Shown here: one piece after another, positions 1-64,000 of the stretch | Layout: each line of letters starts with the position of its first letter | Numbering within the stretch: position 1 is the stretch's first letter | Source of the DNA: Maribacter huludaoensis | Lineage (GTDB): Bacteria > Bacteroidota > Bacteroidia > Flavobacteriales > Flavobacteriaceae | Length of the DNA: 64,000 bases | Reading direction: 5' to 3' | NCBI RefSeq assembly: GCF_029350945.1 | Contig: NZ_JARKMS010000006.1 | Span: forward strand, 124,001 to 188,000 | Notes under the pieces: generated by a model | What the model saw: the letters and a program-made list of their open reading frames with translations, nothing else | Told to the model about the DNA's origin: nothing | Database searches by the model: none | Made by a program: the position numbers and the translations under genes

Positions 1-1535
1 ACCACCTTTAAAATTTTTGTGAGTAGCGTGGTGTCCTTCACGGGTTTAGTTTCGGTTAAACTTTTTTCTTCTTGGTAGGAAATGATTTTTTCATTTCTTA
101 ACCTCTCTTTTTCTTTTTCTTCCGGATATTTATTTTTAGCACCAAATTTACCGGCAAGAACTGTGTAAATGATTATGGTGAAAATCCATGTAGGTATAAA
201 TAAATAGAAGAAAGACATTACGTTAAACGCATTTAGCCCAAAACCAAAAACTAAACCTAATCCCCAAGAAACAATGGCGGGTGTGCTAAAGGTTAAATTA
301 CGGTAGGCCGACCAATAACGGGTGTACCCTATTTTTGGGAAAATTTGGTGTTCGGCAAATACTATTGCTCCTACAGGTACAACCAATAGACCAGCATATG
401 TAAGTAAGGGCAGAATTTGAGAAAACACAAAAGGAAAACAAGCAATGGCAATTGTAATAAGACCAACGATAATGGTTGTTTTTTTACGAGAGTGTCTGTG
501 GAATATGGCTTGTGCAGCCAACCCTGCCCTATATAAGTTAGTTATTGCAGTGGTCCACCCGGCAACGATAACAATGACAAATCCAGACCATCCTAAAGCA
601 TAGAAGGCTACATCTCCTGGATCTAATTCAACGATAGTTTTACCTATGATTACAGCTGCACCGGCACCCATAATACCAGCTGCGATCCATGCAACGAAAT
701 GACCGAACATCATACCCGTACTGGTTGCTAGCCCGTATGATTTCTTTCTGGCAAATCGTAACAAAGCCATATCAATTAAACCAAAGTGGGTAATGGTATT
801 TGCGGCCCATGCAAAGCCAATAACTTCCAATAATCCTATGCCAGGTTCCCCTGCACTGTTGATTCCGGTCCATATGGATTTATCTCCCAGTGAAATCAAT
901 TCGTTCCATCCGCCGGGTAACGTAGTTCCTAAAACATCAAGGGACAATGCAGGTAATAAAACCATAGCACCGCTGGTAAACATTACAAATAACCATGGCG
1001 CACATATTCCAGAAAATTCGGATACCGCGTTAAAACCATATAAAGCAATGGATACAACCACCAGACCAACACAGAAAACAATGACCACAAACCACATATT
1101 GGTGGGGTACCAATTAAGTTGTGCCGGAATGTCAAAGGCAAAACGTACCGCAGTGGCAGATACGGTAATCATTGCTGCGGATATAACGGAGAAAATAATG
1201 ACATTGGCCCAATTGTAAAGTTTGGTCATAGAATCCCCCGCAATCTTATTCAGGTAGGTATACAAGCTTAATCTTGTGTCTACGGCGATAGGAGAGGTTA
1301 TGAACGTCCAGCTTAAGACCGCTAATATATTACCGATCAGAAGTCCTAAAATAATATCCATTGTTTTTGCCCCAAGGGCTACGAAAGTAGCTCCAATAAC
1401 AAATTCCGTTGCGGCTACGTGCTCGGCGGCATATAGACCGGCAAAATGAGTCCAATCGTGTAATTTATGTTTTGCAACGGGTAATTGCTCTTCGTTTAAT
1501 TTTTTTAATGCGGAATAATTTTGAGTAGTTGGCAT
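1..1535 (-). CDS. NCS1-family nucleobase:cation symporter (cytosine/purine permease type), 3' end cut by the window
   Basis: Inner-membrane permease, likely importing a nucleobase or related compound with a cation. The reading frame opens with ATG at 1533-1535 and stays open for 511 codons to the window edge, so the C-terminus is missing. It has about twelve hydrophobic segments; an early AAEHVAATEFVIGATF stretch and the Gly/Ala-rich transmembrane pattern resemble the purine-cytosine permease family. A charged, Lys/Glu-rich tail has already begun at the edge, so little should be lost. The substrate cannot be read from sequence. It stands alone, with a 194-bp gap to the next gene. Confidence 0.75.
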   Translation of the reverse strand, partial: MPTTQNYSALKKLNEEQLPVAKHKLHDWTHFAGLYAAEHVAATEFVIGATFVALGAKTMDIILGLLIGNILAVLSWTFITSPIAVDTRLSLYTYLNKIAGDSMTKLYNWANVIIFSVISAAMITVSATAVRFAFDIPAQLNWYPTNMWFVVIVFCVGLVVVSIALYGFNAVSEFSGICAPWLFVMFTSGAMVLLPALSLDVLGTTLPGGWNELISLGDKSIWTGINSAGEPGIGLLEVIGFAWAANTITHFGLIDMALLRFARKKSYGLATSTGMMFGHFVAWIAAGIMGAGAAVIIGKTIVELDPGDVAFYALGWSGFVIVIVAGWTTAITNLYRAGLAAQAIFHRHSRKKTTIIVGLITIAIACFPFVFSQILPLLTYAGLLVVPVGAIVFAEHQIFPKIGYTRYWSAYRNLTFSTPAIVSWGLGLVFGFGLNAFNVMSFFYLFIPTWIFTIIIYTVLAGKFGAKNKYPEEKEKERLRNEKIISYQEEKSLTETKPVKDTTLLTKILKV

Positions 1536-1729
1536 TAGTTGAGTTGGTAGTTAAGTTTGTAATACAATTTATGTAGTATACTGTTCCAATACTTCGTATG
1601 CTTACATCTGTTTGAACAGGGGTGCAATGTATTTAAATTATATACAAACTAACACACCTTTTAACAGATTGTAATGCAGTTTTGTGACAAATAGGAATAA
1701 ATATTTAATAAAATGCCAAAAACATAGTG

Positions 1730-2545
1730 TTATTTCTGAAAATCAATAAGTTTTAAACCATTATCAAACTTAATGTTGGTCCAATTTACCTTGACCCAAG
1801 GAGCATCCGTAACATCTGCATTCCATGTAGATTTTTTATATTGACGTTTGGTCGGAATAAGCATGTCGTCTACTTTTTCATATTCCAATACCATTAAGTT
1901 AGGAGTATCCATAGCTCCAAAATCCGCAACGGTAAATAAGAATTGGTCTACTAGCATTGTATTCTTGTTGATATACAATTGATAGATGTCGGTCGGTTTG
2001 GAGTTACCAAAGTCGAACGATACCTTAACAATGTCATAGTTCTTATTATCCACAGTTTTCTCCCCTAAATATTCATAAGTTATCCCGGGATCTAATAATT
2101 TTTGAAACATGGTAAACCAATAGAAATTAGTAGGTCTATTAAAAGCGACTCTTTTTAGGGCTACAGAATCTTCTATGATATTTCCATTATGCTTTAGCCA
2201 ATATTCCTGTCCGTTATATCCTTGTTCAATGGGACCATCAAAATTACTTAAGGTTCTCTGGTGTTTTTCGTATTTTCCATAAGATAATTCACCGTCAAAA
2301 ATGTATTTTTCGGTTGTTATATCGGTTTTGCCATCGGGCGTTTGGTAGGTATAGGTGTAAACTACATCCTTCTTATTTCTTAAAGTGTTGTAATCACCTA
2401 CTTTTTCAATCATTTTAGAGACAAGTTCATGTCCTTTGTTTTTATAGGTAGCCGTAACAGTTTCCCCATGCTGTACTTTTTTATCGTTTTTACAAGAGAA
2501 AGTTAGTATGCTAAGAAAGATCAGGCTTGAAATTTTATAATTCAT
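1730..2545 (-). CDS. DUF6503-type lipoprotein
   Basis: Secreted lipoprotein of 271 residues. A signal peptide ends in the lipobox LTFSC, placing the lipidated cysteine at about residue 18, followed by KNDKK. The body is beta-rich with many aromatic residues and the phrase YTYTYQTPDGKTD, typical of a Bacteroidota outer-membrane-associated family with a LolA-like look. I recognise the family as DUF6503; its function is unknown. It lies 68 bp downstream of the dehalogenase gene on the same strand and may be cotranscribed. Confidence 0.7.
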   Translation of the reverse strand: MNYKISSLIFLSILTFSCKNDKKVQHGETVTATYKNKGHELVSKMIEKVGDYNTLRNKKDVVYTYTYQTPDGKTDITTEKYIFDGELSYGKYEKHQRTLSNFDGPIEQGYNGQEYWLKHNGNIIEDSVALKRVAFNRPTNFYWFTMFQKLLDPGITYEYLGEKTVDNKNYDIVKVSFDFGNSKPTDIYQLYINKNTMLVDQFLFTVADFGAMDTPNLMVLEYEKVDDMLIPTKRQYKKSTWNADVTDAPWVKVNWTNIKFDNGLKLIDFQK

Positions 2546-2613
2546 GATGATAGGTATAGTTTCTTATAATTTGTTTCTGATTATTTAAATGTAACTAGAT
2601 AAATGTTTTAAGC

Positions 2614-3396
2614 TTATGTTAGGCTGATGAGTCTATCGGCAACCAGTTTCAAGTTTTGTTCATTTATTTCTGGGGTAGGGGAAAGTGGATAGAGTTGTGC
2701 ACTTGGTCTACTAATAAATGCTCCTCTCCAGCCGGCCCATAAAGCTCCAGAAATATCCCAGCCATGTGCCGCTACCAATAAGCATTCTTCTGGTTTGATG
2801 TTCATTTTTCTGGCTGCCCAATTATATGCATCTACATGTGGTTTAAACTTGCCCATATCCTCAATGCTTAAACGTTGATCAAAATACTTGGTAAGTCCGG
2901 CATTTTTAAATTGTGTTTCAACTCCTTTATTGGATGAATTTGTGAATGAAACTAAAGTATAGCCGGCATCTTTTAAGCGCTGCAATGAGGAAGCAACTTC
3001 AGGGTGTGCGGGTAGCGAACGGATAGGATCCACAATTGATTTTTTAGCTTCTTCATGAGTTAAGGTGATACCGTTATTTGCGGCAACCATTTGTAAGGCA
3101 GCGGCGCCAATAATGGCAAAATCATTGTATTGATTGGCAACCGTGGAAACCAAAGAGTACTGCAACATGCTTGTAAACCATAGCGGTAACAAATCATTTC
3201 TGCCGTTAAGGGCTTTGGCTACGCTATCTTTCATGGCGGTTAAATCCAACAAGGTTTCATTGACATCAAAAAAAAGAACTTTGGGTCTATCGGTCTTTGG
3301 TTCTTTTTTATTAGCAAAGCCTATAGCAGGTATTGTTGCACCTGCCGCTCCTAAAATGGTTGATTTCTTAATAAAGTCTCTTCTGTTGTTTTTCAT
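2614..3396 (-). CDS. Haloacid dehalogenase type II (HAD superfamily) with Tat signal
   Basis: HAD hydrolase of 260 residues resembling L-2-haloacid dehalogenases. Motif I is FFDVNETLLDL with the nucleophile Asp44, motif II is SFTNSS, a conserved Lys sits in GKFKPHVDAY, and the acidic motif IV region is AAHGWDISGALWAGW. Unlike cytoplasmic family members it begins with a twin-arginine leader (MKNNRRDFIKKS, then a hydrophobic Ala/Gly stretch), so it is predicted to fold in the cytoplasm and move to the periplasm. The TetR gene lies 52 bp upstream on the same strand and may control it. Substrate is unknown; a phosphatase role is not excluded. Confidence 0.85.
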   Translation of the reverse strand: MKNNRRDFIKKSTILGAAGATIPAIGFANKKEPKTDRPKVLFFDVNETLLDLTAMKDSVAKALNGRNDLLPLWFTSMLQYSLVSTVANQYNDFAIIGAAALQMVAANNGITLTHEEAKKSIVDPIRSLPAHPEVASSLQRLKDAGYTLVSFTNSSNKGVETQFKNAGLTKYFDQRLSIEDMGKFKPHVDAYNWAARKMNIKPEECLLVAAHGWDISGALWAGWRGAFISRPSAQLYPLSPTPEINEQNLKLVADRLISLT

Positions 3397-3448
3397 GATA
3401 TATATAATTATAAAAACATTCTATGTGGTATGTTTTTAGGTAAAAAAA

Positions 3449-4051
3449 TTATTGCTTTATTTGATTTAGGTACATAGATAGCCCATTTAAATATTCGTTG
3501 ATTACTTCATCATCATCATAAAGTTTTCGAATTCCACGTATACCTTCAAAGGCGCTGATTAAATAAATCGCGGCCGCAGCACTTGAAATATCTTTTTTAA
3601 TGGTATTTTCAGATTTTCCTCTATCAATTAATTCTACGAGTGCCCTTTTCCATTCCTCTATAATATTTTTTAGTGCTTTTTGATATACATTTTCATAATC
3701 CCCAATTTCATTGATGAGATTATTTGTGGGGCATCCATGTTTCTTCTCATACATGGAGAAAGACTTAAGGCTGTTTAAAAAAGTATCTTCTAAAATAGCA
3801 TATGCATTACCGTTTTGGTATAGAGGATATACCATTCTTTTTTGAACTCTACGCTGTAATTTTTGGGTAATTACTTCAATGCCTAATTCTTTTTTATTTG
3901 CATAATGGTGATAGAAGGCTCCTTTGGTCATCGTAGTTGCCTTCATTATTTTATCAATGCTTGTCGTTTTAAAACCTTCTTCGTAAAACAACTTAAAGGC
4001 TTCATTAAGAATTAGTTGTTTGGAAAGTTCAGATTTTAATGCCTGTTTCAT
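3449..4051 (-). CDS. TetR/AcrR family transcriptional regulator
   Basis: Cytoplasmic repressor-type regulator of 200 residues. The N-terminal helix-turn-helix is clear (residues about 10-55, with FKTTSIDKIMKATTMTKGAFYHHYANKKEL); the remaining helices form a ligand-binding and dimerisation domain of the YxaF/LmrA kind. It sits between the metallo-beta-lactamase-fold gene and the dehalogenase gene, all on the minus strand, so it may autoregulate and control the dehalogenase. The inducer is unknown. Confidence 0.9.
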   Translation of the reverse strand: MKQALKSELSKQLILNEAFKLFYEEGFKTTSIDKIMKATTMTKGAFYHHYANKKELGIEVITQKLQRRVQKRMVYPLYQNGNAYAILEDTFLNSLKSFSMYEKKHGCPTNNLINEIGDYENVYQKALKNIIEEWKRALVELIDRGKSENTIKKDISSAAAAIYLISAFEGIRGIRKLYDDDEVINEYLNGLSMYLNQIKQ

Positions 4052-4153
4052 TTTGTAAAGTTCGAATAAAAAATACGGTATAGAATGTTTTTTGAGCTGA
4101 TTTAACTAATTGTTAACTGTAAATGCTATTAATAATATAAAATGGGAGGTTGG

Positions 4154-5290
4154 CTATTCATAGTTTTTCCACCAATCTGTATAATTGTTTACGGTATCTT
4201 TTACTATAATTTCTTGTCCAATTTCCGGTGAAATTATATTTAGGTTCAATTCTTTTGCCTTAGCCTTCACTCGTACAATGGGATCTGTCCATTCATGTAA
4301 GGCCAATTTAAAACCGGCCCAGTGTATTGGCATTACATTTTTAGCTTTAATATCTACGCCTGCCATAGCTGTTTCTTCAGGCATCATATGTATATCTGAC
4401 CATTTTTCATTGTACTGGCCGCACTCCATTAAAGCCAGATCAAACGGACCATATGTATCTCCAATTTCTTTAAAATGGCTTGCATACCCACTGTCACCAC
4501 TAAAAAATATATTATCTGTTGTTGTGGTAATCACCCAAGAGCTCCATAATGTACTTTGACCGTTATTCATTTTTCTGCCAGAAAAATGCTGTGCCGGAGT
4601 ACATACTAATCTTATATCGTCCAGTGCCGTTTCTTGCCACCAGTCCATTTCTGTAATTTTCTCTTTTGGTATGTTCCAAGCACTCAAATGAACACCAACC
4701 CCAAGTGGTGTATAAAAGTGTTTGGTTTTATCCTTTATCTTTAAAACCGATTCATAATCTAAATGATCATAATGATCATGCGAATATATTACGGCATCTA
4801 TGACAGGCAGTTGATCAATTTCTATGGGGAATTCTTTATTGAAACGGCTGCTGCCCAATAGCGGGTGAGGTGCAGGTACTTTTCCGAACATTGGATCTAT
4901 CAGGATGTTTTTCCCATTTATCTGTAATAAAAAGGAAGAATGACCAAACCAGATCAACCTGGTATCACCTTTATAATTAGAAACATTTACCTTTTTTAGA
5001 TGTTGTGGAATAATATCTTTTGTAGGTCTTCCATTAGGTACTTTTGTGGTAAAGAACGTGTATACCAAGCTTAAGGTTTCACTTAAACTCATTTCTTTTG
5101 GTACATCATTACTATTTCTGAATTTACCATCTTTATAATTACTGGATAGTTGATAGGTTTTTTGTTGCTCTTTTGAAACATCTCCGCCAAAGCTTGGGTA
5201 ATAATTCGTGAATAATAAATAGATCACCACTAAAACTCCTATAATAGATACTATTGCTATCATTATTTTTTTTAAAATTTTCTTGAACAT
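4154..5290 (-). CDS. Membrane-anchored metallo-beta-lactamase-fold hydrolase (UlaG/NAPE-PLD-like)
   Basis: 378 residues with one N-terminal membrane segment (about residues 8-28), then an MBL domain. The metal-binding HxHxDH motif is at residues 171-176 (HDHYDH); a later GDSGY motif and MPIHWAGF supply further ligands. An early GHSSFLLQ strand is typical of UlaG and NAPE-PLD relatives, which cleave phosphodiester or lactone bonds, sometimes of lipids. The N-terminal anchor suggests it works at the outer face of the inner membrane. Neighbours give no substrate clue. Confidence 0.8.
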   Translation of the reverse strand: MFKKILKKIMIAIVSIIGVLVVIYLLFTNYYPSFGGDVSKEQQKTYQLSSNYKDGKFRNSNDVPKEMSLSETLSLVYTFFTTKVPNGRPTKDIIPQHLKKVNVSNYKGDTRLIWFGHSSFLLQINGKNILIDPMFGKVPAPHPLLGSSRFNKEFPIEIDQLPVIDAVIYSHDHYDHLDYESVLKIKDKTKHFYTPLGVGVHLSAWNIPKEKITEMDWWQETALDDIRLVCTPAQHFSGRKMNNGQSTLWSSWVITTTTDNIFFSGDSGYASHFKEIGDTYGPFDLALMECGQYNEKWSDIHMMPEETAMAGVDIKAKNVMPIHWAGFKLALHEWTDPIVRVKAKAKELNLNIISPEIGQEIIVKDTVNNYTDWWKNYE

Positions 5291-5411
5291 TTACTATTAT
5301 TTGATGCACTTGGTTTGTGTACCGCTTCGGTCACGTAAAGCGTTTAAAAAGTGAATATACGTATTCGCACTTTGTGATTTAAGGATGCCTATTATTTTAA
5401 ATATGACTTTC

Positions 5412-5437
5412 GCTTAATTTTGCGTTCAAAATTAAGC
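5412..5437. promoter_or_regulatory. Perfect 11-bp inverted repeat, possible operator
   Basis: GCTTAATTTTG, a CGTT loop, then the exact reverse complement. Each arm contains TAATTTTG, a match to the Bacteroidota -7 box TAnnTTTG, so the palindrome could carry -7 elements on both strands. No T-tract follows, which argues against a simple terminator. It lies in the 327-bp gene-free stretch between the MBL-fold gene (start 5290) and the arsenic operon end (5618). Confidence 0.4.
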
Positions 5438-5518
5438 AGATACAATACCATCTCCGTACACTATTTACTAATTAATGAACACATTTTCCCAATTAGTCTA
5501 AAAGCGAACATTGATTAT

Positions 5519-5558
5519 AAAAAAAAATTAGGGTCTAAGCTTAATGCTTAGACCCTAA
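5519..5558 (-). terminator. Rho-independent terminator of the arsenic operon
   Basis: A perfect 13-bp stem (TTAGGGTCTAAGC at 5528-5540 with its complement at 5546-5558) and a 5-base loop. On the minus strand it is followed by a run of T (the A-run at 5519-5527). It lies 60 bp past the ACR3 stop codon. Confidence 0.85.
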
Positions 5559-5617
5559 TTAATGGGTTATGTATTCCATTTGTTTACGCCATAGATTAGC
5601 ATATTAAACCCATAACG

Positions 5618-6673
5618 CTATGCAGTTTGAGATGTAGTTTTTGAAAAGTATTTTTTCTTTAACCAAAAGGAAACCTTTACTAAAAAAATCAAGGCAGGTA
5701 CCTCAACCAAAGGACCAATAACTCCAGCAAATGCTTGACCGGAATTTAGACCGAATACGGCAATGGCCACTGCTATGGCCAATTCAAAATTGTTTCCGGC
5801 TGCCGTGAAGGCTACAGAGGCTGTTTTATCATATTCCGCTCCGGTTGCCTTGGTGAAAAAGAAACCTATGATAAACATTAATGTAAAATAGATAAGTAAC
5901 GGTACTGCAATTATCAGCACATCCATTGGTATTTCTACAATCAGTTCACCTTTTAAAGAGAACATGATAACAATGGTAAATAATAGCGCTATCAAAGTCA
6001 TAGGTGATATGGCGGGAATAAATTTGGTGGTGTACCATTCTTCGCCTTTTAATTTCACCAAAATCAATCTACTTAATATCCCCATTAAAAATGGTAACCC
6101 TAAATAAATGGCTACACTTTCTGCAATGGTACCAATTGATATATCTACTATGGCACCCTCAAAACCGAAGTAGGGAGGAAGCACGGTGATAAATATCCAA
6201 GCGTAGAAACTATATGCAAATACTTGAAATATACTGTTCAGTGCTACTAAACCTGCGCCATATTCACTGCTACCATCGGCAAGATCGTTCCAAACCAATA
6301 CCATGGCAATACAACGAGCCAAACCAATGAGTATAAGACCTACCATATATTCTGGATAATCTGATAAAAAGGTAATTGCCAAGATGAACATTAACACAGG
6401 ACCAATTATCCAATTTAGGATTAACGAGATAGACAGAATTTTAGTGTTTCTAAATACCTTTGGTAACAACGCATAGTTCACTTTCGCCAATGGCGGATAC
6501 ATCATTAATATGAGACCTATGGCAATAGGAATATTGGTTGTGCCACTGTTGAAGGTGTTTATGATATCTGGAAAGCTTGGAAAAAAATAACCGATCCCTA
6601 CGCCTAAAGCCATTGCGGCAAATATCCACCAAGTTAAATTTTTATCTAGAAAACTTAATTTTTTAGATGCCAT
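5618..6673 (-). CDS. acr3: ACR3-family arsenite efflux transporter
   Basis: Inner-membrane As(III) exporter of 351 residues with about ten transmembrane segments. The family's invariant Cys is present in [16 protein letters not shown] (Cys121), and the conserved Glu in [11 protein letters not shown] (Glu324); both are known to be needed for arsenite transport. It is the last gene of the operon, starting 2 bp after the arsenate reductase stop and followed by a strong terminator. With arsR, the DUF6428 gene and the reductase it forms a complete arsenate detoxification set. Confidence 0.95.
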
Positions 6674-6675
6674 TT

Positions 6676-7287
6676 CTATTTATTGATTTGTGAGAATATG
6701 TAAAACAATTCCGTTGCAATTTGAATACTTCTTTCAGCGTATTTTTCAGCTTGTTGCGGTGTGTTGTCAAAAGCCTTTGGGTCTTCAAAAGTAATAGGAA
6801 CCCTTTTTTCTGCACCAGCAATAAATGGGCAACCGCCATCTGCTTGGGAGCATGTCATCACCGCTGCAAATTCAGATGCGGGATTAAACGGATCTTCATA
6901 TGATTTTGAAAATCCTATGACCGGATGCTCGTTCTCAGAAAATTTAATGGCATAAACCGGATTGCTGGTTTCTGAAAGTTTTTGAATCTGAAATCCTTGA
7001 TTCTTTAAAGTCTCCGCAACCATTGGGAATAAGGCGGTAGCCTCCGTTCCACCAGAATAGCAATTCACATTTTTAATATTGAAATATGTTGCCATCGTCT
7101 GTGCCCATACTTGAGATAGATGACTTCTTCTTGAATTGTGGGTGCAAATAAAATTTATTCTAATAGCTGAATTAGCTGTTGTTTTCTGTTGAATAAAATC
7201 TATTAGCGGTTGTAAAACTTCTTTGCGTTCTTCTGTAATTGAATCAGTACTTAAAGAGCTAATCAATTGCGCTATTTCTGGTAACAT
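6676..7287 (-). CDS. arsC: Arsenate reductase, low-molecular-weight phosphatase fold, thioredoxin-coupled type
   Basis: 203 residues. The P-loop CTHNSRR (Cys48, CX5R) matches LMW protein tyrosine phosphatases, and a CX6C pair (Cys146 and Cys153, in CSQADGGC) matches the disulfide cascade of thioredoxin-dependent ArsC enzymes. It would reduce As(V) to As(III) for the ACR3 pump directly downstream. About 40 residues precede the phosphatase core, longer than the classical enzyme; the extension looks helical and is common in Bacteroidota versions. Position in the arsenic operon supports the call. Confidence 0.92.
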
Positions 7288-7329
7288 AGTTGTTTCTTTA
7301 GTGATTATGTTATGGTATCTTTATTATGG

Positions 7330-7797
7330 TTAACAGCAGTTTCCGTCTGGTGAACAACAAGGTTCATTATTGATTTCTGAAAGATTTAATTTTGGTTTTT
7401 CTGCCGGTATGCCACAGTTGTCTTTTGCTAAACAGTCCGTTTGCTTAGATGTTAGTCTAAAATTGGTACCGTCAAAATCTAATCCGAATTTTTCAATGGT
7501 ATTGCCTTGGTACTCAACTTCTATTTCCAAATCTTCTATTCCCAGTACCTTTTCAGATAGTTCAATAATGTGTATTAATTTCTCTGGGTGTAATCTGTGG
7601 TCATAATCATCTGCATTCCATAGTTGAAAGTTGACCACTTCTTCATTACGGACCGTGCCGCCACAATCAATAAAGTTTTTGGTTATTTTACCTACCTCGG
7701 TAACGTGAAAGTGATTTGGTACCAATTCGCCATTCGGTAATTGAAAGGCGATAGTTTCAAGTGCTGCTAAGTGCTTTTTAATTTCTGAAAGTTTCAT
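7330..7797 (-). CDS. DUF6428 family protein, arsenic operon, Cys-rich tail
   Basis: Cytoplasmic protein of 155 residues with no signal peptide. The core is a compact alpha/beta domain seen in ars operons of Bacteroidota (DUF6428, function unknown). The C-terminus is rich in cysteine: a CX5C pair at residues 122-128, then CCSPDGNCC at the very end. These thiols could bind As(III) or another soft metal, so an arsenic chaperone or sensor role is a reasonable inference. It lies between arsR and the reductase, with a second ArsR-type operator just upstream. Confidence 0.75.
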   Translation of the reverse strand: MKLSEIKKHLAALETIAFQLPNGELVPNHFHVTEVGKITKNFIDCGGTVRNEEVVNFQLWNADDYDHRLHPEKLIHIIELSEKVLGIEDLEIEVEYQGNTIEKFGLDFDGTNFRLTSKQTDCLAKDNCGIPAEKPKLNLSEINNEPCCSPDGNCC

Positions 7798-7834
7798 AAT
7801 GCTATGTTTTAAATTTTCGTATTTATATTATTAC

Positions 7835-7850
7835 ATCGCAATAATGCGAT
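7835..7850. promoter_or_regulatory. ArsR-type operator, internal to the ars operon
   Basis: ATCGCAATAATGCGAT, a perfect inverted repeat of ATCGCA with a 4-base centre, in the gap between arsR and the DUF6428 gene. It matches the site ahead of arsR at 13 of 16 positions, so both are probably bound by the same regulator. Confidence 0.65.
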
Positions 7851-7869
7851 AAAAGGATTCAAATTTTTT

Positions 7870-8199
7870 TTAACAACAATTATTGCTAGAAATATCTTGA
7901 TCTAGAAAGTGTGTCATAATATCTTTCATGCTCGCCCAATTTTCTTTGTCAATACAATAGCAAACACTGGTGCCTTCTACATTACCCTTTATCAATCCTA
8001 AATTTTTAAGTTCTTTTAAATGTTGAGAAATGGTTGGTTGTGCTAAACCTATTTCATTGACCAAATCTCCACAGATACAAGTATCGATTTTAAATAGATG
8101 TTGTAAAATGGCTACACGGGCAGGGTGACCAAATGCTTTAGCGAACAAGGATATCTTGTTCTGCTCATCAGTAAACATTTCAGTTTTTGCTAAACCCAT
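7870..8199 (-). CDS. arsR: ArsR/SmtB family metalloregulator
   Basis: Winged-helix repressor of 109 residues. The recognition region is LAQPTISQHLKELKNLGLIKG, and the metal-sensing pair is CIC at residues 41-43, as in As(III)/Sb(III) sensors. The protein ends in NNCC, a second thiol pair that may add a ligand. It is the first gene of the leftward arsenic operon; an operator-like inverted repeat at 8218-8233 lies 19 bp ahead of its start, indicating autorepression relieved by arsenite. Confidence 0.93.
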   Translation of the reverse strand: MGLAKTEMFTDEQNKISLFAKAFGHPARVAILQHLFKIDTCICGDLVNEIGLAQPTISQHLKELKNLGLIKGNVEGTSVCYCIDKENWASMKDIMTHFLDQDISSNNCC

Positions 8200-8217
8200 T
8201 CTTTAAATAATTGTTTC

Positions 8218-8233
8218 ATTGCAATATTACGAT
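8218..8233. promoter_or_regulatory. ArsR-type operator ahead of arsR
   Basis: ATTGCAATATTACGAT, an imperfect inverted repeat in the arsR leader. It agrees with the perfect site at 7835-7850 at 13 of 16 bases. Confidence 0.6.
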
Positions 8234-8305
8234 ATAATATAGAGCAACTAAGATAATTGATCGTTAAATTTGTGTTATGTGAAGGCTATAAATATAAATT
8301 AGATT

Positions 8306-9202
8306 CTATTTCGTTGGGAAAAATAATTCTTTTTGCTTCTTTCTGAAGGCTTTAGGGGTTTCGCCTACAGCTTTTTTAAATGTTTTTGTAAAGTATGAAT
8401 TGTCATAAAAATTGAAGAAATGGGCAATTTCTTCGCTACTCATATCGGTATATACTAGATACCTTTTTATTTCTATGATCAACTTTTCATTGATCAGTTC
8501 ACTTACGCTCTTGCCCATAGCCTTTTTGGTAATGCGGTTAAGGTTTTGCGGTGTCATATATAATTGAGCGGCATAATCTACCACACTTCTATTATTTTTA
8601 AACTGTTTGTTTATTAAAGACTCTAAAGCCATCATATGCTGGGTGTCAACAGTTACTTTATTTTCTTTTGAAGCTCTGTAAAGTCTTGATAGTTTTACGA
8701 GGACTTGGGTGAGTTGAGCTTCAAGCATTTCATACTTTAAAAAATCATCATTCACATATTCTGTGTCCATTTCATTTATAAGTCGTTGAAACATCAGTAA
8801 ATCTTCTTCTGATAATTCAATAAAAGGCTCACTTAAAAATCTATTGAAAATGGGTAAGGATTGTAACCATTGTTGTGCTCCATGTCTTAATATAAAGTCT
8901 GCTTGAAAGAGTACGCCAATACCTTCTGTAAACTCACCGTTAATAGCGAATACTTGCCCGGGGCTTCCAAAATAAACCGTGTTTTTTTGGGGTTTATAAC
9001 TATTGAAATCAATATTTAGCTCACTATTACTTTCCACAAAAAATGAGATACCGTAGTTAACGTTTCTAAACGGATTGCCACTTTTTATGTATTCGGGCAT
9101 ATTTTCAGGCTTCAGTAAAATAAATTTCGGCTGCGTGCTACTCTTTTGATTTGCGTAATCAGCATACAGTTCCGGTATTCCAATTTGTGGTATATCTTCC
9201 AT
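8306..9202 (-). CDS. AraC family transcriptional regulator of the adjacent RND pump
   Basis: 298 residues. The N-terminal half is a beta-rich sensing domain (cupin-like, with DFNSYKPQKNTVYFGSPGQVF), and the C-terminal 100 residues carry two helix-turn-helix motifs (AAQLYMTPQNLNRITKKAMG and the FNFYDNSYFTKTFKKAVGETP region). It diverges from the RND efflux operon, and the region between them holds five TACCAT/ATGGTA half-sites, one pair directly against its own start codon. This suggests it activates the pump and represses itself. Ligand unknown. Confidence 0.9.
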   Translation of the reverse strand: MEDIPQIGIPELYADYANQKSSTQPKFILLKPENMPEYIKSGNPFRNVNYGISFFVESNSELNIDFNSYKPQKNTVYFGSPGQVFAINGEFTEGIGVLFQADFILRHGAQQWLQSLPIFNRFLSEPFIELSEEDLLMFQRLINEMDTEYVNDDFLKYEMLEAQLTQVLVKLSRLYRASKENKVTVDTQHMMALESLINKQFKNNRSVVDYAAQLYMTPQNLNRITKKAMGKSVSELINEKLIIEIKRYLVYTDMSSEEIAHFFNFYDNSYFTKTFKKAVGETPKAFRKKQKELFFPTK

Positions 9203-9206
9203 AAAA

Positions 9207-9308
9207 AATGGTATTTATTTATTTAAAACTACCATTTTATGAGCTAAATAGTGCTTTTTTATGGTATAATGTTCTAATAATACCATAATAGGATGTTTAA
9301 TTACCATT
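9207..9308. promoter_or_regulatory. Array of TACCAT/ATGGTA half-sites, probable AraC-regulator operator
   Basis: Two inverted pairs: AATGGTA 9207-9213 with TACCATT 9230-9236, and TTATGGTAT 9259-9267 with ATACCATAA 9280-9288 (perfect). A fifth copy, TACCATT 9302-9308, lies 21 bp after the fourth in direct orientation, about two helical turns. The pair centres are about 52 bp apart, near five turns. The last copy abuts the TTTG at 9309-9312, a likely -33 element of the pump promoter. Confidence 0.65.
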
Positions 9309-9336
9309 TTTGCGATTAGATGCTACGTTAACTTTG
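9309..9336 (+). promoter_or_regulatory. Promoter of the RND efflux operon
   Basis: Bacteroidota-type -7 box TAACTTTG at 9329-9336 and TTTG at 9309-9312 as -33 element, 16 bp apart (slightly short). Transcription should begin near 9343, which rules out translation starts upstream of about 9343. Confidence 0.6.
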
Positions 9337-9384
9337 CGCCTCAAAATAGATAATTCTAATATGATGCGTAAATCTGAATTTGGT

Positions 9385-10455
9385 ATGAAGAAAAAATACC
9401 TGTGGTATCTACCAAAAAGTCTTTCAATTGTTTTTTTGGTGCTATTAACTATAAGCTGTGGTAACGAGGAAAAACCCAAGGTGAATAAAACCATTAAGGT
9501 GGAGGTTATCAACGTTGGTCTCAATACCAATAATTCTCAAAGTAAAGTAGCTTATAATGGTACAATAGAAGCAGATGTAGCTATAAAGTCTAGCTTTCAA
9601 GTATCTGGTAATGTAGTACATGTTCCTGTATCTATTGGCGACTTTGTAAAGAAGAACCAATTGATCGCGCAAATTGATGCTACTATTTACTCTAGCCAAT
9701 ATGAACAACAACTTGCCCAGGTGCGTTTGGCAAAAGAAAATTACGAGCGTATCAATAATGTCTTCCAGAAAGGAAGTATTGCAGAGATAAGAATGTTAGA
9801 AGCTAGATCACAATATGAACAGGCACAGGCAGCTGCAAAAATGACCTATGAAAATGTACGCCATGCAAAACTTTATGCCCCAATGGACGGGTATGTAAGT
9901 GACAAAATGATGGATGTTGGAGATTTGGCGCAACCTGGTCAACCGGTAGTGGAGATCGTGAATATCAATGCTGTAAAAGCTGTATTTCCAATACCTGATG
10001 GAGAAATCAATTCCATAACAAAAGGTGATTCTGCAAATGTAAATCTCCCAACATTGGACAAATCAATTATAGGAATTGTTGATGAAGTTTCCATACAGTC
10101 CAATCAAGGTTCACCAGTGTATACGGCATACGTAAAATTGAACAATCCTGATAAACAGATAAAACCTGGTATGACCTGTAATGTGCGTTTACAGGATAAG
10201 GTAGAAAATGGTAAAAATGTAAAAGAGGTTATCGTAATTCCTTCAGAAAGTATTGCGGTTACCGAAGATGGTAAACAGTATGTATATATAGTTGACAATG
10301 GTATCGCGGAAAGAAAATATATAGAAACTGGCGAATTGTATGATAGTGGTATAGTGGTTAAAAAGGGACTTGCAAAAGGAGATCATCTTATTATATCTGG
10401 TTATCACAAACTAACACAGAGTACACCGGTAGAAATTGTTAATGACGCTAAGTAG
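9385..10455 (+). CDS. RND efflux periplasmic adaptor (HlyD/MFP family) lipoprotein
   Basis: Membrane fusion protein linking the inner-membrane pump to TolC. Starting at the ATG at 9385 gives MKKKYLWYL followed by a hydrophobic run and the lipobox LTISC; an in-frame ATG at 9361 is also possible. Domains in order: lipoyl-like half (SFQVSGNVVHVPVSIGDFVKKNQ), alpha-helical hairpin with QYEQQLAQVRLAKENYERI, second lipoyl half (LYAPMDGYVSDKMMDVGDLA), beta-barrel and membrane-proximal domain. Nine bases separate its stop from the pump gene. Part of a three-gene efflux operon under the divergent AraC regulator. Confidence 0.93.
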   Translation: MKKKYLWYLPKSLSIVFLVLLTISCGNEEKPKVNKTIKVEVINVGLNTNNSQSKVAYNGTIEADVAIKSSFQVSGNVVHVPVSIGDFVKKNQLIAQIDATIYSSQYEQQLAQVRLAKENYERINNVFQKGSIAEIRMLEARSQYEQAQAAAKMTYENVRHAKLYAPMDGYVSDKMMDVGDLAQPGQPVVEIVNINAVKAVFPIPDGEINSITKGDSANVNLPTLDKSIIGIVDEVSIQSNQGSPVYTAYVKLNNPDKQIKPGMTCNVRLQDKVENGKNVKEVIVIPSESIAVTEDGKQYVYIVDNGIAERKYIETGELYDSGIVVKKGLAKGDHLIISGYHKLTQSTPVEIVNDAK

Positions 10456-10463
10456 TTTTTAAG

Positions 10464-13400
10464 ATGAAGAAAAAAAGCGGAGCCATAGATTGGGCCTTTA
10501 AACATTCTACATTTCCTATAGTACTTGCGTTATGCTTGGTGCTCATGGGTGCTTATGGGCTTTTTAACATGCCTAGAAACGAATTCCCCGACTTTACAAT
10601 AAGACAAGGTCTTATCATTGGGTCGTATCCGGGTGCCTCTTCTGAAAAGGTGGAGCAAGAACTGACCACAAAAGTAGAAGAGTTTTTATTTGGGTACAAT
10701 GAGGTTGATAAGACCAAAACCTATTCGTATTCCAAAGATGGTCTAATGTACATCTATGTAGAGATATCGGACAAAATAGACCATAATGCTACTGAACAGT
10801 TTTGGAATAAGCTAAAGTCAGAGGTATTGATCTTTCAACAGCTAGAGCTTCCTAGAGAAGTTCAGGGTGTTATGGTGAACAGTGATTTTGGTAGTACGGC
10901 TGCCTTAATACTTGGTGTACAGTCAGATACCAGACCTTACAAAGATCTGCAACGACATGTAGAGGATATCGAAGATGAATTACGACAGATAGATAACATG
11001 GCTAAAATTTCGCATTCGGGCGGACTTACAGAGCAAATTGCCGTGTATGTGGATCAAGATAAATTGGCTAGTTATGGCATAACGCCTAGCAGTATTGCCA
11101 ACAGTTTACAAAATCAAGGTGCCGTGGTTAGTGCGGGTTCCTTGGAAAATTCAGAAAGGGAAAGACCTATCTATCTTGAAACTTCATTGAAGACCGAAGC
11201 CGATATTGCCAATCAATCCATAAAAACGGAAGAAAACGGAAATATTATACGTGTACGAGATGTTGCCCGTGTTGTTCGTGAATATGATGATCCAGATTCT
11301 TATTTGACCATTAGCGGATCTAAGGGTATGATCATTACTTTAGAAATGGCGAAGAAAGGCAACATTGTTCAATTCGGTGAAGAAATTGATGAGCGATTAG
11401 AAAAGGTCATCAGTGAATTGCCAAGTGATATTACCATTACAAAAATTGCGAATCAGCCAGAAGTGGTGGATCATTCTATAAGCCACTTTATGAAAGAGTT
11501 TGGTTATGCCTTGATCGGTGTAATCATCGTTACCCTAATATTGCTTCCGTTCAGGGTGGCATCGGTAGCGGCAGCAACCATACCTATTACCATTTCAGCA
11601 ACACTTGCCATAATGTACTTTATGGGAATAGAACTGAATACGGTAACGTTAGCGGCGCTTATTGTGGTACTGGGTATTGTGGTAGATGATCCTATTGTCA
11701 TTATAGATAACTATGTAGAAAAACTTGATGAGGGTATGTCAATACCTGAAGCTGCCGTTAGTAGCGCCAAAGAACTTTTTCCATCTGTTTTTACCGCAAC
11801 ATTGGCTATCTCGGCAACATTTTATCCTTTGTTGTTTTTCATGGAAGGTGTGGCATCAGATTTTATTAGTGCATTTCCGTACGTTATAATTATTGCGCTT
11901 ACATTATCCTTGATCATATCTATTTTATTGGTGCCTTTCATTAATTCACTTTTCATAAAAAAGGGATTACATGATAACCCTCAAGAAAAAGGACAAGATG
12001 ATAAAAAATCTATGTTGGACAGACTGCAATCCTTTTTTGACAATGCGGTCAATAAAGCCATGGAACGTTATAAATTGACCATTGGTTTAGGTATTGTGGC
12101 AGTTGTGGTAGGTGTATTGCTTTTTGGAGGCATTAGCCAGCAATTATTTCCAAAAGTGGAACGTAATCAATTCTCAATAGAGATCAATTTAAACCCAGGG
12201 AGTAGTCTAGATGAAACTACCAAGGTGGTAAACGGATTGGAGAAAGTATTAAAAGCCGATGAACGTGTAGCATTTTACACCAGTTTTATCGGTCAAAGTT
12301 CTCCTCGTTTCCATACGTTGTATGCACCAAACCTGCCAGCAAAAAACTATGCACAAATTTTGGTAACTACCATATCTGATGATGCTACGGTTGAGGTTTT
12401 GAACGAGTATGATGAAAAATATGCGGATATGTATCCAAATGCATATTTAAGAATGAAGCAATTGGATATGGCAGGTGCAAACGCGCCTATAGAGGTAAGG
12501 TTGTATGGTACTGATGTTGATCAGCTTAAAAAGTATGGCGATACCATAATCAATATTGCACGTAATACACCAAAAACACTTTGGAGCAGAACTGACTTTG
12601 GCAGTATGAAAGAAGCTGTAAAAATGGAGGTTAAGCAGAATGAAGCTGCAAGGCTAGGTCTAAACAACAGAGATATTGCCAATGCCGTTGCAGTGAACAC
12701 TACGGGCTTAAAAGCTACAGAGGTTTGGGATGAGGATTATACTATTGATGTGAAGATCAAAAGTGAGAATCAGCACCGGCAAAATGTATCGGATCTGCGT
12801 CAGCTATCCATAATTTCTGCTCAGAAACAAGCAAAGGTTCCTTTACGACAAGTGGCTGAGATTACTCCGCAATGGTCTCAAGAACAAATTACCAATAGAA
12901 ATGGAAACCGTTGCCTTACCGTTCGTGTAGACATTACCAAAGATGCGGTTGCCAATGAGGTACTCGCAGAAATGATACCTCATATTGATGAGATCACCTT
13001 TCCCGAGGATATCAGAATAGAGTTTGGTGGTGAGTATGAGCTGCAAATAGAGAACAATAAACCAATGGGACTTTCCCTTATGCTTAGTGTGGTTTTGATT
13101 TTCTTGATACTGCTATGGCACTTTAAAAACTTTATGCACGCACTGTTAAGTTTTATCACCATGCCATTGAGCATTTTTGGCGCGGCTTTAGGGTTGATAT
13201 TGATGCAGTATCCTTTTGGATTTACTTCATTTCTTGGTCTTTTGGCGCTATGTGGAATTGTAGTAAGAAACGGAATTATATTAATTGATTATGCTGATGA
13301 GTTAAGGCATGAACATGGCTATAGTGTTAAAAAAGCCGCTATTCTAGCAGCGGAAAGACGTATGCGCCCCATTTTCTTGACATCTTCCGCAGCAGCTGTT

Positions 13401-13583
13401 GGGGTAATACCAATGATCGTGAGTCGCTCTAGCTTATGGGGACCGTTGGGTACCGTAATTGCATTCGGACTCATGTTCTCCATGGTACTTACTTTATTTG
13501 TTCTTCCTGTGCTGTACTGGTTATTCTTTAGAAAAGAGGATAATGAGACTACCACAGAAGAAGTGGTCAACACTAATGTTTAA
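10464..13583 (+). CDS. RND efflux pump, AcrB/MMPL-type inner-membrane permease
   Basis: 1039 residues, full length for the hydrophobe/amphiphile efflux family. It shows the usual plan: one N-terminal transmembrane helix, a large periplasmic loop, five helices, a linker (about residues 500-540), then the second repeat. Helix 4 carries VVLGIVVDDPIVIIDNY, where the paired Asp residues match the proton-relay Asp pair of RND pumps. The exporter probably removes drugs or lipophilic compounds; the substrate cannot be read from sequence. It is the middle gene of the adaptor-pump-TolC operon. Confidence 0.95.
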   Translation: MKKKSGAIDWAFKHSTFPIVLALCLVLMGAYGLFNMPRNEFPDFTIRQGLIIGSYPGASSEKVEQELTTKVEEFLFGYNEVDKTKTYSYSKDGLMYIYVEISDKIDHNATEQFWNKLKSEVLIFQQLELPREVQGVMVNSDFGSTAALILGVQSDTRPYKDLQRHVEDIEDELRQIDNMAKISHSGGLTEQIAVYVDQDKLASYGITPSSIANSLQNQGAVVSAGSLENSERERPIYLETSLKTEADIANQSIKTEENGNIIRVRDVARVVREYDDPDSYLTISGSKGMIITLEMAKKGNIVQFGEEIDERLEKVISELPSDITITKIANQPEVVDHSISHFMKEFGYALIGVIIVTLILLPFRVASVAAATIPITISATLAIMYFMGIELNTVTLAALIVVLGIVVDDPIVIIDNYVEKLDEGMSIPEAAVSSAKELFPSVFTATLAISATFYPLLFFMEGVASDFISAFPYVIIIALTLSLIISILLVPFINSLFIKKGLHDNPQEKGQDDKKSMLDRLQSFFDNAVNKAMERYKLTIGLGIVAVVVGVLLFGGISQQLFPKVERNQFSIEINLNPGSSLDETTKVVNGLEKVLKADERVAFYTSFIGQSSPRFHTLYAPNLPAKNYAQILVTTISDDATVEVLNEYDEKYADMYPNAYLRMKQLDMAGANAPIEVRLYGTDVDQLKKYGDTIINIARNTPKTLWSRTDFGSMKEAVKMEVKQNEAARLGLNNRDIANAVAVNTTGLKATEVWDEDYTIDVKIKSENQHRQNVSDLRQLSIISAQKQAKVPLRQVAEITPQWSQEQITNRNGNRCLTVRVDITKDAVANEVLAEMIPHIDEITFPEDIRIEFGGEYELQIENNKPMGLSLMLSVVLIFLILLWHFKNFMHALLSFITMPLSIFGAALGLILMQYPFGFTSFLGLLALCGIVVRNGIILIDYADELRHEHGYSVKKAAILAAERRMRPIFLTSSAAAVGVIPMIVSRSSLWGPLGTVIAFGLMFSMVLTLFVLPVLYWLFFRKEDNETTTEEVVNTNV

Positions 13584-13599
13584 TAGTAGAATTTAAGTA

Positions 13600-14943
13600 A
13601 TGAAACACATAAATACTTATTTATCCAAGGTTGGTAAATCACGTAGCTTTTTAACGATATTTTGTTCCGTAGCTATTTTAGGGAATGTATTTGCCCAACA
13701 AATTTCATTGGAAGAAAGTAAAGAAGCTGCTTTAAAGCATAGTAATGCCATTAAGAACGGTTTGCTGACCATAGAGAAGTCAGAAGCCTTTAAACGTGAA
13801 ATGGTAGCAAACTATTTTCCTAATGTAGAGGCTAGTGCACTTGGGCTATATGCGCCTAATGATCTCATTGGTCCTATAGACGGTTTTCTTCCCAATGGTA
13901 TAGATAACTTATATAATGCCAGTGCAACGGCAACCGAAGTAATTTATGCCGGCGGAAAAATTAGAAACTCCAATGCATTGGCAGATATACAATTAGAGAC
14001 TTCTCAAATTAGGGCGGAACAAGCGGTAGATAGCGTTTTGTTGGTAACCGAAAATAAGTTTTGGCAATTGGTACAAATACAAGAGCAACAAAAAGTGGTA
14101 GAGACCAATGAGATTTATCTAGATGAACTTTTAAAGCAACAGCAGGATCTATTGGAAGCGGGTCTTATTGCAAAAAACCAATTGTTACAGGTAAAGGTCA
14201 ACCGTAGCGAATTGCTTTTAAATAAAAGTAGATTGGAGAATATGCGCAAACTCGCATTGCTGGATTTTTCTCTTTATGTAGGCGTGGCTTATTCACCAAA
14301 CATGAAAGCCGCTGCAGATTTTGATCAAACGATGGTTCCTGATTTTATGTATACCGAGCCAGATATGGATCTTACTGGTAACAGTAATTATAAGCTTCTT
14401 GAAAAGTCTATAACGGCAAGTAGTCTACAGACTAAAATGGCAAAAGCAGATATGTTACCTTCTTTAGCGGTAGGAGTGAGTGCCGTTGAATTTGGTGCTT
14501 TTGATGATGATTTGGATAGTCAGTTTACCGGCTTTGCCTTTGGTTCTTTAAGTATCCCCATTTCAGATTGGTGGGGTGGCGGTAAACAAAGACTTAAGCA
14601 AGAAAGAATACAAGAAGAAATAGCCCAGAACAACCGTATGGATGGTATAGACCAATTAAAAGTGGCTATTACCCAAAGTTGGTATGATTTGTTGAATGCA
14701 CACGAGCAAATTCAATATGCATTGGAAAACAAGCAATTGGCAGAAGAAAACTTAAAAGTGAACAGAGACAATTATGATAACGGCTTAAGTAACATAACCG
14801 ATTTATTAGATGCACAGGCCATGGCGCAGAATGCCCAATCTACATTGATAGATGCTTATACAAATTATGAAAATAAAGAAATCACCTATTTGTACAGAAC
14901 GGATCAATTGGTAGTTCCAAGTTTAGAGAGTTTAAAGCAATAA
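13600..14943 (+). CDS. TolC family outer-membrane efflux protein
   Basis: 447 residues with an N-terminal signal peptide ending near NVFAQ. The two long alpha-helical repeats of the TolC fold are visible, for example ISLEESKEAALKHSNAIKNG at the first repeat and DNYDNGLSNITDLLDAQ near the end of the second, the latter being a family hallmark. It supplies the outer-membrane channel for the RND pump 16 bp upstream, completing the tripartite exporter. It is the last gene of the operon; the next gene starts 75 bp downstream and looks unrelated. Confidence 0.93.
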   Translation: MKHINTYLSKVGKSRSFLTIFCSVAILGNVFAQQISLEESKEAALKHSNAIKNGLLTIEKSEAFKREMVANYFPNVEASALGLYAPNDLIGPIDGFLPNGIDNLYNASATATEVIYAGGKIRNSNALADIQLETSQIRAEQAVDSVLLVTENKFWQLVQIQEQQKVVETNEIYLDELLKQQQDLLEAGLIAKNQLLQVKVNRSELLLNKSRLENMRKLALLDFSLYVGVAYSPNMKAAADFDQTMVPDFMYTEPDMDLTGNSNYKLLEKSITASSLQTKMAKADMLPSLAVGVSAVEFGAFDDDLDSQFTGFAFGSLSIPISDWWGGGKQRLKQERIQEEIAQNNRMDGIDQLKVAITQSWYDLLNAHEQIQYALENKQLAEENLKVNRDNYDNGLSNITDLLDAQAMAQNAQSTLIDAYTNYENKEITYLYRTDQLVVPSLESLKQ

Positions 14944-15018
14944 CCGCAAGCTATAGCCTAAACTTTATATTGCGGTAATTTCTAGATTCCCAGCATCAAT
15001 AAGGAATATCAGGTCCGT

Positions 15019-16071
15019 ATGAAAATGAAACAGATATTTAGAATGTTGACCCTGGCGGTAATGTGGCTAATTGCTATAATGGTGTTTGATATAGTGCTGA
15101 ATATAAAAATTTTTCAAAGTGAAGATTGGCTTGCTTATTTAGAATATACGTTTACTTCAATTTTACCTTTTGTACTGGTTTACTGCTTGATAATTAGCGC
15201 AAGCGATGTTTTTTTGTTACGTAAAATGCTTAGGGATTATCCGTTTGCTAAAGTGGTATTCATAAAAGCCATTTTACAATTTGCGGTGATGTATTTTATA
15301 CATTTTGTAGGTACCTATATAATTTTTGAATTAATGCCACCAAGTTCTAATGAAGCGGTCAATGCACATTATGCCTATTTAGGGTCTTCACTTAATATAT
15401 TCTATATCATATATTTTTTTGTAGTTAGTTTTCATTTCAGTTTATATGCACAGGTTTCTAGAAAATTTGGTTCTACAAATCTTTATGATATTATCATGGG
15501 TACTTATTTTAAACCGAAAGAAGCTCAGCGTATTTTTATGTTTTTAGACCTTAATCAATCTACGACAATAGCTGAAGAAATTGGGCACCTTAAATATAGC
15601 AGACTCATACAAGAATGCTTTAGCAAGTTAACCCATCATATTGAAAATTATGATGCTGAGGTGTACCAATATGTTGGGGATGAGGCGGTGCTTACTTGGC
15701 AAAAATCTAACAGTATTGCTGCACAACAATGCTTGGACCTATTTAAAGATTTTCAAGATAATTTAGATGCAGCGGCACATGAATTTAAAACTGAGTTTGG
15801 TTGGGTACCTAAGTTTAAATCTGGTGTATGCTATGGTACGGTAGCCATTGCTGAAGTAGGAGACTATAAAAGGGATATCGCTTTTCATGGCACCGTTTTA
15901 AATACGGGAGCCAGATTATGTCAATTATGCAAAGAAATCAATGAAGATATTCTTTTCTCGAATTCGTTCTTTTCTCTTTTGACCCATGGTGTAGACCGGT
16001 TAGAATATATAGGAGACTATATGCTTACAGGAAGAACGTCTAATGAAAAAGTGTATCGCTTATTAAGCTAG
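15019..16071 (+). CDS. Membrane class III adenylate/guanylate cyclase
   Basis: 350 residues. Four hydrophobic helices fill residues about 8-145, then a cytoplasmic nucleotide cyclase domain to the end. Catalytic features look intact: metal-binding Asp177 (FMFLDLNQST) and Asp221 (YVGDEAV), and the transition-state pair Asn295 and Arg299 in LNTGARL. This suggests active synthesis of a cyclic nucleotide; Asp286 hints at ATP but this is weak. It stands between the efflux operon and an unrelated gene. The membrane part resembles no sensor I can name, so the signal is unknown. Confidence 0.85.
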   Translation: MKMKQIFRMLTLAVMWLIAIMVFDIVLNIKIFQSEDWLAYLEYTFTSILPFVLVYCLIISASDVFLLRKMLRDYPFAKVVFIKAILQFAVMYFIHFVGTYIIFELMPPSSNEAVNAHYAYLGSSLNIFYIIYFFVVSFHFSLYAQVSRKFGSTNLYDIIMGTYFKPKEAQRIFMFLDLNQSTTIAEEIGHLKYSRLIQECFSKLTHHIENYDAEVYQYVGDEAVLTWQKSNSIAAQQCLDLFKDFQDNLDAAAHEFKTEFGWVPKFKSGVCYGTVAIAEVGDYKRDIAFHGTVLNTGARLCQLCKEINEDILFSNSFFSLLTHGVDRLEYIGDYMLTGRTSNEKVYRLLS

Positions 16072-16280
16072 TATTCTGCCATACTTTTTATATAAAATAT
16101 ATGTTGACATGAAGTGATGTTAAATTACAGAAGAAAAATCTGGAGTAAGAGATTTTATTAGTTTGACAATTTTAAGGTGTCTTTTTAACCGAATACATTA
16201 AATCAACAATTTCTTAACCTAAACTTTTGAAAATGAGTATTTTCTATGTTACTTTTATAATAGAATAAAATACTATAAAA

Positions 16281-16946
16281 ATGGCACTGAAAAAACAAGT
16301 AAAAGGAAAATATACATTAGTCACCTTTACCATAGCGGAGAATGAAGCACCTAGTACGTCTAACGTAATACTTTTGGGCGATTTTAATAATTGGCAGACA
16401 AACGATAGTTCTTTTCAAATGGAGAAGAAAGGTGGTAGCTATGAGAAGAGTGTAAAACTGGAAAATGGTAAAAAATATGAATTTAGGTATTTGAGTGATG
16501 ATAAGGGATGGTTCAATGACCATGCTGCAGATGCATATGTACCTTCTCCATATTTTGGAATAGATAACAGTGTGGTTGATTTAAGTGCTTTACCGGAAAA
16601 AAAGAAGACTGTAAAGAAAGTTGCCGCTAAAAAGCCAGTAGCTAAAAAAACGGTTGCCAAAAAGCCTGTAGCGAAGAAAACAACGACCAAGGCCAAAAAA
16701 GATGATCTTAAGAAAATTGAAGGTATTGGCCCTAAAATTGCATCAATATTGACCGATAACGGTTATGGTACTTTCAGTGCGCTTAGTAAGGCATCAGTAA
16801 AATCTTTAGAGGAAATTTTAAAAGCTGCTGGACCTCGTTACACTATGCATAAACCAGGTACATGGCCAAAGCAGGCTAAATTGGCAGCTTCTGGTGACTG
16901 GGATAAATTAAAAACATTACAGGATAAATTAGATGGCGGTAAATAA
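16281..16946 (+). CDS. CBM48/isoamylase-N-like domain fused to a Lys-rich linker and a helix-hairpin-helix domain
   Basis: 221 residues, no signal peptide. Residues about 8-100 form an early-set beta-sandwich like those binding glycogen in AMPK and branching enzymes (NVILLGDFNNWQ, YEFRYLSDD, WFNDHAADAYV). Residues about 108-140 are a basic repeat of KKPVAKK/KKTVAKK units, like eukaryotic histone H1 tails. Residues about 142-221 contain DDLKKIEGIGPKIASILTDN, a helix-hairpin-helix typical of DNA binding. Separate parts are recognisable; the combined role is unknown. DNA or nucleoid association of the C-terminal half is an inference. Confidence 0.75.
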   Translation: MALKKQVKGKYTLVTFTIAENEAPSTSNVILLGDFNNWQTNDSSFQMEKKGGSYEKSVKLENGKKYEFRYLSDDKGWFNDHAADAYVPSPYFGIDNSVVDLSALPEKKKTVKKVAAKKPVAKKTVAKKPVAKKTTTKAKKDDLKKIEGIGPKIASILTDNGYGTFSALSKASVKSLEEILKAAGPRYTMHKPGTWPKQAKLAASGDWDKLKTLQDKLDGGK

Positions 16947-16961
16947 TTGCCAGTATTATAC

Positions 16962-17000
16962 AACAAAAAGCCCTAACAGTATATCTTAGGGCTTTTGTTT
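16962..17000. terminator. Bidirectional rho-independent terminator
   Basis: Inverted repeat ACAAAAAGCCCTAA with TTAGGGCTTTTGT around a 9-base loop, flanked by A- and T-runs. It lies between two convergent genes (stops at 16946 and 17024) and can serve both. Confidence 0.8.
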
Positions 17001-17023
17001 ATTATAGAATTCTTGCTTACAAG

Positions 17024-17461
17024 TTAATATTTCATTGCAGTTTGGTAATCTATAATAAATTTTTTCATCATGCTTTGTAGTTCTGTTTTGTCTTTTTTGC
17101 TCATTTTAATAATATTGAGCCAAGCAGTTCCAATGTCTTTAGGTGCAAAAGATGAAAACTGCTTTTTTACTACCAAGCCTTTTTCTTTAGGATAGAATGT
17201 GAGTCCTTTTTTAGTAATTTTTATATTATCGGCATCTATTTTTTGAACAGGAAATGTCAGCTGCATTGCATGCTGAATTTCATTGTAGAAGTAAACGTTG
17301 CCTTGTGTGGCATTTATTTTTGCATAGTAATTTCTATTATCATCACTATGTTCTTCTATAAAGGCATTTATAGTTTCTACTTGTGTTTGTAATTCTTGGG
17401 CTTTGATGGTTTTCACAAATGTGATGGTAAGAACAATGGCAATGAGTGCTTTTTTATACAT
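17024..17461 (-). CDS. Small secreted protein of unknown function
   Basis: 145 residues with an N-terminal signal peptide (hydrophobic to about residue 20, cleavage near KAQE). The mature part has alternating beta-type segments and a Lys-rich C-terminal half, and no motif I recognise. It is probably periplasmic. It follows the 200-residue secreted protein gene by 72 bp on the same strand and is the last gene of the leftward accessory run that shares the terminator at 16962-17000. Confidence 0.6.
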   Translation of the reverse strand: MYKKALIAIVLTITFVKTIKAQELQTQVETINAFIEEHSDDNRNYYAKINATQGNVYFYNEIQHAMQLTFPVQKIDADNIKITKKGLTFYPKEKGLVVKKQFSSFAPKDIGTAWLNIIKMSKKDKTELQSMMKKFIIDYQTAMKY

Positions 17462-17533
17462 GGTTTGTAATGTTTTATGTTGAATTTTATAAACGTTTGT
17501 AATACTACTTTGTTGCTTACTGTAGGGTTGAGG

Positions 17534-18136
17534 TTATTTAGAGCAATTATTGTAATGTTCCACAACTGCAACGATATCCTCTTTTCTAAACGTTTTATTT
17601 TTTAATTTCTCAACCAGTGTAGGGCAATCGCTAAAATAGTCCATAGCACGACTTTTAAAAGATTTTGAAGGTCTCGCGGTCAATAGTGGCGTGGCAATAT
17701 CTTCTTTTGCCCTCCGGACATAAAATTCATTTAAATGGTTGAAAGTAAAAGTGCCCGGTCTTGTTGTGGTCATGCTCACAGATCTGCCATATAAGGTAAC
17801 TGCGCCCGTGGTTACAATGCAGAAAATTTCCCGTTTCTTTTTAGAAACCGGTATGTATTTAAAATAGGCTATTTCTCTTTCAGAGAATACAAATTTTATA
17901 AAATCCACTTCCCCTGCATCAAATACAGATTTATTACCGGTAATTTTATCCTTGACCTTAACTTTTGATTTACCGTTAAAATGTATCAAATCTTTTGATA
18001 CGACTGGTATTTTTACTTCGCCGGAAAAAGTGTTTCCATTTTTTAAGATTACTTCCCCATTTGTCCATGTATATTGAGAAAATGAAATAGCGTAATACAA
18101 CAGGAATGCAAAAGTTATTATGGTTTTGTGAATCAC
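17534..18136 (-). CDS. Secreted protein of unknown function
   Basis: 200 residues beginning with a signal peptide (MIHKTIITFAFLLYYAISFS, cut near SQYTW). Residues 28-75 read as beta strands (GEVILKNGNTFSGEVKIPV), a pattern also found in other Bacteroidota periplasmic proteins, while the last 60 residues are helical with two Cys (CPTLVEKL and YNNCSK) that may form a disulfide. I do not recognise a family. It starts 7 bp after the stop of the 189-residue gene, so the two are likely translated from one message. Confidence 0.6.
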   Translation of the reverse strand: MIHKTIITFAFLLYYAISFSQYTWTNGEVILKNGNTFSGEVKIPVVSKDLIHFNGKSKVKVKDKITGNKSVFDAGEVDFIKFVFSEREIAYFKYIPVSKKKREIFCIVTTGAVTLYGRSVSMTTTRPGTFTFNHLNEFYVRRAKEDIATPLLTARPSKSFKSRAMDYFSDCPTLVEKLKNKTFRKEDIVAVVEHYNNCSK

Positions 18137-18143
18137 GTAAAAT

Positions 18144-18713
18144 TTATTTGGTTATCTCCCAATCTTGACCTTCGTATTCTCCCCAGGAACAGTCTGCCGG
18201 TTCTTTTAATACACCTTTGACCATTTTGATAAGTTTAGGATCCTCATCCTTAAAAATGCCCTCACCACCCATAATTAGAGCCCTGCTTAAATCATCGTAC
18301 ATTTTCTCTTTGTTCTGTATTAAATAATTTAATTGTCCTAATCTTAAATGTAAAAACGGATTGCCTACTGAATCTTTAAATTTCATAGCAAAATTAAAAT
18401 TGTCAATAGCATCTTCAATCCATCTTTCAGAAAAGCATACTTCTGCAATATGTATAATTACATATCTGCCTGCTCTAGTTCTTTTTTGTTCATCAGTTAA
18501 AGATTCATAAATTTTCATGAGCTTGTTAACCCTAGGCTCCACATCTAAATCATTATTTGTAGTAATCTGGTCAATTTTGGCTACCTTATCTTTAATTGAT
18601 ACTGGTATGTCAATGTATTGCTTGATTTTTGCAACGTCCGGTTCTTTTTTAGATTGTAATTGAACATTCTCCTGCTTTTTATCACTCTTTATTAAAAAAT
18701 CAAATAGCCCCAT
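18144..18713 (-). CDS. Cytoplasmic helical repeat (TPR-like) protein of unknown function
   Basis: 189 residues, no signal peptide. From about residue 55 the sequence is alpha-helical with TPR-like pairs (YVIIHIAEVCFSERWIEDAI, FLHLRLGQLNYLIQNKEKMY), and it ends in a Trp-rich tail with SWGEYEGQDWEI. The N-terminus is Lys/Gln-rich and looks disordered. No family is recognised. It lies between the hydrolase gene (39 bp upstream) and a secreted protein gene (7 bp downstream) on the minus strand. Confidence 0.55.
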   Translation of the reverse strand: MGLFDFLIKSDKKQENVQLQSKKEPDVAKIKQYIDIPVSIKDKVAKIDQITTNNDLDVEPRVNKLMKIYESLTDEQKRTRAGRYVIIHIAEVCFSERWIEDAIDNFNFAMKFKDSVGNPFLHLRLGQLNYLIQNKEKMYDDLSRALIMGGEGIFKDEDPKLIKMVKGVLKEPADCSWGEYEGQDWEITK

Positions 18714-18752
18714 GAAGTCAAGTATAATTGTTGTTATTGATAAACTATGTTG

Positions 18753-19898
18753 TTATTCTTCTTCTTTCAATTTTAACAACACCTCTTTTGCATGTTCATT
18801 GTCAGGATTTAAAACAATTGATTTTTTATACATTCTTATACCTTCATCTTTCTTTCCCGCTATCAATAAAACTTCACCATAACTGTCATATGCATTAGCA
18901 CTTTCAGGAAATAATAGTGTGTTTGTTTTAAATACGTTTAAAGCATTATCTATTTCTTGGGTCTGTAAAAATGAATAGCCCAAAGAATTTAAATCTTGTT
19001 CTGAACGATTTTGAACCTTAGTTTCAATTGATAAGTTAATTGCATTGTTTAATGCCTTTTGTAATACTAGGTTTTGTTGGCTTTTGTCTAAAGTTTCAGC
19101 ATAGGCTTTAATAATGGCATTGATGACTAATGCAGGATTATCATGAAATACCGCATGCCCACTGTTTTCAGCTATAATGTTAGTTATGTTATTGTTTTTC
19201 TCGCCTAAATCTACATGCACCTTTTTCCATCTATCGGAATATTCTTTTGGAAATACTGGAGCAGATTTATCAGGGAAAATGTTTGTAACCGGAATATTTT
19301 CAGGAAACTGCGTGTTTCGTAATGAACGTATAATTTCGTTGTAATTATAATTCAAGTAATAATCTCCAGTACCTTTGGGTATGGTGTTAATGTCTACGTG
19401 CATATCTCTCATTGCCAAGAAATCTTCATTCCAAAAATCACTAAGCGTTGCATCTATTAAAACAATGGATCTTACTTTTTTAGGATGTTTATTTGCATAT
19501 AATAAATTATAAAGACCACCGTAAGAATGTGATACCAGAATAATATCATCGTAGTATCCTAATTTTGCGAGTGCGGTTTCTAATTCTTTAATCCCGTTTT
19601 CTATTCCGAAATCTGAATCGTTTTTTAGTTTGGGATTGAGTTCGCTTTGACCAAAACCCGATCGGTCATAAGTTATTATCGTAGTACCGGTAACCTGATG
19701 TATTCTTTCTAAAATAGGTGCCCAAACAGTACTTTTATCACCACCACCTGCTTCAAATAGAATAGGAGTTCCTTCTCCTTTTATAATATTGAAATGCATC
19801 TTGTAATCACCAATATCTACCGTTGTAGCCGTAGTTTGGGAATGCATAGCAAAAATTGAACAAAAAAGCATCAATAAGATACAATAGCACTGTTTCAT
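18753..19898 (-). CDS. Secreted alpha/beta hydrolase fused to TPR repeats
   Basis: 381 residues: a signal peptide (to about residue 21, MHSQ), an alpha/beta hydrolase domain (about 25-260), then TPR-like repeats (about 270-378; for example ANAYDSYGEVLLIAGKKDEG). The nucleophile elbow is SHSYGG with Ser125, the oxyanion region is FEAGGGDKSTVW, and the late His lies in NSGHAVFHDNP. Esterase, lipase or peptidase activity is possible but the substrate is unknown. The TPR tail suggests a protein partner in the periplasm. Confidence 0.82.
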   Translation of the reverse strand: MKQCYCILLMLFCSIFAMHSQTTATTVDIGDYKMHFNIIKGEGTPILFEAGGGDKSTVWAPILERIHQVTGTTIITYDRSGFGQSELNPKLKNDSDFGIENGIKELETALAKLGYYDDIILVSHSYGGLYNLLYANKHPKKVRSIVLIDATLSDFWNEDFLAMRDMHVDINTIPKGTGDYYLNYNYNEIIRSLRNTQFPENIPVTNIFPDKSAPVFPKEYSDRWKKVHVDLGEKNNNITNIIAENSGHAVFHDNPALVINAIIKAYAETLDKSQQNLVLQKALNNAINLSIETKVQNRSEQDLNSLGYSFLQTQEIDNALNVFKTNTLLFPESANAYDSYGEVLLIAGKKDEGIRMYKKSIVLNPDNEHAKEVLLKLKEEE

Positions 19899-20017
19899 TT
19901 TTTTTACTTTAATAATTCATAGATATAGGAGCTAATTAAAAATAAATTTCTTTACGTTCTCGTGCCCACTATTTTAGTTTCCTAAGTGTTAGACTTGTAA
20001 GATAGTATTCTTTCTGA

Positions 20018-21145
20018 TCACTTGTTTTTAACAGCATTTAAACTTTCAATTATTTTTAATGCAACACCTCTAGATGATAAATAGTTCTGACCAGTAATTA
20101 ACTTTCCATCAACTTCTACGTGAGCGTTGTTTCTTGGTGAAAAATTAAAAATGGCACCCCTGTCTTCTAAAGTTTTCTGTATTAAAAAAGGAAAATGTTT
20201 AAAATATTCCGCATCCTTTTTTTCAAAAGAATCTGGATATCCACTTACCGTTTTCCCTTTAAATAGATATTCCCCATCTTCAGTTTTAAGATGTACTACA
20301 CCTGCAGTGCCATGACAAACAGATGAAACAATACCATTATGCTTTTCATATATTGCCATGGCAATATGCTGTATTTCTTTATTTTCTGGAACTCCGTACA
20401 TGGCGGCACCGCCCCCTATATAATGCACTGCTTTATAATTTTTAGGTTCTATCTCATTTGGTTTCTGAGTATTTTTTAGAGCATACATGAAATCTGAATT
20501 ATATAGATATGATAGGCTTAATGAATCTGATGTGTCTATATATGAAAGTGGAACGGTACCACCTTTTGGACTAACAAAATCTACCGTGTAACCTGCTTTC
20601 TTGAACGTGTCATAGGCATTCACTAGTTCAGAGAAGCTATTTCCGGTAGGAATATCTGAATTGCCGTACTTAGCCGCATTAGAAACTATGAATAGAATTT
20701 TATCTTCTACAGAACTAATGCCGTTGTTATCTTTTGTAGCGGCCTTGCTAATTATTTTCCAATGACTATCTATTTTTTTTAAAAGAAAAAGGTCTTTATA
20801 CCTTGTTCCATCTTCTGGAAATAGTATTTCTACTTTTGCGGTGGCAATAGTATTTGTATAGTCTATTGATACTACATTTCCTATTCTACCATTAAATTCC
20901 CCTTGCTTTTTATTTTTATACCAACTTTGGTATTCATTAATGGGAACGATCCAAAGTTCTTGTTCTGTATTATCTAAAAATAGGTTTGCGTTGGTATAAA
21001 ATGCTTTTTTTAAAAGTTCAGGTCTATTATATGATGTACCATTTACATAATCTAAAAGCACATTTTTAATTTTGGTCTCTTCTGTTTGACCATAAATTAA
21101 AGAGTTTAAAAGAAAAAGACTAAATACTAAAATTGAATTTCTCAT
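20018..21145 (-). CDS. Secreted NTF2-like plus DJ-1/PfpI two-domain protein
   Basis: 375 residues. A signal peptide (to about residue 19) is followed by an NTF2-like/lumazine-binding-like domain (about 20-135), then a DJ-1/PfpI domain (about 148-370). The nucleophile Cys277 lies in SSVCHGTAGVVHL, as in class I glutamine-amidotransferase-like chaperone/glyoxalase proteins, and GGGAAMYGVPEN occupies the position of the family Gly-rich loop. A role in aldehyde or glyoxal detoxification outside the cytoplasm is possible. A second, single-domain paralogue with the Cys lost lies at 23226-24002. The gene for an AraC regulator is just upstream. Confidence 0.82.
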   Translation of the reverse strand: MRNSILVFSLFLLNSLIYGQTEETKIKNVLLDYVNGTSYNRPELLKKAFYTNANLFLDNTEQELWIVPINEYQSWYKNKKQGEFNGRIGNVVSIDYTNTIATAKVEILFPEDGTRYKDLFLLKKIDSHWKIISKAATKDNNGISSVEDKILFIVSNAAKYGNSDIPTGNSFSELVNAYDTFKKAGYTVDFVSPKGGTVPLSYIDTSDSLSLSYLYNSDFMYALKNTQKPNEIEPKNYKAVHYIGGGAAMYGVPENKEIQHIAMAIYEKHNGIVSSVCHGTAGVVHLKTEDGEYLFKGKTVSGYPDSFEKKDAEYFKHFPFLIQKTLEDRGAIFNFSPRNNAHVEVDGKLITGQNYLSSRGVALKIIESLNAVKNK

Positions 21146-21248
21146 AAAATTATTATTTGTTTAGATGACAATTTTAGTTGAAATGTTACTCGTAGGCATT
21201 AAGCACATATATTATAGAAGTCCTGATGTATACATCAAGAACCTATAA

Positions 21249-22292
21249 TTAAGTTTGTTTGCCAACGTATTTTGCTGGTGTAGTGTTAGTTATCTTCTTA
21301 AAAGTGGCATAGAAGGTACTGTTTGAATTGTAACCGCATTCCTCAGCTATGGTTTCAATTTTTAAATGAGGTTTTGTTCTTAAAAGTTTTTTTGCCTCTT
21401 CGATCCTATATTCGTTTATGAAAAGTGAAAAACTTTTGTTTAGATTGTTATTCAATAATTGCGAAAGCAATTGTGGACGAATGTTAATTTTTTTTGCCAA
21501 AAGCGGCATGGTTATATTGGGATTCTTATACAGCTTTTCGTTATCTAGTGTAAATTCAATCTTTTCTAATAGCTGTTCAACTTCGGCATCGTCAATAATG
21601 CTATTTGCATATTTCTCTTTCTTTTTAGAAACTACAAACTCTTTTTTTCTTTTATAATAAATAAGTAATCCGGTTAGATAAAAAATAAAGGAGAACGATA
21701 AAGCCCCAACAATATATGAAGTATAAGAAGCTGTGTTATAGGCTATCCAAATTACTAAAACTCCAAAGAAAATACTAACAAGCCAAACTTCATCATAGTT
21801 TAATCTTTTACTTTTTGACAGTAATTTTTTACAAACCGTATTTAATAAAAATGCCGAGAGGATAATATATATTAACCATTGAATATTGATAATGTAATAA
21901 AAGTAATCTACCCAAAGCTCTATATAATATTTGTAAGGGTATAAAATGCCAACGCCCAATATTACTATTATAATCAATAATAGGTGTAAGTTTAAAAAAC
22001 TGTTTGATGCTTTTGTTTCTGAAACTTTAGATTTAATGTAAAAATATAAGAACGGACCAATTAGAAAACATGCGGAAAGCCCAATTTGTAAGTATGTTTT
22101 AGAAAGCTCTGGATTAAAATAGAAAAATAAAGATTTCCAAATTCGAGTACTCAAAGCTAAGAGTAACCCACCTAAGTAATAGCTAGCGTTATTTTTAGCG
22201 CTATTAAAAAACAAAAAATAAATACTTAATACAACGCTGTTAAAAGCACCTAATGCACTGAAGAAGAATACTAAGTTGTTATTTAGGTTCAA
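21249..22292 (-). CDS. Membrane-bound AraC family regulator
   Basis: 347 residues. The first 220 form about seven hydrophobic helices, then a cytoplasmic AraC DNA-binding domain with two helix-turn-helix motifs (LLAKKINIRPQLLSQLL and IAEECGYNSNSTFYATFKKI). Such 7TM-AraC hybrids are common in Flavobacteriaceae and probably sense a signal at or in the membrane. It is 103 bp upstream of the NTF2-PfpI gene on the same strand and is a candidate regulator of it, though that rests on position only. Confidence 0.85.
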   Translation of the reverse strand: MNLNNNLVFFFSALGAFNSVVLSIYFLFFNSAKNNASYYLGGLLLALSTRIWKSLFFYFNPELSKTYLQIGLSACFLIGPFLYFYIKSKVSETKASNSFLNLHLLLIIIVILGVGILYPYKYYIELWVDYFYYIINIQWLIYIILSAFLLNTVCKKLLSKSKRLNYDEVWLVSIFFGVLVIWIAYNTASYTSYIVGALSFSFIFYLTGLLIYYKRKKEFVVSKKKEKYANSIIDDAEVEQLLEKIEFTLDNEKLYKNPNITMPLLAKKINIRPQLLSQLLNNNLNKSFSLFINEYRIEEAKKLLRTKPHLKIETIAEECGYNSNSTFYATFKKITNTTPAKYVGKQT

Positions 22293-22340
22293 TTGATTGT
22301 ACTGATTTTTTAACCAACCTTATAATTTACTCGCGCAAGG

Positions 22341-22895
22341 TTATAAATTTTCATTAATGCAACTAGCTCCTTTATTGATTGCTTTTATTTTTTTCTTTGT
22401 TCGTCCTTTAGCTTTTAAATCTATAAATTCTCCTTCATCCGTATCCGGTATCCTTATAATATCAATTTCAGATTCTGCCAAATTTTTCAACTCTGTTTCT
22501 GTAAGATTAAAAACAAAGGAATATGCAGTAAAATTTTCAGAACTTGATGTCGTCATTCCGCCTCCAAAGCCAGAAAAGAATCCATTAGAAGATGTAATAC
22601 TTTCAATCTTTGGTTTGGACTTTTTAACTGTTCTTAATTCAATTTTAGAACTATTTTCAAGTTTTAATAAAACTTCTGTATTCCTGTCAAATATATGTTC
22701 TCTTTCACCCCAGTAATTGAAGGTAATATCAAATGTTATGGTATCATTTTTAATTTCAAAATAGACCGTTTTATTATTGAAATTGAACGATGTTATTTTA
22801 TCGTTCGTAAAAGGATCGCGGTCCGTTTTACATTTTTGAGAATAAGATATTATTGATGATAAGATGAATAATACTAATGTAATATTTTTGGTCAT
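22341..22895 (-). CDS. Secreted protein of unknown function
   Basis: 184 residues when started at the ATG at 22893-22895, which puts a good signal peptide at the N-terminus (MTKNITLVLFILSSIISYSQ); a longer open frame to 22976 adds residues with no signal character. The mature protein is beta-rich with Ser/Gly-rich TSSNGFFSGFGGGMTTSS near the middle and a basic KGRTKKKIK stretch near the end. No family recognised. It lies 48 bp upstream of the AraC gene on the same strand. Confidence 0.55.
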   Translation of the reverse strand: MTKNITLVLFILSSIISYSQKCKTDRDPFTNDKITSFNFNNKTVYFEIKNDTITFDITFNYWGEREHIFDRNTEVLLKLENSSKIELRTVKKSKPKIESITSSNGFFSGFGGGMTTSSSENFTAYSFVFNLTETELKNLAESEIDIIRIPDTDEGEFIDLKAKGRTKKKIKAINKGASCINENL

Positions 22896-23225
22896 ATTTT
22901 GTTTTGCTGTTAGCGTAAAGCAAATAGGTTGAGCATTATAAAAGGAAAAAGAAATTTTTATTCCTGTTAGAAACAAAGCTATAGATTATTTTTTTTATGG
23001 TCAAAACTATAAGATTAAAGGGTACATAAATTGGACACGGTTAAATTTAATTTGAAGAAATTCATCTCTAGTGCTATTTTATTGGCACCGCCAAAGGGTA
23101 TAATACCCCTAGGCTTGCCTCGAATTTAAAAGTTTGTTTTCTTTGAATGCTTCCTGGGCTTGCCCTGAGGTGTTTTACTATTATTTTGATGCCTCTTAAA
23201 CGTTTAAAAGCTCAGTTACTAAGGA
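22896..23225. other. 330-bp gene-free stretch
   Basis: Apart from the 106-bp dispersed repeat it holds no credible gene. An ATTGGACACGG string near 23030 recalls some insertion-sequence ends but nothing transposase-like lies beside it. Confidence 0.5.
23075..23180. repeat. Dispersed intergenic repeat, copy 1
   Basis: 106 bp that align without gaps to 60345-60450 with about 13 mismatches (roughly 88% identity). It contains short dyads: GGGTATAATACCC, AGGCTTGCCT and GGGCTTGCCC. It lies just past the stop of a minus-strand gene (23226). No coding frame is shared with copy 2. Confidence 0.8.
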
Positions 23226-24002
23226 TTAATCGGTTTTATTGATCATTTTTAGAACTTCGTCAGCTACAAATTCTCCACTATTTGCAAAAGAGGCAGTTAT
23301 TAATCTGTTCTCATAATCAACAATTTCATAATTTGTCCTCTTCTCGTGATCATATACTTTTAAATTGGCGCCTCTCTTGTATAATTCAGCTTCCATATCA
23401 TAAGGTAATAGTTTACCATAGTCTGATTGTTTCATTATATTTTTTTCATTCCATGAAGGAAAACTTGTCATAGTTTTATTCTTAACCAAAAATTCTCCAG
23501 ATTTTAATTTTACATCGATTAGCGTAGCAGTTCCATGGCCAATAGATCCAATAATTCCACCAAAATCATATATCTCAGAAATTATATGAAGAAGGTTCTT
23601 ATTTTTATGAGTGTCCCAGAATTGTCCGTATCCACCGGGAATTATAACGGCGATGTATTCTTTCGGATCAATGTCAAGTGGTTTTAAACTATTTTCTGTT
23701 TTATCTATGAATAATTCATTTTGTATAATAGACTTGACCAAACTTGTAGTGTCTCCACTATGATAAATGGGAATTTTTCCTCCTTTGGGTGAAACAATGT
23801 CTATATCGAGACTATTTTCTGAAAATTTTTTAAAGGGAATAGCTAATTCAATGAGGTAGGTGCCGTTTGGTTCGTTTTTCAATTCACTAACATTGGTTGT
23901 AATGAAAAGAATTTTCTTGTTTTCTTTATTCTTACTGCATGAAATTGTTAAAAAAACGAATATTAATATGGTAAGAACCCTGTTTATTATATTTTTTTTC
24001 AT
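23226..24002 (-). CDS. DJ-1/PfpI-like lipoprotein lacking the nucleophilic cysteine
   Basis: 258 residues: signal peptide with lipobox LTISC (lipidated Cys about residue 22), then a DJ-1/PfpI fold. It aligns with the second domain of the 20018-21145 protein, but where that reads SSVCHGTAG this reads GSIGHGTAT, so the catalytic Cys is Gly155 (codon GGC at 23538-23540). Enzyme activity through a Cys is therefore unlikely; a binding or structural role is possible. It is probably a duplicated and diverged paralogue kept at the membrane. Confidence 0.82.
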   Translation of the reverse strand: MKKNIINRVLTILIFVFLTISCSKNKENKKILFITTNVSELKNEPNGTYLIELAIPFKKFSENSLDIDIVSPKGGKIPIYHSGDTTSLVKSIIQNELFIDKTENSLKPLDIDPKEYIAVIIPGGYGQFWDTHKNKNLLHIISEIYDFGGIIGSIGHGTATLIDVKLKSGEFLVKNKTMTSFPSWNEKNIMKQSDYGKLLPYDMEAELYKRGANLKVYDHEKRTNYEIVDYENRLITASFANSGEFVADEVLKMINKTD

Positions 24003-24090
24003 GTGTATCTCAATAAAATTAAACTAGTGTCCTATATAGCTTGTTTTAATTTTTCTGAAATTTATGACTTTGATAAAAGGAAAGAAATAA

Positions 24091-25728
24091 TTACTTCATT
24101 AAATTGATTTCTGCAATACTCTTTATTCTATTGCGCTCTAAGAAAGCATCAATTGTTTCAAAGTGTTCTATAACGCGCTGCTCTTTAAATTCAAATACTT
24201 TTTGCGATAAGCCTTGTAGAAAATCACGATCGTGAGAAACCAAAATAAGCGTGCCATCATAAGTGGAAAGTGCTTCTTTTAAAACATCCTTGGATTTTAG
24301 ATCTAAGTGATTGGTGGGCTCATCCAAGATTAAAAGGTTTACTGGTTCTAATAATAATTTTACCATTGCCAAACGTGTTTTTTCTCCACCGGAAAGCATG
24401 CTAACTTTTTTATCGATATCATCGCCACTAAACATGAAACGGCCCAAAATATTCTTAATTTGGTTACGTATATCACCAAAAGCAACCTCATCTACGGTCT
24501 GGAAGATGGTTAAGTCTGGATCTAGCAATGATGCCTGATTTTGAGCAAAATATCCCACTTTAACATTGTGCCCTAATTGACAGGTGCCTTCTACGGGAAT
24601 TTCACCTAATATGGCTTTTATCATGGTAGATTTTCCTTCTCCATTTCGCCCAACGAAAGAAACTTTTTCGCCTCTGGAAATAGACATGTTCGCATCCTTG
24701 AAAACAATATGGTCATCATAAGATTTAGAAACATCTTTTACAGTTACAGGATAATCACCAGATCTAGGTGCAGGAGGGAAGCGAAGTTTTAATGATGAAT
24801 TGTCTATTTCATCTATTTCTATAATCTCTAATTTTTCTAACATGCGCTCGCGCGAAGTTACTTGATTGGTTTTTGAGTAGGTACCTTTAAAGCGTTCAAT
24901 AAAGGCCATGTTATCTGCAATGAATTTTTGCTGTTCCTGGTAGGCTTTTATTTGGTGTGATCTTCGTTCTTCGCGTAATTGTAAATAGTGGCTGTAGTTT
25001 GCTTTATAATCGTAAATACGCCCCATGGTCACTTCTATGGTACGGTTGGTAATGTTATCTATAAAAGCCCTATCGTGAGAAATAACCATTACGGCATTGG
25101 CTTTGTTCAATAAAAAATCTTCTAACCAAATAACAGATTCTATATCAATATGGTTTGTAGGCTCATCTAAGAGTATTAAATCTGGTTTTTGTAATAGAAT
25201 TTTAGCTAGTTCTATGCGCATTCGCCACCCACCACTAAACTCGTTCGTTTGTCGTTGAAAATCATCTTGCTTAAAACCGAGTCCTTTTAAGGCTTTTTCA
25301 ACCTCGGCATCATAATTTACCTCTTCCAAGGCATAATATTTTTCTCCAAGATCGGAAACCTTTTCAATAATGCTCATGTAGGCATCACTTTCATAGTCAG
25401 TTCTAGTTTCTAATTCTTTGTTAAGCCTATCCATTTCGTCCCGCATATCAAAAACATGTTTAAATGCTTTTGCAGCTTCCTCAAAAACGGTGCAATTATC
25501 CTCGGTCAGCAAATGCTGCGGTAAATAGTCTATAACGGTATCCTTGGGTACTCTTACATTACCACGTGTACCATTTTGTTCACCGGCAATAATTTTCATC
25601 ATGGTAGATTTACCCGCTCCGTTTTTGCCCATTAAGGCTATTTTATCGGTTGGGTTTATAACAAATGAAACGTCACTGAATAGGGTAGTGCCACTAAATT
25701 CTACGGCCAGGTTATCTACTGAAATCAT
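24091..25728 (-). CDS. ABC-F family ATP-binding protein
   Basis: 545 residues, cytoplasmic. Two ABC domains with Walker A motifs (GKNGAGKST and GRNGEGKST), signature FSGGWRMRIELAKILL and SGGEKTRLAMVKLLL, Walker B LLDEPTNHID and LILDEPTNHLD, and the charged linker between them. ABC-F proteins act on the ribosome in translation control or antibiotic protection; this subgroup is not certain. I start it at the ATG at 25726-25728, giving MISVDNLAVEF; the upstream in-frame start at 25749 falls inside a likely -7 box (25747-25754). Confidence 0.93.
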   Translation of the reverse strand: MISVDNLAVEFSGTTLFSDVSFVINPTDKIALMGKNGAGKSTMMKIIAGEQNGTRGNVRVPKDTVIDYLPQHLLTEDNCTVFEEAAKAFKHVFDMRDEMDRLNKELETRTDYESDAYMSIIEKVSDLGEKYYALEEVNYDAEVEKALKGLGFKQDDFQRQTNEFSGGWRMRIELAKILLQKPDLILLDEPTNHIDIESVIWLEDFLLNKANAVMVISHDRAFIDNITNRTIEVTMGRIYDYKANYSHYLQLREERRSHQIKAYQEQQKFIADNMAFIERFKGTYSKTNQVTSRERMLEKLEIIEIDEIDNSSLKLRFPPAPRSGDYPVTVKDVSKSYDDHIVFKDANMSISRGEKVSFVGRNGEGKSTMIKAILGEIPVEGTCQLGHNVKVGYFAQNQASLLDPDLTIFQTVDEVAFGDIRNQIKNILGRFMFSGDDIDKKVSMLSGGEKTRLAMVKLLLEPVNLLILDEPTNHLDLKSKDVLKEALSTYDGTLILVSHDRDFLQGLSQKVFEFKEQRVIEHFETIDAFLERNRIKSIAEINLMK

Positions 25729-25746
25729 GCTACTAGTTTTAAAAAG

Positions 25747-25781
25747 CAAAACTAGTAATAAGTTATCATGCTTATTACCAA
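25747..25781 (-). promoter_or_regulatory. Promoter of the ABC-F gene
   Basis: On the minus strand TAGTTTTG (25747-25754) fits TAnnTTTG, and TTG at 25779-25781 lies 24 bp upstream, one base beyond the usual spacing. Transcription would start near 25740. Confidence 0.5.
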
Positions 25782-25822
25782 GTACATTAAAAACTTATGG
25801 CGCTACTAGCAGTATTTCAGTT

Positions 25823-25981
25823 TTACGTAGTGGTCTTGTTACTTAACCAATTGTAAACCAAAAGAACTACGGCCAACAAAAGTAGTAGATGTATTAACGC
25901 TCCCATTACCTTAAAAACAATAAAGCCTAAAACCCAACTTATGACCAGTGCAGCAACCAAAATATATATTATCTTTTTCAT
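25823..25981 (-). CDS. lmo0937-family small membrane protein
   Basis: 52 residues: MKKIIYILVAALVISWVLGF at the start, then a second hydrophobic stretch (HLLLLLAVVLLVYNWL). Two transmembrane helices with the Trp/Gly pattern of the lmo0937 family, small envelope proteins often tied to stress response. Function unknown. Its start codon is 2 bp downstream of the stop codon of the 114-residue gene, so the two are almost certainly cotranscribed. Confidence 0.75.
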   Translation of the reverse strand: MKKIIYILVAALVISWVLGFIVFKVMGALIHLLLLLAVVLLVYNWLSNKTTT

Positions 25982-25983
25982 GA

Positions 25984-26328
25984 CTATTTAGATATGTTCC
26001 AGTTCATGATTTCATCATGGATCTCTTGTTCGCTTTTTTGCCTTCTTTTAGCAATATTACTGATTAAAGCCTCTACGCCGTCTTGCTCTCCATTACTATC
26101 AATATCTTGCGTTTCAGGAAAATTGGAGAGATATTCATCTCGTACCGCCAACCATTGCTTTTCTAAATGTAAATCATATTTTGCGGTGGCTACTCCGCCA
26201 TTATTTACTGGTTTTGTTGATGTTTCGTTCACATTTTCTTTTAAGGAAACACCTTTGTTTTGTTGTGTTTCATTTTCTAATCCGCCAGTGCTTTTAGTTT
26301 TATGAATACTTTTATCCTCTGTTATCAT
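25984..26328 (-). CDS. Small acidic protein, probable stress-associated, unknown function
   Basis: 114 residues, no signal peptide. The first 45 are polar and low-complexity; the rest form a helical core with W, YLSNFPETQDID and RRQKSEQEIHDEIM, recalling the pattern of CsbD-like and related general stress proteins in Bacteroidota, but too short to assign. It is directly upstream of the lmo0937-type gene with only 2 bp between them, a pairing that fits an envelope or osmotic stress role. Confidence 0.55.
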   Translation of the reverse strand: MITEDKSIHKTKSTGGLENETQQNKGVSLKENVNETSTKPVNNGGVATAKYDLHLEKQWLAVRDEYLSNFPETQDIDSNGEQDGVEALISNIAKRRQKSEQEIHDEIMNWNISK

Positions 26329-26460
26329 TTGTATATGCTTTTATATTATCAATGTCAGCAAGTTACCCACATCAATAGACATAGATTTGCTCTAATATTA
26401 TATTAATTGACCTTATAAAAATGATAGCTAATTGCCTAAAGCTCTTTTTTATGCAAGAAT

Positions 26461-27624
26461 TTATAGAGCGTTGGCCTTTCGCTTTACTTTAAGCATTTTG
26501 GCCGCAGATGTATAACCGCCTTCGGTTCCGTCTACAAAATGGGAGTGACTTGTTTTTCTGTCAAGTACATAGCAAGACATAACCGATGCATGCGTAATAT
26601 GTATGCCGTATATTATCTTATGTTCGCTTTCCAATTGGTTTAGAAAATCTATAAATACATCTATTTTATCTTGATCTGCGGTAAAAATGGTATTGATCAT
26701 ACCGTCTAACATAAAGGAATGTGACAGTTGACCTATTTGCTTTAAGTACTGTTTTCCACTTTTGGACAGGCTAAAGTACGCATGACCAATATTGGTCTTT
26801 ATCCAATTCTTAATGATGTAGAGCCAATTTTTACGTGCTAGGCTTATCTTCATCTCTTCCCAAATTTTGTTTAAGCTGGCATCCAGTTTAAGCTTTTCAC
26901 TTTTTATAGGTTGCCGATCGGTAAAAGTGCCAAAGAAGTCATCCATTTTGGTAAGTACTTGCCTATAAACATCTTGCTGGGTTTTTTCTTCTACGGCATC
27001 TAGTAATAAACAAACCACTTTAGCTTTATTTTGCTCCGGGTTCACTTCTTCCCATCTACACTCCATACCTTCTAAATTCAATAAACTTTCATTGAATTCC
27101 GTGTTTGATAGCTCCTTGAAATTGGCTTTGATCATTTCTTCAGCTTTGTGCAAGCCGTTTCCAAGTATAATGGGGATTGCCAATTTTTGGGTTAGTTGAT
27201 GCTTGGCAATTTTCAATTGACATTGTTTGGCTAGTAGGTGTTTCACAGGTACATGGCCCACCCGCAAAATCAGTTTGGTTTTTCTTTTAATATGAATACT
27301 GTAATTGTGTAATACGTTTATTACTCTGTTCAATAAACTATCCGGTATAAGGAAAGTGGCGCCGTCACCACCAAAAAAATATGGAATTTCTATATTCTGC
27401 TTAAATTTACGAACGGTGTTCAAAACCGAAATAATACTGCCTGTAGCTGTTAAGTTAACTTCGTGATGGTTACCATTTATTACCGCACGGGTAGAATTTT
27501 GTATATCTACGACGACTACATGCCAGGATTGCGGTACTTCTAAAAAATTAGACTCGTTCGCTAAAAGTTCTGCCAACGGCTTTTTTGATATTTTTAGCTC
27601 GTTATAAAATTTTGTGTTTTTCAT
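26461..27624 (-). CDS. DUF3095 family protein, cyclase-like
   Basis: 387 residues, cytoplasmic. It has the family layout with WHVVVVDIQNSTRAV at residues 34-48 and YFFGGDGATFLIP at 82-94. The Asp40 and GGDG (Asp87) spacing recalls the metal sites of class III nucleotide cyclases, so a nucleotide cyclase-like fold is an inference. The C-terminal third holds other helices and a final Lys-rich stretch. Function is not known. It stands alone, with a 494-bp gap to the next gene. Confidence 0.75.
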   Translation of the reverse strand: MKNTKFYNELKISKKPLAELLANESNFLEVPQSWHVVVVDIQNSTRAVINGNHHEVNLTATGSIISVLNTVRKFKQNIEIPYFFGGDGATFLIPDSLLNRVINVLHNYSIHIKRKTKLILRVGHVPVKHLLAKQCQLKIAKHQLTQKLAIPIILGNGLHKAEEMIKANFKELSNTEFNESLLNLEGMECRWEEVNPEQNKAKVVCLLLDAVEEKTQQDVYRQVLTKMDDFFGTFTDRQPIKSEKLKLDASLNKIWEEMKISLARKNWLYIIKNWIKTNIGHAYFSLSKSGKQYLKQIGQLSHSFMLDGMINTIFTADQDKIDVFIDFLNQLESEHKIIYGIHITHASVMSCYVLDRKTSHSHFVDGTEGGYTSAAKMLKVKRKANAL

Positions 27625-28118
27625 TGACAGACAACTGGTCGTAATTAATAGTGAAAATACATGTTTATTTCGTCATTTACTGATAATTGAATGATGATAC
27701 TAAGGGTATTTTTAATTATACGGTATTTGTTGATATGCTTTCACTGCGGATTTAGAAGTTGCTTTGTAAATGAGATGTACCGCTATACTATTCTAAGGTC
27801 TTATATAGTAAAGTGCCACATTTTAATGAAAGTGAATGATTTATAGAATAAAAGATCATTACCAATATTAATATCTATTTACAGCCATAAAGGTTACAAG
27901 ATTACGTAAGATGTTTTTATATGAATAGGGTGGATGCTGTTTGTATGTATTGTGCAGTAAAGGAAAATATAGGTACAGACTATAATGCTAACTTTGTTTT
28001 TAAGAATATGGTTTTGCATTAAGATGTTAGGTAAATAAAAGTAAACTCAATTTCAATAGTTTTTCAGAGAAAGTATTTAGCGATAGTTTTGCACAAGGAA
28101 AAAATTGTGACTTTTTAT
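27625..28118. other. 494-bp gene-free stretch
   Basis: Between divergent genes. I see no convincing open frame or RNA gene. It holds two TAnnTTTG motifs on the plus strand, TAACTTTG at 27989-27996 (weak, no -33 match) and TAGTTTTG at 28084-28091. Confidence 0.4.
28084..28091 (+). promoter_or_regulatory. -7 box of the DUF481-type gene
   Basis: TAGTTTTG fits TAnnTTTG. Its TTG overlaps the in-frame TTG at 28089 that could otherwise be taken as the start, which favours the ATG at 28119. No clear -33 element is seen. Confidence 0.4.
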
Positions 28119-28898
28119 ATGAAACTGACTTTTGATTTTTGTAGGTACATTTGTTTTTTTTCAATATTTATTCTAGCATATTCGGTAAATGGACAACTAG
28201 TAAACATTGAATCTAAACGTATGCATACAGATTCAATAAGATTTGTATTAAGCAGTGATCTTTTGTTCAATTATACGGATAACAATGGAGAGTACATTCT
28301 ACAAATTGGGTCTAACCTTACTACTCAGTTAAAGTCTAGGAACCTTAAAAGTATTTATTTTTTTATTGGTAATGTGAATTTGATAAGATCTAAAGATGAA
28401 GATTTTCAAAATTCATATTTTTTACATGCTAGATTTAATCAGAAATTGACCGAAGTATTTCGTTTTGAGGCTTTTGTACAAAATCAAAATAATCAGAAAC
28501 TAACCATATCCGAAAGAAATTTATTGGGTCTTGGGCTACGTCTAAAATTATTATCAAAAAGTGGTTCCCTTGTGTATTTTGGTAATTCATACATATATGA
28601 AATTGAGGTTGTTGATGATACAGGTCAGAAGTTCTATAACCATAGAAACAGTAGTTATATCTCATTGAACCAAAATTTTAAGAAGTATAATTTAGATGTC
28701 ACGGGTACATTGTACTTTCAGCCATTGTACAATAACATAAGCAATCATAGAATTTTAAGCCAGTTTAAAGCACAAATGCCACTGACCAAAAGAGTTTCTT
28801 TTTCTGCACTCTATAATTACTCGGTCATCAATTTTAATTCTGAATTGGAAGATAACCGCTCCTCCAATGTAAGTTTCGGGTTCACTTTAAATATATAA
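28119..28898 (+). CDS. DUF481-type outer-membrane beta-barrel protein
   Basis: 259 residues. A signal peptide (MKLTFDF start, hydrophobic run, NGQ near residue 26) precedes a protein made mainly of alternating beta strands with aromatic ends, ending FGFTLNI, as expected for an outer-membrane barrel. Many short strands such as LLFNYTDNNGEYILQIGSN support DUF481. Likely outer membrane; substrate unknown. It is transcribed away from the DUF3095 gene. Confidence 0.7.
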   Translation: MKLTFDFCRYICFFSIFILAYSVNGQLVNIESKRMHTDSIRFVLSSDLLFNYTDNNGEYILQIGSNLTTQLKSRNLKSIYFFIGNVNLIRSKDEDFQNSYFLHARFNQKLTEVFRFEAFVQNQNNQKLTISERNLLGLGLRLKLLSKSGSLVYFGNSYIYEIEVVDDTGQKFYNHRNSSYISLNQNFKKYNLDVTGTLYFQPLYNNISNHRILSQFKAQMPLTKRVSFSALYNYSVINFNSELEDNRSSNVSFGFTLNI

Positions 28899-29039
28899 TT
28901 GATTTCAGATTTAAGTTGTTTTATGAAATTATAATTGTAGCGTGTTAATATTTCTTTTTATTGAAGTAAAAGATGGAAGTTAGTTTACATACCTTGTGGA
29001 GCAATAATCAATATTAGCTCTAACAGGTTCTTTTTACTA

Positions 29040-30101
29040 ATGTCAAAATTAAAACTCTTTCTGCGAGGCTTTGCATTTATCGCAATTGTTCTAACAATTT
29101 TTCCGTATATACCTCTTAATACATGGGTGGTACGGGTGTTTGATTTTCCCCATCTTCAACTTACGGTTTTAACGGTCAGTGCATTTTTAACCTATTTCTT
29201 TAGGTTTGAAATAAAAAATAGAATAGACCAAGCTTTTATCATATCATTATTGATCTGTATTACGGTTCAATTTCAAAAAATTTACACATATACTCCTTTA
29301 GCGGCATATGAAATACATGAGGGTAGCAAAAATGCCAAAACAAGTATTTCTATTTACGCAGCTAATGTTTTACAAAAGAATAAGAAAAAAAATCTACTGA
29401 TTAAAGATGCTGTAGATAAAGAGGCGGATGTATTATTATTTACCGAAACTGATCAAACTTGGATTATAAAATTAAATGAACATTTTAGTAATACTTATAA
29501 ATTTAAGGTTGAAGTACCTTTAGATAATACCTATGGCATGTTGCTTTACTCAAAATTTGAGTTGTTGAACCCCAAGGTAAAATATATTGTTGAAGATACC
29601 ATACCTTCCATACATACCAAGTTGGTGTTGCCTTCTAAAGACACTATTCAAGTTTTTGCAATACATCCTGCTCCGCCCACTCCCCAACACAACCCCTCAT
29701 CAGTGGACCGAGATGCGGAGATGATGAAAATAGCTCTAATGACAAGAGAATCAGAATATCCAGTTATCGTTATGGGCGATTTTAATGATGTTGCCTGGTC
29801 CGAAACAACCAAGCTTTTTCAAAGGGTAAGTGGTTTGCTTGATTCAAGAAAAGGTAGAGGTCTGTACAATACTTATAATGCCAAAAGCTATTTAATGAGA
29901 TGGCCTTTGGATCATGTTTTTTCATCTGCGGCATTTAGGGTAAAAGATATTCAGGTGGGTGACGATATAGGTTCTGACCATTTTCCTTTTTTCACAGAGT
30001 TCACATATGAACCTAGATTATCCTCTGAGCAAGAATTGCCAAAAGCTTCTGCACAGGAAATAAAAAATGCAAAAAGCCAGATCAAGGAAGAGAATTCCTA
30101 A
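29040..30101 (+). CDS. Membrane endonuclease/exonuclease/phosphatase-family protein
   Basis: 353 residues. Three hydrophobic helices lie in residues about 5-80, then an EEP domain. Motifs: LLFTETDQTW (metal-binding Glu), AIHPAPPTPQ, VMGDFNDVAW, PLDHVF and GSDHFPFF, all in family order, so the catalytic site appears complete. Relatives cleave nucleic acids, phospholipids or nucleotides; which applies is unknown. The domain probably faces the periplasm. The last 30 residues are a charged tail. It stands alone. Confidence 0.85.
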   Translation: MSKLKLFLRGFAFIAIVLTIFPYIPLNTWVVRVFDFPHLQLTVLTVSAFLTYFFRFEIKNRIDQAFIISLLICITVQFQKIYTYTPLAAYEIHEGSKNAKTSISIYAANVLQKNKKKNLLIKDAVDKEADVLLFTETDQTWIIKLNEHFSNTYKFKVEVPLDNTYGMLLYSKFELLNPKVKYIVEDTIPSIHTKLVLPSKDTIQVFAIHPAPPTPQHNPSSVDRDAEMMKIALMTRESEYPVIVMGDFNDVAWSETTKLFQRVSGLLDSRKGRGLYNTYNAKSYLMRWPLDHVFSSAAFRVKDIQVGDDIGSDHFPFFTEFTYEPRLSSEQELPKASAQEIKNAKSQIKEENS

Positions 30102-30395
30102 CCCACTATTACTCTTTGCAATTTTTTTACTGATAAATAAATTGTTAATGTGGATATAAATCTATGTTAATCTATAAGCCATTAGGCTACGTTCTGCGAC
30201 CAGAAAGCTATATTGCCGTTTATTAATTCTTTTTTTTAGTTTCTATAATATTCTACAGCTGTAAGTAACTATAGTATTGTAATAAACTTCCGTTATGTTT
30301 AGTGGTGTAATTTTAAGAGTTAGAATTAACGGGTAATGTATCAACTACTGTGCGCGTTTATGTTTTATTTGTCATTGAAATAGAATTTATAGTTT

Positions 30396-31019
30396 ATGAA
30401 TGCTCTCATTTACGTGCTAATTGGTTTTTTAATTGCCTCTTTAGGTAGTATTACACCTAGTTTTTTGAATTTAACGGTGGTAAAGTATAGCTTAAGGAAT
30501 GGCATTAAAGCCGCACTGTACATTATTGCAGGTTACGCTACGGTACTATTCTTTCAAGCAAATTTAGGAGCATATTTGGCTAATGTTCTAATGAAGAATT
30601 CTGAATACATTACTTTAATTCAACAAATTGGTACAGGTATACTTTTTCTTCTCTCCATTAATTTTTTTAGAGTTCATTTTCAATCCAAAGAAAAAGTACC
30701 TGAAAAAGAAATTCCAAAATCCAAATCGTATTTCTATGGTGTAATGATGTCCTTGCTGAACATGATGGCAATACCGTTTTATTTTACATTTATTTCGCTA
30801 TCCATCGCATTTAAATATTTTGAGTATAGTTTTGTAAATGCACTTTATTTTTCAATTGGTTCTACAATAGGCTCTTTTACCCTGTATTCTCTTTACGCAA
30901 TCATAGCAAAAAGAATTGAAAATAGATTGGATTTTATTGCCTCTAGAATGGATTTTATTTTAGGATGCCTAACGGGAGTGGTTGCAATAGGTAATTTTAT
31001 TTATCTGCTAATTAAATAA
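30396..31019 (+). CDS. LysE-family transporter
   Basis: 207 residues with six hydrophobic segments. It opens with GFLIASLGSITPSFLNLTVV, matching the LysE/RhtB first helix (Gly, Pro and Asn placing), so it is likely an exporter of amino acids or related small molecules. It is diverged; the family level is fairly safe, substrate is not. It ends just before the convergent tRNA-Met and its hairpin terminator. Confidence 0.75.
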   Translation: MNALIYVLIGFLIASLGSITPSFLNLTVVKYSLRNGIKAALYIIAGYATVLFFQANLGAYLANVLMKNSEYITLIQQIGTGILFLLSINFFRVHFQSKEKVPEKEIPKSKSYFYGVMMSLLNMMAIPFYFTFISLSIAFKYFEYSFVNALYFSIGSTIGSFTLYSLYAIIAKRIENRLDFIASRMDFILGCLTGVVAIGNFIYLLIK

Positions 31020-31133
31020 TTATTCAATTTTATTGCAAATAGGCAGTTTTACCATAAAGATTTTGTCGGTACAAAAGTTTAACGACCTCCTGTCTTAATG
31101 AATTATAAATCACAGATATACTTATAAATTTGG

Positions 31134-31171
31134 CATAAAAAAAACGGTCTAACTTAAGTTAAACCGTTTAT
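31134..31171 (-). terminator. Terminator of tRNA-Met (minus strand), possibly bidirectional
   Basis: Near-perfect inverted repeat AAACGGTCTAAC / GTTAAACCGTTT, centred on TTAA. The minus-strand copy ends in eight T, as needed for termination of the tRNA transcript. Confidence 0.8.
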
Positions 31172-31189
31172 AATGTGCCTGTTATTTTG

Positions 31190-31263
31190 TAGCGAGAGGG
31201 GGGCACGATCCCCCGACCTCCGGGTTATGAATCCGACGCTCTAACCAACTGAGCTACCTCGCC
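31190..31263 (-). tRNA. tRNA-Met (anticodon CAT), elongator type
   Basis: The minus strand folds as a cloverleaf: acceptor GGCGAGG pairing with TCTCGCT (G-T pairs at both ends), D arm with GCTCAGTTGGTTAGAGC, anticodon loop TTCATAA (CAT at 31227-31229), T stem GGGGG/CCCCC. The initiator features are absent, so it is probably elongator; tRNA-Ile(CAT) cannot be excluded. The T loop is ATCGTGC rather than the usual TTCGANT. CCA is not encoded. Confidence 0.9.
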
Positions 31264-31395
31264 GTATTATTTTTAAACGGCTGCAAATATAGTGGTAATT
31301 TATTTGTTCTTCAACAAAAGTTGATTAAAAAAATAATACTTGTCATTTATTTTTTTATCATTTAGAAATATATATATTGCCCGTATTAAAGTAGC

Positions 31396-31785
31396 ATGAA
31401 CATGAGCGATAAAATAAAATTTGAAATAGAGTTTGTAATTCAGTCTTCCCCACAGATGTTATATCAATATTTGGCAACACCCTCTGGACTATCGGAGTGG
31501 TTTGCGGATAATGTGAACTCTAGAGGGGAAAAGTTTACATTTATATGGGACGGAGCTGAAGAAGAAGCCAAATTACTAAAAAGAAAAACAGACGAATTTG
31601 TACGTTTTGCTTGGGATGAAGCAGAAGATGATAGCTTTTTTGAAATGAAGATTATTGTTGATGAAATTACTAAAGATGTATCGTTGTTCATAACAGATTT
31701 TGCCGAAGAGGACGAAGTTGATGAATCCAAAATGCTTTGGACCAATCAAGTATCTGATTTAAAACAGGTATTGGGATCATCATAA
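31396..31785 (+). CDS. START-like/AHSA1-like domain protein
   Basis: 129 residues, cytoplasmic. The sequence YLATPSGLSEWFADNV and the strand FTFIWDGAEEEAKLL match the helix-grip fold of AHSA1/START-like proteins, with many acidic residues near the C-terminus. Ligand unknown; conserved in Bacteroidota next to an aminotransferase gene, as here. Either ATG at 31396 or 31402 could start it. It is followed 52 bp later by the aminotransferase gene. Confidence 0.78.
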   Translation: MNMSDKIKFEIEFVIQSSPQMLYQYLATPSGLSEWFADNVNSRGEKFTFIWDGAEEEAKLLKRKTDEFVRFAWDEAEDDSFFEMKIIVDEITKDVSLFITDFAEEDEVDESKMLWTNQVSDLKQVLGSS

Positions 31786-31803
31786 AAATATGCTTATTTA
31801 CAG

Positions 31804-31811
31804 TATCTTTG
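31804..31811 (+). promoter_or_regulatory. -7 box of the class IV aminotransferase gene
   Basis: TATCTTTG fits TAnnTTTG; transcription near 31818 would start inside the hairpin that follows. No clear -33 element. Confidence 0.4.
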
Positions 31812-31836
31812 AGCCTTAATTTTTTAAGGCTTTTTT
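31812..31836 (+). terminator. Hairpin terminator between the START-like and aminotransferase genes
   Basis: GCCTTAA, a TTTT loop, TTAAGGC and a run of T, ending one base before the aminotransferase ATG at 31838. Confidence 0.65.
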
Positions 31837-31837
31837 T

Positions 31838-32695
31838 ATGTTCAATTTTAATGGATCTCTTCTTGATGATGATACCTCTTTCTTAAATGAGAAGAATAGG
31901 GGGTTACAGCTTGGCGATGCGGTTTTTGAGGAGTTACGTGTTCTAAACGGTGATATAATTTTTTTGGAAGACCATTATCTGCGCCTAATGTCGTCCATGA
32001 GAATCTTGAGAATGGATATACCTATGAACTTTACTATGGAGTTCATGGAACAAGAAATTTTAAAGTCTATTTCTGAAGGTGAACTAAAGGAAGCAAAACA
32101 AATAAAATTTACTGTTTTTAGAAATAGTAGTAACGATTTTTCTATTTCCGATAATAGTATTTCTTATTTCATTACCCATAAAACTTTGGCTGATCCATTT
32201 TTTATTTTAAATGCTCAAGCCTATGAAGTTGAGCTATATAAAGATTTCTATAAGAATTCTAGTATGCTCTCTAATTTGGATACCAATAATAAGATAGTAA
32301 ACGTTGTAGGGGCTGTTTATGCCCAAGAAAACGATTATCAAGATTGTTTGCTGCTGAACGAAAGAAAGCAGGTCATAGAGTCCTTAAATGGCAATTTGTT
32401 CGTTGTAAAGGGAAATCAAATTAAAACAGCACCGGTTACGGATGGTTGTGTAAACGGTATTTTAAGAAAAAAGCTTATTGACATCGTATCTAAACTCAAT
32501 GATTTTGAATTTTTAGAAGAAAGTATCTCGCCTTTTGAACTTCAAAAAGCAGATGAATTGTTTATTGTAAATAATATTGTAGGTATTATTTCTGTAACAA
32601 AATATAGAAAGAAAGATTTTGTGAACGTAACTGCAAAAAACTTGATCGGTAAATTAAATGCGGCAGCTAGAATGTCCTTGACTAAAAACGTTTAG
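31838..32695 (+). CDS. PLP-dependent class IV aminotransferase (IlvE/PabC family)
   Basis: 285 residues. Class IV features: RGLQLGDAVFEELRV at the N-terminus, the likely PLP-binding Lys in SNLDTNNKIVNVVGAVYA, then LLLNERKQVIESLNGNLFVV and TAPVTDGCVNGILRKKL. It could act in branched-chain amino acid metabolism or as aminodeoxychorismate lyase; the sequence alone does not decide. Its stop overlaps by 4 bp the stop region of the convergent yqgE gene. Confidence 0.8.
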   Translation: MFNFNGSLLDDDTSFLNEKNRGLQLGDAVFEELRVLNGDIIFLEDHYLRLMSSMRILRMDIPMNFTMEFMEQEILKSISEGELKEAKQIKFTVFRNSSNDFSISDNSISYFITHKTLADPFFILNAQAYEVELYKDFYKNSSMLSNLDTNNKIVNVVGAVYAQENDYQDCLLLNERKQVIESLNGNLFVVKGNQIKTAPVTDGCVNGILRKKLIDIVSKLNDFEFLEESISPFELQKADELFIVNNIVGIISVTKYRKKDFVNVTAKNLIGKLNAAARMSLTKNV

Positions 32696-33252
32696 TTTAA
32701 ACTAGGATTTTCCGGTGCATTAGACCACAATAAATAGTCGCCACCTAACTGAATCATATTTTCTTTCCAAATTGCCTTGGCAGCTTTTTGAATAATTCTG
32801 CTTTCATGCTCGTTTTCTACAACGATCCATGATTTGGACGTTAGCTCTTCATCTAATTGTAAAGAAGACCAACCAGAATATCCTAAAAAGAACCTAATAT
32901 CATTTTCAGAAATAATTTCTTTGTTAATGAGCTCTACCGTGGTTTCAAAATCACCGCCCCAATATATACCATCGGATATTTCTACGCTGTTATCTATTAA
33001 GTGGGGTACTTTATGAATAAAATATAGATTGTCCTGTTCTACTGGACCACCATTATATACTTGAAAGGGAATTTCAATTTCGGTTACAAGCTCGTTAATA
33101 TGGTATTCCAATGGTTTATTTAAAATAAAACCAACAGAACCTTCATTGCTGTGTTCTGCTAACAAAACAACAGACCTGTTAAAAGAAACATCTCCTGTTA
33201 AAGATGGTTCTGCTACAAGTAATTTTCCTTTAGTTGGCTTTAATGCTATCAT
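32692..33252 (-). CDS. yqgE: YqgE/AlgH family protein
   Basis: 186 residues, cytoplasmic. The family pattern is present: GKLLVAEPSLTGDVSFNRSV, the VGFILNKPLE strand, NGGPVEQDNLYFIH, and a late FLGYSGWSSLQLDEEL. The biochemical role is unknown across bacteria. It lies between the convergent aminotransferase gene (stops overlap by 4 bp) and the HU gene. Confidence 0.92.
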   Translation of the reverse strand: MIALKPTKGKLLVAEPSLTGDVSFNRSVVLLAEHSNEGSVGFILNKPLEYHINELVTEIEIPFQVYNGGPVEQDNLYFIHKVPHLIDNSVEISDGIYWGGDFETTVELINKEIISENDIRFFLGYSGWSSLQLDEELTSKSWIVVENEHESRIIQKAAKAIWKENMIQLGGDYLLWSNAPENPSLN

Positions 33253-33316
33253 AAATTTACTATGATTATATACCTAAAGTAAGACAAATCCTTCTAAATG
33301 CAAAAACATAGAAATA

Positions 33317-33345
33317 AAAAAAGCGCCAATTAAGGCGCTTTTTAT
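33317..33345 (-). terminator. Terminator of the HU gene
   Basis: Stem AAAAAGCGCC / GGCGCTTTTT with a short AATTAA loop, 19 bp past the HU stop and T-rich on the minus strand. Confidence 0.85.
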
Positions 33346-33363
33346 AAATTTATCTGTGTAAAA

Positions 33364-33636
33364 TTAGTTTACAGCTTTACCTAAATCAGCACCTGCTTTA
33401 AACTTTACTACATTTTTAGCAGCGATTTGGATAGTTTTTCCAGTTGATGGATTTCTACCTTCTCTTGCATTTCTTTTAGATACGGACCAAGAACCGAAAC
33501 CTACTAAAGAAACTCTATCTCCTTTTTTAAGAGATTTTTCAACATTTCCCAAGAAAGATTCCAATGACTTTTTCGCCGCAGCTTTTGTGATGCCAGCGTC
33601 AGCTGCCATTGCATCGATCAATTCTGTTTTGTTCAT
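33364..33636 (-). CDS. hup: HU family nucleoid DNA-binding protein
   Basis: 90 residues from the ATG at 33634-33636 (MNKTELIDAMAADAGITKAA); the longer open frame to 33717 adds 27 residues outside the fold and runs across the promoter. The HU signature is complete: VSLVGFGSWSVSKRNAREGR, NPSTGKTIQIAAK and VVKFKAGADLGKAVN. It wraps and bends DNA. The leader has a clean Bacteroidota promoter. Confidence 0.95.
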   Translation of the reverse strand: MNKTELIDAMAADAGITKAAAKKSLESFLGNVEKSLKKGDRVSLVGFGSWSVSKRNAREGRNPSTGKTIQIAAKNVVKFKAGADLGKAVN

Positions 33637-33678
33637 AATGTGATAATTAATTGTGATTAAATAATTTATACCTACTAA

Positions 33679-33708
33679 CAAATTTATATGGATTTCTGGG
33701 CAACGCAA
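33679..33708 (-). promoter_or_regulatory. Promoter of the HU gene
   Basis: On the minus strand TTG (33706-33708), a 19-bp spacer, then TAAATTTG (33679-33686): an exact fit to the TTG-N17-23-TAnnTTTG pattern known from Flavobacterium. Start near 33672, about 36 bases ahead of the ATG. Confidence 0.75.
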
Positions 33709-33710
33709 GT

Positions 33711-33735
33711 AAAACAAGGGGAAATCCCTTGTTTT
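33711..33735. terminator. Perfect hairpin, possible terminator of the fmt/recQ transcript
   Basis: AAAACAAGGG, a GAAAT loop and the exact complement. The T-run after it is short, so it may be a weak terminator or a regulatory fold; it lies just upstream of the HU promoter. Confidence 0.5.
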
Positions 33736-33809
33736 GTTGATAACTCAGCGCGTTTGTTAATAAAGTAGGTTTTTTTCTACGATTCTCGCAGCCCAACAAA
33801 CACGGGGTC

Positions 33810-34757
33810 TCAACCCATTTTTGCATTTTTTTCCAAATTCAGGCCGTTCAATAGATCTTTTACCATCATCCTTTTCTTGCCTTGTAGTTGAATTTCTTCA
33901 AGATTTAGATACCCTCCCTGTACTGCAACTTTCATTTCTTTTTTAGTAAAAATCAGAGATCCCGTTGGTAACTCGTGTTTTCCTTCCTCTATGCTTGCGC
34001 TATAAATTTTGGTAATAATAGTTTGGTCACCGTTAGTTAATGTGGTCCATGCTGCCGGGTAAGGGCTTAGGCCCCTTATAAAATTGTAGATGTCTACTGC
34101 AGTTTTGTTCCAGTCTATTTCACAGGTTTCCTTAAAAAGCTTGTGGGCATCTTTTAAATCACCTGAATTAGGTTGTTCTGTTGTTTTAAAATTTCCTTCC
34201 TGAATTCGTGCTACGGTCTTTAAAACCGTATCTGCACCCAAATGCATTAATTTGTCATGTAAGTCTCCGGCATTATCTGTTTGTTCTATTACGGTTTCAT
34301 GTTGCATTATAATGGCGCCGGTATCAATCTTTTCATCGATAAAGAAGGTTGTAACGCCTGTTTTTGTTTCTCCATTAATAATTGCCCAATTAATTGGTGC
34401 CGCCCCTCTATATTGAGGTAACAATGATGCGTGCAAATTAAAGGTTCCGTATTCTGGCATGGCCCAAACCAGCTTAGGCAGCATTCTAAAAGCAACTACG
34501 ATCTGTAAATTGGCGTTCAAGGATTTTAAGGTGTTCAAAAACTCCGGGTCTTTTAAATTGGTAGGCTGCAGAACATTCAAGTTCTTTTCAACGGCATACT
34601 TTTTAACTGCAGATTCGTTCAATTTGCGTCCTCTTCCTGCCGGTCTGTCCGGTGCTGTGATAACACCAACTATATTGTGTTTCTCTTGAACCAGCTTGTC
34701 TAAAATGCCCACGGCAAAATCTGGTGTTCCCATAAATACAATTCTCAATGCTTTCAT
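33810..34757 (-). CDS. fmt: Methionyl-tRNA formyltransferase
   Basis: 315 residues, full length. N-terminal formyl-transfer domain with IVFMGTPDFAVGIL, the catalytic NLHASLLPQYRGAAPINWAI (Asn and His of the active site), and GVTTFFIDEKIDTGAII; a C-terminal OB-like domain follows. It formylates initiator Met-tRNA. It overlaps nothing but starts 2 bp after the recQ stop, so the two are one transcriptional unit. Confidence 0.97.
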   Translation of the reverse strand: MKALRIVFMGTPDFAVGILDKLVQEKHNIVGVITAPDRPAGRGRKLNESAVKKYAVEKNLNVLQPTNLKDPEFLNTLKSLNANLQIVVAFRMLPKLVWAMPEYGTFNLHASLLPQYRGAAPINWAIINGETKTGVTTFFIDEKIDTGAIIMQHETVIEQTDNAGDLHDKLMHLGADTVLKTVARIQEGNFKTTEQPNSGDLKDAHKLFKETCEIDWNKTAVDIYNFIRGLSPYPAAWTTLTNGDQTIITKIYSASIEEGKHELPTGSLIFTKKEMKVAVQGGYLNLEEIQLQGKKRMMVKDLLNGLNLEKNAKMG

Positions 34758-34758
34758 A

Positions 34759-36654
34759 TTATAATAGTTGGTATTCGTTTGTTGTGTTCAATGATATAAT
34801 GTTGTCTTCTAAAAGTTCTTGTATTGCCATAATCAACACTTCTTGTGTAACTTTTAATTGCACTTGTAATTCTTTAGAATTTGCGGATTTTTCCTTTAAT
34901 AGCTGAATGATTTTGATTTTGGCATGAACAATATGGGTGTTACCTGTTTTTTGGCTAATACATACATCGCATATACCGCATTCATTTTCTTGTACTTCCC
35001 CAAAATACGCTAATAACTGGATACTTCTGCATACCGTGTCATTTTCAATAAAGTTAAGCATCTTAGTTACTTTCTCTATTTTCAGCTGGTTCTGTTCTTC
35101 AATATTCTTGGCAAACATGTTTATGGTACGATCATCGTCTCTTGGAACTAAAAAAACCATTTCCAAATCACTGGATACACTTTGGTATTCTATAATCTCG
35201 TCTTTTGCAAGTTGTTCAAAATTTTTATGTATCAATGCTTCGGAAAGCGAGGTTTTCTTTGAAAGCAGATAGGTGTTGATCTGGGTATCGAATTCAAAAA
35301 GACCACCGTAGGTGCGGAGTACAACCTTAATAAATTCAGCTAGTTTAAGATTGTTGTCTATGTATCTGTATAGTGTGTCTTTTTCGGTAACGAACTTTAT
35401 AGTAATTTTTTTAGAGAAATTCTCTGATAGCGATATCACAGAATTTCTATCAAGCAATTGTAATGCGTTGTAGGTCAGGAATGTATTTAGTTTATAAATA
35501 CTGCAAAATTCATTAAAATTTAAGTGGAATTTGGTCTCTGTAAATTCTCCGTATCCTATTTGAAAGTACGTGTTCAGCTTTTTATAAATCATTTTTACAT
35601 AGGCCACATCTGGTAATATTTCAATGAACTGTTTTTTTACCAAAATCTTATCGGTTGTATTGGTAAGTAATATTGCTTTTGAAAAATCTCCATTTCTACC
35701 GGCTCTTCCTGCTTCTTGAAAGTAGTTTTCCAGACTATCAGGTATTTGGTAGTGAACTATAAGTTCAACATCTGGTTTGTCTATGCCCATACCAAATGCA
35801 TTTGTGGCTACCATAATTTGAACTTTGTCTTCTAGCCAAATATTGAGGCGCTCAGTTTTCTTTTTTTGATCAATGCCACCATGATAAAATGTTGCTTTTA
35901 AGTTGTTCTGCACAAGATATCTAGATAGCTCTTCCGCTTTTCTCCTACTCCTTACATATATTATGGCACTATGTGTTATTTGTTGACAATATTGTTTTAA
36001 ACGGCCATTTTTGTCTTCGGTAGTAATAACTTCAAAACCTATGTTCTTTCTAAAAAAAGTGTCTTTGACAACAAAAGGATAGGTGAGGTGCAAGGATTTA
36101 ATAATATCATCGCTTACCCGCTTTGTGGCAGTGGCAGTTAATGCTATTACGGGTGGGGCGGGGTGTAATTCTCGCAATATGGAACAACCTAGATAGGCTG
36201 GTCTAAAATCATGCCCCCATTGCGAAATACAGTGTGCCTCGTCAATTACGAACATAGATACGTTCATTGCCTTTATACGTTCTTGAACCAACTCTTGCTG
36301 CAAACGTTCTGGTGATAGGTATAAGAATTTATAATTGCCATAAATACAATTATCCAGTAATTTATCTATCTCGGCAAATTTGAGTCCACCTTTTAGACCT
36401 AAGGCTTTAATGCCAAGCTTCTGAAGGTTGTTGACTTGATTTTCTATTAATGCGATCAAAGGGGAGATAACTATGCAAATACCTTCTTTCATTAATGCCG
36501 GTACCTGAAAGCACAACGATTTTCCGCCACCTGTAGGCAATAATCCTAAAACATCTTGCCCATTGGATATGGCATTGATGATTTCTTCTTGAGAGCCCCT
36601 AAAGCTATCAAAACCCCAGTATTTAGATAAGATTTCTTTTGGTGTTTTATTCAC
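34759..36654 (-). CDS. recQ: RecQ family ATP-dependent DNA helicase
   Basis: 631 residues, DNA repair. Walker A LLPTGGGKSLCFQ, DEAH box VIDEAHCISQWGHDFRP, and the helicase C region GRAGRNGDFSKAI are clear. The zinc cysteines are present (542, 559, 562 and 565) with the same spacing as in E. coli RecQ, but they sit about 160 residues further toward the C-terminus, after an inserted helical segment, and are followed by a winged-helix-like region. No HRDC domain follows. It overlaps the NTPase gene by 8 bp. Confidence 0.93.
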   Translation of the reverse strand: MNKTPKEILSKYWGFDSFRGSQEEIINAISNGQDVLGLLPTGGGKSLCFQVPALMKEGICIVISPLIALIENQVNNLQKLGIKALGLKGGLKFAEIDKLLDNCIYGNYKFLYLSPERLQQELVQERIKAMNVSMFVIDEAHCISQWGHDFRPAYLGCSILRELHPAPPVIALTATATKRVSDDIIKSLHLTYPFVVKDTFFRKNIGFEVITTEDKNGRLKQYCQQITHSAIIYVRSRRKAEELSRYLVQNNLKATFYHGGIDQKKKTERLNIWLEDKVQIMVATNAFGMGIDKPDVELIVHYQIPDSLENYFQEAGRAGRNGDFSKAILLTNTTDKILVKKQFIEILPDVAYVKMIYKKLNTYFQIGYGEFTETKFHLNFNEFCSIYKLNTFLTYNALQLLDRNSVISLSENFSKKITIKFVTEKDTLYRYIDNNLKLAEFIKVVLRTYGGLFEFDTQINTYLLSKKTSLSEALIHKNFEQLAKDEIIEYQSVSSDLEMVFLVPRDDDRTINMFAKNIEEQNQLKIEKVTKMLNFIENDTVCRSIQLLAYFGEVQENECGICDVCISQKTGNTHIVHAKIKIIQLLKEKSANSKELQVQLKVTQEVLIMAIQELLEDNIISLNTTNEYQLL

Positions 36655-37216
36655 CCGCTTTATTTATAAAATCCACTACAAATTGCATTCGATTTTCAAT
36701 AGTGCCAAAAGGAACTTCAATTGGGGTGTAACCCAAATCAACGTAGGTTTTTTCAAGCTTTTCGTGAATACCGCAAGCTTGATCAAAGTTTTCCATTCGT
36801 TCATTGTCCTGAACGTATATTTCTTTCCAAGGCGGCAGTATTAAAACCTCGTCATATCTGTGTTCTAAACATAGGTCCGTATAATGTTGCTCAGAAGGCT
36901 GACCAAAATAGTTCATATAGGCAATTACATCGGGCAACCCACGATCATAGAATACATGATCTTTTTTTATTTGGCTCCCATTGATAAAATGTTGTAAACG
37001 GGCATTGATCAGTTCATCATTGAAACTTTTGGAATCTTCCACGAAGTCTATAGGGTTCACTAATTTATCATCTACACCAACATCACTTAAGGCGTCTAAG
37101 GTCATGGTCCTTATTACTTCATGAAAACAATGATATCCGTTTTCTTCAAGTGAAGCTATTAATACCGTTTTACCCGTTCCCGGCCCTCCTGTTACAACAA
37201 TTCTCTTGCTTTTCAA
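36647..37216 (-). CDS. AAA-type ATPase/NTPase (AAA_28, NadR-like)
   Basis: 189 residues, cytoplasmic. Walker A GGPGTGKTVLIA at the N-terminus, a later VFYDRGLPDVIAYM (Asp/Arg region typical of AAA_28 kinases) and LILPPWKEIY. The family binds nucleotides; a kinase role is possible but not shown. It is the first gene of the NTPase-recQ-fmt unit, sharing 8 bp with recQ, and diverges from the DUF493 gene. A minus-strand TACTTTTG -7 box lies at 37235-37242. Confidence 0.82.
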   Translation of the reverse strand: MKSKRIVVTGGPGTGKTVLIASLEENGYHCFHEVIRTMTLDALSDVGVDDKLVNPIDFVEDSKSFNDELINARLQHFINGSQIKKDHVFYDRGLPDVIAYMNYFGQPSEQHYTDLCLEHRYDEVLILPPWKEIYVQDNERMENFDQACGIHEKLEKTYVDLGYTPIEVPFGTIENRMQFVVDFINKAGE

Positions 37217-37234
37217 ACTCTTTATTTATAAAAG

Positions 37235-37242
37235 CAAAAGTA
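37235..37242 (-). promoter_or_regulatory. -7 box of the NTPase-recQ-fmt unit
   Basis: TACTTTTG on the minus strand fits TAnnTTTG; start expected near 37228, 12 bases ahead of the ATG. No -33 element seen. Confidence 0.4.
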
Positions 37243-37280
37243 CAATAATCGGCAGTATTAAAAAACTGGTACATTACACT

Positions 37281-37288
37281 TATCTTTG
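37281..37288 (+). promoter_or_regulatory. -7 box of the DUF493 gene
   Basis: TATCTTTG fits TAnnTTTG. Start near 37295 gives a leader of only about 9 bases before the ATG at 37304 and excludes the in-frame start at 37286. Confidence 0.45.
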
Positions 37289-37303
37289 CATAAAATACTA
37301 GTG

Positions 37304-37591
37304 ATGGACGAAAATAACCCAGAAGAATTTTATAAAAAATTACACGAACAATTAACGGAAACATCCAAATGGCCTTCGGACTATCTGTACAAGTTTATTG
37401 TGGAGACGGCATCTGATAAGATCGATAAAATAAATACTATTTTTGATAATACGGGAGCGGTCATCAATTTAAAGAAATCTAAAAACGGTAAATATACCAG
37501 TGTTTCTATAACAGTTAATTTAAAGAGTCCGGATGCTGTCATAGAAAAATATAAAGAAGTGGGTAAATTAGAGGGTGTAATATCCCTGTAA
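37304..37591 (+). CDS. DUF493 (YbeD-like) family protein
   Basis: 95 residues from the ATG at 37304 (MDENNPEEFYKKL). It has the DUF493 ferredoxin-like pattern: WPSDYLYKFIVETASDKIDKI, KYTSVSITVNLKSPDAV and a C-terminal EGVISL. Relatives such as YbeD have been tied to lipoate metabolism by context only; function is unknown. It precedes the DUF4290 gene, with murA after that, on the plus strand. Confidence 0.85.
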   Translation: MDENNPEEFYKKLHEQLTETSKWPSDYLYKFIVETASDKIDKINTIFDNTGAVINLKKSKNGKYTSVSITVNLKSPDAVIEKYKEVGKLEGVISL

Positions 37592-37672
37592 AATAGCATT
37601 TCATCTATAATTTTCTTAATTTGGCATCGTTATAAGAATACTTCTCAAACACATTAAGCTAAAATTTTCAAT

Positions 37673-38329
37673 TTGCAATTAGTAGAAAACCTAGAATATA
37701 ATACAGAGCGTGAGCATTTGATTATACCAGAGTATGGGCGTCATTTTCAAAAAATGGTGAACCATGCCATATCAATTGAAGATCGTGAAGAAAGAAATAA
37801 AGTAGCACAGGCAATTATCAGCGTCATGGGAAATATACAGCCCCATTTGCGAGATGTGCCCGATTTTCAGCATAAACTGTGGGATCAGTTGTTCATCATG
37901 TCCGATTTTAAGTTGGATGTGGATTCCCCTTTTCCTATTACCTCAAAAGAGGTATTGCGAAAAAGACCCGATCCTTTAGAATATCCTCAAAATTTTCCGA
38001 AGTATCGTTTTTACGGTAACAACATTAAACGTATGATCGATGTTGCCGTAGAGTGGGAGAAAGGTGATAAGCGTTCTGGACTAGAATATGCAATTGCCAA
38101 TCATATGAAAAAATGTTACTTGAATTGGAATAAAGATGTAGTTGACGATAAAGCTATTTTTAAACATTTGTTCGAATTAAGTGACGGTCGCATAGATTTA
38201 GCCTCAGAAGGTGAAAGTTTAACGGATAGCGGACAGTTTCTTAAGAACAGAGTTGCAAAAACGCCTCGTTCAAATAATTCAGGAAAGAAAAATCAAAGAA
38301 ATAATAACCGCGGTAAAAAACGCTATTAA
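37673..38329 (+). CDS. DUF4290 family protein
   Basis: 218 residues, cytoplasmic, Bacteroidota-specific. Motif LEYNTEREHLIIPEYGRHFQ opens it, then a helical core and a C-terminal basic low-complexity tail (RSNNSGKKNQRNNNRGKKRY). No ATG precedes the conserved start, so the TTG at 37673 is used (TTGCAATTAGTAGAA). Function unknown; always near murA in this phylum, as here, 16 bp upstream. Confidence 0.82.
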   Translation: MQLVENLEYNTEREHLIIPEYGRHFQKMVNHAISIEDREERNKVAQAIISVMGNIQPHLRDVPDFQHKLWDQLFIMSDFKLDVDSPFPITSKEVLRKRPDPLEYPQNFPKYRFYGNNIKRMIDVAVEWEKGDKRSGLEYAIANHMKKCYLNWNKDVVDDKAIFKHLFELSDGRIDLASEGESLTDSGQFLKNRVAKTPRSNNSGKKNQRNNNRGKKRY

Positions 38330-38345
38330 ATTTCCACTTCTCTAG

Positions 38346-39653
38346 ATGGGGACATTCAAAATTGAAGGAGGGCACCAGTTATCTGGTGAAATTACACCTC
38401 AAGGAGCAAAGAACGAAGCACTTCAAATACTTTGCGCAGTACTACTTACAGACGAAAAAGTAACTATCAGCAACATTCCGGATATTGTTGATGTAAATAA
38501 ACTCATAGCTCTTTTAGAAGACCTAGGGGTAAAAATTCAAAAGAAGGGTAAAGGCTCTTATACTTTTAAGGCAGATGATATTAACCTGGACTATTTACAA
38601 TCTGATCAATTTAAACAGGATGGTAGGGGCTTAAGGGGTTCCATCATGTTGGTAGGACCATTATTGGCCCGTTTTGGAAAAGGATATATTCCTAAGCCAG
38701 GTGGTGATAAAATTGGTCGTAGAAGATTAGATACCCATTTTGAAGGTTTTATAAAACTAGGTGCCAAATTCCGTTACAATCGCGAAGAATATTTCTACGG
38801 GGTAGAAGCGGATAAGCTGAAAGGTACTTACATGTTATTAGATGAAGCCTCTGTAACTGGAACCGCAAATATTGTTATGGCAGCGGTACTGGCAGAAGGT
38901 CAAACAACAATATACAACGCGGCATGTGAACCATATTTGCAACAGCTTTGCAAAATGTTGAATAGAATGGGCGCCAAAATATCTGGAGTCGGTTCTAATC
39001 TTTTGGTTATTGACGGTGTAGATAAACTAGGTGGTACAGATCATCGTATGTTACCGGATATGATTGAAATTGGTAGTTGGATCGGTTTGGCGGCTATGAC
39101 CAAAAGTGAACTGACTATCAAAGATGTTAGTTGGGACGATTTAGGTCAGATACCAACCGTTTTCGGTAAGTTAGGTATTACCTTGGAAAGAAAAGGTGAT
39201 GACATATATATACCTTCCCATACCGACGGATACGAAATACAAAATTACATTGACGGTTCTATTTTGACCATTGCGGATGCGCCTTGGCCAGGGTTAACAC
39301 CTGACCTTTTAAGTATTATTTTGGTTGTTGCAACCCAATCTCGAGGTGAAGTTTTAATACATCAAAAAATGTTTGAGAGCCGCTTGTTTTTCGTAGATAA
39401 ATTATTGGACATGGGAGCAAAGGTTATTCTTTGCGATCCGCATAGGGCTACAGTAATTGGTCATGATTTTCAGTCTACTTTAAAAGCGACTACAATGACA
39501 TCACCAGATATTAGAGCGGGTGTTTCCTTATTGATTGCAGCTTTATCGGCAAAAGGGACCTCTACCATTCATAATATTGAACAGATAGATCGTGGTTATG
39601 AGAATATTGATGAAAGATTAAGGGCTATAGGAGCTAAAATTACAAGAGTGTAA
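38346..39653 (+). CDS. murA: UDP-N-acetylglucosamine 1-carboxyvinyltransferase (MurA), Cys-to-Asp form
   Basis: 435 residues, first committed step of peptidoglycan synthesis, cytoplasmic. The two-domain enolpyruvyl transferase fold is clear (GAKNEALQILCAVLLTDEKV; LRGSIMLVGPLLARFG). In the catalytic loop, where E. coli has PGGCxIGAR, this has PGGDKIGRR, so the fosfomycin-reactive Cys is Asp121 (codon GAT at 38706-38708). The same change gives intrinsic fosfomycin resistance in some bacteria, so this enzyme is probably insensitive. Its stop overlaps by 14 bp the convergent gene. Confidence 0.96.
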   Translation: MGTFKIEGGHQLSGEITPQGAKNEALQILCAVLLTDEKVTISNIPDIVDVNKLIALLEDLGVKIQKKGKGSYTFKADDINLDYLQSDQFKQDGRGLRGSIMLVGPLLARFGKGYIPKPGGDKIGRRRLDTHFEGFIKLGAKFRYNREEYFYGVEADKLKGTYMLLDEASVTGTANIVMAAVLAEGQTTIYNAACEPYLQQLCKMLNRMGAKISGVGSNLLVIDGVDKLGGTDHRMLPDMIEIGSWIGLAAMTKSELTIKDVSWDDLGQIPTVFGKLGITLERKGDDIYIPSHTDGYEIQNYIDGSILTIADAPWPGLTPDLLSIILVVATQSRGEVLIHQKMFESRLFFVDKLLDMGAKVILCDPHRATVIGHDFQSTLKATTMTSPDIRAGVSLLIAALSAKGTSTIHNIEQIDRGYENIDERLRAIGAKITRV

Positions 39654-40056
39654 TTTCTATATAGCAAGTAAGTATAAATATAAAACTCCATAATATGGTT
39701 CTTAACCAATTATGGAGTTTTAACTTTTTAATAGACTGCTCTATTGCTTTTTTTTTAGATATGTTATCATGTAATGGCACAAAAATTAAGAAAGTTGAAA
39801 TCCAAGCTAATAATACCATTACCAAGTATAAAAGACTAAGGTAACTTAGGTCTAGGTATATCTGTATTAAGCTAACAACCAATTGGGTAGTCATTAATGG
39901 TATTACAACAATTGCTATCCGTTTGGTATAGATCGTATGCCATTTATGTAAATCTTCATGTTTGTAATAAGAAAAACTTGGATATATAATCAACTGTACT
40001 ATCCATATCAATACCAATAGACCGCTATCACAAATTAAACGTATGGTTTCTAGCAT
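39640..40056 (-). CDS. Small multi-pass membrane protein of unknown function
   Basis: 138 residues with four hydrophobic helices, starting MLETIRLICDSGLLVLIWIV. A Lys-rich loop (ISKKKAIEQSIKKLKLHN) precedes the last helix. No family recognised. It lies on the minus strand and its last codons overlap the murA stop by 14 bp. The region upstream carries nested inverted repeats (40144-40228). Confidence 0.6.
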   Translation of the reverse strand: MLETIRLICDSGLLVLIWIVQLIIYPSFSYYKHEDLHKWHTIYTKRIAIVVIPLMTTQLVVSLIQIYLDLSYLSLLYLVMVLLAWISTFLIFVPLHDNISKKKAIEQSIKKLKLHNWLRTILWSFIFILTCYIEITLL

Positions 40057-40143
40057 TTACTTTTTAATTAAGCTGCCATCTTACGATTTAGCGGATTTTC
40101 CATTTCCGCTTTACACGTTAGGTCTGTATGGTACTATGGGCAA

Positions 40144-40228
40144 CCGCCAAATTTGGTCGTTGTAAACTCATTCTTGGCGTTTTGTAATTCTTGATTGGTA
40201 TTTATTACAAACAAACCTTATTTGGCGG
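40144..40228. repeat. Nested inverted repeats
   Basis: Outer arms CCGCCAAAT (40144-40152) and ATTTGGCGG (40220-40228); inner arms TTTGTAAT (40181-40188) and ATTACAAA (40204-40211). A short AGCGGA/TCCGCT dyad lies nearby at 40090-40110. May be an RNA structure or an old mobile-element remnant. Confidence 0.4.
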
Positions 40229-40286
40229 CAGTCTTTTTTATTAATTTATCTTATAATGCAAGGATTCTGGCTTCTGTGCTAATTTT

Positions 40287-41714
40287 TTATTCTCCATTCA
40301 ATGGTGGAGGTCCGTCTATCATAGGTTCATAAACCTCGTCTCCTTTGCGGGTTTTAAACTCTTCTTTTACCTTGGTCACTAATTTAGGGTTTTGAAATAA
40401 ATCTAGCATGGTCATACCCATTGCTTTAGAGGCATGGATCATTCCTTTATGGCCAATTGACATTCCTCCACAGGCTACAACTGCCCATGAATGCCAAGGT
40501 GTACCCGTGGGTGCAACTGAAACACTTAGATTAATATTTGGTACGTTCCAACTAACATCTCCTACATCTGTAGATCCCCCACCGGGGTTTTCTAGCGTTT
40601 CCCTTAACGGATGTACAGTACCGTCAAAACCAACTTCTGGTTTGCCGGTAGCTTTTTGAATCGCTTTTCCAAAAACAGTTTCTTCCTCTGTGTAAGTTAT
40701 TGGACCTAATAATTCTAAATTGTTCTGCATTATTTCTCCACCAGAGCGGTTTACCAATGTTTCATAAATACCAGAAACCAAAGAAATTTTATAATCCACG
40801 TTTGCCATAATAGCAGCGCCTTCTGCCATTGCCTTTACACGCTCATATGTAGGCAACATTTTTGATCTTTTAGGGTCTCTTACTCTTACCCATAGCTTGG
40901 CATAATCTGGTACAACGTTTACCACTTGGCCACCGTCCTGTATATGATAATGAATTCTGGAACTTGGTAAAATATGCTCTCTGTAGTAGTTGATACCTGT
41001 AGTGTACAGTTCTAAAGCATCTGATGCGCTACGGCCGTTCCATGGGTCCATGGAGGCATGTGCGGCTTGCCCATAAAATTCAACCACAAAATCAATGAGA
41101 GACAGACCGCTTTGTACGTCTGCTTCTATTCCTGCGCCAGGGTGCCAGCTTATATTAACATCGACATCATCCCAAAGTCCGGCTTTTACCATCCATACTT
41201 TTGCAAAGTACTTTTCTTCGGCAGGCGTACCCAAAAATTTTACTGTACCTTTAATCTTCCCCGCATCCATTAACTCTTTAATTGCAATTGCAGATCCTAA
41301 ACTTGCCGTACCGAACATATTGTGTCCGCAACCATGACCTGCGGCTCCTTCTTTGAAAGGTTCTTTAATTGGCGATGCTTTTTGGGATATTCCCGGTAGG
41401 GCATCAAACTCACCTAAGATACTGATAACGGGACTTCCTGATCCGTATGTTGCAGTGAATGCAGTAGGTATATCGGCTACACCTCGTGTAACGGTCATTC
41501 CGTTTTTTTCTGCGTAATCGGCTAAAATTCTTGAAGATTCATTTTCATCAAATGCAGTTTCGGCAAGTGCCCAAATAGAATCGCTGATTTTTATAAGTTC
41601 TTCTTTATGCTTTTCTACAGAAGAGATTATAAGATTTTTGTCCTTACTCATTTTTTGGGAAAAGACCGATGCACTAATGCAAATGCATAGCACCATTAAA
41701 ATTGTTTTTTTCAT
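40287..41714 (-). CDS. Secreted M20-family amidohydrolase (AbgB-like)
   Basis: 475 residues from the ATG at 41712-41714, where a signal peptide (MKKTILMVLCICISASVFSQ) begins; an upstream in-frame start adds residues outside it. Motifs of M20 amidohydrolases: ILGEFDALPG, GAAGHGCGHNMFG (metal-binding HxCGH), GTPAEEKYF and SWHPGAG. AbgB relatives cleave p-aminobenzoyl-glutamate or other amide substrates; here the signal peptide points to the periplasm. Substrate unknown. Confidence 0.88.
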   Translation of the reverse strand: MKKTILMVLCICISASVFSQKMSKDKNLIISSVEKHKEELIKISDSIWALAETAFDENESSRILADYAEKNGMTVTRGVADIPTAFTATYGSGSPVISILGEFDALPGISQKASPIKEPFKEGAAGHGCGHNMFGTASLGSAIAIKELMDAGKIKGTVKFLGTPAEEKYFAKVWMVKAGLWDDVDVNISWHPGAGIEADVQSGLSLIDFVVEFYGQAAHASMDPWNGRSASDALELYTTGINYYREHILPSSRIHYHIQDGGQVVNVVPDYAKLWVRVRDPKRSKMLPTYERVKAMAEGAAIMANVDYKISLVSGIYETLVNRSGGEIMQNNLELLGPITYTEEETVFGKAIQKATGKPEVGFDGTVHPLRETLENPGGGSTDVGDVSWNVPNINLSVSVAPTGTPWHSWAVVACGGMSIGHKGMIHASKAMGMTMLDLFQNPKLVTKVKEEFKTRKGDEVYEPMIDGPPPLNGE

Positions 41715-41976
41715 CACAGTAGTTTTGGTTATTCTAAATTCAATTCTTACCATTGGTACAAAACCTATTAAAGCCTTAGTAAATATACCAAATAAAATGG
41801 CGTAATTGATCAAGTTCTAAGAACTCCCAATACGTGTATATGGCAGTTTCTGATCTTTTCATTTCTATTTTGTCAATTTAAATATTTATCTAACCTATAG
41901 TGATTAATTATATAATTTAAGGTCATAAAATTCGTTATTAATCAAACCCTTGGTTTTTAAAAAAAAATATCGAATT

Positions 41977-43026
41977 ATGAATCGTATTGCTTTTAAATTG
42001 TTTTTGTTCACGGCATTATTTTCGGTTATCGCGTGTAGCTCTACCAACAGAATGACCATGGGTATTACGCAGCCTGCTCAAATTTCTATACCAAATGATG
42101 TTGTTAACGTAGGAATCGTTAATAGAAGTGGTGCTTCTGAAAACAATAAGATATTGGATGATATTGACAATATTTTGTCTTTAGAAGGACTTAATTTAGA
42201 TAAAGAAGGCGCTAAAAATGCTGTTTCTGGACTTAAATATGAATTGGAAAGGGGCAACAGATTTAATACTGTTAAAGTTATTGAGAATCAAAAAGATATA
42301 GAAAAAGGGTTAAGTGTTTTTCCTGCTGAGATTTCTTGGGATGTCGTAGATCGTATTTGTAATGAAAATGGTGTTGACATATTATTTTCTTTAGAATATT
42401 ATGATACCGATACTTCTGCGAACTATGAACTGACGACGGTTACAATACCAAACAATTTTGGAATTGAAGCTAATGTTCCTGGTCATAGAATTGAGCTTAA
42501 TACAGCTATTAAAAATGGATGGAGAATATACGATCCTGCTAATAGAAGGGTTTTAGACAAGTATGTATCTAACAACAATTTTTTTTCAGTGGGCGAAGGT
42601 GTTAATCCTATAAAGGCATTTGAAGCTGTAGTAGGTAGAAAAGAGGCAGTATTAAGTTCTAGTACTAAGTTAGGTGCCAATTACGCATTGAATACTAGGC
42701 CCGAAAAAATAAGGATTGCCAGAAATTATTTTATTAGGGGTAGTGAAAATTTAGAAATTGCAGATAGACGTGCAAAAGCTGGTGATTGGGAGGGCGCCGC
42801 GGAATTGTGGAATGCAGATTTAACCAATACCAAAAATAAGATTGCCGGTAGGGCATATTACAATCTGGCTATTAGCAACGAAATTAACGGTGATTTAAAT
42901 AAGGCCATAGAATATGCTTCTAAAGCCTATACAGATTATGAAAATAAGGATGCATTACGTTATATCAACATTCTAAAACGGAGAGTAGTTGATCAACAAG
43001 AATTAAACAGACAGTTGGCAAAGTAG
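41977..43026 (+). CDS. DUF6340-type lipoprotein
   Basis: 349 residues from the ATG at 41977, with a signal peptide and lipobox VIACS (lipidated Cys about residue 20). A beta-rich N-terminal half (ISIPNDVVNVGIVNRSG) is followed by a C-terminal helical part with TPR-like AYYNLAISNEINGDLNKAIE. Recognised as DUF6340, unknown function. It ends one base from the convergent photolyase stop. Confidence 0.72.
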   Translation: MNRIAFKLFLFTALFSVIACSSTNRMTMGITQPAQISIPNDVVNVGIVNRSGASENNKILDDIDNILSLEGLNLDKEGAKNAVSGLKYELERGNRFNTVKVIENQKDIEKGLSVFPAEISWDVVDRICNENGVDILFSLEYYDTDTSANYELTTVTIPNNFGIEANVPGHRIELNTAIKNGWRIYDPANRRVLDKYVSNNNFFSVGEGVNPIKAFEAVVGRKEAVLSSSTKLGANYALNTRPEKIRIARNYFIRGSENLEIADRRAKAGDWEGAAELWNADLTNTKNKIAGRAYYNLAISNEINGDLNKAIEYASKAYTDYENKDALRYINILKRRVVDQQELNRQLAK

Positions 43027-43027
43027 T

Positions 43028-44338
43028 TTAGCTAACTGCTGCCTTATATGTTTCTAAACATCTCTCTCTGGCCATTTTATGGTCTACCATTTTTTTCACA
43101 TACTTATCCGTGCCATATTCCGGTATCCATTCCTTAATGTATTTTTTACTTTTATCAAACTTGTCTACTTGGGTCATAGGATTAAATATTCTAAAATATG
43201 GGGCGGCATCAACACCGCTACCTGCGGCCCATTGCCAGTTTCCAACATTGGAGCTTAATTCATAATCCAATAATTTCTCGGCAAAATAAGTTTCTCCCCA
43301 GCGCCAATCAATGAGTAGATGCTTGCAAAGAAAGCTTGCTACCAACATACGAACCCTATTGTGCATGTATCCTGTTTCATTTAACTGGCGCATACCTGCA
43401 TCTACCAAGAGATAGCCGGTTTCCCCATTTTTCCATTTTTCAAATTCATCCTCATTATTTCTCCACTCTATGCGGTCGTATTTTGACCGGAAAGCATTGT
43501 CTACGGTATGGGGAAAGTGAAAAAGAATACTCATAAAAAATTCTCGCCATATCAATTCGCTCCAAAATACCTTATTATCTTCGGCGATAGCCTTTTTCAT
43601 CATTTTACGAACAGACACGGTGCCAAATCTTAAATGAGGGCCTAAACGAGATGTTCCGTTCTCTTTTGCGGGAAAATTTCTCGTGTCTTCATAATTATCG
43701 ATTAGGGTAGGAGTAACATCAAAATCAGGAACTTCTATTTTTGACTTTTCAAAGCCAATATCACTTAGTGATAGATTTGGTAAACGCGAATTTTTTATCA
43801 GGTTAGATAAATATTGATTGGTATAATGAATCTTTAAATCCTCATCCTCATTAAACTGTTCCTGCCATTTATTTTTATATGGAGTGTAAACTACATAAGG
43901 TTCTCCATCTCCCTTTACAATTTCAGACTTTTCAAAAATTACTTGATCTTTAAATGTTTTAAAGGAAATATCTTTTTTGGATAAAAAAGAAGCTATTGAT
44001 TCATCGCGCTCTTTTGCATAAGGTTCGTAATCTCTATTCGTATAAATGGACTTTACGTAATACTCCTCAGTTATTTTTTTAATTACATCTAAAGGTTCGC
44101 CATAAAACATTGCCAATGAGCTTTCGTTCTGTTCTTGTAGCTGATTTCGCATATGCTGTAATGTCTCATATATGAACGTAAGCCTTGCATCGTCTTTTGG
44201 TAATTTGGAAAGAATTTTTTTGTCAAAAATGAAAATAGGCAATACGGGATGATCTCCTTTCAAAGCTTCAAGAAAACCAACATTATCGTCCAATCTTAAA
44301 TCCCTTCTAAACCAAAAAATAGATACTTTTTTTGACAT
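43028..44338 (-). CDS. phr: Deoxyribodipyrimidine photolyase
   Basis: 436 residues. The N-terminal antenna-binding domain begins VSIFWFRRDLRLDDN, and the FAD-binding C-terminal half carries WSELIWREFFMSIL, GYMHNRVRMLVASFL and the Trp-rich WQWAAGSGVDAAPYFRIFNP. It repairs UV pyrimidine dimers by blue light. It is the last gene of a tightly packed minus-strand operon with an SDR and an SRPBCC gene (no gaps), a set seen in other bacteria as a photolyase island. Confidence 0.95.
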   Translation of the reverse strand: MSKKVSIFWFRRDLRLDDNVGFLEALKGDHPVLPIFIFDKKILSKLPKDDARLTFIYETLQHMRNQLQEQNESSLAMFYGEPLDVIKKITEEYYVKSIYTNRDYEPYAKERDESIASFLSKKDISFKTFKDQVIFEKSEIVKGDGEPYVVYTPYKNKWQEQFNEDEDLKIHYTNQYLSNLIKNSRLPNLSLSDIGFEKSKIEVPDFDVTPTLIDNYEDTRNFPAKENGTSRLGPHLRFGTVSVRKMMKKAIAEDNKVFWSELIWREFFMSILFHFPHTVDNAFRSKYDRIEWRNNEDEFEKWKNGETGYLLVDAGMRQLNETGYMHNRVRMLVASFLCKHLLIDWRWGETYFAEKLLDYELSSNVGNWQWAAGSGVDAAPYFRIFNPMTQVDKFDKSKKYIKEWIPEYGTDKYVKKMVDHKMARERCLETYKAAVS

Positions 44339-45028
44339 TTAATTAATGTTTAAAGTTGATAATCCCCCATCTACACCAATTACCTGCCCTGTCATCCAAG
44401 TGCTTTTATCGCCTAGAAGGAAAATGGCTGCATTTGCAATATCTTCTGCATTACCTACTCTTTTTAAGGGGTGGCGCTCATTCATCATCTCTCGTTTTTT
44501 ATCATTGTTCAAAAGTCTTTTAGCCAAAGGCGTGTCTACCAAAGAAGGTGCTACGACATTGATTCTAAGCTTAGGTGCATATTCCGCCGCCAATGATTTA
44601 GCAAAACCCTCAATTGCTCCTTTAGCTGCTGAAACACTTGTATGAAAGGGCATACCGGTACCAACTGCAATAGTACTGAAAAATACCATACTTGCGCCGT
44701 CGTTCATTTTTGAAATGATTTCTTTAACCACTCTTACCATAGAAAAGAAATTTAATTCCATATCTGTTTGTATGGTATCTAAAGACATCATTTTAAATGG
44801 TTTAAGATTTATGCTTCCAGGGCAATACACAAATCCGTCTAATTTTTCCGGTAAGACCGATGTATCTAAAACGTCCGTAGTAACATCAAATGGTATATGC
44901 GTAATATTTTTGTGCTGTAGGTCTTCTACCGTACGTGATGCTACAAATAATTTATGGGTTTCTTGTAATTCTTTAACTATTGATAGTCCAATACCATGAG
45001 AACCACCGATCAATAATATATTTTTCAT
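44339..45028 (-). CDS. Atypical SDR-family protein in the photolyase operon
   Basis: 229 residues. The dinucleotide-binding start LLIGGSHGIGLSIVKEL and the Ser of VFFSTIAV (Ser118) are present, but the catalytic YxxxK reads VSAAK, so the Tyr is Val132 while Lys136 remains. SDR redox catalysis without that Tyr is unlikely, so the protein may bind NAD(P) for another purpose. Its stop codon is directly followed by the photolyase gene, and it directly follows the SRPBCC gene. Confidence 0.85.
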   Translation of the reverse strand: MKNILLIGGSHGIGLSIVKELQETHKLFVASRTVEDLQHKNITHIPFDVTTDVLDTSVLPEKLDGFVYCPGSINLKPFKMMSLDTIQTDMELNFFSMVRVVKEIISKMNDGASMVFFSTIAVGTGMPFHTSVSAAKGAIEGFAKSLAAEYAPKLRINVVAPSLVDTPLAKRLLNNDKKREMMNERHPLKRVGNAEDIANAAIFLLGDKSTWMTGQVIGVDGGLSTLNIN

Positions 45029-45526
45029 TTAAAATGATTTTAGTTGTAGTTGATTTGGAATGGAGTCTACCACACCAAATAATTCCTTTAGTTTTTGCTC
45101 TCGGAATTTAAAAATTTCCGTCAATTGTTTTTTTACAATTAATGGATGCGCTATTTGTCCCAATATTCCGAAGGGGATTTTGTAATCTATAATATCTTCC
45201 ATTTTAACACCTTCCTCAATTTCTTTTATAAAGTGTTTATGATGCCACAATGCGTAAGGACCAAACCTTTGTTCATCTACAAAATAATTTCCATGATCTA
45301 CATGTGTAATTTCCGTTACCCATTTAGTAGTATACCCTGGAAATGGTGATACTTTATACTGAATAATTTGACCAGGAAACATTTCTCTATCCGCTCCATC
45401 AAGTATATTAAAGCCCATGTGTTCCGGGGTTATTACTTTTAAATTTGCTGGGTCCGATAAAAATTTCCAAGCAACTTCTTTGGTAATCGGCAGTGCTTGT
45501 TTAGAATGTAATTGATATAACTTCAT
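45029..45526 (-). CDS. SRPBCC/START-like protein, first gene of the photolyase operon
   Basis: 165 residues, cytoplasmic. The helix-grip pattern is visible: LYQLHSKQALPITKEVAWKF, then DPANLKVITPEHMGF, VSPFPGYTTKWVTEITHV and the long C-terminal helix with PLIVKKQLTEIFKFREQK. The family (sometimes named cell-division inhibitor SulA-like by old annotation) binds hydrophobic ligands. It abuts the SDR and photolyase genes. A minus-strand TATTTTTG box at 45573-45580 may start transcription. Confidence 0.82.
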   Translation of the reverse strand: MKLYQLHSKQALPITKEVAWKFLSDPANLKVITPEHMGFNILDGADREMFPGQIIQYKVSPFPGYTTKWVTEITHVDHGNYFVDEQRFGPYALWHHKHFIKEIEEGVKMEDIIDYKIPFGILGQIAHPLIVKKQLTEIFKFREQKLKELFGVVDSIPNQLQLKSF

Positions 45527-45572
45527 AAATGCGATGTTGAAAGTTTTGACAAATACATGTCTAACTTAATTC

Positions 45573-45580
45573 AAAAATAG
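45573..45580 (-). promoter_or_regulatory. Candidate -7 box of the photolyase operon
   Basis: TATTTTTG on the minus strand fits TAnnTTTG; expected start near 45566, 40 bases ahead of the SRPBCC ATG. No -33 element seen. Confidence 0.35.
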
Positions 45581-45695
45581 TTAAACAAATTTAATAACGC
45601 TTTTTTAAAAGTTTAAAAATTAACTTTATCGATTAAATTGTATTCAGGTCTTTTAAATACAGTTCATTAATATTATTCTAGTTTACTTTGTAACT

Positions 45696-46904
45696 ATGAA
45701 ATTCTTTGTTCAACAATTGATTGTAATTCTTGTTTTCTTGTCTACAGCTTCATTAGCTGCGCAAGAGAACCTGCAAACAGTAGGGGAACTGCCCAATGAG
45801 GTATTTGAAACATCTGGATTATTATATTTTAACGGTAATTTAATTACGCACAATGATTCCGGTAACGAAGCCGTACTTTTTGAATTGGATACATTAACAT
45901 TATCCGTTCAAAGAAGAGTTGTTGTCAATAATGTGACCAATGTTGATTGGGAATCATTATCGCAAGATGAAGATTTTATCTATATAGGTGATTTTGGTAA
46001 TAATGTGGGTTCAAGAACCAATTTAGCTGTTCATATAATCTCTAAACAAGATTATTTAAGTTCAAATACCGTATCTGCCACCACGATAAACTTTTCTTAC
46101 GAAGATCAACAAGATTTTGAAAACAATGGAAATAGTGATTGGGATGCAGAAGCATTTTTTATTATCGATGATAAGGTAGTTGTCTTAACAAAGCAATGGC
46201 AATCATTAGGATCGGTTGCTTATGAGTTTTCAAAATTTCCTGGAACGTATATAGCACGTAGAATAGGAGATATTAAAAATGTTGGTTTAGTGACCGATGC
46301 TACTTTCAATGCTGAAACCAATAGATTGGTAGTACTTGGGTATTCATCTATATTGAGCCCATTCATAGGTATTGTAGAAAATTTAGACTTTAATGATGTC
46401 TTTGAAGGATACAAACAACAAGATTTAGGTTTGAATTTTATTCAAGCGGAAGGGCTGACACAGAGCGAAACAGGCAATTATTTATTTTCTTCGGAGTATT
46501 ATACCAGGCAAACCCCTACTATTGAATCACCTTCACGATTATTTTCTTTTCAGATACCGGTCACAGGGCCAGAAGAACCGGTAAATCCTGAAAGTCCCGA
46601 AAATTCTGAAGAAGAAGAGAATACAGATGAACCGGATGATTCTTTATTACCTGAAAATATGGGTCAAGATGGTGAACTGATCATATATAGGGATAATTCT
46701 TCTAGCCAATATTATTACTCCATTGCCACGGATAAAACAGTTTATGGGCAAGCAATCTACGATTTGTCAGGTAAAGAGGTTTGGCAAAATACCGGCGAAA
46801 TTGATAAGAGTGGAATAATATCTCATCAATTAGAAACATCAATTTATTATTTGGCCATGTTTTTGGAAGATGGTGTAGTGGCCACTTCTTTTGCTGTTTA
46901 CTAG
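45696..46904 (+). CDS. Secreted protein with probable type IX secretion sorting domain
   Basis: 402 residues. A signal peptide (to SLAAQ) is followed by a beta-propeller-like region (about 25-290; LITHNDSGNEAVLFELDT, YIGDFGNN), a Pro/Glu-rich linker (EEPVNPESPENSEEEEN), then a C-terminal domain of about 75 residues with YGQAIYDLSGKEVW and ending SFAVY, as in T9SS sorting domains. It is likely exported across the outer membrane. Function of the propeller is unknown. Confidence 0.75.
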   Translation: MKFFVQQLIVILVFLSTASLAAQENLQTVGELPNEVFETSGLLYFNGNLITHNDSGNEAVLFELDTLTLSVQRRVVVNNVTNVDWESLSQDEDFIYIGDFGNNVGSRTNLAVHIISKQDYLSSNTVSATTINFSYEDQQDFENNGNSDWDAEAFFIIDDKVVVLTKQWQSLGSVAYEFSKFPGTYIARRIGDIKNVGLVTDATFNAETNRLVVLGYSSILSPFIGIVENLDFNDVFEGYKQQDLGLNFIQAEGLTQSETGNYLFSSEYYTRQTPTIESPSRLFSFQIPVTGPEEPVNPESPENSEEEENTDEPDDSLLPENMGQDGELIIYRDNSSSQYYYSIATDKTVYGQAIYDLSGKEVWQNTGEIDKSGIISHQLETSIYYLAMFLEDGVVATSFAVY

Positions 46905-46945
46905 CATTTAAGAAATTGTTAACAGTTCTAACTCTCCTTTATAAT

Positions 46946-46953
46946 TAGTTTTG
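46946..46953 (+). promoter_or_regulatory. -7 box of the DUF2911 gene
   Basis: TAGTTTTG fits TAnnTTTG, with start near 46960 and the ATG at 46980. No good -33 element. Confidence 0.4.
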
Positions 46954-46979
46954 CGTTATAACTAATTAGTAAAAAAATC

Positions 46980-47825
46980 ATGAACAAAGTAGTACTCTTT
47001 TTATTGGCAATTGTTGCTTCCTTAACTGTTGAGGCACAAATAAATACACCTGCTCCTAGTCCAGCGGCAAAAATTATGCAGACCGTAGGTTTGACAGAGG
47101 TAAGTATTGACTATTCTAGACCTTCTATGAGAGGTAGAAAGATTTTTGGCGACCTAGTGCCTTTTGATAAATTATGGAGAACAGGAGCTAATGGATATAC
47201 TTTGGTAACTTTTGACTCTGATGTAACCATAGGAGGAAAAGAGGTAAAAGCTGGTACATATTCTATATTCACTAAGCCAGGAGCTTCTAATTGGGAAGTA
47301 TTTGTGTATACTGATACCGTTGGCGGTGGTACACCTAGTAACTGGGAAGATAACAAGGTCGTTGCACAGTTAACTGTGCCGGTCTACAAAATGGAAATGC
47401 CGGTTGAAACTTTTACGATTACTATTGACGATGTAAAAAGTAATGGTGCAAATATTGGTATCATTTGGGAAAATACTTATGTAGCTATTCCTTTTACAGT
47501 TGATACGGACACTACTGTAATGAGCAGTATCGATAAAGCTTTGAACGGTCCATCGGCTGGTGATTATTACGCTGCTGCCGTGTACTATTCAAGTGAGGGT
47601 AAAGACATCAACAAAGCTAAAGAATGGATGAACAAAGCTATGTCCATGACAGAAAAGCCGGCATTTTGGCAGCTAAGACAACAGTCTTTGATTTTAGCAA
47701 AAGCGGGCGATAAAAAAGGTGCTATTGAAGTAGCTAAAAAATCATTGGCGGGTGCTACTGCGGCCGGTAACAATGATTATATAAAAATGAACAATGATTC
47801 TATAAAAGAATGGAGTTCAAAATAA
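46980..47825 (+). CDS. DUF2911 domain secreted protein
   Basis: 281 residues. Signal peptide (to VEAQ), then the DUF2911 fold: VSIDYSRPSMRGRKIFGDLV, WRTGANGYTLVTFDSDVTIG, KAGTYSIFTKPGASNWEVF. The last 80 residues are helical and TPR-like (AKEWMNKAMSMTEKPAFWQL). Unknown function, widely seen in Bacteroidota periplasm. It shares a bidirectional terminator with the convergent galK. Confidence 0.85.
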   Translation: MNKVVLFLLAIVASLTVEAQINTPAPSPAAKIMQTVGLTEVSIDYSRPSMRGRKIFGDLVPFDKLWRTGANGYTLVTFDSDVTIGGKEVKAGTYSIFTKPGASNWEVFVYTDTVGGGTPSNWEDNKVVAQLTVPVYKMEMPVETFTITIDDVKSNGANIGIIWENTYVAIPFTVDTDTTVMSSIDKALNGPSAGDYYAAAVYYSSEGKDINKAKEWMNKAMSMTEKPAFWQLRQQSLILAKAGDKKGAIEVAKKSLAGATAAGNNDYIKMNNDSIKEWSSK

Positions 47826-47843
47826 ATTACAATTTGTAAAATT

Positions 47844-47874
47844 AAAAAGTCCGTGTTGAAGAACACGGACTTTT
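47844..47874. terminator. Bidirectional terminator
   Basis: Stem AAAAGTCCGTGTT with AACACGGACTTTT around a GAAG loop, T-runs on both strands, between convergent DUF2911 and galK genes. Confidence 0.88.
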
Positions 47875-47899
47875 TTTTATACTATAATCTTTACATTTT

Positions 47900-49057
47900 T
47901 TATTCAAAGACCTTTACACCGTCATCAATTGCTAAATGGTAATATTCCGCATCAATATCCGTTTGATCCTTATACTGTTCTAGCATAGATTTTATATTAA
48001 AATCTAAATTTTCTGTTTTCATGAGGTTAATGGTGCAACCACCAAATCCGCCTCCCATCATTCTGGAACCTACGACCCCTTCTAGGTTTTCACCAATTTT
48101 TACCAAGGCATCCAGTTCAGCGGTAGTAATCTCATATTGTTTAGACATTGCCCAATGCCCTTCTTTTAGTACATCTCCAACAGCATAAGCATTACCTTCT
48201 GTTAGTACGTTCATCATTTTGCGAACCCTGTTATTTTCTTCAATTACATATTTGGCTCGTTGCGCATCTATGCTGCTAACGTCATTTTTAACGGTAACTA
48301 AATCTTGTAAGGTTACATCTCTTAAAGATGTTATTTCCGGTCTGTTCTTTTGAACTTCCTTTACAATGTTTTCGCAAGAAACGCGCCTTTTGTTATATTC
48401 AGAATCAACGGCCAAATTATGCTTGATATTAGAATTCACCAGTACCCAACTGTAGCCATCTAAATTAATAGGAATATAACTATGGCTTAAATCTTTACAA
48501 TCTAAGAAGAAGGCATTTCCTTTTTTGCCGAAGAGCACGGCATATTGATCCATCAAACCGCAGTTAAGGCCAATTTTATGTTCTGCCTCTTGTGCTATTA
48601 AAGCAATATCCTCTCTTGAAATCTCTTTGTCCGATACTTTGGTAATTGCGTAAATAAATCCGCAACAGAGTGCAGCAGAGGAGGAGAGGCCGGATCCAAT
48701 AGGTATATCTCCACCAAAAACACAATCCATTCCTTTTAACGGGTATTTTTTTGCAATAAGTATTTCTATAATTGCTTTAAAATAGTTTCCCCAAAAAGAT
48801 GTGAACTTTTCATGTTCGCCACTTAATTGAAAAACTATTTTTTCTGGTTGGGTTAAAAAAGTTTCAATTTGAATATTATTATTGTCATTGCCCGATACAG
48901 CAAAGTAAATCCCTTTTTCAATAGATGCCGGTAATACCAACCCTTCGTTGTAATCTGTATGTTCACCAATTAAATTAATACGTCCGGGAGCTTTTATAAG
49001 TATGGGCTGGCTGTTGTAATTTTCCGTAAAATAGGATTTAATTTCTTTATGTATCAT
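47900..49057 (-). CDS. galK: Galactokinase
   Basis: 385 residues. GHMP kinase features in order: APGRINLIGEHTDYNEG near the N-terminus, GGDIPIGSGLSSSAALCCG (ATP-binding), NCGLMDQYAVLFGK with the catalytic Asp, and GSRMMGGGFGGCTINL near the C-terminus. It phosphorylates galactose to galactose-1-phosphate in the Leloir pathway. It lies 19 bp downstream of the sodium:solute symporter, suggesting that transporter brings in galactose or a related sugar. Confidence 0.95.
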   Translation of the reverse strand: MIHKEIKSYFTENYNSQPILIKAPGRINLIGEHTDYNEGLVLPASIEKGIYFAVSGNDNNNIQIETFLTQPEKIVFQLSGEHEKFTSFWGNYFKAIIEILIAKKYPLKGMDCVFGGDIPIGSGLSSSAALCCGFIYAITKVSDKEISREDIALIAQEAEHKIGLNCGLMDQYAVLFGKKGNAFFLDCKDLSHSYIPINLDGYSWVLVNSNIKHNLAVDSEYNKRRVSCENIVKEVQKNRPEITSLRDVTLQDLVTVKNDVSSIDAQRAKYVIEENNRVRKMMNVLTEGNAYAVGDVLKEGHWAMSKQYEITTAELDALVKIGENLEGVVGSRMMGGGFGGCTINLMKTENLDFNIKSMLEQYKDQTDIDAEYYHLAIDDGVKVFE

Positions 49058-49076
49058 TAATGGTTGTGAGTTATTC

Positions 49077-50813
49077 TTAGTTGGTTGTCAATGGTTTTTT
49101 TAACATACGGTCAAAAGCTTCAAATATAAATGATATGATAATGACCAAGGCTGCACCAAAAAAGTTAAGCCATAGGTACCCTAACTTCTCTTGACCAGAA
49201 GGGTAGATGTGAATTAAGTAATAATAAATAATACAAATGATTACCTGCGTAACCACAGCTGCGAAAAAAACAGCATTTCCCTTTATGAACTTAAAGAAAA
49301 AAGCAATTAGGAATATACCCAGTACATTGCCGTAGAAGATACTGCCTATAATATTTACTAACTGTATTAGATTATCAAATAGATTGGCCACACAAGCAAT
49401 TAGTATGGCAATAATTCCCCAGATCAACGTAAATACCTTGGACGCCTTAACATAATGTTCTTCGGACAGGTTTTCTGTTTTTCTATTTCTTTTATATAAA
49501 TCCAATGCTGTTATGGTGCCCAGTGCATTAAGCTCAGATGCGGTCGATGACATTGCTGCAGATAATATTACCGCCAACAATAACCCGACAAGCCCTGTGG
49601 GTAAGTTGTGAAGTATAAAATGTATGAAAACGTAATCTTTGTCATTGGTCTCAACAGTATCGTTAGCCTGTTTGATCAAAGATTTAGCGGCAATACGGTT
49701 GGTACTGTCTTTTTTATTTATTCGTATAATCTGTTTTTTTGCTTCTTCTACAGCTGTAAATTCTTTTATCTCCAAGGCCGCCGAGAATTTATTTTGAGCA
49801 ATTCTTTTCTCCGCTTCCAGTGCAATTTGTCCTTCTTGTAACAATTTGTAGTCATCTGCGTAATTAGACTCCATTACGGCTTGTGTAGCAGAGGGGTTAA
49901 AATTTAGTGGTGACGGATTGTACTGATAAAACACGAACACCATAACACCTACCAAGAGTATAAAAAATTGCATGGGTATTTTAAGTACTGCGTTGAAAAT
50001 AAGCCCCAATTGACTTTCTCTTATAGATTTACCTGATAGATAGCGTTGTACCTGACTCTGATCAGTACCAAAATATGCCAAGAACAAGAATAGGCCACCA
50101 GTAATTCCGCTCCAAAAGGTATATCGGCTAGAGGTGTCCAGGTCAAAGTTCAATATTTCTAGCTTGTTACTGGCGCCTGCAATTTTCATTGCTTTACTAA
50201 AGGTAATGTCCGAAGGTAGATAGCCTAGTATAAAAAAGAATGTAATGAACATACCGGTCATAATAATGAACATCTGCTGTTTTTGGGTTACGCTAACAGC
50301 CTTTGTACCACCTGAAACAGTATATATAATCACCAAGGTGCCAATTATTATGTTTAAGGTTCGTAAATCCCAACCCAGCACAGCGGATAGTATAATGGAG
50401 GGTGCAAAAATTGTGATACCCGCAGCCAATCCTCTTTGTATCAGAAATAAAATAGCGGCTAATGAACGAGTTTTAAGGTCAAACCTGCCTTCTAAAAATT
50501 CATAGGCGGTATATACCTTCATTTTATGGTATAACGGAATAAACACCATACAAATGATAATCATGGCCAATGGAAGTCCAAAGTAGAACTGTACAAAACC
50601 CATACCGTCATGAAATGCCTGGCCTGGAGTGGATAAAAAGGTAATTGCACTGGCCTGCGTAGCCATAACTGATAAGCCGATCGTCCACCATTTAGAATCA
50701 TTACCGCCACGAACGTAATCATCTACGTTTTTACTTCCTTTGGTTTTCCAAACTCCATAGGCTACTATAAAGAGAAGTGTACCGGCAAGAATAATCCAAT
50801 CTAATCCTTCCAT
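49077..50813 (-). CDS. Sodium:solute symporter with an inserted hydrophilic segment
   Basis: 578 residues, inner membrane, SGLT-like fold of about thirteen helices. LSVMATQASAITFLSTPGQA and the GTDQSQVQRYLSGKS stretch match the SSS family. Residues about 301-395 form a polar, largely helical, charge-rich insertion (ALEAEKRIAQNKFSAALEIK), longer than in usual members. It is probably a sugar symporter because galK follows. A 37-residue membrane peptide gene ends one base before its ATG. Confidence 0.9.
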   Translation of the reverse strand: MEGLDWIILAGTLLFIVAYGVWKTKGSKNVDDYVRGGNDSKWWTIGLSVMATQASAITFLSTPGQAFHDGMGFVQFYFGLPLAMIIICMVFIPLYHKMKVYTAYEFLEGRFDLKTRSLAAILFLIQRGLAAGITIFAPSIILSAVLGWDLRTLNIIIGTLVIIYTVSGGTKAVSVTQKQQMFIIMTGMFITFFFILGYLPSDITFSKAMKIAGASNKLEILNFDLDTSSRYTFWSGITGGLFLFLAYFGTDQSQVQRYLSGKSIRESQLGLIFNAVLKIPMQFFILLVGVMVFVFYQYNPSPLNFNPSATQAVMESNYADDYKLLQEGQIALEAEKRIAQNKFSAALEIKEFTAVEEAKKQIIRINKKDSTNRIAAKSLIKQANDTVETNDKDYVFIHFILHNLPTGLVGLLLAVILSAAMSSTASELNALGTITALDLYKRNRKTENLSEEHYVKASKVFTLIWGIIAILIACVANLFDNLIQLVNIIGSIFYGNVLGIFLIAFFFKFIKGNAVFFAAVVTQVIICIIYYYLIHIYPSGQEKLGYLWLNFFGAALVIIISFIFEAFDRMLKKPLTTN

Positions 50814-50814
50814 G

Positions 50815-50928
50815 TTAATTAAATGAAGTCATTACGTAATAGAAGACTAGAACATATATAAGATTAAGCAATAAAACTATGCTATACTCTTTTTTCCAAG
50901 TTCTATTTTCATCCCGATTTTTACTCAT
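50815..50928 (-). CDS. 37-residue single-pass membrane peptide, coupled to the symporter
   Basis: The frame opens MSKNRDENRTWKKEYS, followed by the hydrophobic helix IVLLLNLIYVLVFYYVM, and ends SFN. The basic N-terminus suggests it faces the cytoplasm. Its ATG overlaps the TGA of the PIG-L gene by 4 bp (ATGA), and its TAA lies 1 bp before the symporter ATG, so all three are translated in a chain. Too short for family recognition; an accessory peptide of the transporter is a fair inference. Confidence 0.6.
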   Translation of the reverse strand: MSKNRDENRTWKKEYSIVLLLNLIYVLVFYYVMTSFN

Positions 50929-53456
50929 CCTTTAATTTTGGCTTTCGTTTCAACTTTATCTTTTCCAACGGATAACATATTGGAGAATAGCTTATATGCT
51001 CCTGGAACACCTGCTGGCAATTCCCTAAAAAAGCTGAGTCCGGTATAAATATAGTTTCCCTTTCCATACGGGGCAATTAAAAGACTACCTTTTGTGGATT
51101 CTTCTCCTTCATCGTGCATTTCTAAAATAGGGGTGAATTCTTCGCTCCATTTATTGGGGAAATACAAACCGCGTTCTTGAACCCAGCCGTTAAAATCACT
51201 CTCCTTAATTTCATTTGGAAATTGTACAAGTGAATTATCTCTTGAAATAATTTTTACATCAGAGTTTTCATCGGTAACACGGTCCCTGGATATTTCTAAC
51301 TCATATGGCGCTATATTTTCAAATTGAGCGCCCCATCTACTTGCCGTGTTATATTGTACGACTACGTTACCACCGTTTTTTATATAATCTAGGATAAATT
51401 TTTGCTTAAATTTAAGTTCCTCAACTACGTTATAGGCGCGTATACCTAAAACGATTGCATCGTACTTTTGTAAAGATTCTTTAGTAATTGTTGCAGGGTC
51501 TATTAATTGAACGTTATAACCTATTTGCTCTAAACTGGTAGGTACGGCATCCCCTGCACCCATAATGTAGCCAATATTTTCTCCTGCTTTTTCTATATTT
51601 AATCGTACTACCTTAGCTTCTGCAGGTAACAATACGGTTTGTGTTGGCACGTGATCGTACGCTATCGTTATAAGTTCTTTGCTTATCTCTTTCCCGTTCA
51701 ATTTAATGATAGGGGAGATGTAACTTTCATTTTCTGTAGCAGGCGGACTTAGAATAAAGCTAACCGTTTGTTCGTCACCTTTTTTAGCAATAGAGAACGT
51801 TTGCGATTTTTGGTCTACTTGCCAACCTGTACCATATTTTAATTCTACGGTTCCTGAAACATTGTCCTTGTGAGCTTTAATGGTAACTGGTATTCTCTTT
51901 TGAGATGCATTTGCAAAAATCAAGACTTTGTCTGCAAAACTTGCCGTTGCTTCTGGGATGACTTCAAACGGCTGATAAATCTCACCTTTATCGGGTTTTG
52001 CATACTTATATACAACAGGTTTTGAAACAGGAAATGCTACTCCGTTTATATTCAAATTAAATATTGCGTTGAACGCCCTGGGGGTTTCTGGTTTCCCTAT
52101 TAAATTAGTATTCTCTACGGTATAGGTGCCCAATGTTCCTTTTTCCATTAACCAATAAGGACTTGTAAAATTTGTGGAGTCCGGGACGAAAAAATCAATT
52201 TCTTTAGAGAACATTTCATTATTGTTCAAAGCTATACTTTCAATGTTGGTGCTCTGCTTGTTTATTAGAACGGATTTTAGCTCAACGTTAATGTTACTTC
52301 TATTAAGTGCCTGTATTTCTATGGTAACTTCCTCTCCAGGATTGGTGTAGCCCGTTTTGGTGTAAGCCTCTAAGTGAAATCCTGATATCGCTGAAATAAT
52401 ATCTGTTAATTCGGCAATTTTCAATTCCTTCCAATGATCGTTTGAAACATTCTGCAGTAATTGATAGGCTTTAAGTAAATTGGGCAAGTGTACCGTTGGG
52501 TCCTTAAAATTGAAGTTATCTTCTATAGCATATAGGATATCCCCAATTTCTTTACCGCCTTCAATTCTAGACCATGTTGTATCAATACCATCAAAAAGAT
52601 TGGTTTTGTCTTTTGGCAAATCGCCCTTTAATAATTCTATATATTCATCTTCAGAGCCTCTTGAGCTTAACCTTCCAAATCCTTGGCACAAATGTTGGCT
52701 GCTGGCCAATGAGGAAATTTCATTGTTAGACTTACCTAGAATAGGATAGTAGGTGCCTACATCCATATGAAGCAGATTCGTTTTGTCCGCCGCTTTAAAT
52801 TTTTCTTGGCTACCATAAAACCACCAAGAAGTATTAAAGAATAATCTTTTTGGTTGCCAGGTACTTGTTGAAGATAATTGCTGGGCATATGCATTTGGAT
52901 CATTGGCAAGATCAAAGGCTTCATAACTTAGCATGGCAGACGAAGTATGATGCCCATGTGTGGTACCAGGGGTTCTGTGGTCAAATCTATTAATGATGAC
53001 ATCTGGTTTAAACTTGCGTATGGTCCTTACGACATCACCAAGAATGGCTTCCTTGTCCCAAATTTTAAGAGTTTCAATAGGCTGTTTGGAATAGCCGAAG
53101 TCATTTGCACGACTAAAAAACTGCTCGCCACCATCAACTCTTCTTGCCGCCAATAATTCTTGGGTTCTTAATACTCCTAAAAGTTCACGTAATTCAGGTC
53201 CAATTAAATTTTGGCCCCCATCGCCTCTGGTTAAAGAAAGGTAAGCGGTTCTAGCCTTTACATTATTAGCTAAATATGCAATTAATCGAGTGTTTTCATC
53301 ATCTGGGTGTGCTGCAATGTAAAGTGCCGTGCCCAAGAAATTTAATTTTTCAATAGAATGGTAAATGTCAGTTGTAGAACTATTTTTATTGCTTTGGGCT
53401 TGGAGGGTATTAAGTATAAAAAAACTACAGGTTAAAAAACCTAATATATATCGCAT
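50925..53456 (-). CDS. PIG-L family deacetylase, large secreted two-part protein
   Basis: 843 residues. Signal peptide (to TLQAQ), then a PIG-L/LmbE domain (about 30-290) with AHPDDENTRL (His50, Asp52, Asp53 for zinc) and HGHHT. A long middle with beta-sandwich character (about 330-620) follows, then a C-terminal domain about residues 640-830 (YDAIVLGIRAYNV, GGNVVVQYNTAS) that resembles glutamine-amidotransferase/ThuA-like folds. It likely removes acetyl groups from an amino sugar outside the cell. First gene of the symporter-galK operon. Confidence 0.88.
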   Translation of the reverse strand: MRYILGFLTCSFFILNTLQAQSNKNSSTTDIYHSIEKLNFLGTALYIAAHPDDENTRLIAYLANNVKARTAYLSLTRGDGGQNLIGPELRELLGVLRTQELLAARRVDGGEQFFSRANDFGYSKQPIETLKIWDKEAILGDVVRTIRKFKPDVIINRFDHRTPGTTHGHHTSSAMLSYEAFDLANDPNAYAQQLSSTSTWQPKRLFFNTSWWFYGSQEKFKAADKTNLLHMDVGTYYPILGKSNNEISSLASSQHLCQGFGRLSSRGSEDEYIELLKGDLPKDKTNLFDGIDTTWSRIEGGKEIGDILYAIEDNFNFKDPTVHLPNLLKAYQLLQNVSNDHWKELKIAELTDIISAISGFHLEAYTKTGYTNPGEEVTIEIQALNRSNINVELKSVLINKQSTNIESIALNNNEMFSKEIDFFVPDSTNFTSPYWLMEKGTLGTYTVENTNLIGKPETPRAFNAIFNLNINGVAFPVSKPVVYKYAKPDKGEIYQPFEVIPEATASFADKVLIFANASQKRIPVTIKAHKDNVSGTVELKYGTGWQVDQKSQTFSIAKKGDEQTVSFILSPPATENESYISPIIKLNGKEISKELITIAYDHVPTQTVLLPAEAKVVRLNIEKAGENIGYIMGAGDAVPTSLEQIGYNVQLIDPATITKESLQKYDAIVLGIRAYNVVEELKFKQKFILDYIKNGGNVVVQYNTASRWGAQFENIAPYELEISRDRVTDENSDVKIISRDNSLVQFPNEIKESDFNGWVQERGLYFPNKWSEEFTPILEMHDEGEESTKGSLLIAPYGKGNYIYTGLSFFRELPAGVPGAYKLFSNMLSVGKDKVETKAKIKG

Positions 53457-53482
53457 TTCAAGTTGGTTTTTGGTAGTAGTTT

Positions 53483-53511
53483 CAAATATAACAAGATTAC
53501 CAGCTATGCAA
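53483..53511 (-). promoter_or_regulatory. Promoter of the PIG-L/symporter/galK operon
   Basis: On the minus strand TTG (53509-53511), 18-bp spacer, TATATTTG (53483-53490), an exact fit to the Bacteroidota promoter. Start near 53476, about 20 bases before the ATG. Confidence 0.65.
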
Positions 53512-53539
53512 ACTTGTTTTTACAACTTCTTTAACAAAA

Positions 53540-54118
53540 TCATATGATCTGCTCTTCCTCTTCTTCCATATTCAAAAATTCTCCCTGTTGATAGGTAGAA
53601 ATTAGAATTACACCTTTTTGAAGTACAAGGTTATTGGGGTATGTTAAAATTTCACCATTGCTTCTTCTTAGGTGTAAGTGAAATGCTCTAATGTCCTCTA
53701 TAACAAATTGATCTAAATCTGTATTGTTAGGGTCAAGTAATTCTTTATCTAAAATACGAATGGTGTTACCTATTTTAAATGGAAATGAAAAGAATAAAAT
53801 AACACCTGCGGTTATATTGCTTAAAATTGACCATTGCGCAAAAAGTGCCACACCAATTACAGCAAATACAGAAGACAACATAACACCCAGGTCTTGATAA
53901 TTTACACTCCAGACCAATGTTAATGCTACTATTGCTATAATGGTTAGTGCAATGTTTATGAACTTAATGATCAAATTGGTTCGAACAGGGTTAAAATCAC
54001 TGATTTTACTGACTTTTTTAACCGCGGTCGTAAACAGGAATTTTAAGACTAAGATAACCAATAGGATAATGAGACTATATATCAGCTCATTGTAATGTTC
54101 ATTAATAAACTCTTTCAT
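53540..54118 (-). CDS. Small MscS-family mechanosensitive channel
   Basis: 192 residues: one N-terminal helix, then two further helices and the MscS core (ITAGVILFFSFPFKIGNTIRI) followed by a beta domain (LTYPNNLVLQKGVILIS). It is shorter than E. coli MscS (286) with a truncated C-terminal cage, a common Bacteroidota form. It lies 3 bp downstream of the lipoprotein gene, last of the leftward run. Confidence 0.8.
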   Translation of the reverse strand: MKEFINEHYNELIYSLIILLVILVLKFLFTTAVKKVSKISDFNPVRTNLIIKFINIALTIIAIVALTLVWSVNYQDLGVMLSSVFAVIGVALFAQWSILSNITAGVILFFSFPFKIGNTIRILDKELLDPNNTDLDQFVIEDIRAFHLHLRRSNGEILTYPNNLVLQKGVILISTYQQGEFLNMEEEEEQII

Positions 54119-54121
54119 ATG

Positions 54122-55069
54122 CTATAACCCTAAACTATCCCGCAAAGATAAATCCTTATTCGATTTCTGCTGCCAATAGGGTGTTGTAATCCTGTTAATT
54201 CTTGTTGCTTTTGAAGTTAATTTCTTTTTGTTATTTCCAAATCCGTCATAAAAAGTATCCGTCCAGCTTTCTATTAAGTACGGAAACTCGTTTTGAAAAT
54301 TGATTTTTAAAGTACGTTCTAATTTTGGATAAGTGATTTCATAGGTGCTTATGCCGTTAACCGTTGATAATGAGGTAATTGCTTTGTACGCCCTAAATTC
54401 TTTATGGGTAAGTCGTATAAATTCTAAAGAGGGTATTATTGAAATTTCCCCAATTGGTAGATCAGAAGGGTTGATCCTGACTTTGTTCCATATCTCGTTT
54501 TCAAGTGTCGCTTTATCTAAATGATACTGTTGGTCACCTTCAGATTCAAAATAAGAATGACTCATAATTTCAAAATCATCTTTATTGTTCAACTGTGCGT
54601 AAACATGACCACACCATTCTTGAGATGAAAAAGATAATTTAAGAGCATGTTGATTATCATGTACTGGATAAAAACTGCTTGTCATTATAGAGTAGGGGTA
54701 AATGCCTGTGATATAGTTTTTAGTAGAATTAAGTTTTAAAACAGGAATATTACTTTTGTTGTTATTATCAGCTTTTACCTGTGCATCTGGCAAAAAAGGT
54801 TCGGTAACATATATCATCACAGCTGTACCTTCTCTCATTTCACCATATCTAGCTTGTTCTAGTTTATATGAGGTGATTTCTGCGGTACCATTATACCAAT
54901 AGTCTTTAAATTCTTGGGAAAGCTGTTTTTTTGGGGTTATTGCCGCAGTGCCCATGTTGGCCATTGCCAAAACGTTACTATTGGCATCGGGTTTATCCTT
55001 GCAGCTGGTTACTAATAGAACTAGTGATAAAATGCTGTAAAATGCCGTATTTAATCTTAATAGTTTCAT
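54122..55069 (-). CDS. Lipoprotein of unknown function, Bacteroidota-conserved
   Basis: 315 residues: signal peptide and lipobox LVTSC (Cys about 23). The mature part is beta-rich with WCGHVYAQLNNKDDFEIMSH and EFPYLIESWTDTFYDGFGNN. The family is sometimes labelled septum formation inhibitor Maf in databases, most likely because the real Maf gene lies next door; nothing in this sequence resembles Maf. Function unknown. It follows the maf gene by 13 bp. Confidence 0.65.
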   Translation of the reverse strand: MKLLRLNTAFYSILSLVLLVTSCKDKPDANSNVLAMANMGTAAITPKKQLSQEFKDYWYNGTAEITSYKLEQARYGEMREGTAVMIYVTEPFLPDAQVKADNNNKSNIPVLKLNSTKNYITGIYPYSIMTSSFYPVHDNQHALKLSFSSQEWCGHVYAQLNNKDDFEIMSHSYFESEGDQQYHLDKATLENEIWNKVRINPSDLPIGEISIIPSLEFIRLTHKEFRAYKAITSLSTVNGISTYEITYPKLERTLKINFQNEFPYLIESWTDTFYDGFGNNKKKLTSKATRINRITTPYWQQKSNKDLSLRDSLGL

Positions 55070-55082
55070 ACATCAATGGGTT

Positions 55083-55679
55083 TTATAATTGTTCTGTCAC
55101 CAATTGGGCCAATGTTGTATAGACCAGCTGGGTGGGTAAGCCAACAACGTTGGTATAGGAGCCCTTAATTTCTTCTATACCAATAAGCCCGATCCATTCT
55201 TGAATGCCGTATGCACCAGCCTTATCGTAAGGTTGATATTCTTTTATATAATGACGAATTTCTTCTTCTGATAAACTTTTGAACTTAACTTCGGTAATTG
55301 AATGTTGTATAATCTGTCGTTCAGTTGTGGTGAAACATACAGATGAAATTACTTGATGCCAATCTCCCGATAGCTTTTTGAGCATTTCTTCTGCCTCGGC
55401 ACTATCTTCTGCTTTTGCCAAAGATTCGTTATTATGCCAAACTACCGTATCTGAAGTAATTAAAATATCTTTTGATTGTATTTCGGGTAAAAATACTTCT
55501 GCCTTTAATTTTGCCAGGTAATCTGATATTTCTGCTCCTTTTAATTCAGCTGGATAGATTTCATCCACAGATTTAATCCTAACCTCAAAATCTAGCTCCA
55601 TTTCTTTAAAGAATTGATGCCTTCTTGGAGAGCCAGATGCTAATATTATATGGTAATCCTTTAATTTCTTCTTTAACAT
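55083..55679 (-). CDS. maf: Maf-family nucleoside triphosphate pyrophosphatase
   Basis: 198 residues. LASGSPRRHQFFKEM at the start is the Maf signature; ITSDTVVWHNNESLAK and KAGAYGIQEWIGL complete it. Such enzymes hydrolyse dTTP/UTP or modified nucleotides to keep the pool clean. It starts 3 bp after the KDO-phosphatase-like gene's stop, in the run DUF2520-KdsC-like-Maf-lipoprotein-MscS. Confidence 0.93.
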   Translation of the reverse strand: MLKKKLKDYHIILASGSPRRHQFFKEMELDFEVRIKSVDEIYPAELKGAEISDYLAKLKAEVFLPEIQSKDILITSDTVVWHNNESLAKAEDSAEAEEMLKKLSGDWHQVISSVCFTTTERQIIQHSITEVKFKSLSEEEIRHYIKEYQPYDKAGAYGIQEWIGLIGIEEIKGSYTNVVGLPTQLVYTTLAQLVTEQL

Positions 55680-55682
55680 TTG

Positions 55683-56210
55683 TTAATCGTTTGCGGCACT
55701 AAAGTGGCTGGTCCAATCTCCACGAACCTTTAAAACTTGTTCAATAACGTCCCTTACACAGCCATTGCCTCCATTAATGTGAGAGATGTACTGGCTTACA
55801 CTTTTTACTTCGGCTACTGCGTTTTGTGGACATGTAGCTAAAGCTACCGCTTTCATTGGCGGAATATCTGGTATATCATCGCCCATGTACAATATGTTCT
55901 CTGGTTCAATATGATTAATTCCTATATATTCTTCCAAAGCATCCATCTTGTAATGTGCACCCATGTATATATCCGTAACGCCAAGGGCTTTTAACCGAAT
56001 ACGAACACCTTCATTAGTTCCTCCTGTTATAATGCATACATTATATCCTTTTTTTAGGGCAACTTTTAAGGCATAACCGTCCTTAACGTTCATTTTGCGT
56101 AACAATTCTCCTTCGCTGGTAACTAAAAGACTTCCGTCAGTAAAAACCCCATCAACATCAAAAATAAATGTGGTGATGTCTTTTAAATACTCTTTATAAC
56201 TCTTTTCCAT
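55683..56210 (-). CDS. kdsC: HAD-IIIA phosphatase, KDO-8-phosphate phosphatase-like
   Basis: 175 residues, cytoplasmic. FIFDVDGVFTDGSL carries the DxDGV(x)TDG motif, later VCIITGGTNEGVRIRLKALG and LYMGDDIPDIP (motif IV). It would hydrolyse KDO-8-P in lipopolysaccharide core synthesis. Its start overlaps the DUF2520 gene by 17 bp, suggesting coupled translation. The KdsC assignment is by family; substrate is not proven. Confidence 0.85.
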   Translation of the reverse strand: MEKSYKEYLKDITTFIFDVDGVFTDGSLLVTSEGELLRKMNVKDGYALKVALKKGYNVCIITGGTNEGVRIRLKALGVTDIYMGAHYKMDALEEYIGINHIEPENILYMGDDIPDIPPMKAVALATCPQNAVAEVKSVSQYISHINGGNGCVRDVIEQVLKVRGDWTSHFSAAND

Positions 56211-56958
56211 GTTTTTCTTTTATTGCGTTGCTTAAGAGGGTATACAATTCCCTTTGGTGTTTGTCTTTTATAATTTGTAAATGATGGTGTAATGTTTTTT
56301 GGTCTCCGCGTTTAGCAGGTCCCGTTTGTGCTTGTAAAGGCGTTAGCGTTTGTAATTTTGCAGCTGTTTCATTTATTAATGGCTTTAATAAGGAGAAATC
56401 AATATTATGTTCTGCACAAATGTCAGACCCAATGGTATACATATAATTGGTGAAATTATTAACGAATACCGCCGCTACATGTAATGTTTTTCGTTGTTCA
56501 GAATCTATTTCAACGACATTGTTACTAAGGAAATTACCTAGTTTTGTTAATGTCTCTAGATCTTTTTTATCGGTTGCTTCTATGCATATAGGAATATCAT
56601 CAAATGAAATAATTTTACCTTTTGTAAAGGTTTGTAAAGGGTAAAATATACCTATTTTTTTTACAGAATTTAAAGCTTTAAGTGGGGTTGCACCAGAGGT
56701 ATGTACCAAGAGTGTGTCTATATTCTTAAAGTATTCCGCAACACTACCAATAGCATCATCAGATATGGCAAGTATATATACATCTGCGTTAATTTCATGT
56801 GTAAATTCTGTACTTATGAGCGCTTTGTTCCGTACAAATGCTAAATGTTCTCTATTTCTGCCAATTACCTGTTTTACGGTTACATTTGCAGACTTTTGGA
56901 ATGCATAAAATAGATTCTGGGCTACATTGCCGGTACCAACTATCACTACTGATATCAT
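56194..56958 (-). CDS. Rossmann-fold plus DUF2520 domain protein
   Basis: 254 residues from the ATG at 56956-56958 (MISVVIVGTGNVAQNLFYAF); a longer frame to 57015 adds 19 residues of no domain. An N-terminal NAD(P)-binding Rossmann fold with VIVGTGNVAQN is followed by a helical DUF2520 domain (about 130-250; HVAAVFVNNFTNYMYTIGSD). Possibly a dehydrogenase-like enzyme. It is first in the maf-containing run; a TACTTTTG -7 box at 56964-56971 sits just ahead of the start. Confidence 0.83.
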   Translation of the reverse strand: MISVVIVGTGNVAQNLFYAFQKSANVTVKQVIGRNREHLAFVRNKALISTEFTHEINADVYILAISDDAIGSVAEYFKNIDTLLVHTSGATPLKALNSVKKIGIFYPLQTFTKGKIISFDDIPICIEATDKKDLETLTKLGNFLSNNVVEIDSEQRKTLHVAAVFVNNFTNYMYTIGSDICAEHNIDFSLLKPLINETAAKLQTLTPLQAQTGPAKRGDQKTLHHHLQIIKDKHQRELYTLLSNAIKEKHGKEL

Positions 56959-56963
56959 GTTAA

Positions 56964-56971
56964 CAAAAGTA
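56964..56971 (-). promoter_or_regulatory. -7 box of the DUF2520 unit
   Basis: TACTTTTG on the minus strand fits TAnnTTTG; start would fall at about 56957, next to the ATG, so the message may be nearly leaderless. No -33 element. Confidence 0.3.
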
Positions 56972-57062
56972 CGAAGTTTATAGAAGTCTTGTTGTGTTAA
57001 AATTAACAGTTTCAATGAAGTTTAAAAGGTGTAAAAGGTATTCGTAAATGATGAAAAGGCCT

Positions 57063-57070
57063 TATTTTTG
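57063..57070 (+). promoter_or_regulatory. -7 box of the cytochrome c biogenesis gene
   Basis: TATTTTTG fits TAnnTTTG; its TTG is the tempting upstream start at 57068, so the ATG at 57098 is preferred. No good -33 element. Confidence 0.4.
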
Positions 57071-57097
57071 CATCTTGAAAATCAACTCCTTTCTTCC

Positions 57098-60000
57098 ATG
57101 ACGGAAATGTTCAAAAAAATATTCTTTTCTACACGTTTAATGTCCATCTTATTTATCGTATTCGCCACTGCAATGGCGTTCGGTACTTTTATAGAAAGCT
57201 GGTACAGCACGGAGACAGCAAGAATCTGGATCTATAATGCGTGGTGGTTTGAAGTAATCATGGTATTTTTTGTAATTAATTTTTTAGGGAATATTTGTAG
57301 GTATCGTTTATTAAGGTTGGAAAAATGGCCGGTATTGGTCCTACATTTATCTTGGGTATTGATCATTGTAGGAGCATTCGTTACGCGTTACATCAGTTTT
57401 GAAGGGATGATGCCCATTCGTGAAGGTAAGACTGAGAACGTATTTTATTCCGATAAAACATATTTAACCGTTTATGTAGATGGCGAAATAGATGGTGAAG
57501 CTAGAAGAAAGATTTTAGAAGATGATTTGATCGTTACTCCCGAAGCTATAAAATCTAACCTTCCTTGGAAAACCGATTTCAATGGTGAAAACTTTGAAAT
57601 ATCTTATGTTGAATTTATTAAGGGTGCAAAACAGGGACTTTTGCCAGATCCCAATGGGACAAAATTTTTAAAAATCGTTGAAGCTGGTGATGGCGAGCGT
57701 CATGATCATTATCTGGAAGATGGTAAGGTAGCTAGCATACACAACGTGCTTTTTGCATTGAACAATAAAACAGACGGAGCCATTAATATAATGACTACAG
57801 ATTCCGTTTACCAAATCTATGCACCTTTTGATGGTAACTTTATGCGTATGGCGGATCAATTTCAGGGACTTTTGGTGAAAGATAGTTTGCAACCTTTACA
57901 ACTTCGTTCTCTTTATAATACTGCCGGTATGCAGTTTGTAATTCCAGATTCTGTAACACAAGGCTCTTATGGTATTGTAGAAATACCGGATGCGGAGAAA
58001 ACGAAAATAGATCAAGATGCCATTGTTTTTGATGTTACCGCAAATGGCGAAACAAAGCAGATAAAGTTATTAGGTAACAAAGGACCTTCTGATTTTAGTG
58101 AAAAAGTAAACGTTGGCGGCCTCAATTTTTCTATTCGTTATGGCTCAAAAGTTCATGAATTGCCTTTTGGAATTAAATTGAACGATTTTATTGCCGAAAA
58201 ATATCCTGGAACGGAGAAAGGGTATTCATCATACATGAGTAAGGTAACTGTTGAAGATGAGCGTCCTTTTGATTATGACATTTTTATGAACCATGTTTTG
58301 GACCATCAGGGATATCGCTTTTTTCAATCGAGCTTTGATCCAGATGAAAAAGGGACAACGTTGTCCGTAAATCATGATTTTTGGGGAACCTGGATCACCT
58401 ATATTGGTTATTTTCTTCTATACATAGGTTTAATGGGCATAATGTTCTTTGGAAAAACACGCTTTAAAGATTTGGCGGATTCTTTGGATAAACTAAAAGT
58501 AAAGAAGAAAAAAATGTTTGGGGTTATAGCTGTTTTAATGGCATTCTCATTTTCGTCTTTTGCCCAAGAACAGCATACGCCAGAAGAGGGACATCAAAAG
58601 GTGCCTAGCAAAATGCAGATCGATTCTTTGCTTGAAGCCAGTATGGTTAGTAAAGCCCATGCCGATAAGTTTGGTAAGCTGGTTATACAGGATGAAGGTG
58701 GGCGTATGAAGCCTATCAATACATTTTCATCTGAACTTCTTCGTAAACTAAGCCTAAAAGATTCTTATTTAGGATATACCTCTGATCAAATATTATTATC
58801 AATGATGATGAATCCGGCGGTTTGGTACAATACCGAATTTATTGCCTTGGATAAGAAATCACAAAATGATAGTATTAGAAAAATTATAGGTATACCTTCT
58901 GGTCAGCAATACGTTAAGGCAACTGATTTCTTTGATAAAAAAGGACAGTACAAATTAGAACCTTTTTTAAGAGAAGCTACAGCTACCAATAATCCGAATA
59001 AATTTCAACAAGATTTTAAAGATGCCAATATTCGTTTGAGTTTACTGAATCAGGCTTTAGGACAGGACATTGTTAAGATATTTCCGCTGTTGGATGATGA
59101 AAATAACAAATGGATATCAGCAGTAGAATATAGAGGAGGTCAGTACGAAATAAGAGATTCGCTATATTCTAATTTTGTAAAAAATGCGATGCCTTATTAT
59201 TTAATGACACTAGGGAAGGCGCAACAAAGCGGAGACTATACCGCTGCAGATAAGTTGTTGGCTGCTTTTCATCAAAATCAAATTAATCATGGTAGTGAAG
59301 TTTTACCATCGCAACAGAAAGTAGATCTTGAGGTGATCTATAATAAATTGAACATTTTCAATAGGTTGTATCGTTTTTATGCGCTTGTTGGTTTGTTGAT
59401 GTTCTTCACGTTAATATTTCAAATATTTAAAGATCGTTCTGTATGGCGGGTGGCAATATATTTCTTTAAAGGAACAATAATGCTGCTATTTTTATGGCAT
59501 ACTGCAGGTCTGGTCATGCGTTGGTATATTTCTGGTCATGCACCTTGGAGTAACGCCTATGAAAGTATTCTATATGTAGCTTGGGCAACTATGGGTATTG
59601 GTTGGGCCTTAGGGCGTAAAAGTGATATGACATTTGCGGCGTCTGCATTTGTTACTTCTATGCTATTGTGGATAGCGCATCAAAGCTGGATAGATCCATC
59701 TATTGCCAACCTACAGCCGGTTCTGGACAGTTATTGGTTAATGATACACGTTGCCGTTATTGTAGGTAGTTATGGACCATTGACCGTAGGCATGATTCTA
59801 GGTTTGGTTTCATTGATTTTGATGATACTGACGACCAATAAAAATAAAGCTAGAATGACAATCAATATTAAGGAATTGACCATAATTAACGAATTGGCAT
59901 TGACTACAGGGCTGGTTATGCTAACCATTGGTAACTTTCTAGGTGGTCAATGGGCCAATGAAAGTTGGGGGCGTTATTGGGGTTGGGATCCAAAAGAAAC

Positions 60001-60277
60001 TTGGGCCTTAATTTCAATTATGATATATGCTTTTGTAATACATACCAGATTGGTGCCAGGTCTAAGGGGTAAATGGACTTTTAATTTTATGAGTGTGGTT
60101 GCCTTTGGTAGTATTATGATGACTTATTTTGGAGTTAACTTTTATTTAGTGGGACTTCATAGTTACGCTAGTGGTGCACAGGTTATTACGCCAACATTCA
60201 TATATTATTTAGTTGCAGGAGTTTTAGTGCTGGGCGGAATAAGCTTTTGGAGATATAAAGTTCATTATAGTAAATAG
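57098..60277 (+). CDS. ccsBA: Fused ResB-CcsA cytochrome c biogenesis protein
   Basis: 1059 residues, inner membrane. N-terminal ResB part (about 10-470, helices and a periplasmic domain with EGMMPIREGKTENVFYS), an internal signal-like segment (KKKMFGVIAVLMAFSFSSFAQ) and periplasmic helical region, then CcsA from about residue 760. The CcsA heme-handling motif WANESWGRYWGWDPKETW is intact, with a conserved HTAGLVMRWYISGHAPWSN. It moves heme out and joins it to c-type cytochromes (system II). A TTG start at 57068 is unlikely since it lies in the -7 box. Confidence 0.94.
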   Translation: MTEMFKKIFFSTRLMSILFIVFATAMAFGTFIESWYSTETARIWIYNAWWFEVIMVFFVINFLGNICRYRLLRLEKWPVLVLHLSWVLIIVGAFVTRYISFEGMMPIREGKTENVFYSDKTYLTVYVDGEIDGEARRKILEDDLIVTPEAIKSNLPWKTDFNGENFEISYVEFIKGAKQGLLPDPNGTKFLKIVEAGDGERHDHYLEDGKVASIHNVLFALNNKTDGAINIMTTDSVYQIYAPFDGNFMRMADQFQGLLVKDSLQPLQLRSLYNTAGMQFVIPDSVTQGSYGIVEIPDAEKTKIDQDAIVFDVTANGETKQIKLLGNKGPSDFSEKVNVGGLNFSIRYGSKVHELPFGIKLNDFIAEKYPGTEKGYSSYMSKVTVEDERPFDYDIFMNHVLDHQGYRFFQSSFDPDEKGTTLSVNHDFWGTWITYIGYFLLYIGLMGIMFFGKTRFKDLADSLDKLKVKKKKMFGVIAVLMAFSFSSFAQEQHTPEEGHQKVPSKMQIDSLLEASMVSKAHADKFGKLVIQDEGGRMKPINTFSSELLRKLSLKDSYLGYTSDQILLSMMMNPAVWYNTEFIALDKKSQNDSIRKIIGIPSGQQYVKATDFFDKKGQYKLEPFLREATATNNPNKFQQDFKDANIRLSLLNQALGQDIVKIFPLLDDENNKWISAVEYRGGQYEIRDSLYSNFVKNAMPYYLMTLGKAQQSGDYTAADKLLAAFHQNQINHGSEVLPSQQKVDLEVIYNKLNIFNRLYRFYALVGLLMFFTLIFQIFKDRSVWRVAIYFFKGTIMLLFLWHTAGLVMRWYISGHAPWSNAYESILYVAWATMGIGWALGRKSDMTFAASAFVTSMLLWIAHQSWIDPSIANLQPVLDSYWLMIHVAVIVGSYGPLTVGMILGLVSLILMILTTNKNKARMTINIKELTIINELALTTGLVMLTIGNFLGGQWANESWGRYWGWDPKETWALISIMIYAFVIHTRLVPGLRGKWTFNFMSVVAFGSIMMTYFGVNFYLVGLHSYASGAQVITPTFIYYLVAGVLVLGGISFWRYKVHYSK

Positions 60278-60291
60278 AAATATTAAATATA

Positions 60292-60327
60292 AAAAAAGCC
60301 TCATGAAAATCTCCATGAGGCTTTTTT
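60292..60327. terminator. Strong terminator after ccsBA
   Basis: 14-bp stem AAAAAAGCCTCATG with CATGAGGCTTTTTT around an 8-base loop, T-run after it. Confidence 0.9.
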
Positions 60328-60344
60328 GTTTTTAGTTTCGCTCT

Positions 60345-60450
60345 TATTTTATTGGCATCGCCAAAGGGTATAATAGCCAGAGGCTTGTATCGAATTTAAA
60401 AGTTTGTCTTTTTTGAATGCCTCATGGGCTTGTCTTGAGGTGTTGTACTA
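60345..60450. repeat. Dispersed intergenic repeat, copy 2
   Basis: Aligns without gaps to 23075-23180, about 13 mismatches over 106 bp. Its right end coincides with the stop codon (60448-60450) of the M14 carboxypeptidase gene and its left end follows the ccsBA terminator. Confidence 0.8.
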
Positions 60451-61716
60451 ATTACTATCCAACAAATCCATTAATTCTTCTGCTGCTACCTTTCCTTTTT
60501 CTTTTAAAAAATCTCTAGGGGTATTATCGCCTAATTCAAAAACTATGGCCGGCATATTATGGTTAGCAAAAAAGTAATTTCTAGATACCATCGTCGGTTT
60601 TATTTCTGTTGATGGCTTTACATTGGTATGCTTTTGCGGTAATCTTTTAGTAATATTGTTGATCCAGTCAAATACAATTTTACCTTTGTCTCCTGTTATT
60701 GTTGTGTCTATAGGGTAGTAGATATCATCCCAAGTGGAATGAAAATCTGCACCGAACACAAATTCGTATCCCTCAGATTCTTTTTTTACAAGAAAGTCCC
60801 TAACACTTTTTGTTTCAGGTTGATTAAAATCTTGCCAATCTCTGTTCAAATCAATTCCGCCCATGTTGTGTCTCCAATGCCCATTATCTACCCCATCAGG
60901 ATTCATTAAGGGAACAACAAATAATTCATAGTTTTCTCTAAACTTTTGGGCTTTGGGTGAATCTCCGCTCAGCGTTTCAATAAATGATTTCATGGCCAGA
61001 AATCCGGTAACCTCTGGCGGGTGTTGTCTAGAAATGACCATAACGGCTTTTTTATGCACTCCAGTACCTACTTGCATTAAATTCATTGCTCGTTGTTCTT
61101 TGCTTTTGCCAATTTCGTAGGTTGAAATAAAATCTTTGGTAACTAAGGAATCGATCCATTTTTTTACCCTTGTAGAACCATATAGTTCTTGGGCAGTGAT
61201 GAATATAGGTGCTGTGCCGATATTTAATTTAATTTCTATCATCTCCGGTACAGCTTTAATTCCAAAATTACCCGTTCCTTTGTTTATTCCTGTAAAATTT
61301 GCGCTGTCCAAGGGAATAAAATTTATACCGTCAGTACTGAGTTTAGGGTAGTATCTACTTCTGGAATCTTGATAAGTCATTTTTAGGGTAATTGTCTTTG
61401 TGGTATTGGACCATACCTTAAAAGCGTACCAAGGACTTACATTAACAGGTGTATTTTCAGCGGTAATTAAAGCGGTATAGTGATTGTTGCCGTCATAAGT
61501 AATACCGTTTAATCTACCACTTTCAAAATCATTACTAAAGAATACAGTTTCATTTTCAAAACTCCAAATACCCTTCCATTGTTTTTGCACAGGTTTGGAT
61601 AAGGTAGATACAATGGCACTTTTACCTTGACCTTGATAGCCTTGAACCGTGGGTTTTTGGTTTTTGCACGCGACTATGGTTATAGCTAGTAAGGCTATAT
61701 AAAACATCTTTTTCAT
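60448..61716 (-). CDS. M14-family zinc carboxypeptidase lipoprotein
   Basis: 422 residues. Signal and lipobox (ITIVAC, Cys about 17), a beta-sandwich domain (about 40-195), then the M14 domain with SRQHPPEVTG (metal-binding HxxE), NRDWQDFNQPE, VFGADFHSTWDD (third metal His) and catalytic Glu in PAIVFELGDNTPRDF. It trims C-terminal residues from peptides in the periplasm or at the surface. Its stop codon ends the second copy of the dispersed repeat. Confidence 0.88.
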   Translation of the reverse strand: MKKMFYIALLAITIVACKNQKPTVQGYQGQGKSAIVSTLSKPVQKQWKGIWSFENETVFFSNDFESGRLNGITYDGNNHYTALITAENTPVNVSPWYAFKVWSNTTKTITLKMTYQDSRSRYYPKLSTDGINFIPLDSANFTGINKGTGNFGIKAVPEMIEIKLNIGTAPIFITAQELYGSTRVKKWIDSLVTKDFISTYEIGKSKEQRAMNLMQVGTGVHKKAVMVISRQHPPEVTGFLAMKSFIETLSGDSPKAQKFRENYELFVVPLMNPDGVDNGHWRHNMGGIDLNRDWQDFNQPETKSVRDFLVKKESEGYEFVFGADFHSTWDDIYYPIDTTITGDKGKIVFDWINNITKRLPQKHTNVKPSTEIKPTMVSRNYFFANHNMPAIVFELGDNTPRDFLKEKGKVAAEELMDLLDSN

Positions 61717-61804
61717 GATTCAATGATTTTTTGGTTCAATGCTGTGTAGTTTGTCTTATAAAACTATTAACTAATAATGAAAGAATGCTACCTTCAAGAA
61801 CAAA

Positions 61805-61840
61805 TTTCATGAAGTATTCCATATTTCTTAATTCATGAAA
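61805..61840. promoter_or_regulatory. Inverted repeat with palindromic arms, possible operator
   Basis: TTTCATGAA (61805-61813) and TTCATGAAA (61832-61840), each containing the self-complementary TTCATGAA. Between the divergent M14 peptidase and PLP enzyme genes; centre-to-centre 26 bp. Function unproven. Confidence 0.35.
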
Positions 61841-61989
61841 ACATTTTTTAAAATATTCGCGAGAATGAATTCTTTTTACAATCGTACTTAATATAATATT
61901 CATAAGCTATTTTAGAAGGCATCCATAAAATTCTATCGTGGCTGTTTACATTCTAATTCCTTACCTTTATTTTCTTTAATTATTAGCAA

Positions 61990-63141
61990 ATGAATTCGAA
62001 TAAAAAAGGCTTAAACACCATTTGTACCCACGTAGGTGAATTGGAAGATAAACAACATAAAGGAGCTGTATCTCCATTATATATGAGTACGTCTTACGCT
62101 TATGAAGATGTTGATGTAAAACGTTACCCAAGATATTTTAATACGCCTAACCAGGAGGGACTTTGTAAAAAAGTGGCAGCTTTAGAGCATGCAGAATCTG
62201 CTCTTATTTTTGGTAGTGGTATGGCTGCTGTAAGTACGGCATTGTTGGCATTTTTGAATGCAGGGGACCATGTGGTCTTGCAACAGACTTTATATGGTGG
62301 AACATATAATTTGGTGAACGAAGAGTTTTCAAAATATGGTATACAATATTCCTTTACGGAAGGTTGGCATGCAGATGCTTTTGAAGCTCAAATTAAAGAG
62401 AATACAAAGGTAATTTATATAGAAACGCCCTCTAACCCGTTATTAACAATTACAGATTTAGAAGCTGTTGCTGCTTTAGCTAAAAAGCATGGTATTATTA
62501 CTTTAATAGATAATACATTCGCAAGTCCGGTAAATCAAAACCCTATAGATTTTGGTATTGATGTGGTCATACATAGCGCTACAAAATATATGGGTGGTCA
62601 TTCGGATATTTGTGCAGGTGCAGTTGCATCTACCGCTGAAAATATAGAGCGTATTTTTCACTTGGCTAAAAATTTTGGCGGTAGTCTTAGTGACTATACG
62701 GTTTGGTTATTAGAGAGAAGTATGAAAACCATGGGTATTCGTGTTAGGGCGCAAAATGAGAATGCCTTGGAAATGGCCTACTTTCTTGATGAGTTAATAG
62801 ATATTGAGAAAGTTTATTATCCAGGTTTACCTTCACATCCTGAATATGATTTGGCTAAAAAACAAATGAAAGGATTTGGAGGAATGTTGTCTTTTGAATT
62901 GAAAGAAAATTTAGATTCTTCAAAGTTTCAAAAAGCCTTGAATTTGATAAAACCATCTATGAGCCTTGCAGGTGTTGAGAGTACTGTTATATCGCCTACC
63001 CAGACATCGCACGCGTTAATGAGCGCAGAGGTAAGGGCCGAACAAGGTATTGCTGACGGATTAATTCGTTTTTCTGTAGGAATTGAAGAAGCAGAAGATT
63101 TAAAAGAGGATATTTTACAGGCTATTGCCCTAATAAAATAA
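61990..63141 (+). CDS. Cys/Met metabolism PLP-dependent enzyme (methionine gamma-lyase / cystathionine gamma-synthase family)
   Basis: 383 residues. Features of the gamma family: YPRYFNTPNQEGLCKKVAAL, ALIFGSGMAAVSTALLAF, LQQTLYGGTYNLV, and the PLP lysine in HSATKYMGGHSDICAGAV. It may make or break C-S bonds in cysteine/methionine metabolism; lyase and synthase cannot be told apart here. It lies 25 bp upstream of bshB1, a bacillithiol gene that needs cysteine, consistent with shared thiol metabolism. Confidence 0.9.
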   Translation: MNSNKKGLNTICTHVGELEDKQHKGAVSPLYMSTSYAYEDVDVKRYPRYFNTPNQEGLCKKVAALEHAESALIFGSGMAAVSTALLAFLNAGDHVVLQQTLYGGTYNLVNEEFSKYGIQYSFTEGWHADAFEAQIKENTKVIYIETPSNPLLTITDLEAVAALAKKHGIITLIDNTFASPVNQNPIDFGIDVVIHSATKYMGGHSDICAGAVASTAENIERIFHLAKNFGGSLSDYTVWLLERSMKTMGIRVRAQNENALEMAYFLDELIDIEKVYYPGLPSHPEYDLAKKQMKGFGGMLSFELKENLDSSKFQKALNLIKPSMSLAGVESTVISPTQTSHALMSAEVRAEQGIADGLIRFSVGIEEAEDLKEDILQAIALIK

Positions 63142-63166
63142 GGTAAATATATAGAATTAGAATAGT

Positions 63167-63883
63167 ATGAAGTTGGATATTTTAGTATTTGGAGCGCACC
63201 CAGATGATGCCGAACTTGGGGCAGGAGGTACCATTGCAAAAGAAATTGCTCTAGGTAAAAAAGTAGGTATCGTAGATTTGACCCGTGGTGAATTAGGTAC
63301 AAGGGGTTCTGCAGAAATACGTGATAAAGAATCTGCCGCTGCCGCAAAGATTTTAGGAGTTGCGCTTCGAGAAAATTTAAGATTTAGGGATGGTTTTTTC
63401 ATTAATGATGAAGCACATCAACTAGAAATCATAAAATTGATACGTAAATACCAGCCTAATATCGTTTTATGCAATGCTATTGACGATCGCCATATAGACC
63501 ACGGTAAAGGAAGTAAGTTGGTTAGCGATGCCTGCTTTTTAAGCGGATTAAGAAGAATTGAAACTAAAATAGGAGAGGAGAAGCAGCAAGAATGGAGACC
63601 TAAATTAGTTTATCATTATATTCAATGGAAGAATATTAGTCCAGATTTTGTGGTAGATATCAGTACGTATATAGATATAAAAACAGATGCAATTTTAGCC
63701 TATAGTTCTCAGTTTCATGATCCAAATAGCAATGAACCCGAAACGCCTATTAGCAGTAAGACATTTATAGAAAGTGTGCATTACAGGGCCAAAGATTTAG
63801 GCAGGTTGGTTGGTGTTGATTATGCTGAAGGATTTACCGTAGAAAGAATGGTTGCGGTAGATTCACTAGACCACCTTATTTAA
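63167..63883 (+). CDS. bshB1: Bacillithiol biosynthesis deacetylase BshB1
   Basis: 238 residues of the PIG-L/LmbE fold: GAHPDDAELGAGGTIAKE (zinc His and Asp pair), DLTRGELGTRGSAEIRDKES, then DRHIDHGKGSKLVSDACFLSG. BshB1 deacetylates GlcNAc-malate in bacillithiol synthesis, the main thiol of many Bacteroidota and Firmicutes. Length and motifs fit the BshB1 subgroup. Its stop overlaps that of the convergent kinase. Confidence 0.93.
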   Translation: MKLDILVFGAHPDDAELGAGGTIAKEIALGKKVGIVDLTRGELGTRGSAEIRDKESAAAAKILGVALRENLRFRDGFFINDEAHQLEIIKLIRKYQPNIVLCNAIDDRHIDHGKGSKLVSDACFLSGLRRIETKIGEEKQQEWRPKLVYHYIQWKNISPDFVVDISTYIDIKTDAILAYSSQFHDPNSNEPETPISSKTFIESVHYRAKDLGRLVGVDYAEGFTVERMVAVDSLDHLI

Positions 63884-63999
63884 GCAGATTCTTTATACTG
63901 TTTTTGAATTCGTGGAATGGTAAAGTAAAAACTAGAACCTTTGCCTATGGCACTATGTACCCATATTTTTCCATTATTTTTTTCGACCATTTCTTTGCA
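63880..63999 (-). CDS. Sensor histidine kinase, C-terminal end only
   Basis: 39 residues from the window edge to the stop at 63880-63882; the start lies outside. The reading ends CKEMVEKNNGKIWVHS then AIGKGSSFYFTIPRIQKQ, the G2-box region of the HATPase domain. The stop codons of this gene and bshB1 overlap by 4 bp. Confidence 0.8.
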   Translation of the reverse strand, partial: CKEMVEKNNGKIWVHSAIGKGSSFYFTIPRIQKQYKESA

Positions 64000-64000
64000 T

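Follow-up and report, generated by a model that had tools for sequence, protein, structure and literature searches.

A 37-residue single-helix membrane peptide as a probable accessory subunit of an SSS symporter subfamily in Bacteroidota

The DNA analysed here, called the window throughout, is a stretch of 64,000 nucleotides from Maribacter huludaoensis. On its minus strand a gene for a PIG-L type hydrolase, a very short ORF and a gene for a sodium/solute symporter follow one another, with the following features.

50925..53456, minus strand: PIG-L type hydrolase, 843 aa, with a signal-peptide-like start (PF02585, E 2.8e-13)
50815..50928, minus strand: gene for a 37-aa single-helix peptide (ORF, kept frame, dN/dS)
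50830..50886, minus strand: hydrophobic helix at residues 15-33 of the peptide (from sequence; predicted N-in/C-out)
49077..50813, minus strand: SSS (SSF, PF00474) sodium/solute symporter, 578 aa (family scan; 13-helix core)
49629..49904, minus strand: insert of 92 residues (304-395) in the symporter, a helical hairpin in the model and a mark of the subfamily

The short ORF starts with the ATG at 50928-50926 and ends with a stop codon whose last base is 50815, and its product is MSKNRDENRTWKKEYSIVLLLNLIYVLVFYYVMTSFN (37 aa). Since the frame spans just 38 codons from stop to stop, this ATG is practically the sole candidate for the start of the peptide. The TGA of PIG-L lies at 50927-50925, giving an ATGA overlap with the start of the peptide, and a single base separates the peptide stop from the symporter ATG at 50813; both junctions had been described in this way in the original prediction, which did not give the strand, and were confirmed. 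The same is true of the single hydrophobic helix after a basic start, as the N-terminal part of the peptide is rich in K/R and is followed by one hydrophobic stretch at about residues 15-33, while the fused AlphaFold2 model described below has the helix at residues 14-36.

Related loci were picked via the relative of PIG-L, and the best 80 of 568 (near loci) came from Maribacter, Zobellia, Arenibacter, Cellulophaga, Flagellimonas, Kordia, Olleya and other genera. In all 80 near loci the gene order was PIG-L, a short gap and the symporter, and in all 80 the gap encoded a peptide of 32-45 aa with an ATG start (76 were identified by script and 4 by eye, where the script had chosen another frame). 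Within the genus, all 24 of the other genomes examined encode the peptide (identity 59-89%, E no higher than 2.3e-12), or 25 of 25 with the genome of the window included. Because the ORF is kept in these 24 genomes and at the 80 PIG-L loci, it is not a chance ORF, and judged from this conservation ORF 50815..50928 is a protein-coding gene. Among the 49 distinct near sequences, W11, K12, Y15, N22, Y25 and F29 are invariant. The peptide is evidently under purifying selection, with synonymous change exceeding nonsynonymous change (pooled pS 0.51, pN 0.19; median dN/dS 0.26). These values come from 183 pairs out of 3160 possible, kept after synonymously saturated or nearly identical pairs had been dropped. 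A set of 32 diverse peptides from across the phylum could be aligned almost without gaps from the W to the C-terminus, and they follow the pattern W-x3-Y, a helix and then mostly F/Y-Y-x-F/L-T/M, with a PP stretch ahead of the W in many distant peptides. The K/R residues of the N-terminal and C-terminal flanks numbered 270 vs 21 in the 80 near peptides and 217 vs 49 in 80 far peptides; by this count an N-in orientation is predicted for all 80 near and for 74 of the 80 far peptides (5 ties and 1 opposite). The original prediction had named the conservation of frame and helix in relatives as a check, and would have been refuted by relatives that keep the spacing without the reading frame; what we found is that frame, helix and charge pattern are all retained, in near as well as in distant relatives.

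We examined the wider distribution in a sample of 395 genomes of the phylum, which we take to be Bacteroidota because the named loci come from Maribacter and its relatives. A profile search of these genomes with the peptide led to loci where it precedes an SSS symporter that shares only 37-51% identity with the window symporter; no PIG-L match occurred in the 10 kb that were read there. Searching the same 395 genomes with the symporter of the window separated two groups, with best E values of 4e-109 or below vs 7e-58 or above. The first group, taken as the symporter subfamily, comprised 144 places in 143 of the 395 genomes; this number excludes 19 genomes whose best match (E 1e-45 to 7e-58) was another SSS, as well as a symporter fragment in G147 (E 5e-72, start missing) that fell between the groups. 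A short single-helix peptide was encoded directly upstream of the symporter at 135 of the 144 places. Within the family of the window the peptide was in this position at 39 of 39 places, 4-30 nt from the aligned symporter start, and the two remaining sampled genomes of the family had neither the peptide nor a symporter of the subfamily. Outside the family it was in place at 96 of 105 symporter places (some judged by eye), of which 89 had been fetched via the symporter and 16 came from the earlier peptide-profile loci. Eighty of these 96 peptides were measured and have 26-54 aa, except for three in longer frames (69, 80 and 107 codons) in which the start is uncertain, and five of the distant peptides (in G262, G410, G166, G328 and G253) were assigned by place and hydropathy only.

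In the 80 near loci a distance of 0-12 nt separates the peptide from the symporter start, and of the 74 distant loci in which the spacing was measured, 47 show a 4-nt overlap between the peptide stop and the symporter start. The ATGA coupling that had been noted in the window is therefore present, but its PIG-L side is local, being found in 12 of the 80 near loci, and what holds more widely is that the peptide ends near the start of the symporter, not that it overlaps PIG-L. As the near loci had been chosen via PIG-L, they provide no test of linkage to PIG-L. Of 89 distant places, 52 had PIG-L no more than about 1 kb upstream, and it may lie further off at some others; at the places read in families f38, f52, f62 and f65 there was no PIG-L beside the peptide while the symporter was present. 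The peptide thus goes with the symporter and not with PIG-L, which is a frequent but not obligatory upstream neighbour.

A 32-row profile of the peptide (A4), which was built partly from the same genomes in which it was counted, matched 134 of the 143 genomes with the symporter and 5 of the remaining 252 (E <= 0.003), showing the co-occurrence with one symporter subfamily that is looked for in an accessory subunit. Among the five matches outside the symporter genomes, that in G065 is real and that in G397 weak (2.6e-4 over 21 residues); the other three are short and lie inside frames of 674-870 codons. We also applied a rule for upstream ORFs (ATG start, 24-60 codons, one hydrophobic helix) to these loci and to control SSS genes, 27 in number after L166, L192 and L193 had been left out of 30. 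With a strict window, in which the ORF had to end between 30 nt before and 10 nt after the symporter start, such an ORF was found at 78 of 80 near loci, 62 of 89 distant loci and 0 of 27 other SSS genes. Widening the window to 90 nt before and 60 nt after gave 78 of 80, 70 of 89 and 2 of 27, so that short ORFs ahead of the symporter are not confined entirely to this subfamily; the two extra control hits leave the main counts unchanged. Searches of plasmids and viral contigs gave no relatives.

The two control loci with such an ORF, L172 and L174, belong to related genomes and carry SGLT-type SSS genes; their one-helix ORF (38-57 aa, 55-64 nt upstream) has another sequence with K/R at the C-terminal end, and may represent a third type of small partner. 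At 12 loci of families f17 and f18 (L244-L246, L248, L249, L255, L257, L264, L268, L272, L273 and L276), an additional hydrophobic ORF of 50-66 aa stands just ahead of the peptide and ends about 105-147 nt before the symporter.

The peptide was missing upstream of the symporter at nine places (L227, L267, L285, L286, L288 and L294-L297). In five of these nine cases, profile A4 located the peptide elsewhere in the same genome (E 7e-10 or better), about 15 kb from the symporter in four f38 genomes and about 108 kb from it in G313. In the f38 genomes G138, G076 and G092, a convergent transporter gene, which we take to be of the SLC13/DASS type, ends beside the displaced peptide. The peptide was undetectable with the A4 profile in 4 of the 143 symporter genomes (G200, G151, G174 and G182), and it is therefore not needed everywhere. 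The converse was seen in G065, in which PIG-L and an intact peptide are followed by a symporter stub of about 27 residues (L328, 4900-5400), with no further symporter match within the 11 kb read.

Orphan copies of the peptide gene, apart from the symporter, stand at L161, L163, L329 and L330, and the three f38 cases are those with the SLC13-like gene. In f38 (L149, L154, L161, L163 and L330) gltX is close to the peptide, and at L161, L163 and L330 an additional gene, presumably WbqC-like, precedes the peptide in the position where PIG-L stands elsewhere.

A DUF2911 gene (46980-47825 in the window) was found near the module in 50 of the 80 near loci, and in a distant lineage a gene that looks similar by eye immediately precedes PIG-L (L328, 1657-2493; L332, 9012-9848); the DUF2911 gene and the module possibly belong to the same pathway. 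The galK gene (47900-49057 in the window) was rejected as a functional partner; of 80 loci, no more than 9 have it next to the module, and as 8 of these 9 are named Maribacter it says little about the substrate.

The symporter subfamily can be recognized by two marks that are apparent from its sequence, a long loop insert and an end right after the 13-helix core. The insert measures 88-126 residues in 78 near symporters and 82-91 in 16 distant ones, as compared to 6-24 in 28 other SSS proteins, and it is modelled as a helical hairpin (pLDDT blocks 84-93) that would lie on the periplasmic side. Beyond the C-terminus of the window symporter, there are 0-4 further residues in the 78 near and 0-2 in the 16 distant members, whereas 25 of the 28 other SSS proteins continue for 32-47 residues with one more helix. 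Structures were predicted with AlphaFold2 from read-through fusions, that is, from loci with peptide and symporter in one frame. The fusion model reached a pLDDT of 56.1 with an alignment of 23 rows, and a pLDDT of 70.9 and a pTM of 0.69 with 77 rows, which made it useful for the symporter. In a fold search the symporter part of the model (from the orthologue at L053) corresponded to the whole 13-helix SSS core, matching the sodium/iodide symporter (NIS; Z 36.0, 2.1 A over 447 residues) and SiaT (Z 34.0, 3.0 A over 458 residues). The fold alignments stopped at residue 505-506 of vSGLT and residue 549-555 of SGLT1/2, beyond which we place the last helix of these proteins, and among the SSS chains listed, 8zqq (from residue 12) was the only one aligned before model residue 38. 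The peptide region of the 77-row model had a pLDDT of 37-51 and yielded no usable interface or placement.

Having been retained with this symporter throughout the phylum, the peptide is probably an unrecognized small subunit of it. Pfam and NCBIfam returned no family for the window peptide or for nine distant peptides; NCBIfam returned none for the 49 near peptides and PHROGs none for the window peptide. Three candidates were judged to be chance matches, namely TolR (E 0.11 with the window peptide; weak), TIGR03745/DUF2976 (0.003 and 0.001 with one distant peptide; under the cut-offs) and monofunctional glycosyltransferase chains (E 0.031; weak). TIGR03647/DUF4212 (PF13937) resembles the peptide in being a short membrane protein whose gene stands immediately ahead of an SSS gene (VC_2705-type); however, it has 86 aa (profile of 77) vs 37 and its partner is another SSS gene. 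Its curated cut-off was reached by neither the window peptide nor the 49 near or 9 distant peptides, and the 86-aa protein used as positive control matched at E 5.8e-35. That subunit is itself encoded in the genome of the window, directly upstream of a second SSS gene (L111, contig C11, 1121-1381), so that short upstream partners of SSS symporters come in two unrelated kinds in a single cell.

By analogy, the closest in kind would be MAP17 on SGLT2. MAP17 (PDZK1IP1) consists of one helix and contacts TM13 of SGLT2, according to an excerpt of PMC10803289. With human SGLT1 and SGLT2 it provides, as may the peptide, a single-helix accessory protein of an SSS/SLC5 transporter, and a single transmembrane helix is indeed predicted for the peptide and its relatives. 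In contrast to the peptide, MAP17 is an animal protein, and the helix to which it binds is the last SGLT helix (TM13), which does not exist in the partner subfamily here. Pfam, which we take to include a MAP17 model, gave no match above cut-off for the window peptide or nine distant peptides. MetS, the small subunit of the NSS transporter MetP, is likewise a tiny co-encoded subunit of a sodium symporter, but its partner belongs to NSS and not to SSF. DUF3311 also adjoins an SSS gene, that of the pyruvate symporter MctP; it differs in giving no profile match and in belonging to different bacteria and a different symporter. An excerpt of PMC9100948 gives its function as unknown and its expression as falling with MctP. 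Term searches did not find 'accessory', 'small protein' or 'subunit' in the text of a review of prokaryotic SSS transporters (PMC7918813), or 'symporter' in a survey of small membrane proteins (PMC10903887), and paper searches, which covered open-licence literature, listed nothing on this peptide as judged by title and abstract.

Several other explanations of the peptide were considered. The position between PIG-L and the symporter would also suit a partner of PIG-L, e.g. a membrane anchor, as the ATGA overlap in the window and the 52 of 89 distant places with PIG-L might suggest, but this has been largely refuted and is now very improbable: the symporter stays at the places without PIG-L in f38, f52, f62 and f65, and at L285, L286 and L288 the peptide has been lost from between PIG-L and the symporter while both genes were kept. 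Since stop and start overlap or abut, the ORF could instead be a cis-acting leader that merely sets translation of the symporter. We regard this as just as improbable, as the amino-acid sequence, the helix and the charge are conserved, the symporter gene lacks an upstream peptide at nine places and the peptide is unlinked in five genomes. Survival apart from the symporter is not expected of a purely cis-acting leader ORF, and because the peptide persists unlinked in these five genomes it would act in trans. The peptide may also be made together with the symporter and have a regulatory role, as an inhibitor, a stabilizer or a protease adaptor under some conditions and not as a constant subunit. 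Small proteins that modulate transporters are known (AcrZ with AcrB, in excerpts of PMC7267776), and a few symporter genomes do without the peptide; the closeness of stop and start and the nearly one-to-one retention, however, favour a fixed stoichiometry, and a regulatory role seems to us unlikely.

No more likely than such a role is a split transporter, in which the peptide would replace, as a separate chain, the C-terminal TM14 of SGLT-type proteins that is missing in the subfamily; an SGLT-like final helix would have moved to a gene in front, producing a two-chain transporter across the phylum. The lengths are suggestive, as the 32-47 residues by which 25 of 28 other SSS proteins extend are about the length of the peptide and the subfamily has 0-4, and the orientation predicted for the peptide is the same as that of TM14, whose topology we take to be N-in as well. 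In a profile-profile scan the TM14 window came joint first of 85 (13.45 vs 13.48), although with a match probability of only 1.6%, and in a gapless scan of 30 SSS proteins the TM14 segment was not favoured. Moreover, NIS and SiaT are functional with 13 helices, three other SSS proteins without the C-terminal extension (L191, L194 and L195) are likewise without such a peptide, and the fused model provided no usable placement at TM14.

We therefore favour, with a probability of about 0.68, the explanation that this conserved coding gene, which is tied to the symporter subfamily and not to PIG-L and persists also in unlinked form, encodes a small integral membrane protein that serves the adjacent SSS symporter, and its phylum-wide subfamily, as a dedicated accessory subunit. 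The original prediction of an accessory peptide of the symporter is supported by a linkage that follows the symporter, and we count the five genomes with an unlinked peptide in its favour as well. According to this hypothesis, the peptide would be translated just ahead of the symporter, its stop codon overlapping the symporter start or lying within a few bases of it, and would be inserted into the membrane as a single helix, N-terminus on the cytoplasmic side (N-in/C-out). It may then pack against the 13-helix core and help the symporter to assemble, to be stable or to work; the orientation, the contact with the symporter and the effect on its stability or activity are what we would predict from the comparisons above.

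If this is correct, a symporter subfamily found in 143 of 395 sampled genomes is represented in the scanned family libraries without its second subunit, because the gene usually has fewer than 55 codons. Expressing these transporters, assaying them or solving their structures might then require the peptide, and the question of why a one-helix helper is needed by some SLC5-type transporters could be studied on a counterpart from bacteria.
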